From the IMG/VR virus record IMGVR_UViG_3300003885_000008, positions 1-44,035 of that record: a DNA stretch of 44,035 nucleotides. One strand, written 5' to 3'. Of the stretch, positions 1-44,035 are shown piece after piece. The translations under genes and the position numbers were made by a program. The notes under the pieces were generated by a model that was not told where the DNA came from, ran no database searches, and saw nothing but the letters and a program-made list of their open reading frames with translations. The stretch is from a virus. Positions within the stretch are counted from its first letter, which is position 1. Each line of letters opens with the position of its first letter.

Positions 1-583
1 TGTATACGAGATTGAGGATGATGCTGGAGTAGCGAATGAGATAGCTGCAATGGGTGGGGTGAGAAATGGGACTGATGATTCGGGGCGTATAGTATTTTGG
101 ACAAAGAATTTTGGGACTTTCAGCGAAAAGGCTACAATAACAGCAGCGGGACTTGTGGGAATAAATGATATTGCTCCTGACGCTATGTTGGAGGTGAAAG
201 CGAGGTCTGCGTCAGAAGAGGGAATTCATGTAAAAGCGGCGGTGTCTCAAACGGCAGATTTACAAACTTGGACAGACAGTAGTGATGGTGTTTATCTTAG
301 TGTCCAAGCTGCTGGCGATTTAAATTTTGCTGGTGGTGTAAATATGCTTTTCAATACCGTGACAGGGACTAAAATCGGAGGGGCAACAAATCAACTTATA
401 GGATTTTGGAATGCCACCCCGGTCATTCAACCGTCCGGGGTTGGCGAGACAGTTGGATTTACGGTGGGGGCAGGAACTGGGGTAAATGACGATAGTACTT
501 TTACTGGAAATGTTGGAAGTACAGCCTATCGTATTTCAGATATTGTTAAAGCTTTAAAAAATATCGGGTTATTAGCACAATGA
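1..583 (+). CDS. Phage appendage/tail-fibre-like protein, C-terminal part (gene continues from 43575)
   Basis: This is the 3' part of a gene that begins at 43575 and crosses the window junction. Base 1 completes the Phe codon started by the last two bases of the window, and frame 2 is open from there to TGA at 581-583. The joined protein would have 347 residues. The segment contains a VGINDIAP repeat that resembles VGIGISAPEQAL in the first part, the beta-repeat style of phage fibre or appendage shafts. The ATG at 50 is internal. The role as a virion appendage is inferred from repeat style and position between capsid and tail genes; the exact partner is unknown. Confidence 0.75.
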   Translation, partial: VYEIEDDAGVANEIAAMGGVRNGTDDSGRIVFWTKNFGTFSEKATITAAGLVGINDIAPDAMLEVKARSASEEGIHVKAAVSQTADLQTWTDSSDGVYLSVQAAGDLNFAGGVNMLFNTVTGTKIGGATNQLIGFWNATPVIQPSGVGETVGFTVGAGTGVNDDSTFTGNVGSTAYRISDIVKALKNIGLLAQ

Positions 584-843
584 AAATCAAATCAGACTTA
601 AAGTATTTCTTTACCTCTGTTCCCGAAGGTAGACTTATTCGAGATAGTATATGTAAAAATTATAACTACACTGATAATTCCGATTTAAATTTGGGTGTAA
701 CGATAACGAAAGAAGATTTCTCTGTTACAGTTGTGTTGGAGTTTTTAAAGGGTCAGTATAAGAGTGCAAAAATAAAAGAAACTGTCGATATCGCACGCAG
801 AAAAGTTACAGTCAATGTAATTTCAGATATGGGAGAACTGTGA
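580..843 (+). CDS. Hypothetical protein, late module
   Basis: An 87-residue protein whose ATG overlaps the preceding TGA (ATGA), so it is probably translationally coupled to the appendage gene. It is Lys-rich, alternates hydrophobic and charged residues, and shows no signal peptide, membrane segment or motif I recognise. Its place among structural genes suggests a small virion or assembly protein, which is inference only. Confidence 0.6.
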   Translation: MKIKSDLKYFFTSVPEGRLIRDSICKNYNYTDNSDLNLGVTITKEDFSVTVVLEFLKGQYKSAKIKETVDIARRKVTVNVISDMGEL

Positions 844-847
844 TCAT

Positions 848-1072
848 ATGGACAAGAAGCATAAAACTATAATTGAAAGAATCGGTGAATTAGAAAAAGA
901 AATCATTGTTAATGAAAAAGCTATTGTTGGATTTAATCTGGAAATAAATAAGATTACGCAACTTGCAAATGAAGAAATAAATAAAATTTCAGGACTTAGG
1001 CAAATAGAAAAAACAAGTATTATCTTAAAACATGGCGGGATTTTGGAACTTAAAAAGTTAGAGGAAAGTTAA
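848..1072 (+). CDS. Small coiled-coil protein
   Basis: A 74-residue, highly charged protein with a continuous predicted helix. Heptad-like spacing of Ile and Leu (IIERIGELEKEIIVNEKAIV region, residues 8-27, and again to about residue 60) points to a coiled coil. A GGAG at about 834 gives a usable ribosome site. No enzymatic motif is present. It sits between two other small late genes; a structural or chaperone-like part in virion assembly is plausible but not shown. Confidence 0.6.
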   Translation: MDKKHKTIIERIGELEKEIIVNEKAIVGFNLEINKITQLANEEINKISGLRQIEKTSIILKHGGILELKKLEES

Positions 1073-1073
1073 T

Positions 1074-1280
1074 ATGCCTGTTTCAAATACATATATCTCC
1101 CGGGGCCGTCTTATCGATTGCGATATCTGCGGATTTACTTACCGGGTATATGAAATGCGCAAGGGTGTTTCTGGAAAACAGAAGGGCTTAAATGTCTGCC
1201 CGACTGATTTCGACCCGGTGCATCCGGGAGATGTTCCTTTTAAAATGAGGAAAGCGCCGCCAAGAACTGAGGTTAGATAG
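1074..1280 (+). CDS. Small CxxC (zinc-ribbon-like) phage protein
   Basis: A 68-residue protein with CDIC at residues 17-20 and a further Cys at residue 42 (NVCPTDFDPVHP). This looks like a reduced zinc ribbon of the kind found beside adaptor genes in short-tailed phages, although a fourth ligand is not obvious (Asp or His could serve). An AGGAAAG site precedes the ATG. The gene ends one base before the adaptor-like gene, so the two are probably translated together. Function unknown. Confidence 0.65.
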   Translation: MPVSNTYISRGRLIDCDICGFTYRVYEMRKGVSGKQKGLNVCPTDFDPVHPGDVPFKMRKAPPRTEVR

Positions 1281-2183
1281 ATGGCTCTGCCTGTTAATCC
1301 TACAAAAACCACGATTTGCACGGAAGCTCTTGATAAAGCCGGTGAGGATAGTTCTGCCGGGACTCTGCTGACAAGGGCTGAGGATAAATGGCTGGAAGAG
1401 ATTAAAAATGATATCTGGACACGCTCTTCTATCGCCGGAAATACCCGCCTGAAAACACTCCAGACTTTCGATATTCAAATATCTGTCTTAGGCCAGAGTA
1501 AATATGCCTTTCCTTCCGACTTTGACGAGGAAATTAGCGTTGAAATCCTAGACGGAACTCATACGGGAACTGCTCAGGCTGGAGCGAATACCTCAATAAC
1601 CCTGGAATCAGGCGAGGACATTACAGAAGACACTATCAAGGGTCAATACATACTCATCACCGGGGGAACCGGAGTTAATGGACTGAGACAGTGCACAGCG
1701 TACAATACGACAACCTTGGTCGCTACCGTGGATTCAGCCTGGGACACCAACCCGGACGCTACTAGCGTTTACTTGGTTGTGGATAATTTCAAGACGTTGG
1801 ATGAAGGCAATATTAACGATCTCAATGATGCTACAAACAGAACAACAAGAGCAAAACCTGGTAATTTTTATAAAATACATGAAGGTGTCAATGTCCGGTT
1901 TATTTTTGATTACCCGGCAGATAAATCAACTTACGGTATCAGGGTTCGTTATTATTCTCATTTAAATAAAGTTGATCTGGCTGAAGGTAGTACCTTAATC
2001 AGTACTATTTATTTGAATTGGCATTCGCTTTTGGTGCAAGGTGTTTTCTGGAAATCGTTAGAGAATATGGAAGATGATCCTAAACGGATTGTTCTTGAAA
2101 AAGCGGAATATGAGAGGTTTGTTGCCAACATGATAGCAAAAGAAATTCCTTATGGTGGAGAATTTGAAGGTTTTACGGTCTGA
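1281..2183 (+). CDS. Putative head-to-tail adaptor protein
   Basis: A 300-residue protein. The N-terminal helical part (residues 12-50, with LLTRAEDKWLEEIKNDIW) and the C-terminal helical part (from about 235, NWHSLLVQGVFWKSLE and the ending EIPYGGEFEGF) match the general style of adaptor or tail-tubular-A-like proteins of short-tailed phages. A beta-rich insert lies at about residues 85-160. The adaptor normally forms a ring under the portal and joins it to the nozzle. GAGG lies upstream of the ATG. The family is judged from pattern, length and neighbours, not from a search. Confidence 0.6.
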   Translation: MALPVNPTKTTICTEALDKAGEDSSAGTLLTRAEDKWLEEIKNDIWTRSSIAGNTRLKTLQTFDIQISVLGQSKYAFPSDFDEEISVEILDGTHTGTAQAGANTSITLESGEDITEDTIKGQYILITGGTGVNGLRQCTAYNTTTLVATVDSAWDTNPDATSVYLVVDNFKTLDEGNINDLNDATNRTTRAKPGNFYKIHEGVNVRFIFDYPADKSTYGIRVRYYSHLNKVDLAEGSTLISTIYLNWHSLLVQGVFWKSLENMEDDPKRIVLEKAEYERFVANMIAKEIPYGGEFEGFTV

Positions 2184-2185
2184 TA

Positions 2186-5100
2186 ATGCCAATACTGGAA
2201 AACAATTTTCTGGTAGTTGATTTTTCATCTATAAAAGGCGGTTATACACAACTCAGACTCAAAGAAGGATATTATGCTAAAGGTCATGCACAAGGTGCTG
2301 ATGCTAATATTTCCGGGGGGCGGTCAAATTTAACACGTTCTAATGAATTGAAAGTTTCCACTTCGGACTATTTTCTTTTTGATTTTGAAGGTACTGAATA
2401 TTCGACAACAAGCTTTTCTTGGCAGATAACCGCTACAACGAAAAACAGCGTTGATCTTTATGGAAACGCTGATACTTTGGGTGGAATTTCTGTGAATGTC
2501 ATCGAGGTTAAAGCAGATAATATCGGGCTTTCAATTGCTTCTGACAGAACACTGAATACAATAACAATTTTGTATTATTTCACGCTTGACGGAAAAGGAT
2601 TGATAAAGAAAGTGTCAACAATGTTAAATAATCTGCCATATGACGATGCTTTGATTCAGAGTGGTAGAGTTTTTAATTTTGCTGGCGTAAGCGGAATGAG
2701 TCCGATGACGGCATTGGATAATTTTGGGTTCAAAAAGACTAGATTAGGTTTCGATTACAGGATTCAATCGGATTTGACTGGTGATTGGACTATTGATGGA
2801 GGACTTACTGCTACAATAGGTAAACCGAATGCTTATCCGAATTTGTTACCTGATTTCAATAGTAGTGAATGGCAGAGTCCAGGAACAGTCATAAGCGCTT
2901 CATCGATGAATTTGTCAGCCGGTGATGATGTCTGGCTTTCGGTAATGAATGCTTTTCCCGATGAGCGGGACCATTGGTTCAATTTCGATATCTCGAATCA
3001 GACAGGGCAGTTGAATGTTGAATATAGTTTAGTCAGGAATCCGATAAATACCACTGCGAATGCGGAATTGTTGTCTATCGGCAGTAACGGGGCTTTTTCA
3101 ATGGAGTTTGCGAAAGGCTTTGGTTACGCTTGGCTTTATGTCCGGCTTAATCAGGTTTCGGGAAGTTGTCGCATATCAAATCCGATTGTCACTTATGAAA
3201 ATCAAACAGTGGCTTTTAAAGCTCCTGACGGGGCGTATCTGGCAAATTCTCAAATGGAGGGTTGCGTAAGAATTGTAAGTTCAAACCCGAACGGCAAGCA
3301 GATGACTTACAGTTTTTCGTCAAATGTGAAGATTGCGGATGGCAAAGGAATCGGTATAAATATCCGGTCACTGGATAATACGGATATTCAGACGGGAGCT
3401 TTTAAAGTCGCTTTCCAGAAACCGGATAATTCCTGGGTTGACGGGGCGGTTCAGAATCTTTTTGTTGATTACAATGAAAAATTTAATCCCGATAACGCCG
3501 GGAATGCTTCTCAATTGCACCAGTGGGAGGACGGTATTTTCGGTATATCTGTTCCCTCTGGGATGGATGAGATAAAAGGCTTTAGGATTGAATTTACGAC
3601 TACTAACGCTATTGATTGGCTGTTTGATGATACTTTTGTTTTGAATTGGCAGTCAGCAGACAACGGAATGGGGTCTGATGATCGAAGAAACTTCGGGCCG
3701 GGTGTGGTTGGTCTCAGGGCACGCGATTGGCATCTGCGGGGAGCGCATGGAATAGTCTACCCGCAACCTGTGGCAATTAATGCCGATCCGGTTTTTTTGT
3801 CTCCTGGAAATAAAGTCCCGATATCTTTCGGAGATGTATCGTCCATCACTGAAATATTTGAGCTTTCTCCCACTTTCGGTGGGTTTCAGATTTTAGATTC
3901 CCGTGTAGAAGATCGGGGAAATGAGCTTAGAATTGATGTTGCCGGATTTTCTGATTTACATTCAGTGACAAGCGTATCAAACGGAATCACAGGAGACAGC
4001 TATAGAATAAAGAGTGTAAACGATAATACAGTCACCGTAGATGTGGCAAATAAAATTCACAATCAGAGTGATGTTTTGGTAATTTATTATTTACGCAAAG
4101 ACGTATTTGCCGGTACCAATTGGAGCTTTTCTACCATGAACGATGGCAGAAAGGCTATTACCTGGGTAAATAATATTTTTACTCAGGCCGTTCGAAACGA
4201 TGCCGCCAGGAAGAATATTTTGTATGCCTCTTATACAGTCAGTGAACGAACGGATAGTCAAGTCGGGATGATTGTGGCCGCCAACAATTATGATGTTGGA
4301 ACACAGAGGTTGTTGAGGGGGGATATTACGGAAGGTTCTCCATTAATATCCAACTATTCTAATTTGGTATTTACCGATTCCGAAAATTCAACTGCGGAGA
4401 CAACTTTTATTTATTATCCTACGGTTGGTTATTCTACAGGAGACACACTTTACAGTCTGGTTCAATCCGTTCAGGATACTTTGCAGGACTATACCGTGAA
4501 GAGTCGAAAGGAACCTTTGTCCCCGGTTCCAAAAAGTTACAACCTTATCCCTCATGTAGCCTTTGGAGGAGAGCAAATAGCCGCTCAACCAATTGGTTTT
4601 ATTCAGGATGCTGCCCAACAACTTGCCAGCGCCAACACTTCAAATGCGATTATTAGTGCTGGTTCCCTGGCTTACCTCAGAGACAGAGATACTTCGTCCT
4701 GGTGGTGGTGGGGTGGTAGTCTCCGGGATAACTCGATTGATTATCTAAAGACAACGAGGAATATGCTCAGGGGCAACTCAACTGAAACTGAAGTGTCTAA
4801 TGCTATCAGTTCTCATCGTTATTGGTTTGAGGTTACTACTTTTGCCTATGAGCATAATAAGAGATATCGGAGTCATGCTTCGACCGATTATAAAGGTGTT
4901 GAGAAGTTCAAGCGTGTCTGGTATTACCAGAATCCAGATGGTCTTTATACTGCTCGTGTTCATGCCTGGGATGATTTTAAGGCATCTTATTATGATCCAG
5001 TAACGATTGGTGGTGGGTCTGATGTTGATTCATTTGATGACGGAACAGATATAAGCACATCCGCAGATTATGTTTTTCAATATCATTACACTTTGGTAAT

Positions 5101-5989
5101 TCCCGCTTTCTGGTCAATCGTTACCTCAAAAAGCGATTGGTCTTTGGAAGAAGATACTATTTATGATCTGATGAAAAACCGGTTGGATTATCTCTGCCAG
5201 TCATATGACTGCGAAGGGGTAATTATTTCTGAGATGATTCATTACCGGGAGGGGTTTTCAACAAATGACTTCACGCTCTTTAACAATTGGGCAGTGGCAA
5301 ATGGGTATGGGACTCAAGTTGACTGGCCGAGGTTTGGAGAAGACAATTACGCTGATCCTGACGATTCTTTAATCTGGCAATGGAAGCGATACCAAGTTAA
5401 GAAATTTTTAACCGAAATGGCAACAGTAGTTCATGGGCACAACAAAATGCTTGGTGTGAATGTCCTGGTACAGAATGTTTTTGGCATTGTAAATCCAAAT
5501 AATTCGGTTTGGTCTCCCTACACAAAGGCTTATAATCCTGATTTTGATTCTTGGCACGTTGATACATTGGATTTTTCTATGGATCGTTATGGAACCAATT
5601 ATAAGGAATTACTGAAAGAAAATATTGTAGATTTCTTTTATGTCTGGCTTTATCACCAGTACTCAGCTTTCGGTTCCCGTACAATTACCGAATTTATGGA
5701 TAAGTTCGATCAATATAAAGATCGGATGTTTTTGACTATCGGGCTTTTTCCCATGGCAGACCCCCCGCAAGATTGCGAGATAATCAGTCTTTTGAAAACA
5801 GCGCTTGGAGCGGGTTGGAATGTCGCTTATGCCGGGTATCCCCCGATGATGTTTCAGGATAGCCGGTTTGAAAAGATTTTTCCGGCGATTAAGGATTATG
5901 TGTCGAATGTCAGTTATGATTCGACAAATAGTTTAATAAAAGTAAATCCGAGAAATGTTCGGGATGTTCCTTTTTATGCGAGATTTTAG
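2186..5989 (+). CDS. Large tail protein with C-terminal TIM-barrel/glycosidase-like region
   Basis: A 1,267-residue protein, the second largest of the phage. Residues 1 to about 800 are beta-rich, like carbohydrate-binding or jelly-roll modules. A run of four Trp occurs near residue 838. From about residue 960 to the end the pattern becomes alternating beta strands and helices typical of a TIM barrel: a hydrophobic strand ending in GVIISEMIHYREGF (about 1010-1023), then a helix beginning with WQWKRYQVKKFL and the strand MLGVNVLVQN. This resembles glycoside-hydrolase-like barrels; the Glu in ISEM could be catalytic. It lies beside adaptor and nozzle-like genes, so a virion-borne polysaccharide-binding or -degrading tail spike is the best guess. 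Confidence 0.6.
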   Translation: MPILENNFLVVDFSSIKGGYTQLRLKEGYYAKGHAQGADANISGGRSNLTRSNELKVSTSDYFLFDFEGTEYSTTSFSWQITATTKNSVDLYGNADTLGGISVNVIEVKADNIGLSIASDRTLNTITILYYFTLDGKGLIKKVSTMLNNLPYDDALIQSGRVFNFAGVSGMSPMTALDNFGFKKTRLGFDYRIQSDLTGDWTIDGGLTATIGKPNAYPNLLPDFNSSEWQSPGTVISASSMNLSAGDDVWLSVMNAFPDERDHWFNFDISNQTGQLNVEYSLVRNPINTTANAELLSIGSNGAFSMEFAKGFGYAWLYVRLNQVSGSCRISNPIVTYENQTVAFKAPDGAYLANSQMEGCVRIVSSNPNGKQMTYSFSSNVKIADGKGIGINIRSLDNTDIQTGAFKVAFQKPDNSWVDGAVQNLFVDYNEKFNPDNAGNASQLHQWEDGIFGISVPSGMDEIKGFRIEFTTTNAIDWLFDDTFVLNWQSADNGMGSDDRRNFGPGVVGLRARDWHLRGAHGIVYPQPVAINADPVFLSPGNKVPISFGDVSSITEIFELSPTFGGFQILDSRVEDRGNELRIDVAGFSDLHSVTSVSNGITGDSYRIKSVNDNTVTVDVANKIHNQSDVLVIYYLRKDVFAGTNWSFSTMNDGRKAITWVNNIFTQAVRNDAARKNILYASYTVSERTDSQVGMIVAANNYDVGTQRLLRGDITEGSPLISNYSNLVFTDSENSTAETTFIYYPTVGYSTGDTLYSLVQSVQDTLQDYTVKSRKEPLSPVPKSYNLIPHVAFGGEQIAAQPIGFIQDAAQQLASANTSNAIISAGSLAYLRDRDTSSWWWWGGSLRDNSIDYLKTTRNMLRGNSTETEVSNAISSHRYWFEVTTFAYEHNKRYRSHASTDYKGVEKFKRVWYYQNPDGLYTARVHAWDDFKASYYDPVTIGGGSDVDSFDDGTDISTSADYVFQYHYTLVIPAFWSIVTSKSDWSLEEDTIYDLMKNRLDYLCQSYDCEGVIISEMIHYREGFSTNDFTLFNNWAVANGYGTQVDWPRFGEDNYADPDDSLIWQWKRYQVKKFLTEMATVVHGHNKMLGVNVLVQNVFGIVNPNNSVWSPYTKAYNPDFDSWHVDTLDFSMDRYGTNYKELLKENIVDFFYVWLYHQYSAFGSRTITEFMDKFDQYKDRMFLTIGLFPMADPPQDCEIISLLKTALGAGWNVAYAGYPPMMFQDSRFEKIFPAIKDYVSNVSYDSTNSLIKVNPRNVRDVPFYARF

Positions 5990-6008
5990 GGCGGCCTGAA
6001 AGGCGGAA

Positions 6009-6182
6009 ATGGCAACCTACACTTTCAAAGTAAATGATCCGGTAAATGAACGGTTTGACGATTATGTGGAGCGGGACTTGAATGCCGTGCAGACAAATGC
6101 GGGTGATATCAATTCCGGGACTTTCGCTTGGACGGTTCAAACCGGAGGTCTGATTTTGAGTATTACGCAAGGAGCCGGTTGA
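6009..6182 (+). CDS. Hypothetical 57-residue protein
   Basis: A short gene beginning MATYTFKVNDPVNERFDDYV and ending at a TGA (6180-6182) that overlaps the ATG of the next gene (TGATG). Purine-rich GGCGGAAA precedes the start. The tight coupling supports real translation. No motif is recognised; the style (beta start, VERDLNAVQTNAGDI) resembles short tail-associated proteins. It fills the gap between the two large tail genes. Confidence 0.55.
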   Translation: MATYTFKVNDPVNERFDDYVERDLNAVQTNAGDINSGTFAWTVQTGGLILSITQGAG

Positions 6183-7825
6183 TGGGGTATGCGGGAAATA
6201 CATATCAAGTTCAGTGCGATAAGGGCGGCCTGAATTTCTCGAATAATCATGACATTCTTGCTCCGACTGCCATGGTTTCTGGTTCAAAGAACCTGATATT
6301 TGAGAAGGGTGGACGAAGGAAACGGGGTGGTACGTCTATTCTGCAAACTGCCGCTTCCGGCACGCCAACAATTTTAAATTCGATTCAATATACTCCGGCG
6401 GGAGGGACAAGCCGGATTGTCTCCTGGACGGATACCGGGAAGATTCTACATGATGGAGTAGAAGTAACTTTGCCGCAAACCGTAACGGCGGGAGGATATT
6501 GTGATTTTGAGATTGCGGACGAGGAATTGTATTTCGTAAATGGAAGCGATGAGCCGATGGTGTTTAGTGCGGCAGGTTCCTGGGTGCTTCTCTCTTCTTT
6601 TTTTACTCTTACTGCTGATTGGTCAGCGACAAAGGGATATCCGAACTGGGTGAGGGTGCATGGCCGGGGAAATTCCCGCAGGCTTTGGATGGGCGGAGTA
6701 TCGAACGATCCTGAAATTGTATATGGTTCAAAGGATGGAGATTTTCATAATTTTACTGATGAGGTTGGTTGTATATATCTTTTGCCTATTGATACCGGGC
6801 ATCCGGACGGTATTGTCGGTTCGATTTCGTTTAACTCTCAGTTTATTATGTTCTCGAAAAAGAACGCTTTTATTTTAGATGATGAAGCAGTTGATTCTAC
6901 CCAATGGGGATATGATAAGGCCCCCTGGGAGGCGGGGGCGGCTCACCAACGGCTTATTGTCCGGTCCCCAAATGACATCATTATTATGAATGAAGACGGG
7001 GATATTTACTCGATAGGAGCTGTCCAGGAGGCAAATGACTATGTTGCGGCAAGTCTAGCTCGACCTGCTTTTGTTAACGACTGGTTAAGAATAAACGGTA
7101 ATTTTGCTCAAATTGAAAAGTTTCATTCGATATATGATCCAGTGGCAAGAATTATCCGTTTCTTTATCGTTCAGGCAGGAAAGAGTCAAGTTGATACCAG
7201 TCTTGTTTATTATATTGACAGGGTCCCTGCTGAGGCATGGATGCTCCACGACAATTTAACATCAAATTCCGGTTTCGATGCTGCTTCATCCGCTACTGTT
7301 TTTCTTGATTCTTCAAGTGAGACTGCGATTATGACCGGTGATTACTCAGGGAGAAACTGGCGGCTGGAAACGACAAGCCGTAACGATAATGGCAATGGTT
7401 ATTATGCTGGTTTTCTTACGCCTGAGATGCTGTTCCTGCAACAATTCTCTGAAGAAAATTCTGTAGGAACTTTAGAAACAGATGGTTCTGAATCGTTGCA
7501 GGCAAGGTTTAGGAAGCAATACAAGCGGTTTATCGCTGGTTTTCAGGCGTTGGGAAGCTATAATATTTCGGTCAATATTTGGATTGATGGGACAGCTTTA
7601 ACCTTACAAACTCTCAGTATGTTGGGAGCAGGTGTGCCTTTGGGAACCTTCATTTTAGGAACAAATAGTTTGGTTGATAGCGCAGAATTAGCCGACAAAA
7701 GTTTTTATTTAAATCGGACAGGTAAACGGATTAAGTTTGAATTGTTTAATTCAACTGTAAATGAAGATTTCTTTGTTTCCAGGTTTCAAATTGACTATAA
7801 ATCATTAAGTAAAAGGTCTACGTAA
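6182..7825 (+). CDS. Putative tail nozzle / beta-propeller-like protein
   Basis: A 547-residue protein. I place the start at ATG 6182, which overlaps the TGA of the preceding gene; an upstream TTG at 6128 would overlap that gene by 55 bases and is unlikely. The N-terminal GGLNFSNN, GSKNLIFEKGGRRKRGG region (residues 15-50) followed by repeated beta blades is characteristic of nozzle or stabilisation proteins of short-tailed phages (analogous to T7 gp12 or P22 gp10), which extend the tail below the adaptor. Repeats with WTDTGKI, YFVNGSDEPMVF and IMNEDGDIYSIG look like propeller blades. Family membership is inferred from these patterns. Confidence 0.65.
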   Translation: MGYAGNTYQVQCDKGGLNFSNNHDILAPTAMVSGSKNLIFEKGGRRKRGGTSILQTAASGTPTILNSIQYTPAGGTSRIVSWTDTGKILHDGVEVTLPQTVTAGGYCDFEIADEELYFVNGSDEPMVFSAAGSWVLLSSFFTLTADWSATKGYPNWVRVHGRGNSRRLWMGGVSNDPEIVYGSKDGDFHNFTDEVGCIYLLPIDTGHPDGIVGSISFNSQFIMFSKKNAFILDDEAVDSTQWGYDKAPWEAGAAHQRLIVRSPNDIIIMNEDGDIYSIGAVQEANDYVAASLARPAFVNDWLRINGNFAQIEKFHSIYDPVARIIRFFIVQAGKSQVDTSLVYYIDRVPAEAWMLHDNLTSNSGFDAASSATVFLDSSSETAIMTGDYSGRNWRLETTSRNDNGNGYYAGFLTPEMLFLQQFSEENSVGTLETDGSESLQARFRKQYKRFIAGFQALGSYNISVNIWIDGTALTLQTLSMLGAGVPLGTFILGTNSLVDSAELADKSFYLNRTGKRIKFELFNSTVNEDFFVSRFQIDYKSLSKRST

Positions 7826-9549
7826 TGGGGGCTACATTTTCCAGGGTAAAAACTTGGGTTTCGGAAATACTTACGGCAGCAGACCTTAATGCTGAGTTTG
7901 ATAATATTTTAAACAATCTTGATCCTACCGGTGTTGATGACCAATCAACTAATGATGCGGCTATGCAGGCAACAAGAGACCCATATCCCGCATCAGCTAT
8001 TTCCCGGCCAGGTGATCTTGCAGGAGAAATTCAGGGTCTTAGGTATCAATTTAAAGAGACGCTTGGTGGAGCACAATGGTATCTCGACCCTGATTCCACG
8101 ATTGCAAAACTGTTTGCGGGAGAGGTAAAAACAGCCGAGAAATCCAACACATACACCATCCTTATTTCTGATGGGATTATTTATGCAAACCTTGCATCCT
8201 CAAAGACTTTCACCCTTCCGGCTGTGTCTGGGAACGATGGCAAGATTTACTATATTTCCAAGATAGACGCAACGTCTTCTATCCTGACGATTGACGGAAA
8301 TGGGAGTGAAACGGTAGGTGGAGTGACCTCGCGCTTTCTTCGTTCCCAGAACGATTATATTGCCTTGGTTTGCGATGAAACGAACACCGATTGGGTAGTC
8401 ATTTCAAAATCCGGTCCCCGCCAAATTCCCCAATACAAAAGCTTGGTGGTGAAAAATAATACCACGAATCCCTCATATCAGATTGATATTGACGCTGACA
8501 CCTTGGATGTGGTAAATGCCGGGAATGACAGTATCAGGCTCATATCCGTGAATTTAACGGCTGATTTAACCGGTTCCGGGGCAAACGGTCTTGACACCAG
8601 CTCAATGGCCGTAAACACAACTTATGCGGTGTGGGTGATCTACAATCCTGTCACTAATACGGTTGCCGGACTGCTTTCGACTTCGTTCACATTGGCAGGG
8701 TTGACGTTGCCGACAAATTATACTTATGGCCGCCTGGTAGACTTCTGCCGGACTGCTACTGGCAGTACAGAGCATCTGGCAGAAACTAATTTTGCCACAC
8801 ATGCCAAATGGGATGCTACCGGGGATTGGGACGATACCGGAGGAAATGCCGCCTATACTCATTCAGCCGGAAGCGGAAATTTAACCCAAACGAACGCAAA
8901 CCTGGCGAATGCCGGAAGCAATAATACCCTTTATATTTTTGCTTATACCGTGACCTCTCCGAGTGGCGATGCTGCTATCCAGATTACCAATGCCTTTGCC
9001 TTGTCTGCTCAGACCTTATCAATAAGTGCTGGAGCGCAGACAAAGATGTTTTTATCTGCTGTCTCAGCCAGTACCGCTGATCTTGTAATTGCTGGAACTT
9101 CGACTTCCGGGGGTGTAACAATCGATGATGTAAGCCTGAAGACCGCTTCAATTATACCCTTTCATTCTGTAAATGGTATACATATATATGATGATCCTTT
9201 TGATGATACTTCTGCTTTAGCCAGTGGTTCCGCTACTTCATTTACCAGTGTAGGTATAGCTAAGTTCACTGGTGACAATACATTAGTAAAGAAAGTTATA
9301 CTGAACTGGGATGCAGATAAAGCTGCTGATTCTACCGGCTCTGTTTATTTTTATATCAGACCTACAGGTAGTAGCGGTAACGGTATTAGGTTATGTAGAT
9401 TGCAAACTGAGACTGCAACCGATATCGCACATACAAATGGGGAAGTAATTATGTTTTTAGGGTCAGCCAGAACTTTTGAGTATAGACAAAACCTCAGTGC
9501 TGGAAGTGATCTTTCGATATGGGTACACGGAGTTTATCTGAATCTGTGA
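7825..9549 (+). CDS. Tail fibre protein
   Basis: A 574-residue protein whose ATG overlaps the preceding TAA (TAATG). Residues 1-40 (FSRVKTWVSEILTAADLNAE, then FDNILNNLDPTG) form a helical virion-attachment segment common in environmental phage fibres. The rest is Ser/Thr/Gly/Asn-rich beta structure with lectin-like modules (about residues 330-440 and 450-574). No catalytic motif is visible. It would be the receptor-binding fibre attached to the nozzle or adaptor complex. Confidence in fibre identity is good; the receptor cannot be inferred. Confidence 0.75.
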   Translation: MGATFSRVKTWVSEILTAADLNAEFDNILNNLDPTGVDDQSTNDAAMQATRDPYPASAISRPGDLAGEIQGLRYQFKETLGGAQWYLDPDSTIAKLFAGEVKTAEKSNTYTILISDGIIYANLASSKTFTLPAVSGNDGKIYYISKIDATSSILTIDGNGSETVGGVTSRFLRSQNDYIALVCDETNTDWVVISKSGPRQIPQYKSLVVKNNTTNPSYQIDIDADTLDVVNAGNDSIRLISVNLTADLTGSGANGLDTSSMAVNTTYAVWVIYNPVTNTVAGLLSTSFTLAGLTLPTNYTYGRLVDFCRTATGSTEHLAETNFATHAKWDATGDWDDTGGNAAYTHSAGSGNLTQTNANLANAGSNNTLYIFAYTVTSPSGDAAIQITNAFALSAQTLSISAGAQTKMFLSAVSASTADLVIAGTSTSGGVTIDDVSLKTASIIPFHSVNGIHIYDDPFDDTSALASGSATSFTSVGIAKFTGDNTLVKKVILNWDADKAADSTGSVYFYIRPTGSSGNGIRLCRLQTETATDIAHTNGEVIMFLGSARTFEYRQNLSAGSDLSIWVHGVYLNL

Positions 9550-9935
9550 GTTTCCGGGCTTATCAACCGGGCGATTTTGAAGCTTTACTCGCTATGTTAC
9601 AGGAAGCGAATACCGTAAAGTCTTTCTTTTCAGCAAAAGATATCGATACTGAGGTGATGACTTTTTACGGAAAACCCGTTGGCTTCTATTCTTATTGTGT
9701 AAGAAACGGCTGGTTTTATCTGGTTCATTTCTGTGTTGGAAAGTCTTCTCGGGATAATCGTTTGTGGAGGCAAATGCTGAACCAGATGAAGAATAAAATA
9801 TCAAGTGGAGTTGGTTTGTTGCTTTTGCATCATGAAAACAAGAGGCTTATAAGGTTTGTTGGTCGGGTTGTCAATAACCTTTATTTCATAAAAAAATCTG
9901 ATAAAATTAATAACCTTTATCTTGCGAGGATATAG
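9519..9935 (+). CDS. GNAT-like acetyltransferase
   Basis: A 138-residue protein. FRAYQPGDFEALLAMLQEAN (residues 12-31) is the usual first strand and helix of the GNAT fold, and VHFCVGKSSRDNRLWRQML (from about residue 69) lies where the acetyl-CoA binding strand and loop would be, although the classic Q/RxxGxG/A loop is not clear. ATG 9519 overlaps the fibre gene by 31 bases; a GTG at 9546 overlapping the fibre TGA is an alternative start. Such genes often sit between nozzle and internal virion protein genes in short-tailed phages. Substrate unknown. Confidence 0.6.
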   Translation: MGTRSLSESVSFRAYQPGDFEALLAMLQEANTVKSFFSAKDIDTEVMTFYGKPVGFYSYCVRNGWFYLVHFCVGKSSRDNRLWRQMLNQMKNKISSGVGLLLLHHENKRLIRFVGRVVNNLYFIKKSDKINNLYLARI

Positions 9936-9937
9936 AA

Positions 9938-10579
9938 ATGGGCGGCGGTAATACTGGTGTCGGAGAAGAAAAAACTAAAACAACAGTAGAAACTATTTAT
10001 CAGGAGCCTTCTCTTAGTCAAGAAGAGAGTAATCTACTTGATCTTTTAAAATTCGTTTCCGGTGTTTCTGGAGAAACTGAAGGAGAGTTTCAATTTACTG
10101 AGACTCCTGAGCAACAAAGATTAAGAGAGTTTACGGAGAGTCTGCAAGAACAGGTTGGAAGTGAATTTATAGATCCAGTCCTGGAGGCGCAAATTGCTTC
10201 TGAACGAACGGCATTGGAAGCTGATCTTCAAAGAAGATTTGGGTCAGACTGGGCCTCTTCTTCAGCGGGAATTCAAACATTAGCTTCTTTTGAAGCGAGT
10301 GCGGACTTGCAACGGCAATCAGCAAGGCAGGGCCGTCAAACTAGTTTGACGGGAGATATTACCGATTTATTGCAGACAGCAGTTGGGACGCAAAGTGAAG
10401 GGGCCGGGAATATTAGTGATATTCTTTCAGTATTGGCCGCAAGAGAACCTGTGCCAATTAAGCAAACAACTCGTTACAAAAAAGAGGGGGAATCGAGTAA
10501 GAGCAGGGCAATACGACTTTTTGGTCCTACAGGAACTGATTTAGGTGGGGCTGGTGGTGTCATAGGAAGCTTTTTTTAG
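9938..10579 (+). CDS. Putative internal virion protein (small)
   Basis: A 213-residue, Gln/Glu/Ser-rich protein with a long predicted helical stretch (residues 55-140, LREFTESLQEQVGS and ERTALEADLQRRFG) and a Gly-rich end (GGAGGVIGSFF). Preceded by GAGGATAT at good spacing. Position upstream of the giant internal-protein gene and helical Ala/Gln-rich composition fit ejection proteins of short-tailed phages, but sequence alone does not prove this. Confidence 0.55.
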   Translation: MGGGNTGVGEEKTKTTVETIYQEPSLSQEESNLLDLLKFVSGVSGETEGEFQFTETPEQQRLREFTESLQEQVGSEFIDPVLEAQIASERTALEADLQRRFGSDWASSSAGIQTLASFEASADLQRQSARQGRQTSLTGDITDLLQTAVGTQSEGAGNISDILSVLAAREPVPIKQTTRYKKEGESSKSRAIRLFGPTGTDLGGAGGVIGSFF

Positions 10580-10590
10580 GATATTATAAA

Positions 10591-11253
10591 ATGGCAAATA
10601 TCAACGATATTCTTTCTTTAGTCAATCAACGATCAGGCGCACAACAACCTCCAGGAACTAATCTGCCGGGGACCGGGACACCCAATGTGAGGTCACCGGC
10701 ACAGCCAACACAACAATCTTTGGGAAACATGAAACGCCAGGCGCAAGGTCTTCAGGACAAGCTTGACCTCTCGATTTCCGGGCGAGCGATCAATACCGCT
10801 GCGAACGATAAGTTTCCCGATTCCGTCCGGGTAGACGCAATTAACCAGTATGTGAAAATCTGGAACTTCCGGTCTCCGAAGCAGCGATTCCGGGAAATAT
10901 CCGCAAAGCAATTCAGCGAAAACCGGGCGGCTTTCCAGAACACGGCCAAAAAACTCGCTGGGCAACTGGAAATGTTCAAAAAAGGAGAATTAACAGGGCC
11001 TGAGTTCCTTCAAATCGCCGGAGTCACCAATCAGGACTTAGCGAAAGAATTACAGGCAGAGAGGCCGTTGTTGAAGAAACCAGCGGCAACTAAGCCCCAG
11101 GTTCAACAGCAGGCTCCTACGACTCCGAAATCACCAGCTGATTCTCCAACTTTGACTGAAGATCAGATTAAGGTGTACACCGACCAGGGCATATCGAGAG
11201 AACGGGTAGTGGCGGCTTACAATAAGAAGATCGGGAGTCAAGCAAGTGCCTAA
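10591..11253 (+). CDS. Hypothetical internal virion-associated protein
   Basis: A 220-residue protein with Pro/Gln/Thr-rich flexible ends (residues 15-45 and 155-185) around a helical centre (residues 60-150). An AGGATATT ribosome site precedes the ATG. The gene overlaps the next one by 8 bases. Low-complexity linkers plus helices are common in proteins packed in the capsid and ejected with DNA. No known domain recognised. Confidence 0.55.
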   Translation: MANINDILSLVNQRSGAQQPPGTNLPGTGTPNVRSPAQPTQQSLGNMKRQAQGLQDKLDLSISGRAINTAANDKFPDSVRVDAINQYVKIWNFRSPKQRFREISAKQFSENRAAFQNTAKKLAGQLEMFKKGELTGPEFLQIAGVTNQDLAKELQAERPLLKKPAATKPQVQQQAPTTPKSPADSPTLTEDQIKVYTDQGISRERVVAAYNKKIGSQASA

Positions 11254-14200
11254 TGGTTTCAATGATCCTCTCGGTCTTTTCGATGAAGAAGAGGAAGAGG
11301 AGGAAGAATTAACTCCAGAGCTTGCCAAAGAGTTTGGCTTTTCTATTGAACAAGCTGAGGAAATTATTGCACGAAGAAAAGAAGTTGATATAGAAGACGA
11401 CGATGATTTTCCAGGTTTCCGGGAAGCTTTATTTCAAGAAAAAGAACACAATGATGAGCAAGAATATGAGGCTGTTGTAGAAAGTGTAGCAGAAGAAACA
11501 GGGTTTAGTTTTTCTGAAGTAGCCGAGGAGTTGCAAAAAGGTAATTTCGATTTTGACATAAAAGACGAAAAAGAGCCTACTGAAATAAAAAAAGGTTCTG
11601 GTCCCGGAGAAATAAAGCTTTATAAAGGCGATAAATTAATTCGGAAAATTACAATTCCCCCGGTTCCGGCGAAGCCAGAAGAGCAATCCTTTCTTGACCG
11701 TCTTGATTTTGACCCCTTGGGGTTATTTACAACCGCCGAAGCACAAGCCGGTGAGGTCCCCCGCCTTCAACCCGCCCATAAACCGTTTGAACCTATCCCT
11801 CTCCAGCTTGAGGAACCAACCGAAGATGAAAAAGTAACAGGCAAGCAGCTTGATGTCTTGCAGAAAGCGGGACCGCCTGGGGAACTTGGCCTGCCTCCGG
11901 GAGCACGCCGGGAAGATTATATTCTTGAGGGCCGCCGGATTGAGATTCCTGATATTCCCATTCAAATTGAACTGAGAGACGATCCACTTGACCTTAAAGG
12001 AGAACTTGAGCAAGCCCCTGATGTTCCGCTGGAAACCACCAAACAAACACGAATAGATATTTTACGTCCTGCGCATGAACCTGTTTATGTTCCCCCTTTG
12101 CCAGGGACTCCGGAATTACGCAAAGAAGAGCCTATACCGGAACTCAGAGAAATCCCGCCGACCTTGCAGGAAATTACGGCTGAACAGTTGGATAGGTTAA
12201 AGGCCGCCGCTTCCGGGGCTTCTCAGCAGTTTGTCAAGGGAATCACTCTTGGGTATGTGGACCTGTTCAAGACGTTCCCGGAGATGAAAGAGTTGGACCA
12301 GAAGTTCAGCGAGAACATTCTGATTAACGAAGACGATCCCCTTATGGATAAGATTGTCAAGGGTTTCAGGAACGATCCGGCTATCCTTGCGAAGATACCG
12401 GCCCGGTTGCTGGGAGAAATGCTGACGATCGGCAAGATATCCCGGGCGGTTACTTCGGTGATGGGCGTTCCCGGTACAATCCTGGAAGCGATAAAAGAAG
12501 CCGGGGTTACCGGAATCCTTGTGGGCGGTATCAGGAACCCGGAGAGCGAAGCCGAGGGTATTGTTGAGGAATTGGGGCAACGAGCGAGCAACGCTATCAC
12601 TACCGGCGTGTTTTTCGCCGGGACGACCGGGCTTCTTCTGGGGGCTGACCGGCTATTCAAGACAAAGCCGCAAGTGGTGGAGGATTTCAAGGAAACCGCC
12701 TATAAAGTGTTTATCGACAAAAGAGGCTTTCCCCGTAACGACACGACCATAGGTATGGTTGACGATGTTATTGAACGAACAATTCAAGATTCCGGGGGAC
12801 TGGGCAATATAAAGAAATCGACCTTCGTGAAAGCGATCAAAGTAGCCAAGCAACTTATCAAGGATAAGGGTGGTTTTGTTCGGACGAAGGGTGGCGCTAT
12901 AGATAAGGTGGCAATCCGGCCAGAGGACCCGGGGGTTAGGCAAGGATTTAAATTTAAGAACCAAGCCTTCGAGCAAAGATTCAAAGCGGCAAAAGGCGTT
13001 CCAGTAAAATCTACTCTGCAAAAAGCAAAAGACATCTTCGCATCGGCAAAGCGTAAAGTCTCCAGAGAATTTGAGCATATTCCCAAAACCAAAGAATTTG
13101 CTCAGTTGCGTTTCGACTTGCTTAGTTTATCAAAACAAAAAGGAGTATCTTCGGACAAAGCGATCAGGGCAATGGGAGATATTACAGGAGAGCTTAGTCA
13201 GCGGGAATATGATTTATTTACCCGAAAAGTAGTCATGGATGATCTTGCAAACGAGGCGGCAGGTGATCGGCTGCTGCCGTTTGGGTTGACTTCTGAAAGT
13301 TTACAACAAGAACTTCCTGCTTTAAATGCGGCTGTCAGTCAGAATCCGAATGTTCAAAACGCTCTTGCAAAACGACAGGAAATAACCAATGCAATAAAAG
13401 ATGACTATATTGCCTCAATGGAAGATATTGGATTCAATGTCGGTGATCGTTTAAGCAAAGAAAATTATTTTCGTCATCAGGTTTTAGAGCATATGAATAA
13501 CCGTGCTCTATATGGGACTGGCGCAAAATTAAAAACTCCCGCTGGACGAGGATTTTTAAAGCAAAGATTGGGAAGTGAATCTGACATCAACACGGATTAC
13601 CTCCAGGCAGAACATGAAGTTCTTGCCCAGATGATTCATGATATCGAAGTAGGAAAAACAATAAAAAGTATAAATGATAAATACAACATTTCCGACCAAG
13701 TGCGGGCAGAGGCGAAGGAAAAAGGCATTGAAGACTGGCATGACGCTATCCCTGAAGGTTATGTAACTTGGCAACCGAGAGAAGGTAATCTTTTTTTCAT
13801 GGCAAACTCAATTCCTGAAAACATTGCCGAGGAACTTTTCAACAGCGAGTTAAAGGAAATCGGTATAACCAAGGATGATATAAAGCGAATAATGGCTGTT
13901 GGCAGGCAGAGAAGCGAGTTTGTCGTGAAAGAAGAAGTGGCCGATACCTTGGATGCGTTGCAAATTCCACAATCTCAGAACGTGATTGTTCAGGGCGGTA
14001 AGGAAATAACAAAAAAATGGAAAATATGGGTTTTAGGTTCTCCGAGAAGAACAGTTAAATACAATATCCGAAATATGACTGGTGATGCGGATGCTATGTT
14101 TGTGGGCAATACTTCTGCTTTTAAGAAAACTCCCAGAGCCACAAAAGAGTTGTGGCAGCTCTATTTTGGACATGGGGAAATGACTTCAGAAATGCAGGAT

Positions 14201-15910
14201 TGGTTTGACCGGGGTGGTATGCAGTCTACCATGCAAGTTCAAGAAATAGGGGATATTAATAGATTATCTAAATTTAGAAATATCAGAGATCCCCAGGCAA
14301 ATCCTGACAATCTTCCAGTGAAAGTGTGGAAAGCGTATTGGAATAATACCAGAAGATTTACTGACTTCCGGGAATCAATTTTACGTTATTCCGCTTATTT
14401 GGATTATTCTGAGCAAATTCAAAACAGTCCAACCGCAACACCGAACAATTACGGGGCTTCTATACCTCAAGAAATAGATGGCTTACTTGATTCAAAGGAC
14501 AAAGCCTTTTTCCTGTCTAATGATCTTTTAGGCGCTTACGACCGTATTTCGGTTTTTGGTCAAGCTATGCGGGAAAGCGTGGCTCCTTTTTGGTCATGGA
14601 AAGAATTGAATTTCAGACGATACAAACAAATGGCCAAGAATTCGGCCAATGACGGGAAAGTCGCTGAAGCGGTTGGAAGAAAAGCAGTCGGAACTTTGGC
14701 AAAATCACCTTTTGTAGCTGCAAGAGTGGGCAAATTTCTGATAAAAGCATCGGCTTTTTGGGCTGTTTTCCAAGTATGGAATCACTCAATGTTCCCGGAA
14801 GAAGAAGCGTCTTTGCCGGAAAGAGAGCAAGCCAGGCCGCATATAATTTTCGGAAAAGATAAAGACGGCAATGTCTTCTCCTTTAATCGAATAGGGGCTT
14901 TAGGAGACTTTCTTGAATGGTTTGGTTTGGATGCTGCGCCTAAGCATGTAAACGATTGGTTTAAAGGAAAAAGAACACTGAAAGAAATTGCCAGAGATAT
15001 GGCTCAGTCCGGCCCGAATATTTTAGCTAATTCTATAACGCCGTTGGTCAAGATTCCTGCCGAAGTTGCTTCCCGGCAATCTTTCTTTCCTAACGTGTTT
15101 GAACCAAGGACAATAAGAGATCGAGGTTTACATGTAGCCGGTGGCCTTGGTCTTAGAGATGAGTATATCGCTGCTTTCGGTTTACCTTCCCGCGGTTATG
15201 CTAAAAGTCTTACACAGGTATTGATTTATAAAACGAATCCAGAGCAGGCTGCTTATTCGCACATCTCAGGAGAAAAGTTCAGGTTTCTTAAAAATATTGG
15301 GAAGTATGGAGAAGGGTTTTGGTTGACTCCTCGTGGAGACGCTCTTTACCAGTATAAACTTTCTCTTAAATTTAAAGATAAAGAAGCCGCTGACAAGTAT
15401 CTCAGAGAATATGTTGCCTTGGGCGGTACTCAGAAAGGATTAAATAGCTCAATTAAACGGATGCACCCACTTGGGGGATTGAGCCAAAAAGACAGAGAAT
15501 CATTTAAAAACAGTTTAAACAAAAATGACCAAGGGAAATTAGCTTTAGCAATCCAGTTTTATGAAGAAACAATTAAAGGTCTGTCCACGCCGATATCGGG
15601 AGTAGAGTTGCCTGAAAAACAGCAAACTTCCATTCCTGCTTTGCCGACAGTTGCAATAAAATACGGAAAGTTAATTCCTGATGAAGCTATCAATAATACT
15701 AAAGAATATTATGCTATCCGTAGAGGTAAATCAGGACCGGAAATAAAAAATGCCAATTCCACAATCAAGTTTTTAATGGACGGGTTGCGGATGATTGCTC
15801 AAGACAAAAAGCTTACCGAAGAGGATAAGCAGAAGAAAATACGAAATATTTACCTCAGCATCGGGGGAGAAGCTGCACGGGTAACAAAACTCTTGAAGGG
15901 GAAGCCATGA
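11246..15910 (+). CDS. Giant internal virion / DNA-ejection protein
   Basis: A 1,554-residue protein, the largest of the genome, from GTG 11246 (GGGAG eight bases upstream; the GTG overlaps the previous stop). It begins with a very acidic segment (EEEEEEEE around residue 15, EDDDDF near 52), has repeated acidic-proline linkers to about residue 310, a membrane-friendly Gly/Ala/Ile region at about 385-470, and a long helical region. Phrases such as WVLGSPRRTVKYNIRNMTGD (about 930-950) and FWSWKELNFRRYKQMAK (about 1113) occur in large phage internal proteins that are ejected to form a channel. A proteolytic or lytic motif is not evident. Last large late gene. Confidence 0.65.
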   Translation: MPNGFNDPLGLFDEEEEEEEELTPELAKEFGFSIEQAEEIIARRKEVDIEDDDDFPGFREALFQEKEHNDEQEYEAVVESVAEETGFSFSEVAEELQKGNFDFDIKDEKEPTEIKKGSGPGEIKLYKGDKLIRKITIPPVPAKPEEQSFLDRLDFDPLGLFTTAEAQAGEVPRLQPAHKPFEPIPLQLEEPTEDEKVTGKQLDVLQKAGPPGELGLPPGARREDYILEGRRIEIPDIPIQIELRDDPLDLKGELEQAPDVPLETTKQTRIDILRPAHEPVYVPPLPGTPELRKEEPIPELREIPPTLQEITAEQLDRLKAAASGASQQFVKGITLGYVDLFKTFPEMKELDQKFSENILINEDDPLMDKIVKGFRNDPAILAKIPARLLGEMLTIGKISRAVTSVMGVPGTILEAIKEAGVTGILVGGIRNPESEAEGIVEELGQRASNAITTGVFFAGTTGLLLGADRLFKTKPQVVEDFKETAYKVFIDKRGFPRNDTTIGMVDDVIERTIQDSGGLGNIKKSTFVKAIKVAKQLIKDKGGFVRTKGGAIDKVAIRPEDPGVRQGFKFKNQAFEQRFKAAKGVPVKSTLQKAKDIFASAKRKVSREFEHIPKTKEFAQLRFDLLSLSKQKGVSSDKAIRAMGDITGELSQREYDLFTRKVVMDDLANEAAGDRLLPFGLTSESLQQELPALNAAVSQNPNVQNALAKRQEITNAIKDDYIASMEDIGFNVGDRLSKENYFRHQVLEHMNNRALYGTGAKLKTPAGRGFLKQRLGSESDINTDYLQAEHEVLAQMIHDIEVGKTIKSINDKYNISDQVRAEAKEKGIEDWHDAIPEGYVTWQPREGNLFFMANSIPENIAEELFNSELKEIGITKDDIKRIMAVGRQRSEFVVKEEVADTLDALQIPQSQNVIVQGGKEITKKWKIWVLGSPRRTVKYNIRNMTGDADAMFVGNTSAFKKTPRATKELWQLYFGHGEMTSEMQDWFDRGGMQSTMQVQEIGDINRLSKFRNIRDPQANPDNLPVKVWKAYWNNTRRFTDFRESILRYSAYLDYSEQIQNSPTATPNNYGASIPQEIDGLLDSKDKAFFLSNDLLGAYDRISVFGQAMRESVAPFWSWKELNFRRYKQMAKNSANDGKVAEAVGRKAVGTLAKSPFVAARVGKFLIKASAFWAVFQVWNHSMFPEEEASLPEREQARPHIIFGKDKDGNVFSFNRIGALGDFLEWFGLDAAPKHVNDWFKGKRTLKEIARDMAQSGPNILANSITPLVKIPAEVASRQSFFPNVFEPRTIRDRGLHVAGGLGLRDEYIAAFGLPSRGYAKSLTQVLIYKTNPEQAAYSHISGEKFRFLKNIGKYGEGFWLTPRGDALYQYKLSLKFKDKEAADKYLREYVALGGTQKGLNSSIKRMHPLGGLSQKDRESFKNSLNKNDQGKLALAIQFYEETIKGLSTPISGVELPEKQQTSIPALPTVAIKYGKLIPDEAINNTKEYYAIRRGKSGPEIKNANSTIKFLMDGLRMIAQDKKLTEEDKQKKIRNIYLSIGGEAARVTKLLKGKP

Positions 15911-16017
15911 CCGAAGAAGAACAAGTCGAAGGTAAGGTTAAATGGTTACAGGACATTGGCGTGGGGATTGCCGCCGTTATCGCCACAGTGAGCCAAGTTA
16001 AGCGCTGGTGGGGTTAG
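15907..16017 (+). CDS. Small membrane peptide, 36 residues
   Basis: The ATG overlaps the preceding TGA (ATGA). After a charged start (MTEEEQVEGK) comes a hydrophobic helix, WLQDIGVGIAAVIATVSQV, ending in KRWWG, the pattern of a single membrane or amphipathic helix. It is the last gene of the late module and its TAG (16015-16017) shares bases with the TAA of the opposing gene. It could be a minimal holin-like or virion membrane peptide; there is no direct evidence for either. Confidence 0.5.
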   Translation: MTEEEQVEGKVKWLQDIGVGIAAVIATVSQVKRWWG

Positions 16018-16268
16018 GGTCTCCTTCGGGTAAGGGTTTTTGCTTTCCACCATTTCTGATAAAGTTGCAGGTGGAAAGTTTCTTCGCCCGGTATTTTGCT
16101 GCACTGAACCACCTGTAATTCCACATTTTTATTTCGGAAGAACCTTGTCCAGCTTATGAAGACCTTGTCATATCTGGATTTCGTTATAATATTACCCCAG
16201 GAAGGTTCCTTGTCCTGGATGCTTTCCGATTTCTCCCATTCAGTTTTTAGTGTCATCGTTTCAGTCAT
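16014..16268 (-). CDS. Hypothetical protein, end of left early operon
   Basis: An 84-residue protein rich in Trp, Lys and Thr. ATG 16268 has AAGGA at proper distance; ATG 16274 lies too close to it. It ends TAA at 16016-16014, converging with the late module. No recognised motif. Confidence 0.5.
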   Translation of the reverse strand: MTETMTLKTEWEKSESIQDKEPSWGNIITKSRYDKVFISWTRFFRNKNVELQVVQCSKIPGEETFHLQLYQKWWKAKTLTRRRP

Positions 16269-16286
16269 GCTCATTATCCTTATCCT

Positions 16287-16553
16287 TTAGGCGGCAATCC
16301 CGAATTGAGCGTCTACGTATTTCTTAGTTTCTAACCATCTCTCATCCATTTGCCGTTGAACATACGCTCTTTCTTCGGGGTGGCAGTCTTTCATGCTCCT
16401 TAATATCTCGCATTCATTGTTCAAATGATGAAACCTTAATATCTCTAAACGTTTTTCCTTCTGCCTTTCCCAATAACCGTCACAATATTTATTCCACTTT
16501 TCTTCAGCTTTCTTTTTAGAGAAGCAAGATAAATATTCCCCTATATTAATCAT
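16287..16553 (-). CDS. Hypothetical helical protein
   Basis: An 88-residue charged, mostly helical protein with two Cys near EYLSCFSKKK and KYCDGYW. AAGGAG lies seven bases before ATG 16553 (another ATG at 16559 is too close to it). The start overlaps the end of the upstream gene. No function recognised. Confidence 0.55.
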   Translation of the reverse strand: MINIGEYLSCFSKKKAEEKWNKYCDGYWERQKEKRLEILRFHHLNNECEILRSMKDCHPEERAYVQRQMDERWLETKKYVDAQFGIAA

Positions 16554-16719
16554 GCTCATTCTCCTTGATCCTAAAGATTACATAGAACTCAGACTTTTCT
16601 ATACCTAAGTCCTCTATTATTACTTCTTTAACATAAACCTCATACCCGGCATTCGCCAACGCCAGCACGATCCTTTCCCGGTCAACGCCGGTTTGTATTG
16701 CAAGCTTAATTGTTTTCAT
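16546..16719 (-). CDS. Hypothetical 57-residue protein
   Basis: Read from the reverse strand: it starts MKTIKLAIQTGVDRERIVLA and ends IKENEHD. It overlaps the upstream gene and the downstream gene by 8-14 bases each, the same tight packing as the rest of this operon. The pattern of two strands around a helix suggests a small alpha/beta protein of unknown role. Confidence 0.6.
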   Translation of the reverse strand: MKTIKLAIQTGVDRERIVLALANAGYEVYVKEVIIEDLGIEKSEFYVIFRIKENEHD

Positions 16720-17077
16720 CAATAGTAGCTCTATTATTCCGCATATCCCGCTCCTTGATCATATTGGCCCAGTCCTCAAGCCTGGCAAGCTTTTCTTCGG
16801 CCTCCAACAGCCGCTTGTAAACTGAGCAGGTCTGATAGCAACCAGTCGGCAGTCTGGGGTCTCGTGCAGTTTTATCCTCTACTGGCTCCTGGCAACGGCA
16901 TGTTGCGTCACAGCGAGTTAACCTACCGCAGAACGAGAAATATTCACCATCAAGCCGAAATTTCTTTCTTGGTAAATGCGCTACATTTTCCAACGGGTAA
17001 TGTTCGCATCCGGTAGTGTATCCATTTGGTGAATCAATGATATTCGTTCCGCATTGCCCGCATTGAAAGTTACTCAT
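16706..17077 (-). CDS. Cysteine-rich, probable zinc-binding protein
   Basis: A 123-residue protein from ATG 17077, which has GAGGG five bases upstream; a further in-frame start at 17092 would overlap the upstream gene more. Cys pairs occur in CGQCG (residues 6-10), CEHY, FCGRLTRCDATCRC (about 49-62) and CYQTC (about 80-84), enough for two metal sites. The last 35 residues form a charged helix. A DNA- or protein-binding role is plausible; no named family is claimed. Confidence 0.6.
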   Translation of the reverse strand: MSNFQCGQCGTNIIDSPNGYTTGCEHYPLENVAHLPRKKFRLDGEYFSFCGRLTRCDATCRCQEPVEDKTARDPRLPTGCYQTCSVYKRLLEAEEKLARLEDWANMIKERDMRNNRATIDENN

Positions 17078-17510
17078 TCGTTCCCTCTTCAATCATCACC
17101 GGATTGTAAATGTCAACATCGGACGCTCTATATAACTTATCAAGCAGCTCGGAAACGGAATTGGGCATGATCGGCATCATGTCGGCTTTGGCAACCTTTA
17201 ATATCTCATGAAATTCCTTAATCTGCTGCCCCTGCAACGTTATTACCAGAGTCGGAACCTGCTGCTTCTTCTTGAGGTTATTTAGCCGCCGTTTAGCTTT
17301 CTCAACGATCTGGCGTGCCCGCTCTAAGGATATCCCGCATTCCTCGCTAACCTGTTTATAGGTTTGCGGCGGTTTTCCCTCCAGTCCGAACCGGGCGGCA
17401 ATAACGTTACAATCCCGCACACTTAAACCACCAAGCGCTTTCACAAGCATATCCAGGTCTTCCGATGTGATATGATAGCCTTCTATCCGAGGGCTTCTTT
17501 TAGGTTCCAC
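17070..17510 (-). CDS. Sigma-70 region-4-like transcription regulator
   Basis: A 146-residue protein from GTG 17510 with GGGAG eight bases upstream. Residues 29-78 have the sigma-70 region 4 pattern: LSVRDCNVIAARFGLEGKPP, then YKQVSEECGISLERARQIVE, and KAKRRLNN, the helix-turn-helix that contacts a -35 element in RpoD-type factors. Region 2 is absent, so it is not a complete sigma factor. The C-terminal half is unassigned. It could redirect host RNA polymerase to late promoters, or act as an anti-sigma or activator. It lies in the early leftward operon, suitable for an early-to-late switch. Confidence 0.75.
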   Translation of the reverse strand: MEPKRSPRIEGYHITSEDLDMLVKALGGLSVRDCNVIAARFGLEGKPPQTYKQVSEECGISLERARQIVEKAKRRLNNLKKKQQVPTLVITLQGQQIKEFHEILKVAKADMMPIMPNSVSELLDKLYRASDVDIYNPVMIEEGTNE

Positions 17511-17512
17511 AA

Positions 17513-17749
17513 CTACATCTCCCAGTATTCAGGGTTATCGCCAGTCAGGGCGCAAATGTCACCCGCCCCGCCATGAATGAGAAACGGGCACTCGCTGTCG
17601 CTTCCAGACATATGATCAATATCAGTGGGATTACAGCATGTCCTGTCCCGGCAGCAGCCGGATATCAATTTTGCCGCATCAAGCAATCTATCAGCTTCAG
17701 ACTTCCGTTCAGGAGCTTCCACCACTACAGGTTTCTTTCGGTATTTCAT
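17513..17749 (-). CDS. Small cysteine-rich protein
   Basis: A 78-residue protein that starts MKYRKKPVVVEA, a common N-terminus of small phage proteins, followed by a Cys-rich middle (CCRDRTCC, then SECPF and DICAL). GAGGTAAA precedes the ATG. Its final ATG-TAG codons lie in the ribosome-site region of the sigma-like gene downstream. Metal binding is likely; role unknown. Confidence 0.6.
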   Translation of the reverse strand: MKYRKKPVVVEAPERKSEADRLLDAAKLISGCCRDRTCCNPTDIDHMSGSDSECPFLIHGGAGDICALTGDNPEYWEM

Positions 17750-17769
17750 GATTTTACCTCTATAAGCTG

Positions 17770-18174
17770 CTATTCCTCAAACTCCATAGTTATCCGCACG
17801 CCCGGTTTATTAAGGGCCCACTGTTTGCGGGCTTTCAACTCATAAACTTGGCTGTCATCAACGTAGAAAATACCATTTAACGGATCTAAAATTGCCTTAC
17901 AGAAATTATCCACATCCGGACGTCTAGTATGCGGAGCGGCCAGCTCTTTTTTGGTGATCTGCTTCGGAGGCTTTAAGTAAAACGTCAGCCCCATCTTGAC
18001 AGGCCCTGTGAACGATTTTTTCGGCTTATAAGCCAGAGACGACCATTTAACCAACTCTTCCCAGTCTTTGGTCGTCTTAGGCGTGTAAGCTCCATGCTTC
18101 CCGATCCTGGCCCTGGCCTTTGGCACCGGAATCCCTTCCACGAAGAACGATATCTGGCGGCTAATGTCCATCAT
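17770..18174 (-). CDS. rusA: RusA-family Holliday-junction resolvase
   Basis: A 134-residue protein, the normal RusA length. It shows the RusA signature: FVEGIPVPKARAR near the N-terminus, DWEELVKW, and the acidic catalytic block RRPDVDNFCKAILDPLNG with D87, D89, K93 and D97 followed by VDDSQV (D106, D107). The D-x-D-N-x-x-K spacing matches the known Asp/Lys active site. RusA cuts four-way junctions; in phages it resolves recombination and replication branches before packaging. The start is ATG 18174 or 18171; TTG 18183 is less likely. It is in the same operon as Erf and SSB. Confidence 0.9.
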   Translation of the reverse strand: MMDISRQISFFVEGIPVPKARARIGKHGAYTPKTTKDWEELVKWSSLAYKPKKSFTGPVKMGLTFYLKPPKQITKKELAAPHTRRPDVDNFCKAILDPLNGIFYVDDSQVYELKARKQWALNKPGVRITMEFEE

Positions 18175-18343
18175 CTTCTTCAACTTTATTTTTGATCAAC
18201 TTTTTTAGATGCTCTTGTGTAGGTTTATACTCTTCAGTCATTGATCTCATCCGATCCAAAGCTTCTTTTTCTTTATCGGACTTACCTGGTACATGGATGT
18301 TTCCATTAATATCAATATAAGGTTCTTGCTTATATAATGGCAT
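18161..18343 (-). CDS. Hypothetical 60-residue protein
   Basis: A small charged protein starting at ATG 18343 (MPLYKQEPYIDINGNIHVPG) with a Lys/Glu-rich helical C-terminus. It begins just after the stop of the GTG-started gene upstream and overlaps the resolvase start. No recognised domain. Confidence 0.55.
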   Translation of the reverse strand: MPLYKQEPYIDINGNIHVPGKSDKEKEALDRMRSMTEEYKPTQEHLKKLIKNKVEEDDGH

Positions 18344-18345
18344 AT

Positions 18346-18516
18346 TCACTCTTCCGTCAACATCTTATAGGCTTTTTCCAGCAATTCCCGGCAGAACAGC
18401 TCCTTTTCACTGTCGCAATGTTTGATATAAGAACATGCTTTCCCAGAGCATAATTTATTTGCGACAAGTTCAAACAGTTCATCAAAAGGAACTGTCTTTA
18501 CAAGATTAATATCCAC
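18346..18516 (-). CDS. Hypothetical 56-residue protein, GTG start
   Basis: Reverse-strand reading gives MDINLVKTVPFDELFELVAN, then a Cys-rich stretch (CSGKACSYIKHC) and the end YKMLTEE. AAGGAG lies at the ideal distance from GTG 18516, which supports the gene. Its stop is followed within three bases by the ATG of the next gene. It directly follows the 430-bp structured region. Possibly metal-binding; unknown function. Confidence 0.6.
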   Translation of the reverse strand: MDINLVKTVPFDELFELVANKLCSGKACSYIKHCDSEKELFCRELLEKAYKMLTEE

Positions 18517-18948
18517 CTTTGATCTCCTTTCGTTAATTTATTCCCTGTAGGCAGGTTTCCCACCCCGCTCCAAACGGCAACTGAGCTATAAACCGGTAGC
18601 CTATGCCGGGCCTACCTCCCATCGGAGGCCGCTCTTTTATCATATACAACGCGACAACGATATCATTGTCGCATGATCAGACCTTGCGTAATATTCTCTG
18701 GTTTTGAGTGCGCCTCTCTCCCCAGCAGAATAACCACCAGGCTTTCGCCTCTACAGGGAAATTGTTATTCTTCCTGTTTTAAATTAACAGGGCATGTGGG
18801 TTTCCCCAACCAGGCTCGACCTCGCCTCTGCCATGGTGCCTAGAATGGTGCGTCTCGTTAAACACCAGCCTCGCCATGCCCTGTCCCCCCCCGCTGCCTT
18901 TACCTGCATTAGCGCTTTTGCAGGGAGTGTCTTACACGAGGAAACTGT
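18517..18948. other. 432-bp region without a clear gene, rich in inverted repeats
   Basis: The only long gap in the left early operon. It holds nested inverted repeats: TTCCCTGTAG (18541-18550) with CTACAGGGAA (18751-18760); ACAGGGCATG (18787-18796) with CATGCCCTGT (18875-18884); a 22-base near-perfect palindrome at 18651-18672; CCTGCA/TGCAGG at 18903-18924; and C8 at 18885-18892. Three short reverse-strand ORFs exist (for example 32 codons starting at 18877) but none has convincing coding features. It could be a structured RNA or a cluster of very small genes. Confidence 0.5.
18651..18672. promoter_or_regulatory. Near-perfect 22-bp palindrome (possible operator)
   Basis: GCGACAACGAT followed by ATCATTGTCGC forms a dyad with a single mismatched pair. 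Such a symmetric site in a non-coding stretch suits a dimeric DNA-binding protein, or a tight RNA hairpin if transcribed. No partner can be named. Confidence 0.4.
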
Positions 18949-19149
18949 TTACTCCACTATCATTCCTTCGGCGACTTCGGCATATTTATCCATTAAGTTA
19001 CCAAGAGCTTTCCGAGTGAGGAACTGATATTTCTTCCCGGCCTCAAGCTGGAACTCAATACCATCACCGACTATTTTACCGTCCTCCACTGTCACCCTCG
19101 TTCGGATTCCGTTACCGAAGCCACTGTTGATTACTGTTTTCTCGCTCAT
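18949..19149 (-). CDS. Hypothetical protein related in its start to the Gly-rich repeat protein
   Basis: A 66-residue protein: MSEKTVINSGFGNGIRTRVT, then a beta-rich middle and a helical end (KALGNLMDKYAEVAEG). The INSGFGNG phrase matches KINSGFGSG at the start of the repeat gene immediately upstream, which suggests that the two are partly duplicated. Function unknown. Confidence 0.6.
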   Translation of the reverse strand: MSEKTVINSGFGNGIRTRVTVEDGKIVGDGIEFQLEAGKKYQFLTRKALGNLMDKYAEVAEGMIVE

Positions 19150-19173
19150 AATTTTTTCTTATCAAATAAAAAA

Positions 19174-19446
19174 CTAACCGAAACCGGAACCGGAACCGGA
19201 ACCGGAACCGAAACCGGAACCGTCACCGAAACCGGAACCGGAACCGAAACCGGAACCGGAACCGAAACCGGAACCGTCACCGAAACCGTCACCGTTACTG
19301 TCACCGAAACCGTCACCGGAACCGAAACCGGAACCGTCACCGAAACCGGAACCGGAACCGAAACCGAAACCGGAACCGGAACCGTCACCGTTACTGTCAC
19401 CGAAACCGGAACCGGAACCGAAACCGGAATTTATTTTTCCTTCCAT
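19174..19446 (-). CDS. Gly/Ser/Phe/Asp-repeat protein encoded by a hexanucleotide repeat
   Basis: A 90-residue protein starting [20 protein letters not shown] and made almost entirely of SG, FG, DG and NG dipeptides. GAGGTG precedes ATG 19446, which overlaps the end of the upstream gene, so this frame is preferred over the Val/Thr/Pro/Ser frame (stop 19146). Each dipeptide is a GGT-x hexamer. The protein would be flexible, rather like FG-repeat or glycine-rich linkers; function unknown. Length is likely to vary between relatives through repeat slippage. Confidence 0.55.
19177..19431. repeat. Hexanucleotide minisatellite (ACCGGA/ACCGAA/ACCGTC units)
   Basis: About 250 bases built from units of six: AACCGG, AACCGA and the variants ACCGTC and TTACTG, seen as accgga, accgaa and accgtc. 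The unit length keeps all frames of one strand open. The units occur in higher-order blocks (for example a shared block at 19261-19296 and 19351-19400), a sign of repeated unequal exchange or slippage. Confidence 0.9.
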
Positions 19447-19799
19447 TCTGCCACCTCATAAATATTCTTCTTGGCCTTTTCCGTAGTAGGGATTATCTCA
19501 ATAACACCCAAAACTTCATGTCCGTGAGTCACAACGGAAAACTTACATTGACTAGGGGTTTTAACCCCTTCTATGGCAATCTGTGACAACGATGATGCAC
19601 CTTTCCAGTACCATAACCGCCTGCAATCATCGAGGACCACCTTATCTCCGTCACGGTGTGTGACTTTACCAATAAACACTCCTGCGCTATAGGAGCGAAT
19701 GATGCAATTTTTGCTTCTGACGGTTGCAACATCCGTTGTTGAATCCTCTCCACTTAATTCCTTTGTCAATATTTTCTCGACTATCTTTGCTAAATCCAT
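19431..19799 (-). CDS. DUF6948-like small phage protein
   Basis: A 122-residue protein. The core from about residue 30 ([16 protein letters not shown], then [20 protein letters not shown]) matches a small family that I recall as DUF6948, found in phage early regions; the motif RRLWYW-GA-SLSQ is its hallmark. There is no known activity. The end of the gene contains the ribosome site of the repeat gene. Family assignment is from memory of the pattern and not from a search. Confidence 0.6.
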
Positions 19800-19999
19800 G
19801 ACTTTCCTTTCTCAGTTCGGGTTAATCTCGCAGATAGCTCCTGCGCCATCTGCCTTTGCATGCTTTCCAACTCGCCCAGCATAAACTCCTGCTCCTCAAG
19901 CGGCTCCGGCAGGCAGGATATTTCCCTGCCCACCGCTTTCAACCCAGTCATTAACGAGCTGGTTGTCTGATTTCTTAACGTCTCCGACAAATCAGTCAT
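19790..19999 (-). CDS. Hypothetical helical protein
   Basis: A 69-residue protein from ATG 19999, which has GAGG upstream and overlaps the previous gene's end; the longer form to 20038 lacks a good site. Met/Gln/Glu-rich helices (EEQEFMLGELESMQRQMAQE) suggest a small coiled-coil. Unknown role. Confidence 0.5.
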   Translation of the reverse strand: MTDLSETLRNQTTSSLMTGLKAVGREISCLPEPLEEQEFMLGELESMQRQMAQELSARLTRTEKGKSWI

Positions 20000-20192
20000 C
20001 TTCCTCAGACCTCTTCCCGTTGGAAATCCCTTCTTCATAGAATTCCGTCAGGCACTTTCCGCACGGATATACCGTTAACGTTCCGCTCAAGCCGGAAACC
20101 TTCAACTCCTGCCCGCACTTCTGACAGATCACCATTTCACTCTTGGCGGGTAGTTGGCCTTTGTTCTCTACCGGTTCATAGGAGGCTGGCAC
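19992..20192 (-). CDS. Small zinc-ribbon protein
   Basis: Contains CQKCGQ and YPCGKCLTEF, two CxxC knuckles about 20 residues apart, a standard zinc ribbon. The 66-residue form uses GTG 20192; an internal ATG at 20135 (MVICQKCG) with AAGAG upstream would give 47 residues. The C-terminus is acidic. Probably a nucleic-acid- or protein-binding accessory; unknown. Confidence 0.55.
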   Translation of the reverse strand: MPASYEPVENKGQLPAKSEMVICQKCGQELKVSGLSGTLTVYPCGKCLTEFYEEGISNGKRSEEDD

Positions 20193-20362
20193 GGTTTACT
20201 TTCACAGTAAATTGGCAAGTGTTCTTCACAATAACCCTTATCTTTACTTATAAAACGACCACAGACAGGACAATGGTTCGTATTGGAACAAGAACAAGAA
20301 ACGTCGTATTCTCCACCATCCCAAAATTGAGTACGCGGACAATTGTGGCTATGTTTTTCCAT
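20168..20362 (-). CDS. Small Cys/His-rich protein
   Basis: A 64-residue protein with CSCSNTNHCPVCGRF (about residues 23-37) and further Cys/His toward the end (YCEEHLPIYC), consistent with one or two zinc sites. Its ATG touches the final codons of the SSB gene, so it is co-translated with SSB. Function unknown. Confidence 0.6.
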   Translation of the reverse strand: MEKHSHNCPRTQFWDGGEYDVSCSCSNTNHCPVCGRFISKDKGYCEEHLPIYCESKPCQPPMNR

Positions 20363-20754
20363 TAGAAAGGGATTTCCTCGTCATTAGCCGGAGCTTCATA
20401 CCGCTCATCCTGCTTGTTTGGGTCTCTCGTAACACCCACCATCCAGAAATCAGCGGTAACGGAGTGCTTCGATTTTTTCACGCCGTCCTTTTCCCATTGT
20501 TGCAGATCGAGACGGCCTTTGATCGTCACCGGGCTTCCCTTCCGTAAACTCTCAACCGCTTTTTCCCCGCTGGCTCCCCAGATATTCACGTCTATAAACA
20601 TTGTTTTTCCGTCTACCCAGTTACCGGTACTGTCTTTGTACCGGCTTCCAACCGCCAGACCGAAAGCGCAGATCGCTTGTCCGCTGGTTGTGTGACGCAA
20701 TTCGCAATCCCTTGTGAGGTGTCCCGCAAGTACCACTATATTCAAACTAGGCAT
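20362..20754 (-). CDS. ssb: Single-stranded DNA-binding protein
   Basis: A 130-residue OB-fold SSB: NIVVLAGHLTRDCELRHT at the start, then FGLAVGSRYKD, TMFIDVNIWGASGEKAVE and LRKGSPVTIKGRLDLQQWEK. It ends with the acidic tip DEEIPF through which bacterial SSBs recruit partner proteins. The tetramer coats single strands in replication and recombination. The gene overlaps the Erf gene, a usual pair because Erf-type proteins work on SSB-coated DNA. Confidence 0.95.
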   Translation of the reverse strand: MPSLNIVVLAGHLTRDCELRHTTSGQAICAFGLAVGSRYKDSTGNWVDGKTMFIDVNIWGASGEKAVESLRKGSPVTIKGRLDLQQWEKDGVKKSKHSVTADFWMVGVTRDPNKQDERYEAPANDEEIPF

Positions 20755-21526
20755 GATTTCCTCCTTCTCCCATTATCGGCGGCGCTCCCTCTCCAAGATA
20801 TTCGTTTGCCTCCTCGGGCCCCATGCCAGGAACGTTATTTTCCGGGGCTGAGGGAGGCTGGTTGTCGATTTTCTTTTTCAATTCGTTTTTAAAGACGACG
20901 AACGCTTTAAAATAGTCGCCATAGCGTTCTAAATGCGAATAAGCTTTCACTTCCTTGGAGTACTTGATCCAGGCGTTCTTGAAATGTTGCTCGTGGCTCT
21001 TACTCGCCTCCTCCAGACGGTTACGGTAGCTTATAAAGACCTCGGCAAGTGAATCTGTGGCATCCTGGTGGGGGGCTTTGCCTGTGGTCCTAGTTTGTGT
21101 AGGCTTCCGGGTTTTGTTTTCACCGGATTCATTAAGCCCGCTCCCTCCGTTGCCATCGTCATCCTCAGGACAGACACCGACTAAAGCAGATAAAGCCTGC
21201 CTCCTGGCGTAGGTTATGGCCGACCCCATAGCTTGCGGATCGTTTTTGACCGGATTAAGAATGATCTCACTTTTTATCCATTGGGTTGATTCATGGAGGA
21301 GGACCGTTTCAAGGGCCATCTTGCCGTCACCCAGATTTTTGAGTGGCTGAAGAACCGCCAGTTTATTTGAGCTTAAGGCCTCACGGCAAGCATCCCAGAC
21401 ACCGGCCAGGTCTGCATATTTTGAATGATGAAAAGGGTTATTCTTATCTTTGCTAGCCTTTTTTATATCGCCTTGAGCTTTTACGATCGCAACCGCTATT
21501 AAATCTATTTTTTCCGATGTTTCCAT
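20747..21526 (-). CDS. erf: Erf-family single-strand annealing protein
   Basis: A 259-residue protein. The core (residues 5-125) has the Erf pattern: KIDLIAVAIVKAQGDIKKA, NPFHHSKYADLAGVWDACRE, LLHESTQWIKSEIIL and AMGSAITYARRQALSALVGV, ending in an acidic DDDGN. The C-terminal part is a linker plus helices. Erf proteins pair complementary single strands; in P22 this circularises the infecting genome, which suits a circularly permuted genome. GAGGTG precedes ATG 21526. Confidence 0.92.
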   Translation of the reverse strand: METSEKIDLIAVAIVKAQGDIKKASKDKNNPFHHSKYADLAGVWDACREALSSNKLAVLQPLKNLGDGKMALETVLLHESTQWIKSEIILNPVKNDPQAMGSAITYARRQALSALVGVCPEDDDGNGGSGLNESGENKTRKPTQTRTTGKAPHQDATDSLAEVFISYRNRLEEASKSHEQHFKNAWIKYSKEVKAYSHLERYGDYFKAFVVFKNELKKKIDNQPPSAPENNVPGMGPEEANEYLGEGAPPIMGEGGNHA

Positions 21527-21529
21527 TAA

Positions 21530-21796
21530 TCACCTCGTTTCTAAGCAACCCCCTATTAGTCCCTTATGCGCATTCAGGGACAGAGCCGGGGGTGGGGCCT
21601 CATTCTTGTTTTCTTCCATCATTCGTTTGATAACTAAGTGTTCAAAATATTTAACCCAGCAATTACTGTAAGAATTGTCGCATTTGTCTGAGTCGCAAAT
21701 ACTGGCGGCAGTGGGACTATTGAATGTATCCATTGGACAACTACCGGTTATTTCCGCAATATAGTCTCCCATAAGCTGAGTTAATTTATTTGTCAT
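21530..21796 (-). CDS. Hypothetical Cys-containing protein
   Basis: An 88-residue protein. Cys residues at SCPMD, SICDSDKCDNSYSNCW could bind metal. It is placed four bases before the Erf start and overlaps the upstream gene's stop. No known family recognised. Confidence 0.55.
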   Translation of the reverse strand: MTNKLTQLMGDYIAEITGSCPMDTFNSPTAASICDSDKCDNSYSNCWVKYFEHLVIKRMMEENKNEAPPPALSLNAHKGLIGGCLETR

Positions 21797-22068
21797 TTAC
21801 CACTTCTATCCCGCCATTCCTGAAGGTTGTTGGCCCATTTATCCAGTTCACCGTCAAAGATTACTTCGCAGACAGCGGTGTCGTCAGGAGCTTCGGAACC
21901 GTGATATAGATCATTAAGCGGGCACTTTGAGCACCCACGCTTACACACCTTAGCCAAGACTTCCATCGCTCCTATAATCTCGTCAAGCTCCTGGTTGGGA
22001 TCCCCGGTGGTCTCTGGCGGGAGGAACTGGCTGAATCCTTCGAGCGGGTCTGTCTGGGCGTTACTCAC
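21793..22068 (-). CDS. Hypothetical protein with Cys cluster
   Basis: A 91-residue protein from GTG 22068 (CCGGAG upstream). CKRGCSKCPLNDLYHG and a later Cys resemble the small Cys cluster seen in the next gene (CDSDKCDNSYSNC), so the two may be related. The operon position points to an early accessory role, unknown. Confidence 0.5.
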   Translation of the reverse strand: MSNAQTDPLEGFSQFLPPETTGDPNQELDEIIGAMEVLAKVCKRGCSKCPLNDLYHGSEAPDDTAVCEVIFDGELDKWANNLQEWRDRSGK

Positions 22069-22924
22069 TATTAATCTCCGGCAACAATTCCCAGATTGCC
22101 TTGATAACGCCTTTGTTCTCTTTCCAATATTTTAAGGCATTAATATTCATCTCAGATATTTTTTCATCTGAGAACCCAAACCATTCATCTGGTGTGTGAT
22201 ATTCACAGCCTATTCGGATGTTATTCTTTTGTATATAAGCCGTCCATTTCCCGGAATGGAAAGTTTTCAGGTTGACCTTGCTCAGGTCGGCGTTACGCAG
22301 GTTGGCGTAACTCAGGTCGGCGTAACTCAGGTTGGCGTAACTCAGGTCGGCGTTACTCAGGTCGGCGTTACGCAGGTCGGCGTTACGCAGGTTGGCGTAA
22401 CGCAGGTTGGCGTTACTCAGGTCGGCGTTACGCAGGTCGGCGTAACTCAGGTTGGCGTAACTCAGGTCGGCGTTAATCAGGTTGACCTTGCTCAGGTCGG
22501 CGTTACGCAGGTCGGCGTAACTCAGGTCGGCGTAACTCAGGTCGGCGTTACTCAGGTCGGCGTAACTCAGGTTGGCGTAACTCAGGTCGGCGTAACTCAG
22601 GTCGGCGTAACTCAGGTCGGCGTAACGCAGGTTGGCGTAACTCAGGTCGGCGTTACTCAGGTTGGCGTTACTCAGGTCGGCGTTACTCAGGTTGGCGTTA
22701 CTCAGGTCGGCGTTACGCAGGTCGGCGTTACGCAGGTTGGCGTAACTCAGGTCGGCGTAACGCAGGTTGGCGTAACTCAGGTCGGCGTTACTCAGGTTGG
22801 CGTTACTCAGGTCGGCGTTACGCAGGTCGGCGTTACTCAGGTTGGCCCGGCAACCATTTTCCTTACCATTTTCCCATTTTTTATGATCTTCCAGTATCTT
22901 TTTTATATTAAGGTTGTTATCCAT
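22061..22924 (-). CDS. Pentapeptide-repeat protein
   Basis: A 287-residue protein. After a 27-residue start (MDNNLNIKKILEDHKKWENG), about 40 consecutive pentapeptides of the A(D/N)LSN, A(D/N)LSY, A(D/N)LRN type run to near residue 215. They form a right-handed quadrilateral beta-helix. The C-terminal 65 residues (TAYIQKNNIRIGCEYH and onward) match the tail often attached to such repeats. Relatives include DNA-mimicking gyrase protectors, but many have no known role. GGAGGA precedes the ATG. The last bases overlap the next gene. Confidence 0.9.
   Translation of the reverse strand: MDNNLNIKKILEDHKKWENGKENGCRANLSNADLRNADLSNANLSNADLSYANLRYADLSYANLRNADLRNADLSNANLSNADLSNANLSNADLSYANLRYADLSYADLSYADLSYANLSYADLSNADLSYADLSYADLRNADLSKVNLINADLSYANLSYADLRNADLSNANLRYANLRNADLRNADLSNADLSYANLSYADLSYANLRNADLSKVNLKTFHSGKWTAYIQKNNIRIGCEYHTPDEWFGFSDEKISEMNINALKYWKENKGVIKAIWELLPEINSE
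22268..22850. repeat. Tandem 15-bp repeat array inside the pentapeptide gene
   Basis: Almost every unit is CAGGT(C/T)GGCGT(A/T)A(C)(T/G), with few variable positions, so the DNA itself is a near-uniform minisatellite of about 39 units. Most pentapeptide genes are far less uniform at DNA level, which implies recent expansion or homogenisation. As a by-product the opposite strand is also open across the whole array. Confidence 0.9.
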
Positions 22925-22969
22925 GTTTAATTTTCCTCCTCCCGAAATAAGTTATTCATTTCGTCACCA

Positions 22970-22998
22970 GCACTTCTGCAAGGAACTTTAAGAAGTGC
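22970..22998 (-). promoter_or_regulatory. 8-bp stem-loop before the pentapeptide gene
   Basis: GCACTTCT (22970-22977) pairs perfectly with AGAAGTGC (22991-22998). It lies between the DUF1828-like gene and the ribosome site of the pentapeptide gene. No T-run follows on either strand, so it is more likely an mRNA processing or stability element than a terminator. Confidence 0.4.
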
Positions 22999-23002
22999 CC
23001 CA

Positions 23003-23368
23003 TTAATAAATTCCCCCAATCTGAATAACCGCCACGATCATCTTATTTAGGCTCTCGTGAAATTTATCCTTAGAACAGATGATCTTCAACTTATTACCGG
23101 CAATTGCAATGCCTGTGTTGTCCAGTAATTTACTCAGACTCCATTGCAGGGACGTAAAATCGACTCCCCTTTGAACTGCATCGGTGATCGAAAATCCATC
23201 ATCGGTGATCAATAACCGGTTATCTTCCACCGGTCTGACATAAAGCTCCAGGTAATCGTTATGCCGATCCAGAAAAGGGAAGCAGATCGAGTAAAACTCC
23301 CCTTCCTGTTGGATTTTGGTGTGGGTTCTGAGCTGCTGGAAATATTCCGACATGAGGTTGTCTATCAT
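23003..23368 (-). CDS. DUF1828-like protein, first gene of the left early operon
   Basis: A 121-residue protein. CFPFLDRHNDYLELYVRPVE, LLITDDGFSITD and the later helices fit the DUF1828 pattern (a conserved FLDRHND and a TDDG motif); the family has no proven activity and is sometimes linked to defence or toxin-antitoxin settings. AAGGAT precedes the ATG, 65 bases downstream of the start of a strong promoter. As the first gene it would be made earliest. Confidence 0.65.
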   Translation of the reverse strand: MIDNLMSEYFQQLRTHTKIQQEGEFYSICFPFLDRHNDYLELYVRPVEDNRLLITDDGFSITDAVQRGVDFTSLQWSLSKLLDNTGIAIAGNKLKIICSKDKFHESLNKMIVAVIQIGGIY

Positions 23369-23432
23369 AATTTATCCTTTGTTGCATTAATCAAACTCAC
23401 ATTCTCCTTTTTCATTCCCAACCGACAACCTG

Positions 23433-23461
23433 AGTATAAACCGGGAAAATTAGTTTGTCAA
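23433..23461 (-). promoter_or_regulatory. Strong sigma-70-type promoter for the left early operon
   Basis: On the minus strand: TTGACA (23461-23456), 17-base spacer, TATACT (23438-23433). Both boxes are near consensus. Reading leads directly to the gene at 23368. CAGGTT lies immediately beyond the -10 (23432-23427). Confidence 0.85.
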
Positions 23462-23469
23462 CAAAAACA

Positions 23470-23498
23470 TTGACAGAAAATAAAATAAAATGTATGCT
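23470..23498 (+). promoter_or_regulatory. Strong sigma-70-type promoter for the replication operon
   Basis: TTGACA (23470-23475), 17-base AT-rich spacer, TATGCT (23493-23498), leading to the ATG at 23534. Its -35 is 8 bases from the -35 of the opposing promoter, so the two promoters are back to back. CAGGTT (23504-23509) lies near the expected transcription start, mirroring the copy at the left promoter. Confidence 0.85.
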
Positions 23499-23533
23499 TA
23501 TGGCAGGTTAACCATTTAATAGGGAGAAAATAT

Positions 23534-23722
23534 ATGGTGAGTTTTACGACAACCGGTGTTTCAGATGAGCAGCTAAAGAAGATAGACAAGTTTGTGGATA
23601 AAGGAGATTCAGATAGGAGCAAGACGGTGAGAAGCATCATGGAGCTCGCCGCACAATTTCCTTCACCTGATGAAGCAAGATTGTGCCTCAGAGAGGGTCT
23701 TAAGAAAGATTTAAGGAAATGA
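23534..23722 (+). CDS. Ribbon-helix-helix-like regulator
   Basis: A 62-residue protein. VSFTTTGVSDEQLKKIDKFV and DRSKTVRSIMELAAQF fit the strand-helix-helix pattern of Arc/MetJ/CopG regulators (strand residues 2-7, helix A 10-21, helix B 29-42 beginning with the usual S/R). It is the first gene from the right early promoter with AGGGAGA ahead of the ATG, so it could repress the divergent pair of promoters; the paired CAGGTT sites are candidate targets. Confidence 0.65.
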   Translation: MVSFTTTGVSDEQLKKIDKFVDKGDSDRSKTVRSIMELAAQFPSPDEARLCLREGLKKDLRK

Positions 23723-23725
23723 CCG

Positions 23726-24091
23726 ATGGGAAAGCTCCCGGCCTTCTTATTTTATCCAAGCGATTGGACCCGTGACTTAGAGGAACATTCGTTCGAAATC
23801 CGGGGTGTTTGGATAACTCTGCTGTGTGTGCTTTGGTGGTCAGATGAAAAGGGGGTTTTGGTTAAAACTTTACCCAAAATTGCCAAACTTTTGCACGTTC
23901 GAACCGAGAAAGCGCACAAACTGGTGCAATATCTGCAAAAAGAGAACATTGCAGATATCCCCACGGATTTGGCACGAATTGACAAAAATACGCTTATAAC
24001 TATCAGATCGAGAAGGATGGTAAGTGACGAAAAGAAAAGGGAAAGCGATAGAAAGAGGAAGGAGAAGCAACGTAGAAATGTCACGGACTAG
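23726..24091 (+). CDS. Replisome-organiser N-terminal-like protein (DUF1376-like)
   Basis: A 121-residue protein. LPAFLFYPSDWTRDLEEHSF, GVWITLLCVLWWSDEKGVL and the winged-helix-like remainder resemble the N-terminal domain of DUF1376-type phage replication proteins. The end (RRMVSDEKKRESDRKRKEKQ) is the basic segment that normally leads into a linker and a second domain, but here a TAG at 24089-24091 ends the frame. The missing C-terminal type of domain is found in the same frame 213 bases later (24305). It would bind the origin and recruit helicase loading. Confidence 0.6.
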   Translation: MGKLPAFLFYPSDWTRDLEEHSFEIRGVWITLLCVLWWSDEKGVLVKTLPKIAKLLHVRTEKAHKLVQYLQKENIADIPTDLARIDKNTLITIRSRRMVSDEKKRESDRKRKEKQRRNVTD

Positions 24092-24151
24092 TCACAGCAA
24101 TGTCACGGTGTTTTTTAAGACTAAAAAAGCTTTTTGTCACGCTCTTGTCAC
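24080..24151. other. Candidate replication origin: five GTCAC iterons in helical phase
   Basis: GTCAC occurs at 24080, 24091, 24102, 24136 and 24147: steps of 11, 11, 34 and 11 bases, so all five face the same side of the helix. Between the two clusters lies an A/T-rich stretch with the palindrome AAAAAGCTTTTT (24124-24135). The array sits between two replication-protein genes, as in lambdoid origins. This is inference from spacing and location. Confidence 0.55.
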
Positions 24152-24157
24152 AACGCT

Positions 24158-24186
24158 CTTCATCTTCATCTTCATCTTCATCTTCA
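24158..24186 (+). repeat. (CTTCAT)n microsatellite
   Basis: Four complete CTTCAT units plus a partial one directly follow the GTCAC array, in the same intergenic stretch. It may mark a former linker sequence of a once-continuous replication gene or simply slippage. Confidence 0.8.
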
Positions 24187-24304
24187 GTTACAGTTTCAAG
24201 TAATAAAGAGGGAAGGGCTTCATGACCAGCCCTCGAAATTGAGTACAATTTCTCACCCGTCTAGTGACATTTCGGGAAATATCACGGCGGTTGAAAGGAA
24301 AAAA

Positions 24305-24709
24305 ATGACAAAAATTCTCACAAACAAAATCGTGATGATAATCCCCTTAAAAGAGGGATATTCAGATTGCCCTATCTACGACTCGATGGTGGAAACCTGG
24401 CAGAGAAGTTATCCGGGTATCTACGTGTGGGGTGAACTGGTTAAGTTACGGGATTGGAATGACAGACAGCCACAGGGGAGGAGGACAACTCCGGCCAGGA
24501 TTGGGTATTATATAGCGGATTGGCTGCGGAGAGCGGAGGAACGATTGATAGATGAAGACCACTTGTGTAAAAGTTGTGGAGACAAAACAGAGATTAAACA
24601 GCTTGGCTTATGCTTCAGATGCTATAAAAAACAACTTAAACGGGGTGAAAAGGCTCTTGTAAGCAAAGGTGAACTGTGTAAGGAAGGTTTTTTAAAGGAG
24701 AAATCATGA
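24305..24709 (+). CDS. Replisome-organiser C-terminal-like domain fused to a zinc ribbon
   Basis: A 134-residue protein from ATG 24305 (AAGGAAAA upstream); the longer frame back to TTG 24134 runs through microsatellite sequence and is not favoured. Residues 10-77 (IIPLKEG; MVETWQRSYPGIYVWGELVK; PARIGYYIADWLRRAEE) match the C-terminal domain found in phage replication proteins, with the usual YP-x-V-x-x-EL and FI-x-x-WL-x-RA pattern. A Cys-rich ribbon follows (LCKSCGDKT; LCFRCYKKQ). It probably works with the preceding gene in helicase recruitment. Confidence 0.6.
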   Translation: MTKILTNKIVMIIPLKEGYSDCPIYDSMVETWQRSYPGIYVWGELVKLRDWNDRQPQGRRTTPARIGYYIADWLRRAEERLIDEDHLCKSCGDKTEIKQLGLCFRCYKKQLKRGEKALVSKGELCKEGFLKEKS

Positions 24710-25083
24710 AAGTCAGAGACAAGTCATTGAAAAAGAGAGTTGAGCTTCCCGGTAAGGAATGTCTGAAATACAAGTGCTACCAGCCCCGCCGGGTATCCCA
24801 TGCGAATGGAGGTAAATACCTGTGCGGGACGCAAAACGCTCATGGTTGCCCGGAAAAGCTGGAATACCGGGAAGAATTACTTGGCCCGGATCTCGGCCCG
24901 GATTTCACCACTCGAAGTGTCGGAGCGAATGGGAGTACGCGGCATATATTTTACACAAACAACCTGGACGGTCACAGTTTGTGTGGCCGCAGGAACGCTG
25001 ACAAAGAATTTGTTCCTTTCGAGGTCTGCGAAAAATGCAAGCTTTCCTACATCGTGCTGATGGAGAAAAATAATGAAGAATAA
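24706..25083 (+). CDS. Hypothetical Cys-rich protein of the replication operon
   Basis: A 125-residue basic protein. Cys at KECLKYKCYQ, LCGTQNAHGCPE, SLCGRR and FEVCEKCKLS may form two zinc sites; the last CEKC-containing segment near the C-terminus resembles a small phage family ending this way. AAAGGAG lies before the ATG, which overlaps the previous TGA. Function unknown. Confidence 0.6.
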   Translation: MKVRDKSLKKRVELPGKECLKYKCYQPRRVSHANGGKYLCGTQNAHGCPEKLEYREELLGPDLGPDFTTRSVGANGSTRHIFYTNNLDGHSLCGRRNADKEFVPFEVCEKCKLSYIVLMEKNNEE

Positions 25084-25294
25084 TTTAACAGGCAGGCCGG
25101 TGGAATTCCAGCTTGATAATGAAGATCTGTTTATCAAAGGCTGGTTCCTGGAATTATCGACCGATTGGGAGGAGTTTGAACAGGGAATCGGGCAAGCTCC
25201 CTGCATCTTGGTAGAAGACGAATCCGGGTATGTGCATATCTTACACTACATGGGATCCTTTCGCTTTACAGACAGGGATAAACCGGATAATTAA
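25073..25294 (+). CDS. Hypothetical acidic protein
   Basis: A 73-residue acidic protein, beta-rich (GRPVEFQLDNEDLFIKGWFL; CILVEDESGYVHILHY), overlapping the previous gene by 11 bases with GGAG at proper distance. The composition resembles small phage proteins of unknown role. Nothing more can be supported. Confidence 0.55.
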   Translation: MKNNLTGRPVEFQLDNEDLFIKGWFLELSTDWEEFEQGIGQAPCILVEDESGYVHILHYMGSFRFTDRDKPDN

Positions 25295-25333
25295 TAACTT
25301 GACAATGTTACGACAATGAGGCACTATTGATGG

Positions 25334-26128
25334 ATGAAAATAGGATACATTAAATTTTGGAGAGAATGGATGGAACCAGATAGCAGAATATGGGCGAATC
25401 CTGATTTGCTTAAAGTATGGATTTGGTGCTTAGGTAAAGCGACCTTTCATGATAAAAAATGGGTATCCCTTAAAAGCGGGCGGGGATATGTTGATGTCGA
25501 GATAAACAGGGGGCAATTTGTTTATGGGCGGCATTCCGCAGGAGAGGAAACAGGGCTTAGTCCGAGTACAATCAGGGATCGGATGAACAAATTAGAAAAG
25601 CTTGGTTTTCTCGACATCAAACCCGCCAAGCAATACTCAATAGTAACTATTTGTAATTATGAGTATTATCAGGGCAGGGAAACGGAAAGCCCGACAACCA
25701 AGACGACAACTGCGCCTATAGGCAACCGTTCACCAAACCTTATACCAACCGACACAAAGAAGAATGATAAGAAAGATAAGAATGTTAAGAAGTCTTCTCC
25801 ACTTCGTTCCGAAGACAAAGAAGATTCTTCACGTTGTTCAGAATCTCTGTGTGGTTTTGAAAAATTTTGGAAAGCCTACCCGAAGAGAAACGGAAAGCGG
25901 TTGGAGAGAAAAGCTGCCCTCACCCAATTTTCCCGTTTAAAAGAAACCGAGATTCCCTTGGTGATGGTGGCGGTCAAACATTACTCGGACTCCGGGCAGA
26001 TTCCCAAGGACGCTTTCCGCTGGCTACGGGACCGGTGTTGGGATGAGTGGCAGACTCCGGCGGTAAAGGAGCGTGAGAAAACTTCGGTTGAAAAGGCGGT
26101 AAAAGCTTTGGAGCGTAGAGGATATTGA
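25334..26128 (+). CDS. Winged-helix replication initiator-like protein
   Basis: A 264-residue protein. Residues 1-115 form a winged helix typical of phage initiators (LKVWIWCLGKATF; RGQFVYGRHSAGEETGLSPS; RDRMNKLEKLGFLDIK; IVTICNYEYYQ). A low-complexity Lys/Ser/Thr linker follows (about 118-170), then the C-terminal FEKFWKAYPKRNGKR module (residue 175 on) that many lambda O-like or helicase-recruiting proteins carry. It should recognise the origin and bring in the host helicase. Its presence beside the GTCAC array supports that reading. Confidence 0.75.
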   Translation: MKIGYIKFWREWMEPDSRIWANPDLLKVWIWCLGKATFHDKKWVSLKSGRGYVDVEINRGQFVYGRHSAGEETGLSPSTIRDRMNKLEKLGFLDIKPAKQYSIVTICNYEYYQGRETESPTTKTTTAPIGNRSPNLIPTDTKKNDKKDKNVKKSSPLRSEDKEDSSRCSESLCGFEKFWKAYPKRNGKRLERKAALTQFSRLKETEIPLVMVAVKHYSDSGQIPKDAFRWLRDRCWDEWQTPAVKEREKTSVEKAVKALERRGY

Positions 26129-26880
26129 CAAAATCGGAATTTATCCCTATCTGGTTCGAGGAGATCGGATCGCAGAATGATAACTGGTACCAGAAGGCCC
26201 ACAACGATGATGTTACAGGAAAATTCTATTCTATCGCAAGCCCCTACACAAGAGAAGTTTTCCTGAAGGCGGCTGGAATTCTCGCTGACGAAGCGCAGCC
26301 GAATGATAGAGGATTCACTCCCTGGATAACTCCCTACCAGTTTAAAAGCGCACTGGAAAGCGCAAAGCAGGTCGTAGAAGACAATAAAAGCGGCTCATGC
26401 ACGTACTGCCCTTGTTGCTGCGATACAGGGCGTATAACAGCCTCTATGGAGCAAACGAGGGAACGGTGGGAAGATATCAGAATTACCCGCCCTGATTATT
26501 TCCGGCAACTCCTGGGGAAAAGCCTGTTTACGTTGGACCGGAACGGCGATGTTACAGGCCAGAAGTATATGTTTGCCTGCGGTTGCCGGGATGTAATCGT
26601 ATCCACTTCTCAGGAGCGGACGGCGGGCAACGTCAGGAAGATGGCTAAGTTTTCCAGGTTCTTTCAGGATGAAGACGCTAAGTGTTGGTCCGTTGACGGC
26701 TGTAACCCGATTCGGGGTGACGGAAAGAACTGCTGTCCTGTTTCACCGGGGTATCATTCCGTAGTAGTTGAGGAGAGAACCCAGAAAATTAAAGCCGATC
26801 CCTATTACAAAAAGGGCTTGCGGAGACGAAAAGAAACGAATGGATACATATCCCACGCTAACGATGAGAGGAGGGTGTAA
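26125..26880 (+). CDS. Cys-rich replication-associated protein (possible loader partner)
   Basis: A 251-residue protein from TTG 26125, which has GAGG four bases upstream and overlaps the TGA of the initiator. The N-terminal half is helical; CTYCPCCCDTGRI (about residues 92-104) and FACGCRDV (about 150-157) form a Cys cluster similar to those of phage primosomal or helicase-loader-related proteins. Later Cys occur at CWSVDGCN and NCCPVS. There is no Walker motif, so it is not an AAA+ loader. Function is inferred only from the operon. Confidence 0.55.
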   Translation: MTKSEFIPIWFEEIGSQNDNWYQKAHNDDVTGKFYSIASPYTREVFLKAAGILADEAQPNDRGFTPWITPYQFKSALESAKQVVEDNKSGSCTYCPCCCDTGRITASMEQTRERWEDIRITRPDYFRQLLGKSLFTLDRNGDVTGQKYMFACGCRDVIVSTSQERTAGNVRKMAKFSRFFQDEDAKCWSVDGCNPIRGDGKNCCPVSPGYHSVVVEERTQKIKADPYYKKGLRRRKETNGYISHANDERRV

Positions 26881-26883
26881 GAT

Positions 26884-27051
26884 ATGAAAACAGGCAATAT
26901 AATCATAGGTTGCGGCGTGGCCGGGGTAGTTTTCCCGGCTCTATACCGCTTCTGGGGACACATGGACGTGGTGTGGTTGCTGGGGATCGAAGCGGCGGCC
27001 AGCTTTGTTATCCTGGTGGGAGCTTGGGCAAGGGCGAATGACCATGATTGA
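26884..27051 (+). CDS. Small two-helix membrane protein
   Basis: A 55-residue protein: MKTGNIIIGCGVAGVVFPAL forms one hydrophobic helix and VVWLLGIEAAASFVILVGAW a second, with a short polar hairpin between (YRFWGHMD) and a charged tail. The size and two-helix design fit a class II holin-like or other small phage membrane protein. The AGGAGGG before the start supports translation. It is not next to an endolysin, so lysis is only one possibility. Confidence 0.55.
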   Translation: MKTGNIIIGCGVAGVVFPALYRFWGHMDVVWLLGIEAAASFVILVGAWARANDHD

Positions 27052-27247
27052 AACAGACGAGGAAGCGGCTTGCCGTATTTTCCACACGGACAGCACCATT
27101 GAGCTTAGGAAGCGGCTTGAGCAAGGCAAGTGCGGAAGGGTGAAGCCCGCTTGCAGGCAGGATGACTGGTATAAGTTCGATCGGGAAGACGATATGAGAA
27201 TGGGGCTGTGGCCAAACGAAGAGGATGGCATAATGGGGGAGGAATAG
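27038..27247 (+). CDS. Hypothetical protein, end of replication operon
   Basis: A 69-residue protein from ATG 27038 (AAGGGCGA upstream), overlapping the membrane-protein gene by 14 bases. Pattern: MTMIETDEEAACRIFHTDST, then GKCGRVKPACRQDDW and an acidic end. Two Cys might bind metal. No known domain. Confidence 0.5.
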   Translation: MTMIETDEEAACRIFHTDSTIELRKRLEQGKCGRVKPACRQDDWYKFDREDDMRMGLWPNEEDGIMGEE

Positions 27248-27252
27248 AATCC

Positions 27253-27314
27253 ACAGTCTGAAAATTAGCTGGTAATCAGACTACGCCAGGCTATTGTTGC
27301 ATATTTCAGACTGT
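27253..27314. promoter_or_regulatory. Competing inverted repeats (AGTCTGA family)
   Basis: ACAGTCTGAAA (27253-27263) pairs perfectly with TTTCAGACTGT (27304-27314). Its core AGTCTGA (27255-27261) can instead pair with TCAGACT (27276-27282). The two stems exclude each other, the layout of an attenuator, just upstream of a terminator-like hairpin. Confidence 0.45.
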
Positions 27315-27325
27315 AGGGGGGGAAG

Positions 27326-27359
27326 GCCGGGCAAGTGAGGCTTACCCGGCTTATACTTT
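27326..27359 (+). terminator. Terminator-like hairpin at the end of the replication operon
   Basis: GCCGGG (27326-27331) pairs with CCCGGC (27345-27350), with inner AAG/CTT pairs, followed by TTATACTTT. The T-run is weak. It lies between convergent operons, where a terminator is expected. Confidence 0.55.
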
Positions 27360-27522
27360 AACCTACGGCCACGTCAGGCCAGTCTAAACTATACTTCTGT
27401 AATCTGCCGACAGCCTCCTCTACCAGCAATTCGGTTACATCCTCCATGTAGAAAGCTTCCAGAACTTCCCGGATGTCTCCCCGGGTAATTTGGATTATGA
27501 TTTCTGTGTCGTCGTTTTTCAC
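27358..27522 (-). CDS. Hypothetical 54-residue protein, GTG start
   Basis: Reverse-strand reading gives MKNDDTEIIIQITRGDIREV, then LEAFYMEDVTELLVEEAVGR and an end in DWPDVAVG. GGAG is seven bases before GTG 27522. Acidic alpha/beta protein, last gene of the accessory operon. No known family. Confidence 0.55.
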   Translation of the reverse strand: MKNDDTEIIIQITRGDIREVLEAFYMEDVTELLVEEAVGRLQKYSLDWPDVAVG

Positions 27523-27524
27523 AA

Positions 27525-27653
27525 TTATTCTCCTATCCGTTTAAAGGTTTCATCGATCAGCCTGTTCGAGATCGCCAGGCCGATTCCAAGGCTCACCCCG
27601 GCGATAAACACCAGGGTGAGCGAGACTGCTATCATGAGGTTCAGGTTTGGCAT
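27525..27653 (-). CDS. Single-pass membrane peptide, 42 residues
   Basis: MPNLNLMIAVSLTLVFIAGV and SLGIGLAI form one hydrophobic helix; the tail SNRLIDETFKRIGE is charged. A perfect AGGAGG lies at the right distance from ATG 27653. Part of a run of tiny membrane proteins here. Confidence 0.6.
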   Translation of the reverse strand: MPNLNLMIAVSLTLVFIAGVSLGIGLAISNRLIDETFKRIGE

Positions 27654-27666
27654 GGGGGTTCCTCCT

Positions 27667-27795
27667 TCATGGAATTAACCAGCATTCGCAGGGCAAGCAC
27701 AGGCATTCGCAGCAGTGCCAGCCCGCCGGGCTATATTCAATGCTCATAATAGCCACAATCATGAGGATTAACAGGAAATATTTCTTTTTTAACAT
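27667..27795 (-). CDS. Cys-rich membrane-anchored micro-protein, 42 residues
   Basis: MLKKKYFLLILMIVAIMSIE is a classic signal or anchor helix (three Lys, then hydrophobic), followed by SPAGWHCCECLCLPCECW, six Cys in 15 residues. GGAGG precedes ATG 27795. The Cys cluster would lie outside the membrane if the helix is an anchor. Role unknown. Confidence 0.6.
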   Translation of the reverse strand: MLKKKYFLLILMIVAIMSIEYSPAGWHCCECLCLPCECWLIP

Positions 27796-27798
27796 TTC

Positions 27799-28002
27799 TT
27801 AGCCCTCCAAGCATCGAATGAATGATTCCTGGTTCGCCAGGTCATCGTTGAAGCTGGCGGTTATCCGGGCGATGAGAACGGCTTTATCTTTTCTCCCGGC
27901 ATCGCTTACCGGTCTCGATGTCAGTTCAGCTCTCACCCACGACCGGTTACCATTCAAAAACGACTCCCGGATCTCCTTTTCCCATAATGTAAGTTCGATC
28001 AT
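27799..28002 (-). CDS. Hypothetical 67-residue protein
   Basis: From ATG 28002 with AGGAGGT upstream: MIELTLWEKEIRESFLNGNR, WVRAELTSRPVSDAGRKDKA, then ARITASFNDDLANQESFI. The longer frame to 28050 lacks support. Alpha/beta style, no motif recognised. Confidence 0.55.
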   Translation of the reverse strand: MIELTLWEKEIRESFLNGNRSWVRAELTSRPVSDAGRKDKAVLIARITASFNDDLANQESFIRCLEG

Positions 28003-28069
28003 TTCGTTACCTCCTATCGCATGATGTTGTAGCCACATTCTTTTCAGCACTACTCCCGCAAGCTTTTAT

Positions 28070-28243
28070 TTACTCCTCTTCCTGGCCTACGCTTATTTTC
28101 CCTTCACCCACCGCCACCGCAGCGAATAAACTGCAAAACGCTATGAAGACGCTGTTTGTGTAATAGGTCACGCCGCTCCCTAGTACACAGACGGCCACAA
28201 CCATAATGGCTTTCATCATCATAAAATGCTTGGTTTCAGTCAT
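28070..28243 (-). CDS. Small two-helix membrane protein
   Basis: A 57-residue protein: MMMKAIMVVAVCVLGSGV and NSVFIAFCSLFAAVAVG are hydrophobic helices joined by a short loop; the acidic end (VGQEEE) suggests a cytoplasmic tail. GTGGAG precedes ATG 28243. Holin-like in size only; one of several such genes in the block. Confidence 0.6.
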   Translation of the reverse strand: MTETKHFMMMKAIMVVAVCVLGSGVTYYTNSVFIAFCSLFAAVAVGEGKISVGQEEE

Positions 28244-28258
28244 GATTTTTTCTCCACT

Positions 28259-28420
28259 TCAACGGCTACCTGCCCTTGTTCCGTCCATTCTCATCATAAG
28301 AGATAAATAAACCATATTGTCAACGCCAGACAGATGTTTAAAATTGCCGCTTTCCACCAGAGTTTCCATAGTCACGAACCGATATTTGAAAGGATCACGA
28401 TTTTTCAATCTCTTTCTCAT
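28259..28420 (-). CDS. Hypothetical basic protein
   Basis: A 53-residue basic protein (MRKRLKNRDPFKYRFVTMET) from ATG 28420 with GAAGGAAAG upstream; a GTG at 28462 would add 14 residues. First gene after the tandem dyad repeats, which are therefore probably its control region. No recognised motif. Confidence 0.5.
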   Translation of the reverse strand: MRKRLKNRDPFKYRFVTMETLVESGNFKHLSGVDNMVYLSLMMRMDGTRAGSR

Positions 28421-28470
28421 TTTCTTTCCTTCATCAATATATGGTGTAATAAAATTAGACACCCCAATCG

Positions 28471-28548
28471 TTATAGCCTGATTCCGACCTACTTATAGCC
28501 TGAAATCAGGCCACTACGATCTGTTATAGCCTGAAATCAGGCCACTAC
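28471..28548. promoter_or_regulatory. Tandem operator-like direct repeats
   Basis: A 25-base unit is repeated exactly at 28493-28517 and 28524-28548, and a degraded copy lies at 28471-28492. Each full unit contains the dyad GCCTGA-AA-TCAGGC, and on the minus strand each ends GGCTATAA, like a -10 box. It lies directly upstream of the leftward small-gene group, the place for a promoter with cooperative repressor sites. Confidence 0.6.
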
Positions 28549-28602
28549 AGCCCCCTATTTGTATTTATACAATCCTTAAGTGGCGGAGCCGTCTTTCTCC
28601 GA

Positions 28603-28950
28603 TTATAAAATCAAAAGCTCATACTCTCCTGATCTCCTTCCTTTTTGTTTATGGTGGATAACTTTGATAAAATCCCATGACTCAAGATCGTCAATACCGT
28701 CCCACCAAGCTGTCTTAGATATCTTATAGATGTGGGGCTTGCCTGGACGAGGAGCCGGACATTTTACGGTCTTGCCGGTAGAGCGGAGTTTGCCGAGCAG
28801 GATTGTATAGGTTGCCTGAGAGGTGAGACGGAGCTTATGCCAGTCCTGATGATCGGTAATATTATCAGTGAGACCAACCCAGCTTGCGCCTGCCCGGTTG
28901 AGGCTGGCTTTATGGCGGAAAAAAGGGTGTTTTATTTTGTCTGAGGCCAT
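28603..28950 (-). CDS. Hypothetical basic protein
   Basis: A 115-residue basic protein: MASDKIKHPFFRHKASLNRA, then LRLTSQATYTILLGKLRSTG, a Pro-rich CPAPRPGKPHIYKI segment and a charged end. The middle could hold a helix-turn-helix, and the gene lies just upstream of the tandem dyad repeats, so an autoregulator is possible. The start has no strong ribosome site. No family assigned. Confidence 0.5.
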   Translation of the reverse strand: MASDKIKHPFFRHKASLNRAGASWVGLTDNITDHQDWHKLRLTSQATYTILLGKLRSTGKTVKCPAPRPGKPHIYKISKTAWWDGIDDLESWDFIKVIHHKQKGRRSGEYELLIL

Positions 28951-28982
28951 TAGAACACCGCTACTACTCGGTTATAGTGGCT

Positions 28983-29011
28983 GGCCGGGCAGTAGTAGGA
29001 GCTACCCGGCC
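28983..29011. terminator. GC-rich hairpin, possible terminator or processing site
   Basis: GGCCGGG (28983-28989) pairs with CCCGGCC (29005-29011). The arms match the hairpin at 27326-27350, though the loop differs. No T-run follows on either strand. It lies in a 129-base gap with no gene. Confidence 0.4.
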
Positions 29012-29079
29012 TCACGGAACTGCAACCCCCGCAATCGCCACCAGATGAATTACCAGTATACACCCGCCGAACAAACAGG

Positions 29080-29265
29080 TCAATTCCCCGAATAAATCCC
29101 CCTAACCACGGCCCCAACCCTGTTGTCCCGGGTGAGTATCATATACTCGTTGTGCTGGAACCCAAAACCCCAACCGTCAGCACGGGCTTCTTGGATTGAG
29201 TCATATTCGGTATGCGCTTTAAAAGTGATTCGTGGCGTTTCTATTTTGATCTCTATGTGTTTCAT
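29080..29265 (-). CDS. Hypothetical 61-residue protein
   Basis: From ATG 29265 (AAGGAG upstream): MKHIEIKIETPRITFKAHTE, then DSIQEARADGWGFGFQ and strands to the end. Small beta-alpha-beta protein. Its ATG overlaps the stop of the ribbon-helix-helix gene (ATGA), so both are made together. Confidence 0.55.
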   Translation of the reverse strand: MKHIEIKIETPRITFKAHTEYDSIQEARADGWGFGFQHNEYMILTRDNRVGAVVRGIYSGN

Positions 29266-29429
29266 CGCTTTGTCTCCTTCTCTATACGCCGTTGCTTCTC
29301 CAACCAACCGTCAATCAATTGCTTCACCACGGATGACATGGTTGTATGTCTCAACCCAGAATAATGCCTCAAATCCGCCTTCATAGACGGAGGGAGTTTG
29401 ATTAGTAATATTTCAGTCAGTTTTTCCAT
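29262..29429 (-). CDS. Ribbon-helix-helix protein (Arc/MetJ-like)
   Basis: A 55-residue protein: strand TEILLIKLPP, helix SMKADLRHYSGLRH, then MSSVVKQLIDGWLEKQRR. The strand-helix-helix layout and the Ser at the N-cap of helix B fit DNA-binding ribbon-helix-helix dimers. GGAG precedes ATG 29429. A good candidate to bind one of the dyads at 28471-28548 or 30505-30526. Confidence 0.7.
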   Translation of the reverse strand: MEKLTEILLIKLPPSMKADLRHYSGLRHTTMSSVVKQLIDGWLEKQRRIEKETKR

Positions 29430-29769
29430 TTTTTTTAAACTCCTTTTGTTTCAGGTAAAAATCCGAAGCCAGCACCGTCAAGGAACTGCCCTCGTCAATA
29501 ATAAAAACTTCAGCCATTCCGTTTTTGTAGTGTCCCCTGACAGCCACCAGGCCATAAGGGGCCAGTTCGTTTGATATGGCAAAGTGGGAGGCTTTCGGAA
29601 TGCTTAATTGTCTGATCGCCTGTTTTATCGCCTCACCTGGGCAAAAAGCAACTTCCTTTCCTTGCTCGATGGTTTCCCAGCTTAGGCGGTTAAACATCCC
29701 TGAAAGGCTGGTTTTTTGCCCCTCAGTGCTGTTATATTCGGAGCCTACGTTTGTCCACGTTCTTTCCAT
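29413..29769 (-). CDS. Hypothetical protein
   Basis: A 118-residue protein: helical N-terminal half (MFNRLSWETIEQGKEVAFCP, AIKQAIRQLSIPKASH), then strands LVAVRGHYKNG and AEVFIIDEGSSLTVLA. AAGGAT lies before ATG 29769 and its end overlaps the ribbon-helix-helix gene. No domain recognised. Confidence 0.55.
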   Translation of the reverse strand: MERTWTNVGSEYNSTEGQKTSLSGMFNRLSWETIEQGKEVAFCPGEAIKQAIRQLSIPKASHFAISNELAPYGLVAVRGHYKNGMAEVFIIDEGSSLTVLASDFYLKQKEFKKNGKTD

Positions 29770-29771
29770 GA

Positions 29772-29993
29772 TTATTTATCCTTTTTGGCTAAAGATTTCT
29801 CACACCGCTTGCAGAGCACATACCCGGCTTTCCGGGCTTCCTCGATGCTCTCAAAGGTCTTGGTGCAAGCTTTGCAAGTAGCCCACCGGCAAGTTTCCAC
29901 GTGGAACTTTTTGCTCTTGGTATTACCGTGAAAAGCTGCAAAAGCCGGGCTGGTAAATAAGGCGAAAATTAAAATTAAAGCTGCTTTCTTCAT
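29772..29993 (-). CDS. Secreted Ada-like zinc-binding protein
   Basis: A 73-residue protein with a signal peptide MKKAALILIFALFTSPAFA and cleavage probably after residue 19. The mature part matches the zinc domain of Ada (the metal-binding fold also used in small exported bacterial proteins): FHGNTKSKKFHVETCRWATC, EEARKAGYVLCKRC, with C35, C40, C61 and C64 as possible ligands. Such domains bind DNA in Ada, but a secreted 50-residue copy would act outside the cytoplasm. AAGGAAAG precedes the ATG. Confidence 0.75.
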   Translation of the reverse strand: MKKAALILIFALFTSPAFAAFHGNTKSKKFHVETCRWATCKACTKTFESIEEARKAGYVLCKRCEKSLAKKDK

Positions 29994-29995
29994 GA

Positions 29996-30163
29996 TTACT
30001 TTCCTTTTTTAATGAAATATTCGATTCTTTCAATACTGCTTTTCAAGGAAGAATATAATAGAATTGCGTGACCAGAATAGTAGGATTTCCACAAATCATC
30101 AGCATCCTTTTTGAACAGCAGGTATGAGGATCTGTCCGATCCTCGGTATCTTGTCGTTATCAT
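29996..30163 (-). CDS. Hypothetical 55-residue protein
   Basis: Reverse-strand reading gives MITTRYRGSDRSSYLLFKKD, then a helical stretch HAILLYSSLKSSIERIEYFI. AAGGAG precedes ATG 30163. The TAA lies in the ribosome-site region of the Ada-like gene. Function unknown. Confidence 0.55.
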   Translation of the reverse strand: MITTRYRGSDRSSYLLFKKDADDLWKSYYSGHAILLYSSLKSSIERIEYFIKKGK

Positions 30164-30175
30164 TTCTCTATCTCC

Positions 30176-30364
30176 TTAAATCTCAAAATCATTACCAAAA
30201 TCATTGACGTTTAAATAATGATCAATAATTTCGTTCCGCATAAAATCAGGCGTATCCTCCTCAATTGTGGAATCTTTTATCAGAACCTTTAAAAGTGATG
30301 CTCTGATTTCTTCTTGTGCGTTCTCTTGCAAATCCTGATAATTTATTCTAATAGATATTTTCAT
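30176..30364 (-). CDS. Hypothetical acidic protein, first gene of the accessory operon
   Basis: A 62-residue acidic protein, MKISIRINYQDLQENAQEEI with strand then helix, then RNEIIDHYLNVNDFGND. First reading frame after the strong promoter at 30518-30490. No known family. Confidence 0.55.
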   Translation of the reverse strand: MKISIRINYQDLQENAQEEIRASLLKVLIKDSTIEEDTPDFMRNEIIDHYLNVNDFGNDFEI

Positions 30365-30489
30365 TCTCTCAATCCCACCATATTAATTGACGTTGGACTC
30401 TCACTAACACTTTTGTACGAGCTTTCACGATTGCAAGCAATTCATCCTCTCTTACCCCCTTTCAGGTAATTAATACTGAATATATCTAT

Positions 30490-30518
30490 AGTATATATTG
30501 GGTTAATAAGGTTGTCAA
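30490..30518 (-). promoter_or_regulatory. Strong sigma-70-type promoter of the accessory operon
   Basis: Minus strand TTGACA (30518-30513), 17-base spacer, TATACT (30495-30490), the same boxes as the left early promoter. It reads toward the gene at 30364 across a 125-base leader without an obvious gene. Confidence 0.85.
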
Positions 30519-30526
30519 CCCTTATT
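30505..30526. promoter_or_regulatory. Dyad operator over the -35 box
   Basis: AATAAGG (30505-30511) and CCTTATT (30520-30526) flank TTGTCAAC, so a symmetric site covers the -35 of the accessory promoter. A repressor here would block RNA polymerase. Candidate binders are the two ribbon-helix-helix proteins. Confidence 0.55.
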
Positions 30527-30599
30527 TTAAATAAAATGTATTTATCGGGTATTTATTTTTAATTAACTTCTCTAGGTCCTACTCTACCAAGCCAAAGCG

Positions 30600-30680
30600 T
30601 GAGCCAGTTGCAAAGCATGAGCCAAAATGCTATCCTTGATAATAGATTGAGCCAAAAATACTGAGCCAAAGCATGAGCCA
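30600..30680 (+). repeat. TGAGCCA repeat array, candidate packaging site
   Basis: TGAGCCA occurs at 30600, 30618, 30648, 30662 and 30674; inverted copies (TGGCTCA) occur inside the next gene at 30927 and 30950. The array lies in a 326-base gap directly before the putative small terminase gene, where pac or cos recognition sites commonly lie. No other gene was seen in this gap. Confidence 0.6.
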
Positions 30681-30690
30681 CGGAGTATCC

Positions 30691-31245
30691 ATGGGAGCTA
30701 ATGCCAACCCCATAACCGATTCGCAACGATTGCTGGTCGTGAGCCTACGCCAAGCCGGGCACAATTTCCGCTATATAGCCAGTGAAGCCCGCCTCGCCCG
30801 TAATTCAGTTATGAAAATATGCAAAGAGGAAGGTGTAGCAAAGCCTGAGGAGCAAACCAAGGAAGCTGAAAATGCTAAAAAACGAGAGTTACAGAGTTCT
30901 GGGAATCAGGCCGCCCCCACCCCTCTTGGCTCACCCCAAGACACAGTTTTGGCTCACGCTTTACGCACCAATATGCAGGAGCGTTTGGCTGATAAAACCC
31001 ACAAGTTTGTCGATACTCTTACTGATGAGCGTATTGATGAGGTATCCATCCCCCAGGCGGTGAACTGTATCTCCAAGCTTATCGATGCCTCCACCAAGTT
31101 GGAGCGTGCCCAGCAGGACCGTGATGTCACCGACTCACTGACTGCGCTGTTGGTGCATGGTGCAAAGCGGCAGGAGGAGCTTAGGATACCGTTCCCCAAG
31201 ATCACCACTGTCCCGTGCGACCAGGTGCCGGAGCATGAGACCTGA
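30691..31245 (+). CDS. terS: Putative terminase small subunit
   Basis: A 184-residue protein from ATG 30691 (CGGAG upstream; ATG 30673 lies inside a repeat and has no site). Residues 8-45 hold a helix-turn-helix (SQRLLVVSLRQAGHNFRYIA, then EARLARNSVMKICKEEG), like the DNA-binding domain of small terminases. The rest is a helical oligomerisation region with a Pro/Gln linker. Small terminases bind pac sites and load the large subunit; the TGAGCCA array next to it and the large terminase 2 kb downstream support this. Identity is by context as much as sequence. Confidence 0.6.
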   Translation: MGANANPITDSQRLLVVSLRQAGHNFRYIASEARLARNSVMKICKEEGVAKPEEQTKEAENAKKRELQSSGNQAAPTPLGSPQDTVLAHALRTNMQERLADKTHKFVDTLTDERIDEVSIPQAVNCISKLIDASTKLERAQQDRDVTDSLTALLVHGAKRQEELRIPFPKITTVPCDQVPEHET

Positions 31246-31267
31246 CAACAAAAGGGCATGGGGGGGT

Positions 31268-31299
31268 GAGGGGCTCTGTTGGTATATATGGCGCCCCTC
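31268..31299. promoter_or_regulatory. 7-bp stem-loop after the small terminase gene
   Basis: GAGGGGC (31268-31274) pairs with GCCCCTC (31293-31299). No T-run follows. It may limit read-through from upstream or shape the leader of the exonuclease gene. Confidence 0.35.
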
Positions 31300-31388
31300 G
31301 GAATCGTGAGTCAATTTTGAACTTAGGTATATTTTATGATACACGACCTAATCATAGTTGAGTTATTTAGATGTAAGGTGATTTTTCC

Positions 31389-31949
31389 ATGACAGATTTA
31401 ATGCTTGACATAGAAACCTTCGGGACTTCTCCTTCTTCTGTTATTGCTCAGGTAGGGGCTTGTTATTTTGACAGGAGAACTGGTGAGATAGGCGGCACTT
31501 TTCTTGAGAACCTGGACTGGCAGGAAAGTGTTAATTTTGGATTTAAGCTTGAAGTAGAGATTTTGAGATGGTGGTTTAATCAGTCTGACATGGCAAGGAT
31601 GTCTATAACAGCCAAACCTTCCATGTCTTTATCTCAGACAATGGTTCAGTTTAAGCAATTTTCTTCTCAAGCTAAATCTATCTGGTGTCATGCCACTTTT
31701 GATTATCCTCTTGTAGAGATTTACATGAAAAAGTTACGTATTAATGTACCGTTTAATTACCAAAAAGTTCGTGATATTCGCACTCTTCTTGATCTTTCTG
31801 GTTTAAAGAAGAAGGACTTCCCTGTTCGTGTTGGTACGGCTCATACCGCCTTGGCGGATTGCAAATATCAAGTTAGTTATTGTGTTAAGGCTTTTCAATT
31901 ATTGTCGGAGATCAAAGATTATGGTGAAGTTGGCGGTTTCAGTCTCTAA
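31389..31949 (+). CDS. DEDDh 3'-5' exonuclease
   Basis: A 186-residue protein with all DEDD motifs: D7 and E9 in LDIETFG, D105 in CHATFD, H152 and D157 in GTAHTALADC. The layout matches the Rv2179c-like/exonuclease VIII type of single-domain 3'-5' nucleases common in phages. It would trim DNA or RNA 3' ends with two metal ions. AAGGTGAT precedes the ATG. Located between the terminase genes, which is unusual for a recombination exonuclease. Confidence 0.85.
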   Translation: MTDLMLDIETFGTSPSSVIAQVGACYFDRRTGEIGGTFLENLDWQESVNFGFKLEVEILRWWFNQSDMARMSITAKPSMSLSQTMVQFKQFSSQAKSIWCHATFDYPLVEIYMKKLRINVPFNYQKVRDIRTLLDLSGLKKKDFPVRVGTAHTALADCKYQVSYCVKAFQLLSEIKDYGEVGGFSL

Positions 31950-32011
31950 CGGAGGCCTTAGCAAGGTCTTTGAAAAAGGGAGGTTGCCGGAATTTACAGG
32001 AAGTGGTTCAG

Positions 32012-32134
32012 ATGTTCCCGACTCCCAGAGCCAACAAGGTCGGAGGTTACAGCGGGAAGAATTTCTCTCCGACTCTGGAACAAGTGGTCAAGGCCGTTCT
32101 CGAGTGGCTTAAGGTTTGTCTGGGAAGGAAATAA
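32012..32134 (+). CDS. Short hypothetical protein
   Basis: A 40-residue ORF, MFPTPRANKVGGYSGKNFSP, with a helical end (EQVVKAVLEWLKVCLGRK). AGGAAG lies eight bases before ATG 32012. Another frame (MVKLAVSVSNGGL from 31921 to 32112) covers the same region but lacks a ribosome site. Which one, if any, is real is uncertain. Confidence 0.4.
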   Translation: MFPTPRANKVGGYSGKNFSPTLEQVVKAVLEWLKVCLGRK

Positions 32135-32214
32135 TCTGAGTCTTACGACTTAGATCCGCCTGGCTTTGCGGAAAAAGAGCTGGCTTCTCAGGCAAAACAA
32201 AGGAGTTTATGTGA

Positions 32215-32520
32215 ATGGGCAAGTTAATTCCCGAAGAGATTTTGATTGGTCCATATAAGATAACGGTTGAATACGAAAAGAATATGTATATCAGCCGACG
32301 AAATGTTGGTGAGTACCAACCGGCAAATCATAAAATAGTTATTGATGAAGAAGCTTGCGAGGTAGAAAGATTGGAATTATTTATTCATGAAACTTTGGAA
32401 GCGATAGCAAGCGTGTATAATCTGAGCGATGGAAACCATCATCACTTATCAGTATTTGCAGTTGGCCTTGCTCAGGCATTACAACCGATTTGGAAGGAAA
32501 AGGAGAAAGCCAATGACTGA
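32215..32520 (+). CDS. Putative zincin-like phage protein (HExxE)
   Basis: A 101-residue protein with FIHETLEAIASVY followed after a short loop by NHHHLSVFAVGLAQALQPI. The HExxE helix and the following His resemble a small phage family related to metallopeptidases in which the second His of HExxH is replaced. AAAGGAG lies upstream. Whether it is catalytic is unclear. Confidence 0.55.
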   Translation: MGKLIPEEILIGPYKITVEYEKNMYISRRNVGEYQPANHKIVIDEEACEVERLELFIHETLEAIASVYNLSDGNHHHLSVFAVGLAQALQPIWKEKEKAND

Positions 32521-32914
32521 TAAGACGCTTTCACGTGTTATTAAAATAAGTTTCGTGGTTTTATTGTCTGTTACCGGGTGTGCTACACTGAAGCCGATTT
32601 CTGCCATGACGGATGCCGAGATTGCCGACCGGATTGTTGGCACGCTCCAGGCTGCTGGGGTGGATTCCTCTGTATCATTTATTCTGGACAAGACTGACAA
32701 GACGCTTTCTTTGAAGACCGATGCTATAAATATAGCTGATGTTTTGCGTGATATAAGTGTTGAGTTGGAAGCACAAGGGAAAAAGTCAGAGGCTGATATT
32801 GCTTGGCGGGTGGCGGGGGCCTGGAGAGCTGCCGGGTTGCCTGATATCATCTTACCGGGGAATATTGCAAGGGCGAAGAATGTACTCATGCTTGTAAAAA
32901 AAAACTTGAACTGA
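32513..32914 (+). CDS. Lipoprotein
   Basis: A 133-residue protein from ATG 32513, overlapping the preceding gene by 8 bases. Basic start, hydrophobic stretch ISFVVLLSVTG, then Cys23 in the lipobox VTGC. The mature part is mostly helical. Phage lipoproteins include outer-membrane spanins and exclusion proteins, but length and lack of a Pro-rich region do not fit a spanin well. The 3' end contains an A9 run with A AAA AAC in frame. Confidence 0.75.
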   Translation: MTDKTLSRVIKISFVVLLSVTGCATLKPISAMTDAEIADRIVGTLQAAGVDSSVSFILDKTDKTLSLKTDAINIADVLRDISVELEAQGKKSEADIAWRVAGAWRAAGLPDIILPGNIARAKNVLMLVKKNLN

Positions 32915-32985
32915 AGTTTGATGTTAGGATTCTGAGCGGACAGCTTTTAAATGAGCCCCAGGGTCTTATGTTATGGAATGATTAA
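32896..32985 (+). other. Possible -1 frameshift extension of the lipoprotein gene
   Basis: At A9 (32896-32904) the frame contains A-AAA-AAC, followed six bases later by TGA. Shifting by -1 gives 26 more residues (LELKFDVRILSGQLLNEPQG and on) and ends at TAA 32983-32985 overlapping the next ATG. The coding look and tight junction suggest either programmed frameshifting or a missing A in the sequence. Confidence 0.45.
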
Positions 32986-33167
32986 TGATGACAAAGAGCG
33001 TGCTGATTAAAAAACTGATGGAATTGCCTGGTGGCGATGATTTGCCTATTTATACAGAGATTTCTAATGGTGAATGGGAGCCTTTGGAACCACTTCAAGG
33101 GGTTAGTATCTGGTTTGACTGCGAGGGCCAACCTGAGTATATAGATTTTAAATTCAGTGTAATTTAG
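32985..33167 (+). CDS. Hypothetical 60-residue protein
   Basis: MMTKSVLIKKLMELPGGDDL, then PIYTEISNGEWEPLEPLQGV and strands to the end. This LPxD..I pattern recurs in small phage proteins of unknown role. The ATG overlaps a TAA of the extended lipoprotein frame. Confidence 0.55.
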   Translation: MMTKSVLIKKLMELPGGDDLPIYTEISNGEWEPLEPLQGVSIWFDCEGQPEYIDFKFSVI

Positions 33168-33185
33168 AAACAAGTTTTAAGCTGG

Positions 33186-34820
33186 ATGGGACAACTTCAA
33201 TATACGCCTGAATTCTCTCAGGCATCAGATAGAATAACCTTATGGCGTTGGGACCCGGAGTTATTTGTCAATGAAGCTCTACGGTTGCCTCAACGTGGGT
33301 TTGATTATAAGATATCGTCTCAGCAGAAAGCAGGACTGGCGGCTTGCCGTGATATTTCGCTTTCAAAGTATAAGGTTTACGAATATGGACGGTTGGATGG
33401 GCGGTTAAAGTCCGGGGAGATTGGTAAGACCGAGCATCGGGAACTGAAACAGTTCTTTTTTCAGAAGCGTGATGATTGGTTGCTTTCCAAAAAGACCGGT
33501 GTTTGTATAATGAGTGGCCGTGGTTCCGGGAAGACAGCTATGGCCGCATGGATAACCTGGTGGCGGTTATATTGTTTTAATCAGGGATTAGTGCTTTGTA
33601 CTTCTCCTAAAAAGGAGCAGATGAAGGATAATCTTTGGGCCGCTCTTCGTAAATGGGGTTCTGGAGACGGGAGTAATCCCGATACTTGTCCGGTTTTTAT
33701 GCAACAGGGGAAAGAACAGTTTGAGATTCTATCAGATAAGATTTATCAAAAGAACAATGTAAATCAGCAGGCGATTGCCAGGACAATTAACCAGGCTGCT
33801 ACAGATGATGTAAAATCAGAGACTTTCCGTGGATATCATGACCATAATATGATTTATGTGATTGACGAGGGTACAGGGGTTCCTGATTCGGTCTACAGTC
33901 CTCTTGAAACCGGTTTGACTCAAGCCGGTAACTGGTGCCTTATTATTTCCAACTTTACCCGCAGGAATGGGTATGCTGCTGATATCCATTTAAAGGCTAA
34001 TGTCCGAAAGTATTGGGTTGCGCTTGATTGGAATTGCGAAGAAAGCGAGCTTGTTTCTAAGTCTTCCATCGAAAAGCTCAAGGATATTCACGGGGAAGAT
34101 TCTGACAAATACCGGGTGGAGGTACAAGGAAAGCCTCCCAGGACAAACCCAGATTCGTTTATTTCTTCTGACTGGGTAGAGAATGCGGCTATGCGTAAGG
34201 TCGATCCGACTCTTGTACAGGGTAAACCACGGTTGATGGGAGTCGATGTGGCCAGGGGTGGGGATGCCTACTCGGTAATAGCGCTCAGGCAGGGATATCA
34301 TTGGGAGCGTTTTTACAGATTTAAAACCGATGATACCCGTGACCTGGCTCAAATTGTAAAAGCTAAGTATGCTGAATGGTTCGCTAATTATTTGTTCTTG
34401 GATGTTGCCGGTATGGGTGCTCCTATTTATGATTCTCATTTCCGGTCGGATCATACTATTCAAACGGTGCAGTTTTCCGCAGCCTTTTCTGCTCAGGACA
34501 AGAATACTTATTACCGGTTGGGTGATGAGGTCGGTATCAGGATGCGTGATGCTTTTGAGCAGGGATTACTTCAGATTCCAGATGACAGGGATTTAAAAGA
34601 AGAGCTTACTTCCCGGAATCTCAAGGACAGGGATGACGGCAAAATCAAGCTTGAAGGGAAAAGAGAAATGCGGGCCAGGGGGTTGCCTTCTCCTGATAGG
34701 ATGGACGCCTTCATGATGACTTATATGTTTCCTGAAGAGTTTTATGATATTGACGAGTCTGAGGACGAATATCAAGCCTTCTGTGGGATAGAGGGCGCTA
34801 ATCCGGTGACAGGGTATTGA
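33186..34820 (+). CDS. terL: Terminase large subunit
   Basis: A 544-residue protein. ATPase: Walker A SGRGSGKT (residues 110-117), Walker B MIYVIDE (222-228), coupling SNFTRR (255-260). Nuclease: GVDVARGGD (D354 and D360), LFLDVAGMG (D406) and PSPDRMDAF (D504, D507), the RNase H-like metal site. It powers DNA translocation through the portal and makes the packaging cuts. Followed by portal, the usual order. The start lacks a strong ribosome site. Confidence 0.95.
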   Translation: MGQLQYTPEFSQASDRITLWRWDPELFVNEALRLPQRGFDYKISSQQKAGLAACRDISLSKYKVYEYGRLDGRLKSGEIGKTEHRELKQFFFQKRDDWLLSKKTGVCIMSGRGSGKTAMAAWITWWRLYCFNQGLVLCTSPKKEQMKDNLWAALRKWGSGDGSNPDTCPVFMQQGKEQFEILSDKIYQKNNVNQQAIARTINQAATDDVKSETFRGYHDHNMIYVIDEGTGVPDSVYSPLETGLTQAGNWCLIISNFTRRNGYAADIHLKANVRKYWVALDWNCEESELVSKSSIEKLKDIHGEDSDKYRVEVQGKPPRTNPDSFISSDWVENAAMRKVDPTLVQGKPRLMGVDVARGGDAYSVIALRQGYHWERFYRFKTDDTRDLAQIVKAKYAEWFANYLFLDVAGMGAPIYDSHFRSDHTIQTVQFSAAFSAQDKNTYYRLGDEVGIRMRDAFEQGLLQIPDDRDLKEELTSRNLKDRDDGKIKLEGKREMRARGLPSPDRMDAFMMTYMFPEEFYDIDESEDEYQAFCGIEGANPVTGY

Positions 34821-34821
34821 G

Positions 34822-35018
34822 ATGTCAAAACTTATTCGTGTAATGACAGACAAAGATAAAGTCAAAATGTTATTTGAGGGTCTGGGAATAGAGTGTGATG
34901 AAGAGAAAAAGGTATCACGATCTATGAACAAGAAAAAGTAGAGGCTTATACCGGATTTTTCGTAGAATTTAATTTTGACGTTAATGGGAGATTTCTTCGT
35001 ATGGGTATATTTGAATAG
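34822..35018 (+). pseudogene. Small gene split by a frameshift at an A5 run
   Basis: The frame from ATG 34822 (MSKLIRVMTDKDKVKMLFEG) stops at 34941, but the -1 frame continues as a coding-like sequence (GITIYEQEKVEAYTGFFVEF) to TAG 35016-35018, ending ten bases before the portal ATG. A shift at A5 (34906-34910) would join them into about 64 residues. One extra A repairs it, so either an assembly error, a recent mutation or frameshifting is possible. Function unknown. Confidence 0.55.
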
Positions 35019-35027
35019 GAAATAAAA

Positions 35028-36989
35028 ATGCCACAAGAATCAACACTAATTAATTTGGTTTCCGAAATAGACGATGATAAACAAAAGGAAATCGCAGGGG
35101 AAATTATCGAGAATACCGATACCGATATTTCCAGCCGATCTGATTGGGCAAAGAAGCGGGATGATTGGAGCAAGTTAAATGCTTGCCAGCGGGATGAACG
35201 TTTCTGGCATGGTTCTAATACTAAACGATCTTCAATATGCCTTCCAATACTTGCCACTGCTGTAAATCAGTTTCATGCCAGGGCTTACCAATCGATTTTC
35301 GCTGCTCCGGGCTTGGTAAAGGCTATCCCGGTTGGTCGAATGGATGTAAACAGAGCAAGTAATGTAGAAGCGGCTCTCAATTGGCAAGTAATGTACGGGA
35401 TTGAGGACTATGAAGAGATATTCGATAAAACCTTGCAGCAACTTCCTATTAATGGAATAGCATTTAAAAAATTGGGCTGGGATTCGGAGGCTAAGCAGGC
35501 AGTAGCCAGTTATCTTTCTCCACTTGATGTAATCCTTCCATATCGAACTGTATCCCTAAAAACAGCAAGAAGGATCGTGCATAAAATCGAGATGCATTAT
35601 GAAGAACTTCTTGACAGAAACGAGCAGGGGTTATATGAGAATTTCGACAAAATAAGCGAAGACGGTCTTCATGATACTTTGAATGAGCCGAATAGAGATA
35701 CCGATGATGAACAGGTTGGTATGAGTTCCGTTAAAGCGTCTGAAGAACCACATATTATTCTGGAGTGTCATAAAACTTATGATATTGGACCTGGCCGGAA
35801 ACCGTATATTTTTACCGTTCACAAGGCAAGCGGTGCTTTGTTACGTATAACCAGCCGGGAATACAAAGAAGGCTCCACTGCAAAAGTAATTAATCATTTC
35901 ATCGATTACCATTTTATTCCAAATGCGGAAGGGTTTTACTCTTTTGGTTTTGGTCATTTCCTGCAACAGTTTAACGAAATAGCAAATACTGTCCTTGATC
36001 AAATTGTTGATGCCGGAACCCTCACTAATATGCCGTTCATGTTCCATACTCGCCGGGCCGGATTTCGTAAGAACCGGATTCAGCTTACGCCGGGAGCGGC
36101 AAACGAGGTCGAAGATGCCAGTCAGATATTCTTCCCTCAGATGCAGAAGATGGATAATGTGCTTTTCAATGTACTTGGAGTTATCCAAGGCTGGGGTGAT
36201 CGTTTTACTTCGGTAACCGATCCACTTACCGGTCGTGAAACTCCTGGAGTGGAAAGACCGACATTCAGGGGAAAGGCTCTTTTGATAGAGCAGGGATCCA
36301 CTCAGTTCACCGTAATGGCTAAAAGGGTGTTCAGGAGTTTAAGGAAAGAATTCCGGCTTTTGATGCTATTAGATCAATTATTCTGGCCTGAGAGTGCTCA
36401 AGTAAGAATATTCGAGCGTGAAGGTAAGATTGCTTTTAAAGAAACGAAGAAGGAAGATTTTCAGGGTGTGAATGATATTATCCCAACTGCCGACCCCAGT
36501 TTTGCCAGCCAGTCTATTAGACGGCAGGAGGCTGCCCAGCTTCATGAAATCTTTATGGCAAGTCCGACTGTAGTTGGGAATCCTGAAGCCGGAATACCGC
36601 CCAATGTCGATGTAATGAATAAATCCTTGAAACGGCTTGAGGAAACCTTTAATACTCCAACAATCTTGCCCGACTTGCCGGAAGAGCAGATATCCCCGGA
36701 AGACGAAAACGCTTTGTTCATGCAGGGGGAATCAAAAGAGCCTCAGCAGGGAGAGAATCACCGTGAACACCTTGAAGTGCATCGGCGGTTTATGACAAAG
36801 CAGTGGTACGATGAAATGCCAAAGGATTATAAGACTGCTCTTCAAGATCATATACAGAAAACCGGGGAAATGATGGTTGATGAAGCGCTTGCCGTTGAAC
36901 AGTTAGGTGGTATTCCAAGAGCAGGTCAGAGAGAGGGTCAAGGAGCACCTAACGCGCCATTACAGCCGTTATTAAGAAAGGGACAATAA
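35028..36989 (+). CDS. Portal protein
   Basis: A 653-residue protein, the length of large portals of short-tailed phages. Helical wing and stem features: RSDWAKKRDDWSKLNACQRD, a middle region with NPFGxGx-like YSFGFGHFLQQFNEIANTVL (about 305-325), RRAGFRKNRIQLTPG, then the long helical region TQFTVMAKRVFRSLRKEFRL (about 425-445) and a Gln/Pro-rich tail. Twelve copies would form the channel for DNA. AGGAAAT precedes the ATG. Order after TerL supports this. Confidence 0.85.
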   Translation: MPQESTLINLVSEIDDDKQKEIAGEIIENTDTDISSRSDWAKKRDDWSKLNACQRDERFWHGSNTKRSSICLPILATAVNQFHARAYQSIFAAPGLVKAIPVGRMDVNRASNVEAALNWQVMYGIEDYEEIFDKTLQQLPINGIAFKKLGWDSEAKQAVASYLSPLDVILPYRTVSLKTARRIVHKIEMHYEELLDRNEQGLYENFDKISEDGLHDTLNEPNRDTDDEQVGMSSVKASEEPHIILECHKTYDIGPGRKPYIFTVHKASGALLRITSREYKEGSTAKVINHFIDYHFIPNAEGFYSFGFGHFLQQFNEIANTVLDQIVDAGTLTNMPFMFHTRRAGFRKNRIQLTPGAANEVEDASQIFFPQMQKMDNVLFNVLGVIQGWGDRFTSVTDPLTGRETPGVERPTFRGKALLIEQGSTQFTVMAKRVFRSLRKEFRLLMLLDQLFWPESAQVRIFEREGKIAFKETKKEDFQGVNDIIPTADPSFASQSIRRQEAAQLHEIFMASPTVVGNPEAGIPPNVDVMNKSLKRLEETFNTPTILPDLPEEQISPEDENALFMQGESKEPQQGENHREHLEVHRRFMTKQWYDEMPKDYKTALQDHIQKTGEMMVDEALAVEQLGGIPRAGQREGQGAPNAPLQPLLRKGQ

Positions 36990-37234
36990 TGGGAGAAGAT
37001 TATACTTTAGAGGATGTGGAGGTTTGGCTGAAAAATTCTGTAACAAAGGAAGTTTTTAAGAGAATACTTGAGAAAGCAGTTTTACTTGAACGGGATACTG
37101 TCAATTGTCTTGTTTCTGGTAAGGAACATACCGCAATTAATACTGCGGTAGAATCGAAGACTTTACGTGGGATTGTTTATATCGGGAATGATTTAATTGC
37201 TGATTTGGAGGAGAACAAAATCGATGAAACTTAG
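36989..37234 (+). CDS. Hypothetical protein between portal and GroES-like gene
   Basis: An 81-residue helical protein: DYTLEDVEVWLKNSVTKEVF, ERDTVNCLVSGKEHTAIN, ending in ENKIDET. Its ATG overlaps the portal stop (TAATG). Two long helices could form a hairpin. Position only suggests an assembly role. Confidence 0.6.
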   Translation: MGEDYTLEDVEVWLKNSVTKEVFKRILEKAVLLERDTVNCLVSGKEHTAINTAVESKTLRGIVYIGNDLIADLEENKIDET

Positions 37235-37595
37235 AGCGTTTGGAGCAAGAGTTCTTATAAAACGGGACTCTGCAAAAAAAGAATCGATAACTAAAGGCGG
37301 TATTATAATACCTGATAATAGACAGGTAAATAAACCGGCTTTCTCCGGGACAATTCTTGATGTCGGTGGGTATTGCGAGATGGAATTTAAAGACTCCCAG
37401 GGAAAAGCTCGGCGTTTAAAGCGTGGAGATAGAGTTATTTTTGGTTTGTATTCTCCTGGCATGGAGCTTGACCGGATAAATCATGGTGATAAACCGGAAT
37501 ATGAAGGTATTCTTCTTATGGCCGAGGATGATATCTGTGTCATTCTGGAAGAAGGCGAAAGCAATTTGAATATAGAGGAGAATGAGAATGCCTGA
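37224..37595 (+). CDS. groES: GroES-like co-chaperonin
   Basis: A 123-residue protein from ATG 37224 (GGAG upstream, overlaps the previous stop). LRAFGARVLIKRD opens as in GroES, GGIIIPD (residues 25-31) is the mobile-loop motif that docks on GroEL, then GTILDVGG, RGDRVIFGLYSPG, and the closing ILLMAEDDICVILEE. T4 gp31 is the known precedent: a phage lid that lets GroEL fold the capsid protein. Location between portal and scaffold supports a capsid-folding role. A 12-residue acidic tail is extra. Confidence 0.9.
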   Translation: MKLRAFGARVLIKRDSAKKESITKGGIIIPDNRQVNKPAFSGTILDVGGYCEMEFKDSQGKARRLKRGDRVIFGLYSPGMELDRINHGDKPEYEGILLMAEDDICVILEEGESNLNIEENENA

Positions 37596-38403
37596 AGAAA
37601 ACAATAAACCAGATGCTGAACCAAATTCTCAGCCTGATTCTCAGCAAGCTTCCAAGTTTGATGGTTCGGTAGCCGAAGAGCGTATTAAAATGCTAACGAG
37701 GCAGATAAATGAAGAGAAAACTAAACGGGAGCAGGATAAGCAGGATTTCAACAATTCTATAGACATTTTAAAGGATATGTACGAGAAGGTAGAAGGATCT
37801 GTAAATAGTATTGAAGCATCAACTTCACTTGGGGATAGACCAGATCCGAACGAAGACATGGGCGCATTCTTAGACTGGCAGGAAAAGAAAACTAAAACAG
37901 CACTGCAAAACGCTATCCAGGAAACGACTAAAAAATTCCAGCCTAAACAAATTTCAGGAAATGGAAATCAGAATTATAAGTCTACCCCTTCCGATGTTCC
38001 AAGCGAGTCGGATACACTAAACAAGCTTTTTGCTATGCAGATGGAGAGCCAACCGGAAATATATCCTGATTATGAGAAATTCACACAGGTTGCTTATGAT
38101 GCGGCACAAAAAGATAGATCAGGGTATCTCGTCTCTACTTGGAAAAATTCCGGTAATCCGATATTAGCAGCTTATAATTACGGAAAACAGTCTGCCGGAG
38201 GAAACGGCAATAACGCTTCGTCTGCTCAAGCGTATACAGAGAGTGGTCGGCCTTCCGGTGGTTCAACCAAAGAAGTTCAGTTAACCGAAGCAGATAAAGC
38301 GATGGCAAAGAAGCTTGGAATAGATGAGAAAGCTCTCTTGAAACGGAAACAAGAGAAAGAAACAGGAAAAACGATTAATTTCAATAACAGGGGAACTGTC
38401 TAA
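37588..38403 (+). CDS. Scaffolding-like protein
   Basis: A 271-residue protein from ATG 37588 (GAGGAG at correct distance; ATG 37582 is too close). Glu/Lys/Gln-rich coiled coil at 30-80, low-complexity middle, and a helical C-terminus (LTEADKAMAKKLGIDEKALL) as in phage scaffolds, which bind the capsid protein by a basic C-terminal helix. Its place before the capsid genes agrees. No protease motif is present. Confidence 0.7.
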   Translation: MPEENNKPDAEPNSQPDSQQASKFDGSVAEERIKMLTRQINEEKTKREQDKQDFNNSIDILKDMYEKVEGSVNSIEASTSLGDRPDPNEDMGAFLDWQEKKTKTALQNAIQETTKKFQPKQISGNGNQNYKSTPSDVPSESDTLNKLFAMQMESQPEIYPDYEKFTQVAYDAAQKDRSGYLVSTWKNSGNPILAAYNYGKQSAGGNGNNASSAQAYTESGRPSGGSTKEVQLTEADKAMAKKLGIDEKALLKRKQEKETGKTINFNNRGTV

Positions 38404-38840
38404 TGCCAATGGAAGCCGGATTAAGAATACGTAAATTCAAACCGCCCAAGAAAGGCGCAACAAAACCTTGGTTGGCGGAATTTAAGTCAATGACTCCTGA
38501 CTTGACTAAACTAAAAAAGCAACATGCCGGGTTTCATGCTTGCTGGGTGCATAAAGATGACGATATTGACAAGTATTCCGACATTGGTTATACTATAGCT
38601 AAAGCGAAAGATTATGGTGAAGTTCAGAAAGAAGGAAGTTCACTTGTTCGCAGAAGAATGATTCTGATGGAAATCCCTGTTGATAAACATCGGAGAAGTA
38701 ACGATCTCAGGCGCATGATGAACAAAGCCCGTGTCGGAGAAGCTTGGGATACAAAACGCAACTTGGAAAAGGTTGGCGTGACCAATCCTGGAGAAGTCAT
38801 AATTAAAGGTCAAATAGAAGATGAAAGTGACGAAGAATAA
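38403..38840 (+). CDS. Hypothetical head-region protein
   Basis: A 145-residue basic protein: LRIRKFKPPKKGATKPWLAE, FHACWVHKDDDIDKYSDIGY, then RRRMILMEIPVDKHRRSNDL. The ATG overlaps the scaffold stop (TAATG). A capsid-assembly role is inferred from position only. Confidence 0.6.
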   Translation: MPMEAGLRIRKFKPPKKGATKPWLAEFKSMTPDLTKLKKQHAGFHACWVHKDDDIDKYSDIGYTIAKAKDYGEVQKEGSSLVRRRMILMEIPVDKHRRSNDLRRMMNKARVGEAWDTKRNLEKVGVTNPGEVIIKGQIEDESDEE

Positions 38841-38853
38841 TTCTTTTTCTTCG

Positions 38854-38934
38854 TAAAGGTTTCCGCTGAACCTTTAATCAGCCGTGCCACTCGTCTAGGT
38901 TAATAGACGTGCCGTCCACTCAGGTTAATGGGTG
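38854..38934 (+). promoter_or_regulatory. Three stem-loops, two with identical GGTTAA loops, before the decoration gene
   Basis: Stem 1: TAAAGGTT (38854-38861) with AACCTTTA (38869-38876). Stem 2: CGTCTA (38892-38897), loop GGTTAA, TAGACG (38904-38909). Stem 3: CACTCA (38917-38922), loop GGTTAA, TGGGTG (38929-38934) with one G-T pair. GTGCC precedes stems 2 and 3. The repeated architecture suggests a transcribed RNA motif. Confidence 0.6.
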
Positions 38935-38992
38935 CGCTGCCGATTCCGGCAAGTCCTTTTCTATAATCACGTTTCAAAAATTTACAATTTAA

Positions 38993-39015
38993 GAGTTCAG
39001 TTTATAGCTGAACTC
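38993..39015 (+). promoter_or_regulatory. 8-bp stem-loop at the decoration gene ribosome site
   Basis: GAGTTCAG (38993-39000) pairs perfectly with CTGAACTC (39008-39015), seven-base loop. The ribosome site GAGGATT begins about eight bases later. A 5' hairpin directly ahead of a ribosome site commonly stabilises or tunes mRNA. Confidence 0.55.
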
Positions 39016-39035
39016 CGTTTAGTGAGGATTTGCAA

Positions 39036-39524
39036 ATGGCAAACGCTGATAGACCTATTGGGTTTGTACCGTTGTCCGAGCATGAAATTATATCCCTTAA
39101 ATCTGACGGCAGTGCTGCGATTTTTATTGGAGATCCGGTTAAACCTGATGGTTCTGGTAGATATTTATCGATTACTAATGATGCTGATAATCCTGCATAT
39201 GTTGCGATTTCTTATACTGTCGCAACCGCCGGGACAGTATTCCAGGCGGTAAAAATTAAACCGGGACAGGAGTTTTTATGCCAGGTCGATGACGGGACTT
39301 TGACTGATGATACCGCCCTTGGTAATTCTTTCGATATTATCCTAGGTTCAGGAAATACGACTACATTAATCTCTGGCTTTGAGTTGGATGGAGATGCCAG
39401 TGCAGAGGATACCTTAAAGCTTGTCAGGCTATACGATACGCCTGATAACGCCTGGGGAACCAATGCCAATGTGGTTGTTGAGTTCAGAGTTAACGTTGAC
39501 GCTCAGGTAATCACAACTACTTAA
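39036..39524 (+). CDS. Head decoration-like protein
   Basis: A 162-residue protein from ATG 39036 (TTG 39030 is not needed). The beta-rich, Asp/Thr/Gly sequence (IFIGDPVKPDGSGRYLSITN, FQAVKIKPGQEFLCQVDD) fits a small decoration or cement protein, and it sits immediately before the capsid gene, the normal place. The hairpin-rich leader precedes it. No sequence-level proof of the decoration role. Confidence 0.6.
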   Translation: MANADRPIGFVPLSEHEIISLKSDGSAAIFIGDPVKPDGSGRYLSITNDADNPAYVAISYTVATAGTVFQAVKIKPGQEFLCQVDDGTLTDDTALGNSFDIILGSGNTTTLISGFELDGDASAEDTLKLVRLYDTPDNAWGTNANVVVEFRVNVDAQVITTT

Positions 39525-39540
39525 AGGAAGGAGATGAAAA

Positions 39541-40452
39541 ATGCCAGCTATAGCAATTAGAGGAAATTTTGCTGATGCACTCTCCTTGAACTTTGAGGAG
39601 ATATTTTTTAATCATTATAACTTGGTTGGGGATGAGTACAGCGCTATCTTCAACAAGGAGAAGATTGAAGGGGAATCCATCGAGTATTCCTATGTAACCA
39701 ACCTGAGTACAATTCCGAAAGCGACCGATGGTTCCAACATTACTTATGAAGCGCCAGTACAGGGCTTTGATGTAAAGTTAACTCCCGATACTTACCGGAA
39801 AGGGTATAAGGTTACTTTGGAAATGCTGGAGGATGACAGGTATAACATTTTTTCCAGAATGCCTGCCGCTTTGGGAACCGCTATGATGCGGACTCAGAAC
39901 CAGGTTGGAGCAAATATCATCAATAATGGCTTCGATTCTGCTGTCCAGACCGGAGCGGACGGATTGGAATTGTTTTCTACGGCTCATGTTCTGGCTGTCG
40001 GTGGAACTCAGAAGAATGAGTTGACAACTGCTGCTGTTCTGTCTGCTGATTCGTTGGAGCAGGCGTTACTCGATATTGAGACCACAACTGATGATCAGGG
40101 CAATATACTGACGCTTATTCCCAGGATATTGCTTATTCCGCCTCAATTGAGGACTAAGGCTCAGAAGTTGCTATTGAGCAGTCAGGACCCGGATAGCGGC
40201 AATAACGCAATCAATCCCATGGCTGCGGGTTATACGGGACTTGTCCCGATGGTGAATCATTACCTGACCAGCGCTACCCAGTGGACTATCATCTGTGATG
40301 TTAATCCTCTGGTATGGGTAGACCGGGTTTATCCGAGTCATGCGGCTGGGAACGAGTTCGATACGGACAATGCCAAGTTTAAGGTTCGTGCCAGGTTTAT
40401 TCCCGGTTGGCGGCCTGAGCCTTGGGGAGTGTTTTCAACCCCTGGAGCATAA
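39541..40452 (+). CDS. Major capsid protein
   Basis: A 303-residue HK97-fold-like capsid protein, similar in layout to the Mu gpT class: ALSLNFEEIFFNHYNLVGDE near the start, spine-helix region RTQNQVGANIINNGFDSAVQ (about 118-137), A-domain with IPRILLIPPQLRTKAQKLL (about 197-215), and FKVRARFIPGWRPEPWGVF at the end. AAGGAG precedes the ATG. No N-terminal delta domain or protease cleavage is evident, agreeing with the separate scaffold. Confidence 0.85.
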   Translation: MPAIAIRGNFADALSLNFEEIFFNHYNLVGDEYSAIFNKEKIEGESIEYSYVTNLSTIPKATDGSNITYEAPVQGFDVKLTPDTYRKGYKVTLEMLEDDRYNIFSRMPAALGTAMMRTQNQVGANIINNGFDSAVQTGADGLELFSTAHVLAVGGTQKNELTTAAVLSADSLEQALLDIETTTDDQGNILTLIPRILLIPPQLRTKAQKLLLSSQDPDSGNNAINPMAAGYTGLVPMVNHYLTSATQWTIICDVNPLVWVDRVYPSHAAGNEFDTDNAKFKVRARFIPGWRPEPWGVFSTPGA

Positions 40453-40482
40453 TTGGGTAAGTTGTTGTGAAAATCATCAAGG

Positions 40483-40514
40483 CACCTGGATGGCTTTAAT
40501 AAGTCTTCCAGGTG
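40483..40514 (+). promoter_or_regulatory. Stem-loop after the capsid gene
   Basis: CACCTGGA (40483-40490) pairs perfectly with TCCAGGTG (40507-40514), a 16-base loop. The AAGGAG of the next gene begins nine bases later. It may attenuate transcription after the abundant capsid message or protect the upstream mRNA. Confidence 0.55.
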
Positions 40515-40535
40515 TTCCTATTAAGGAGAAATAAT

Positions 40536-41249
40536 GTGAGCGCTACGAGATATCCGAATGGCATTACTAATGTAGCGGCAGGTAAGGCTATGGGTGAATT
40601 TGGTTTGCCTGATCCTTCTATATGGTCGGTATATTATAACGATTTTATAAAACCTACCGATTACAGCACTTCTGATTGGACAATAACAACTGTGGAAGCA
40701 GGTGGAGGTTCTGCTACTGAAGCAATTCAAAATGCCGACCATGGTATTCTGCTCTTAACCAATGATGCTGCTGACAATGATGCTGACTCCCTTCAGTTGT
40801 CAAAGGAGACGTTTAAGTTTGTTCCTGGCAAAAAACTGTTTTTTAAAACAAGACTAAAAGTTTCTGATGCTACACAATCAGACTGGTTGATCGGCATTGT
40901 TATAACTGATACCACCCCTCTTGTGAATACTGATGGTGTTTATTTTCAGAAAGATGATGGTGACGCTAATATAGACTTTCATGTCAATAAAAACTCAACC
41001 TCTACCGATGCAACTGGTATTCATACTAATGTTGACGATACTTATGTTGAATTAGGGTTCGCTTATCTGCCGAAAAAAGATGGTACTTACGAGGTTGTAT
41101 ACTTTGTAGATGGAAGCAGAAAAGGTGCCCTGGCATCAACTAATTTGCCTGATGATGAGGAATTGACTGTAACAATCAACATTACAAATGGTGAGGCTGT
41201 AGCCAAGACCATGAGCATTGATTATATTCTTGTCGCTTCGGAGCGATAA
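40536..41249 (+). CDS. Structural protein, lectin-like; first of two paralogues
   Basis: A 237-residue protein from GTG 40536 (AAGGAG upstream). Pattern: RYPNGITNVAAGKAMGEFGL, YYNDFIKPTDYSTSDWTITT, DGVYFQKDDGDANIDFHVNK, ending GEAVAKTMSIDYILVASER. It is a beta-sandwich style protein similar to jelly-roll or lectin-like virion proteins. The next gene (41326) has the same order of motifs, so the two are tandem duplicates. Probably on the capsid or tail surface. Confidence 0.65.
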   Translation: MSATRYPNGITNVAAGKAMGEFGLPDPSIWSVYYNDFIKPTDYSTSDWTITTVEAGGGSATEAIQNADHGILLLTNDAADNDADSLQLSKETFKFVPGKKLFFKTRLKVSDATQSDWLIGIVITDTTPLVNTDGVYFQKDDGDANIDFHVNKNSTSTDATGIHTNVDDTYVELGFAYLPKKDGTYEVVYFVDGSRKGALASTNLPDDEELTVTINITNGEAVAKTMSIDYILVASER

Positions 41250-41250
41250 T

Positions 41251-41315
41251 TTATAAGAACGCTTGGGGGCTGGCATTTGCCGGTCTCTGGGCGTGATTTA
41301 ATCACGTTCTTATAA
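41251..41315 (+). promoter_or_regulatory. 11-bp inverted repeat enclosing smaller hairpins, ending at the ribosome site
   Basis: TTATAAGAACG (41251-41261) pairs perfectly with CGTTCTTATAA (41305-41315). Inside are GGC-ATTT-GCC and CGTGATT-T-AATCACG. GGAG follows immediately, so folding would influence translation of the second paralogue. Confidence 0.6.
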
Positions 41316-41325
41316 GGAGATTCAA

Positions 41326-42018
41326 ATGTCTACACCACGAAGATTTACCCATGGAGTAACTAATGTTGCCTCTGACAAGCCATTCGGACAATTTTTTGCG
41401 ATGGACCCTACTAGAGTCTACAATTACTTCAATGACTTTTTTACGTACAATTCAAGCGATTGGAATATCACAGAGACACAAGCCGGGGCGACTCAGTCAC
41501 TCGCTGATGGTAATGGAGGTTTCTTGCTGCTGACGAATTCTGCGGCTGATAATGATCTCGTTGCCCTTCAACTTGCCAACCAGAATTTTACCCTAATCTC
41601 AGGCAAGAAACTGTGGTTTACATGTAAATTTCAAGTGTCTGATGTTACCCAGAGTGATTTCATACTTGGTATATACGCAACAGACACTTCTCCCATTGCC
41701 AGCGCACCCTCAGATGGGGTTTACTTCAGGAAAGATGATGGAGACACAAACATTGATTTCGAGGTGCGAAAGTCTTCCCTTCAAGTCGCTGGAGTAGCAA
41801 GTATTGGTACGGCTGTCGATGCTACTAATATACAACTTGATTTCTATTTTGATGGGATAAAGACAATTCATTATTTCGTTGATGAGGTTGAGGTCGGAAC
41901 TGTTGAGACCACAGGTTTCCCTACTGCTGCACTTAGTGTGTCATTTGCCCTGCAAAATGGGGAAGCAGTCTCTAAAACGATGGCTATTGATTGGATAGGC
42001 ACATTCAGGGAGAGATAA
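41326..42018 (+). CDS. Structural protein, lectin-like; second of two paralogues
   Basis: A 230-residue protein. The matching order of motifs is RRFTHGVTNVASDKPFGQFF, YFNDFFTYNSSDWNITETQA, DGVYFRKDDGDTNIDFEVRK, and GEAVSKTMAIDWIGTFRER. Divergence from the first copy is large, so the duplication is old. Paralogues may alternate on the virion surface or bind different ligands. Confidence 0.65.
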   Translation: MSTPRRFTHGVTNVASDKPFGQFFAMDPTRVYNYFNDFFTYNSSDWNITETQAGATQSLADGNGGFLLLTNSAADNDLVALQLANQNFTLISGKKLWFTCKFQVSDVTQSDFILGIYATDTSPIASAPSDGVYFRKDDGDTNIDFEVRKSSLQVAGVASIGTAVDATNIQLDFYFDGIKTIHYFVDEVEVGTVETTGFPTAALSVSFALQNGEAVSKTMAIDWIGTFRER

Positions 42019-42019
42019 A

Positions 42020-42463
42020 ATGGCAGATGCAGTGACGACAAAATACATCTGGCCTCCTAATTTTGACGGGAATCCTCCTGAATCCGGGGTTGGTTGGAAA
42101 AGAGTTCGCGTTCAATTGACAGGTGTTTCTGATGGCACAGGTGAATCAGCAGTCAAGAAAATAGATTTAAGTGACCTTCGGGGTCCAAGTGGTTTACCAG
42201 TGCGCAAAACGGCGCTTGAATTGCTTGAATACGATGGTAATGGGTTTACTTCTATTGTTCTGGAATGGGATAGAGCGCCTCGTGAGAAGATGGCTGTCTT
42301 ATCCGGCAATAATCATGCTATGTTAGATTATAGAAAATCCGGTGGATTAATGGAGCAGAGTAACGGTGTCGGTGATCAAACCGGAGATGTCCTCTTGACA
42401 TCGAACGGGGCAACCTCTGGGGACTCTTACAATATTATCCTTTCACTTCTATTGTTTGAATAA
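42020..42463 (+). CDS. Hypothetical virion-region protein
   Basis: A 147-residue protein: MADAVTTKYIWPPNFDGNPP, GWKRVRVQLTGVSDG, SIVLEWDRAPREKMAVLSGN, ending in LLLFE. Beta-rich. Located two bases after the second paralogue, so it is co-translated. No function known. Confidence 0.6.
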   Translation: MADAVTTKYIWPPNFDGNPPESGVGWKRVRVQLTGVSDGTGESAVKKIDLSDLRGPSGLPVRKTALELLEYDGNGFTSIVLEWDRAPREKMAVLSGNNHAMLDYRKSGGLMEQSNGVGDQTGDVLLTSNGATSGDSYNIILSLLLFE

Positions 42464-42473
42464 AGGAGACATC

Positions 42474-42761
42474 ATGGCTCGATTTGGAAAAACACCATTC
42501 ATAAAAAATTTGGTACTAACCGATGCTGATACCGAAGGTTTTTATCCTCTACCGCTCGGGACTAAAAAATTTACCATTCAATGCAGAACAGACGATATTT
42601 TGAAATTCTCTTATGTAGTTGGCGAGAGTGGATCAATTTATATGACCATACCGGAAGGGGCTTCTAAATCTGAGGATGATTTGAATACTACTGGACTTGT
42701 CTTGTATGTTCAGTCTCCTACCGCTGGAGTGGTCGCTGAAATAGAAACCTGGGGGACATAA
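42474..42761 (+). CDS. Hypothetical small beta protein
   Basis: A 95-residue protein from ATG 42474 with AAGGAG upstream (the TTG 42456 is not required): MARFGKTPFIKNLVLTDADT, FTIQCRTDDILKFSYVVGES, ending AEIETWGT. The compact beta pattern fits a small surface or head-fibre-associated protein; inference only. Confidence 0.6.
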   Translation: MARFGKTPFIKNLVLTDADTEGFYPLPLGTKKFTIQCRTDDILKFSYVVGESGSIYMTIPEGASKSEDDLNTTGLVLYVQSPTAGVVAEIETWGT

Positions 42762-42762
42762 A

Positions 42763-43347
42763 ATGCCGGTTAGTAGAGGTAAAGAGAAAAAGGAAATAAT
42801 TCATGTTCCCGATGGGGAGATGAATATACAACTCAAGCAGATTAAAGTTGTAGAGGAAGTGGTCAAGGTCAAGGTTCCTGTCTTTGTTGAGGTCCCAGTT
42901 GACAAGCCAGTTTACAAAGATGTTGTGTTTGAAAAACCGGTCTTGGTAGATAAAGACTACGAGCGTCCTATTCCTGTGAACAGAGAATATGAACGCCCGG
43001 TCGTTGTTGACCAACAGTACGAGAAACCTGTTATTGTCGAAAAAACATACGAGAAACCGGTAATCGTGGAAAAATCAGTTGAGTACGATATCCCTGTCTA
43101 TAAAAAAGTTGAGTATGAGGTTCCAGTCTACAAAGAAGTCATATATGAAATTCCCGTCTATGTGGACAAAATAATCGAGAGGGAGAAAATTGTTTATGTA
43201 GACAAGGAAGTCGAAAGGATTGTTTATGTAGACAAGGAAGTTGAAAGGGAGATCGAAGTTATAAAACTTGTCGAAAAACTTGTCGAAGTCCCTCGGCTCA
43301 AGTATGTTGATAAAGAAGTAGTACAGCCTAAGTTTAATGATAACTAA
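42763..43347 (+). CDS. Alveolin-like VPV/YEKPV-repeat protein
   Basis: A 194-residue protein consisting mainly of charged repeats: FVEVPVDKPVYKDVVFEKPV, then YERPIPVNREYERPVVVDQQ, YEKPVIVEKTYEKPVIVEKS, VEYEVPVYKEVIYEIPVYVD, IVYVDKEVERIVYVDKEVER. This Val-Pro-Val/Lys-Glu repeat grammar resembles alveolins of protists (inner membrane complex filaments); occasional bacterial and phage proteins have it too. It is probably a long beta-structured rod. It lies just upstream of appendage genes and may form a virion fibre. One base separates it from the preceding TAA; its own TAA overlaps the next ATG. Confidence 0.65.
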   Translation: MPVSRGKEKKEIIHVPDGEMNIQLKQIKVVEEVVKVKVPVFVEVPVDKPVYKDVVFEKPVLVDKDYERPIPVNREYERPVVVDQQYEKPVIVEKTYEKPVIVEKSVEYDIPVYKKVEYEVPVYKEVIYEIPVYVDKIIEREKIVYVDKEVERIVYVDKEVEREIEVIKLVEKLVEVPRLKYVDKEVVQPKFNDN

Positions 43348-43571
43348 TGCCTACCGGAAAATCCAATAAAGAAGTAAACATTATTTCGCCTGGTGGTCTT
43401 GATATTCCGGTCCATGATTATATTGCTTTGACTTATGTTGCAGCCGGTAATGGGGTAGGTGAAATTGAGACTGTTGTGTATAAAACAGGTGGTTCAGGTG
43501 GCTCTACTGTTGCTACTTTGACACTTGCTTACGATGCGAACGATAAATTATCTACAGTAACTAAATCATAA
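43347..43571 (+). CDS. Hypothetical small beta protein
   Basis: A 74-residue protein: MPTGKSNKEVNIISPGGLDI, PVHDYIALTYVAAGNG, then VYKTGGSGGSTVATLTLAYD. This pattern of short beta hairpin proteins recurs beside phage appendage genes. The ATG overlaps the TAA of the alveolin-like gene. Function unknown. Confidence 0.6.
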   Translation: MPTGKSNKEVNIISPGGLDIPVHDYIALTYVAAGNGVGEIETVVYKTGGSGGSTVATLTLAYDANDKLSTVTKS

Positions 43572-43574
43572 ACG

Positions 43575-44035
43575 ATGTCTTACAAGTTTAATCCTTTTAC
43601 CGCGAATTTAGATAATGTCGTGGACGACCATGGAGCGCTTGCTGGACTTCTTGATGATGATCATACTCAGTATATATTGGCTGATGGTTCAAGAGCTTTT
43701 ACAGGAAATCAATCATTTGGTGATTTTAATATTACTAATGTGGGGATAATAGACTTAGATGTTATCAGGGCAGATCTTGTCAATGGTTCAATAACTATAG
43801 CGTTGGATAATGCTGCTGGTGCGGATTTACTTGTAGGTAATAATAACGCTCTGGTGGTTGAGGGGGACAATGACAGGGTTGGAATAGGGATAAGCGCCCC
43901 AGAACAAGCACTTCATATTAAGAATCCCAATAGATATCCTTTTCTCGCTGAAAGGTCGGGATTAGCAGCCACAACTGGTGCGCAAATCTCGATGGCATTC
44001 AGGGCAACATCGACTGGAAATATGACTGATAATTT
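43575..44035 (+). CDS. Phage appendage/tail-fibre-like protein, N-terminal part (gene continues at base 1)
   Basis: Starts MSYKFNPFTANLDNVVDDHG with the phage-fibre signature DDDHTQYILADGSRAFTG (about residues 27-44), then GVIIDL- and VGIGISAPEQAL-type beta repeats. Two bases of a Phe codon remain at the right edge and base 1 of the window completes it; the frame then continues to 583. DDDHTQY motifs are common at the N-terminal attachment part of phage fibre and appendage proteins. The joined gene has 347 residues. Confidence 0.75.
   Translation, partial: MSYKFNPFTANLDNVVDDHGALAGLLDDDHTQYILADGSRAFTGNQSFGDFNITNVGIIDLDVIRADLVNGSITIALDNAAGADLLVGNNNALVVEGDNDRVGIGISAPEQALHIKNPNRYPFLAERSGLAATTGAQISMAFRATSTGNMTDN

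Follow-up and report, generated by a model that had tools for sequence, protein, structure and literature searches.

Phased GTCAC iterons in a truncated winged-helix initiator gene as a probable replication origin of a tailed phage

Replication origins have been mapped, to our knowledge, for few phages. Gene O of phage lambda and of the Stx phages contains, midway along its length, iterons together with an AT-rich tract (PMC7466680). In plasmids of the pSK41 type (RepA_N), a winged-helix N-terminal domain of ~120 residues binds boxes inside rep, the origin codes for a dispensable linker, and the C-terminal domain of Rep is DnaD-like (PMC5703833). The oriL of phage SPP1, located in gene 38, contains direct repeats and an A/T-rich element and is bound by the replisome organizer, the helicase loader being a separate protein (PMC6316719). 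A literature search limited to open-access papers found no report of GTCAC iterons and no functional description of the GTCAC/GTAAC arrays of DUF1376, Phage_rep_org_N or DnaT-like initiators; novelty is claimed here within that literature.

The DNA analyzed (hereafter, the window), 44,035 bp long, is the virus record of a tailed phage whose genes include those for terminase, portal, capsid, SSB, ERF and RusA. The following features are discussed.

23726..24091, + strand: predicted winged-helix initiator N-domain, 121 aa (corresponding to the DNA-binding half of an initiator of the DUF1376-like / phrog_9327 kind; PHROG match, AF2, Foldseek); the frame ends in the array
24080..24106, + strand: iterons 1-3, GTCAC at 24080, 24091 and 24102, in 11-bp steps; same steps in the relative L002
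24107..24135, no strand: A/T-rich stretch, a candidate for the unwinding element, containing the palindrome AAAAAGCTTTTT; stops here break the coding frame
24136..24151, + strand: iterons 4-5, GTCAC at 24136 and 24147, an 11-bp step
24157..24186, + strand: TCTTCA x5 pyrimidine microsatellite, candidate loading/unwinding element; the array-microsatellite junction is 23/24 identical to that of the relative L050
25334..26128, + strand: DnaD-like helicase-loader/initiator protein, 264 aa (phrog_2514, E 2e-28)

All five predicted copies of GTCAC are exact, with steps of 11, 11, 34 and 11 bp. When the local 1.1 kb was shuffled 2000 times with dinucleotides preserved, no shuffle contained four or more GTCAC in 72 bp, and none (0/2000) contained three 11-bp steps within 75 bp for a pentamer made of three or more different letters; in a second shuffle test, with degenerate phased chains, the array was matched in 0 of 500. 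When microsatellites were excluded, the whole window contained one other lag-11 pentamer triple, TATTC at 22200. The 34-bp gap between the third and fourth sites weighs against reading the array as an origin. According to the original prediction, all sites face one side of the DNA. At 11.0-11.2 bp per turn the sites do coincide (R 0.96-1.0), whereas at 10.5 bp per turn they spread over 137 degrees (R 0.57) and form two same-face groups of three and two sites.

The array was also said to lie between two pieces of replication protein. It begins inside ORF 23726-24091, the TAG stop of which overlaps the second site; counted from the start codon, it occupies +355 to +426, and the first 12 bp alone are still coding. 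As for gene 24305, formerly regarded as the second replication gene, its product matches no known family among Pfam and PHROG profiles. Directly 5' of this gene, at 24264-24284, there is an inverted GTGAC/ATCAC pair (GTGACATTTCGGGAAATATCAC-like) that resembles an inverted iteron motif.

The 23726 product matches positions 4-119 of 276 of phrog_9327 (primosomal protein, E 6e-5) and, in addition, phrog_13246 (replisome organizer), in both cases with the N-terminal half only. The Pfam search detected neither DUF1376 at E 1e-3 nor RepA_N, and sequence searches of the PDB gave no match. The AF2 model, built from 32 aligned relatives (pLDDT 89.9), shows the order of elements of a winged helix with a long basic helix at the end. 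In the Foldseek analysis, the best solved folds were the DNA-binding domains of Rep/RepA initiators (4pql, 4pt7 and 5kbj; E 3e-3, with a modest TM of 0.48 that counts against the origin reading), and its viral fold neighbours include DUF1376 proteins. The predicted winged helix-turn-helix (wHTH) fold together with the PHROG match suggests that 23726 encodes a sequence-specific DNA-binding domain. The ORF stops at residue 121 and lacks the C-terminal domain that DUF1376-like / phrog_9327 initiators carry in the same protein, which weighs against the origin reading.

With a probability of roughly 0.72, the sequence indicates that the array is an iteron-type tailed-phage origin in the linker-coding region of its own winged-helix initiator gene. 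The five GTCAC copies very probably serve as sites bound by the initiator, inside its own gene, as in phage lambda. The lambda iterons also lie mid gene, 3' of the N-terminal DNA-binding domain; they adjoin an A/T- or purine-rich tract, for which the A/T stretch and TCTTCA x5 are the candidates in the window. Their location, +349 to +433 of gene O, is close to that of the array in 23726. The lambda iterons are 18-bp palindromes spaced by 20-24 bp, whereas those of the window have a 5-6 bp core and one-turn (11-bp) steps; lambda O is intact, while the frame of the window initiator ends in the array; and the place of the AT-rich tract of lambda is taken by a hexanucleotide repeat. RepA_N systems (pSK41) share with the window the size of the predicted wHTH N-domain and the in-gene place of the putative origin, and the fold neighbours named above are Rep initiator domains; they differ in belonging to plasmids and in having the Pfam RepA_N and C-terminal domains that are missing in 23726. 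The oriL of SPP1, a phage with two origins, is similar in layout by its published description. The array is best read as an in-gene iteron origin with one-turn iterons, comparable to lambda oriL and RepA_N.

The predicted A/T palindrome AAAAAGCTTTTT is real (24124-24135) and lies inside the A/T-rich stretch. Also present is the microsatellite noted 3' of the array. Duplex stability at the 29-bp A/T stretch and at TCTTCA x5 is moderately low, among the lowest 4-6% of values in the window; it is not extreme, which counts against the origin reading. The Ser-coding frame of the TCTTCA tract differs from the frame of the 23726 N-domain, and stops are located in the A/T stretch; judged from these frames, the tract appears to be the relic of a poly-Ser linker, now in another frame. 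The GC-skew check suggested for the origin was run on the window and was uninformative because the skew follows gene orientation.

Phased GTCAC was sought in relatives and found: L002 and L050 keep both the steps and the place, and many phages share the array, although no close relative of the window is among those compared. L002, the closest intact relative among the matches listed (40% identity), carries GTCAC, GTAAC and GTCAC at the corresponding position, spaced by exactly 11 bp, with a CAGTTA-type repeat after them. L050, with an intact initiator of 276 aa, has six GTCAC in steps of 12, 12, 11, 11 and 11 bp, followed by GTCACCACGCTCTTCATCTTCATC; at the junction of array and microsatellite, where the window has GTCACAACGCTCTTCATCTTCATC, 23 of 24 bases are equal. 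In other DUF1376-type relatives the motif is swapped (GTAAC, GGTTAACC and AAGCAAAA types), with a CCAGAAG or TCTTCA repeat mostly kept behind it. The nearest DUF1376-like relatives carry mostly non-GTCAC iterons, which weighs against the origin reading. Look-ups with tblastn and blastn in named phages gave no match, and a scan of genome contigs with one protein gave one match. In the genes of DUF1376, Phage_rep_org_N and DnaT-like initiators (L002, L050, Butyrivibrio phage Bo-Finn, epsilon15 and others), the array occupies the same place with 11-12 bp steps and a microsatellite behind; unlike in the window, the frame is intact through the array, and the iteron letters vary by family. Comparison gives strong support to the core of the original prediction, that phased iterons beside an initiator gene mark a likely origin (the array recurs in L002, L050 and many initiator genes); its one-face part, under standard B-DNA, and its 24305 part found no support.

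For the phage of the window we infer protein binding, unwinding, helicase recruitment and continuing origin activity. Molecules of the 121-aa wHTH product of 23726 would line up next to one another on the DNA, one GTCAC being bound in each helical turn, and the resulting O-some-like complex would strain the adjoining TCTTCA tract and A/T-rich stretch. A DnaD-like loader would then bring the replicative helicase to the strand thereby exposed; as 23726 lacks the C-terminal domain, this loader is most likely the product of 25334. Residues 125-246 of the 25334 product match positions 125-249 of phrog_9327, which is the type of C-terminal domain absent from 23726; the version with a split initiator is therefore favoured. 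With the initiator frame interrupted at the array, the origin may be a recent relic or may depend on the DnaD-like product of 25334.

Relic status is the main rival to the origin reading. The 23726 module would have decayed, and the phage would replicate from another place, for instance from an origin associated with 25334, an initiator-type gene that is intact. The frame broken in the array and the missing C-terminal domain are consistent with this, as is the presence, 1.2 kb downstream, of an intact DnaD-like initiator/loader gene whose relatives L648 and L639 have phased arrays of their own. Against it, each of the five iterons and each of the five microsatellite units is perfect although most of the array is free of coding constraint, short initiator forms that lack the C-terminal part are found repeatedly (9 of 143 loci), and the linker of 25334 contains no significant second array in the window (equalled in 52 of 500 shuffles). 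On balance, a relic appears unlikely.

As to the relatives of 25334 themselves, the L648 gene contains GAAAC x5 at 11 bp (gene offsets 334-378) and that of L639 contains AACCAAG at 11 bp; in these DnaD-like initiator genes, repeats of the AAGAATGAT or AAGAAAG type are located 3' of the iterons.

A decidedly improbable alternative is an operator, the wHTH-only 23726 protein binding GTCAC and repressing its own or downstream transcription. Its product is indeed a DNA-binding domain alone, the inverted pair lies just before gene 24305, and in plasmid pIGRK an N-terminal form of Rep is known to act antagonistically (PMC6854812). However, the array lies ~350 bp inside the gene, 3' of the promoter-like sites of 23726, where intact initiators carry iterons, and an operator would not need the conserved microsatellite beside it.

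The distribution of such arrays bears on the origin reading. In the pattern scans of the collection, counts hold for the matches listed and are not frequencies, and PHROG tallies are given per family, the families overlapping. A DNA-only scan for three GTCAC at 11 bp yielded 57 or more different arrays located in ORFs of 120 aa or longer, with replication families dominating: among the matches listed, phrog_10469 accounted for 17, phrog_9474 for 15 and phrog_2509 for 14 (overlapping). In a hand-picked set of 48 proteins, the Pfam families were Phage_rep_org_N, DnaB_2, DnaT and DUF1376. A further set of 55 distinct genes was selected by protein similarity, with array-bearing proteins as seeds; GTCAC pairs occurred at lag 11 in 29/55, at lag 10 in 0/55 and at lag 12 in 4/55, GTGAC pairs at lag 11 in 19/55, and a tandem repeat (AAGAG tract) followed the array in 52/55. 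Equal-spaced triples sought without regard to motif were found at lags 11 and 12 in 7 and 7 of 59 and in 7 and 3 of 55 in two initiator sets, with almost nothing at other lags; flanking DNA gave 0-1 at lags 11/12, except for 5/104 at lag 12 in one control.

The 11-bp step is not unique, because a 10-bp spacing of GTCAC is likewise typical of another group of initiators (L130-L239; phrog_3729, WLRLWHDMPNDPKWRT type), phrog_3729 accounting for 24/56 among the matches listed. GTCAC at 16 bp, in antiphase, was not concentrated in initiators, no replication family exceeding 1/32 ORFs among the matches listed. CAGTC at 11 bp, tried as a neutral control, was rejected as such since it fell in initiator genes too (12/52 ORFs in phrog_2514 alone, among the matches listed); a few of its arrays overlap GTCAC arrays (L086, L113). 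As CAGTC at 11 bp hits initiators and GTCAC at 16 bp does not, it is the helical spacing that marks these genes, and the letters vary. Named phages agree, the layout being kept while the motif is swapped: GTCCGC iterons were found in epsilon15, phiPSA1 and Carin1; GTAAC/GTTAC iterons in CP2, VW-6S, TL-2011b, ZX5, 673R7, phi3.2, ctnlZ23 and Olaya, a purine-rich repeat lying behind in all of them; and GTCAC x3 at 11 bp in Bo-Finn. CAGTC and GAAAC also occupy the place of the array in initiator genes of several wHTH families, and the rep gene of TP901-1 contained no comparable array. The GTCAC motif, originally described as lacking a known match, therefore proved to form the same array in many phages, with other pentamers in its place in relatives.

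Two other lines of evidence were dropped: the same-strand orientation of array and gene, since GTGAC puts TGA stops in all frames at rotating steps, and frame balance in pattern-selected sets, where rotation is built in. That a repetitive linker peptide, or chance, makes GTCAC recur with no DNA function is very improbable: the linkers of these initiators are low-complexity and rich in simple repeats, but the 11-bp step rotates all frames (VT / SR-SQ / CH), so that no peptide is repeated, linker GTCAC in the protein-selected set falls in all three (35, 27 and 11), and most of the window's array is non-coding, the frame rotation and the 0/2000 shuffles largely refuting this reading.

It can be proposed, tentatively and with slightly less than even confidence, that several phage families share an origin grammar that is widespread and has not been described before: a wHTH initiator gene containing 5-6 bp iterons spaced by one turn (10-12 bp), then a purine or pyrimidine microsatellite for unwinding or loading. 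The letters would drift with the initiator while the spacing and the microsatellite stay, and the DNA element could outlive the frame, as in the window. If so, short iterons spaced by one turn and followed by a microsatellite, some 350 bp from the start of the initiator gene, would serve as a rule by which origins and the binding motifs of initiators could be predicted in many phage families; this would explain the odd low-complexity linkers and would make the co-evolution of initiator and iterons testable; the window would be an added case, in which the DNA part outlived the coding frame.

Several further observations were made. In L319, L321 and L330, a segment resembling an HNH nuclease (RDNFxCVYCG) is inserted in the initiator linker and splits the iteron array into two halves, the first near gene position 332-366 and the second near 631-663. 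In L326, L333, L340-L347 and others, a second GTCAC/GTGAC cluster is located ~220 bp upstream of the linker cluster, in the wHTH-coding part, with near-equal internal spacing (offsets 137, 148, 162 and 196 vs 357, 368, 382 and 393); the two clusters may loop together, or the conserved coding stretch may be of shared ancestry. In the window itself, 38 copies of a 15-bp tandem repeat at 22061-22924 (- strand) encode a pentapeptide-repeat protein, A(N/D)L, and ~42 copies of a 6-bp tandem repeat are located at 19176-19429, where several frames are open (VSVPVP / GSGFGD) and the product is likely a low-complexity protein.

Follow-up and report, generated by a model that had tools for sequence, protein, structure and literature searches.

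The question raised by this locus is what purpose is served by a cluster of short repeats lying where the genes of an uncultured bacterial virus diverge. In the 44,035-bp virus record analysed here from end to end (the window), the genes left of ~30.4 kb run leftward and a rightward block starts at 30.7 kb, including a DEDD exonuclease, the large terminase (TerL), the portal, a GroES-like protein and the major head protein. The array is placed at the divergence point, and the first gene of this packaging/structural block codes for a protein with a putative helix-turn-helix (HTH). A previous sequence-only reading had proposed a pac site beside the gene of the small terminase (TerS), and the seven TGAGCCA copies on which it relied were found exactly at its positions, five on the plus and two on the minus strand (Table 1). 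In our view the array makes a modest candidate and falls short of a discovery, with packaging initiation as the best single explanation, tentatively held and unproven.

Table 1. Coordinates of the repeats, of the neighbouring control signals and of the genes considered in the window.
Feature	Position	Strand	Basis or remarks
Direct copy 1, AAAGCGTGAGCCA	30594..30606 (core 30600-30606)	+	sequence match
Direct copy 2, AAAGCATGAGCCA	30612..30624 (core 30618-30624)	+	sequence match
Direct copy 3, TGAGCCA core only	30648..30654	+	sequence match
Direct copy 4, TGAGCCA core only	30662..30668	+	sequence match
Direct copy 5, AAAGCATGAGCCA	30668..30680 (core 30674-30680)	+	sequence match
Centre between the facing repeat blocks, 246 bp	30681..30926	.	
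Inverted copy 1 in the HTH gene, TGAGCCA core only	30927..30933	-	codons L G S
Inverted copy 2 in the HTH gene, full AAAGCGTGAGCCA	30950..30962	-	codons L A H A
Candidate TerS (HTH protein), 184 aa	30691..31245	+	weak HTH profile matches; alternative start 30673, 190 aa
Leftward sigma-70-like promoter, TTGACA-17-TATACT	30490..30518	-	11/12
Operator-like perfect palindrome GGTTGTCAACC with odd centre, overlapping the leftward promoter's -35	30510..30520	.	sequence reading
Sigma-70 region 4 protein, 146 aa, C-terminal extension, candidate late-gene regulator	17070..17510	-	Pfam PF04545 E=1e-8
Large terminase (TerL), 544 aa	33186..34820	+	phrog_2 E=3e-38; ~30% identity to P22-group TerL
Portal protein, SU10-like type	35028..36989	+	
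GroES-like phage co-chaperonin, encoded between portal and head protein	37197..37595	+	Pfam Cpn10 E=4e-10
Major head protein	39541..40452	+	phrog_371 E=2e-18

Over the whole window the heptamer is only mildly in excess, since, including four further, scattered copies (15000-, 15480+, 15989+ and 34345-), it occurs 11 times versus 5.1 expected, a count reached by one out of 100 shuffles. Its significance lies in the clustering, with five same-strand copies packed in 81 nt versus a densest 7-mer cluster per 90 nt of 2 (n=110) or 3 (n=190) copies in 300 equally long order-1 Markov sequences. Denser 7-mer clusters do occur elsewhere in the window, and these are coding repeats, located in a pentapeptide gene (~22.5 kb) and in a glycine-rich ORF (~19.2 kb). 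In the former (22061-22924, minus strand) a 15-nt unit is present ~38 times; the 287-aa product, a pentapeptide repeat protein, gave matches below cut-off to HetL and, more weakly, to Qnr-type models. The latter (19174-19446, minus strand) is a low-complexity ORF rich in glycine, serine, phenylalanine and aspartate, with a hexanucleotide present ~42 times. Repeated valine/proline/lysine-rich units, associated with 30-nt DNA repeats, were also observed in a 194-aa protein (42763-43347, plus strand) having no NCBIfam match.

An extended 13-mer, AAAGCRTGAGCCA, has four perfect matches in the 44 kb, all of them at the array (30594, 30612 and 30668 on the plus strand, 30950 on the minus strand), while direct copies 3 and 4 and inverted copy 1 have only the TGAGCCA core in common. 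The direct copies are irregularly spaced (18, 30, 14 and 12 nt) and fall at helix-face angles of 0, 257, 206, 326 and 17 degrees at 10.5 bp per turn, and parts of the array look duplicated, the 22-nt units at 30585 and 30659 being 86% alike. The two blocks face each other, with the left-block copies pointing right and the right-block copies pointing left. The inverted pair, ~250 bp beyond the array, is read in two different frames and is thus not a protein repeat. Under two protein-preserving codon nulls (20000 draws each) 0.16-0.17 copies are expected per gene, and the probability that the gene holds at least two, whichever the strand, is 0.0023 with codons permuted and 0.0015 with genome codon usage. 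The repeats are therefore real, non-random and partly independent of coding.

The start of the HTH gene is more probably at 30691 than at 30673, because the former is preceded by a GGAG (30682-30685) with a 5-nt spacer and the ATG at 30673 has no Shine-Dalgarno sequence. This start leaves the five direct copies wholly in the intergenic stretch, copy 5 stopping one base ahead of the Shine-Dalgarno sequence and 10 nt ahead of the start codon. For the N-terminal HTH previously noticed in the protein there is some support, from weak matches to the HTH profiles of invertases, IS21, Cbp1 and transposases; in a TerS such a domain would be followed by a helical region for oligomerisation. Its assignment as TerS found no such backing: no terminase model was matched in PHROG, Pfam or NCBIfam, and hhalign comparison with two TerS profiles built here gave probabilities under 1%. 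The same two profiles match each other at 98.5%, so that the test is able to find relatives. No homologue was retrieved from IMG/VR, GTDB genomes, INPHARED phages or PLSDB plasmids at the sensitivity used, the INPHARED search giving only eight chance-level records at E up to 10, and the AlphaFold model, computed without relatives, was unusable (mean pLDDT 43.8).

The position of the gene is what makes it a candidate. The usual place of terS is first in the packaging block, and here the HTH gene lies upstream of terL in that block, with ~1.9 kb and several ORFs between them, unlike the terS-terL pairs used for comparison, which are adjacent or near-adjacent. Between the divergence point and TerL we noticed no further ORF resembling a TerS. 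The HTH protein may thus be TerS as a positional candidate with a weak HTH. Further along the block, a GroES-like gene near the portal, as in the window, is annotated also in four other records (L005, L087, L088 and L089).

A circular map had been read as fitting headful packaging. No terminal repeats of 10 to 300 nt were found in the record, and its ends (43575-44035 and 1-583) join in frame inside a single 347-codon fibre-like ORF, which fits a circular map. No phage homologue of the joined fibre protein was found that would span and confirm the junction. A circular assembly, nevertheless, fits direct terminal repeats equally well, and the map loses its value as a sign of headfuls. TerL belongs to the same broad family as that of P22 (29.5% identity over 413 aa). 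In the tree, unlike the latter, it groups with its relative from L007 (96/94) outside the P22 group, on an end branch of 2.1, a length at which the packaging type is not readable from TerL.

Several known packaging systems offer a comparison. The pac of P22 is a single site inside gene 3, and P22-type TerS proteins form another family (phrog_309). The pac of P1 consists of hexanucleotide repeats in the pacA gene, and the window resembles it in having a short word repeated within and beside its putative terS, with the difference that the P1 repeats are Dam sites and those of the window are not. If the HTH gene is terS, a repeated word is present in and beside it, as looked for in a pac site. 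The array may also be compared with the R sites of lambda cosB, in which the small terminase subunit reads a short sequence repeated three times, as described in part of PMC4856287; unlike lambda, the window gives no sign of a cos cut or of cohesive ends.

The closest likeness is with SPP1. According to the sections of PMC6316719 on this phage, pac extends over promoters, the ribosome-binding site and that portion of gene 1 which codes for the HTH; the small subunit gp1, which represses its own synthesis, binds pacL and pacR, and the cut by gp2 falls between these two, at pacC. That the repeats flank the first gene of the packaging/structural block in an arrangement resembling this pac is supported: in both cases a few hundred bp span the upstream region, the ribosome-binding site and the early coding part of the (putative) terS, two blocks surround a central segment, repeats are present, an HTH protein is encoded on top and autoregulation is possible. 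The likeness is one of layout, binding and cleavage being putative in the window. A difference is that the same heptamer occurs in both blocks of the window, facing, whereas the portion of PMC4856287 on SPP1 describes pacL and pacR as having no common sequence. Moreover, the claim that the repeats are what TerS reads is weakened by the SF6/SPP1 TerS DNA-binding domains, which showed little preference for the pac box repeats in the experiments presented in part of PMC4737164.

On this analogy, packaging might start at the array as at an SPP1-like pac, with the HTH protein as its reader and perhaps with a second role of the array as a TerS operator, a reading that we place a little short of probable. 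The HTH domains of a TerS oligomer would bind the direct copies (30594-30680) and the facing copies (30927-30962), with the DNA between the bound blocks held or wrapped; TerL would then be recruited to make a single cut in or near the 246-bp centre, and the concatemer would be packaged rightward by headfuls. If the SPP1 analogy holds, cleavage would be expected within the centre, at 30681..30926. TerS binding at the array might also repress its own gene, as SPP1 gp1 does, since direct copy 5 adjoins the ribosome-binding site and the same binding could block expression. The identity of the HTH protein with TerS, its binding to the repeats, cleavage at the site and headful packaging are thus all steps that we infer. 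A more specific version, namely a symmetric pac flanked on its two sides by an identical word, in which identical oligomers of a TerS without known relatives would bracket the cut, is in our opinion quite unlikely.

Control of the late operon, with the direct repeats binding a phage activator of the rightward block, in which the HTH gene would come first by coincidence, is the main alternative and one that we judge somewhat unlikely. Arrays of this kind are described in the parts of PMC13123087 dealing with late control: phi13 Ltr requires four repeats at -107 to -42 before the late promoter, the four to which Alt of TP901-1 binds are imperfect direct repeats at -76 to -32, and phi11 RinA, encoded upstream of terS, controls the late genes of that phage. 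Like them, the array of the window consists of direct repeats at the head of a late operon near terS; unlike them, it reaches the ribosome-binding site, recurs inverted inside the gene and has its candidate regulator gene elsewhere. The candidate activator is the small sigma-70 region 4 protein encoded in the window, for which the NCBIfam matches listed, 25 out of 30, include no Ltr or RinA model. The location of the array at the divergence point of leftward and rightward genes speaks for this explanation, and a GATAAT between direct copies 2 and 3 (30638-30643) keeps it alive, as it could be a -10 with copies 1 and 2 replacing the -35. Against it, no sigma-70 site was found by the promoter scan in 30560-30760, the direct copies do not lie on one helix face, and an activator has no need of the inverted copies inside the gene. 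Furthermore, with 10 nt between the last copy and the start codon, the gene could not be served from a promoter placed beyond the array.

The HTH protein could otherwise be an ordinary regulator having the repeats as its own operators, with the true TerS unrecognised or absent. Its weak matches are with regulators, invertases and transposases, none with terminases, and copy 5 abuts the ribosome-binding site; given the place of the gene at the head of the block and the lack of another TerS-like ORF noticed before TerL, we hold this to be improbable. Of comparably low probability is a non-functional or now idle cluster left by local duplication, to which the similar 22-nt units would point and for which it counts that no conservation can be shown: the inverted copies, some 250 bp off and in two reading frames, are not a product of local tandem duplication. 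Very improbable is an iteron-type replication origin, even with direct repeats beside an AT-rich stretch (30460-30580, 24% GC), because the spacing is irregular, the stretch holds the strong leftward promoter as well, and a DnaD/O-like replication gene 5 kb off (25334-26128), with an inner 9-nt repeat in 3.6 copies, would be a more usual place for an origin. The palindrome GGTTGTCAACC in the same stretch is probably an operator of the leftward block.

Few pac sites have been mapped, and it is unsettled whether TerS chooses viral DNA by word or by shape, the sequence-specific reading of repeats by the TerS of pac phages being disputed. For this question, a compact site flanked on either side by one word in opposite orientations would serve as a clean substrate, and the flank word is directly testable here. 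Should the array be that of a late activator instead, it would be a warning against taking repeats beside terS as pac sites.

Relatives of the locus were also sought. Single-sequence scans found no relatives of TerL or of the head protein, and the scan with the portal protein found L090. In the TerL of this record (7636-9984) an intein was observed (N- and C-terminal domains), with an HNH-like ORF inside it on the opposite strand. A TerL profile scan of IMG/VR was followed up for the best 80 of 566 relatives, which are at most 34% identical, and none of them encodes the HTH protein, one chance match (E 0.055) being the sole result in 90 loci. A portal profile scan of IMG/VR gave 80 loci, four of them at 47-53% identity besides L090's own record; none of the 80 encodes a match to the HTH protein, and a TerL match with E below 1e-3 was present only in L284, a distant portal relative.

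The array is absent from the stretches of the five close capsid relatives (L090, L230, L231, L232 and L234; 45-53% portal identity), where stray TGAGCCA copies amount to one in L232, two in L234 and none in the others. No match to the sigma-70 region 4 protein was found in the records of these five either, an empty answer that proves little. When read, three of the five were found to have a different TerL; the terminase module thus seems to have been exchanged, which makes the absence of the array in the capsid relatives uninformative.

Searches for the repeat pattern itself gave no second array of the word next to the same terminase. A two-copy pattern retrieved six stretches from IMG/VR with at most a weak cluster and no match to this TerS candidate or this TerL (ORFs were read in two of them), and these were judged to be chance occurrences. 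The three-copy core retrieved at least 120 stretches from IMG/VR, and neither the 13-mer nor this TerS candidate was present in any of those listed; among the listed clusters, at least 111 have all spacings in multiples of three, as in coding repeats, and at least 19 others do not. In GTDB genomes the three-copy pattern gave five stretches with no significant TerS, TerL or portal match, and the ORFs of the two that were read are unrelated.

Finally, repeat arrays of any word were counted ahead of terS in the TerL relatives. From 87 records with a TerL, 65 had an upstream ORF and 60 of these, the window included, had enough DNA before it; the ORF before TerL was taken as terS, an identity that is only presumed for many of the 60, and the 320 nt ahead of it were analysed. 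A 7-mer occurring at least five times on one strand was present in 5/60 (the window, L005, L065, L079 and L086), versus 9/909 regions ahead of other ORFs (Fisher P=0.001) and 93/9387 sliding windows, where the counts are not independent, and three of the five array-bearing regions (L005, L079 and L086) belong to one TerS family. In the larger TerS family (alignment A3), all members stayed below five copies. With three regions from one family and many TerS only presumed, these counts are no more than a lead in favour of the pac reading, pointing at best to a recurrence of arrays, each of its own word, at this place. In phages related to DSL-LC05 (L005, at 2900-3010; L078, L079, L081 and L086), terS is preceded at 100-300 nt by arrays of GGGTGC and TGACCCA-like words and, directly before the gene, by a T-rich stretch; the array in these phages may be either a pac or a late promoter.
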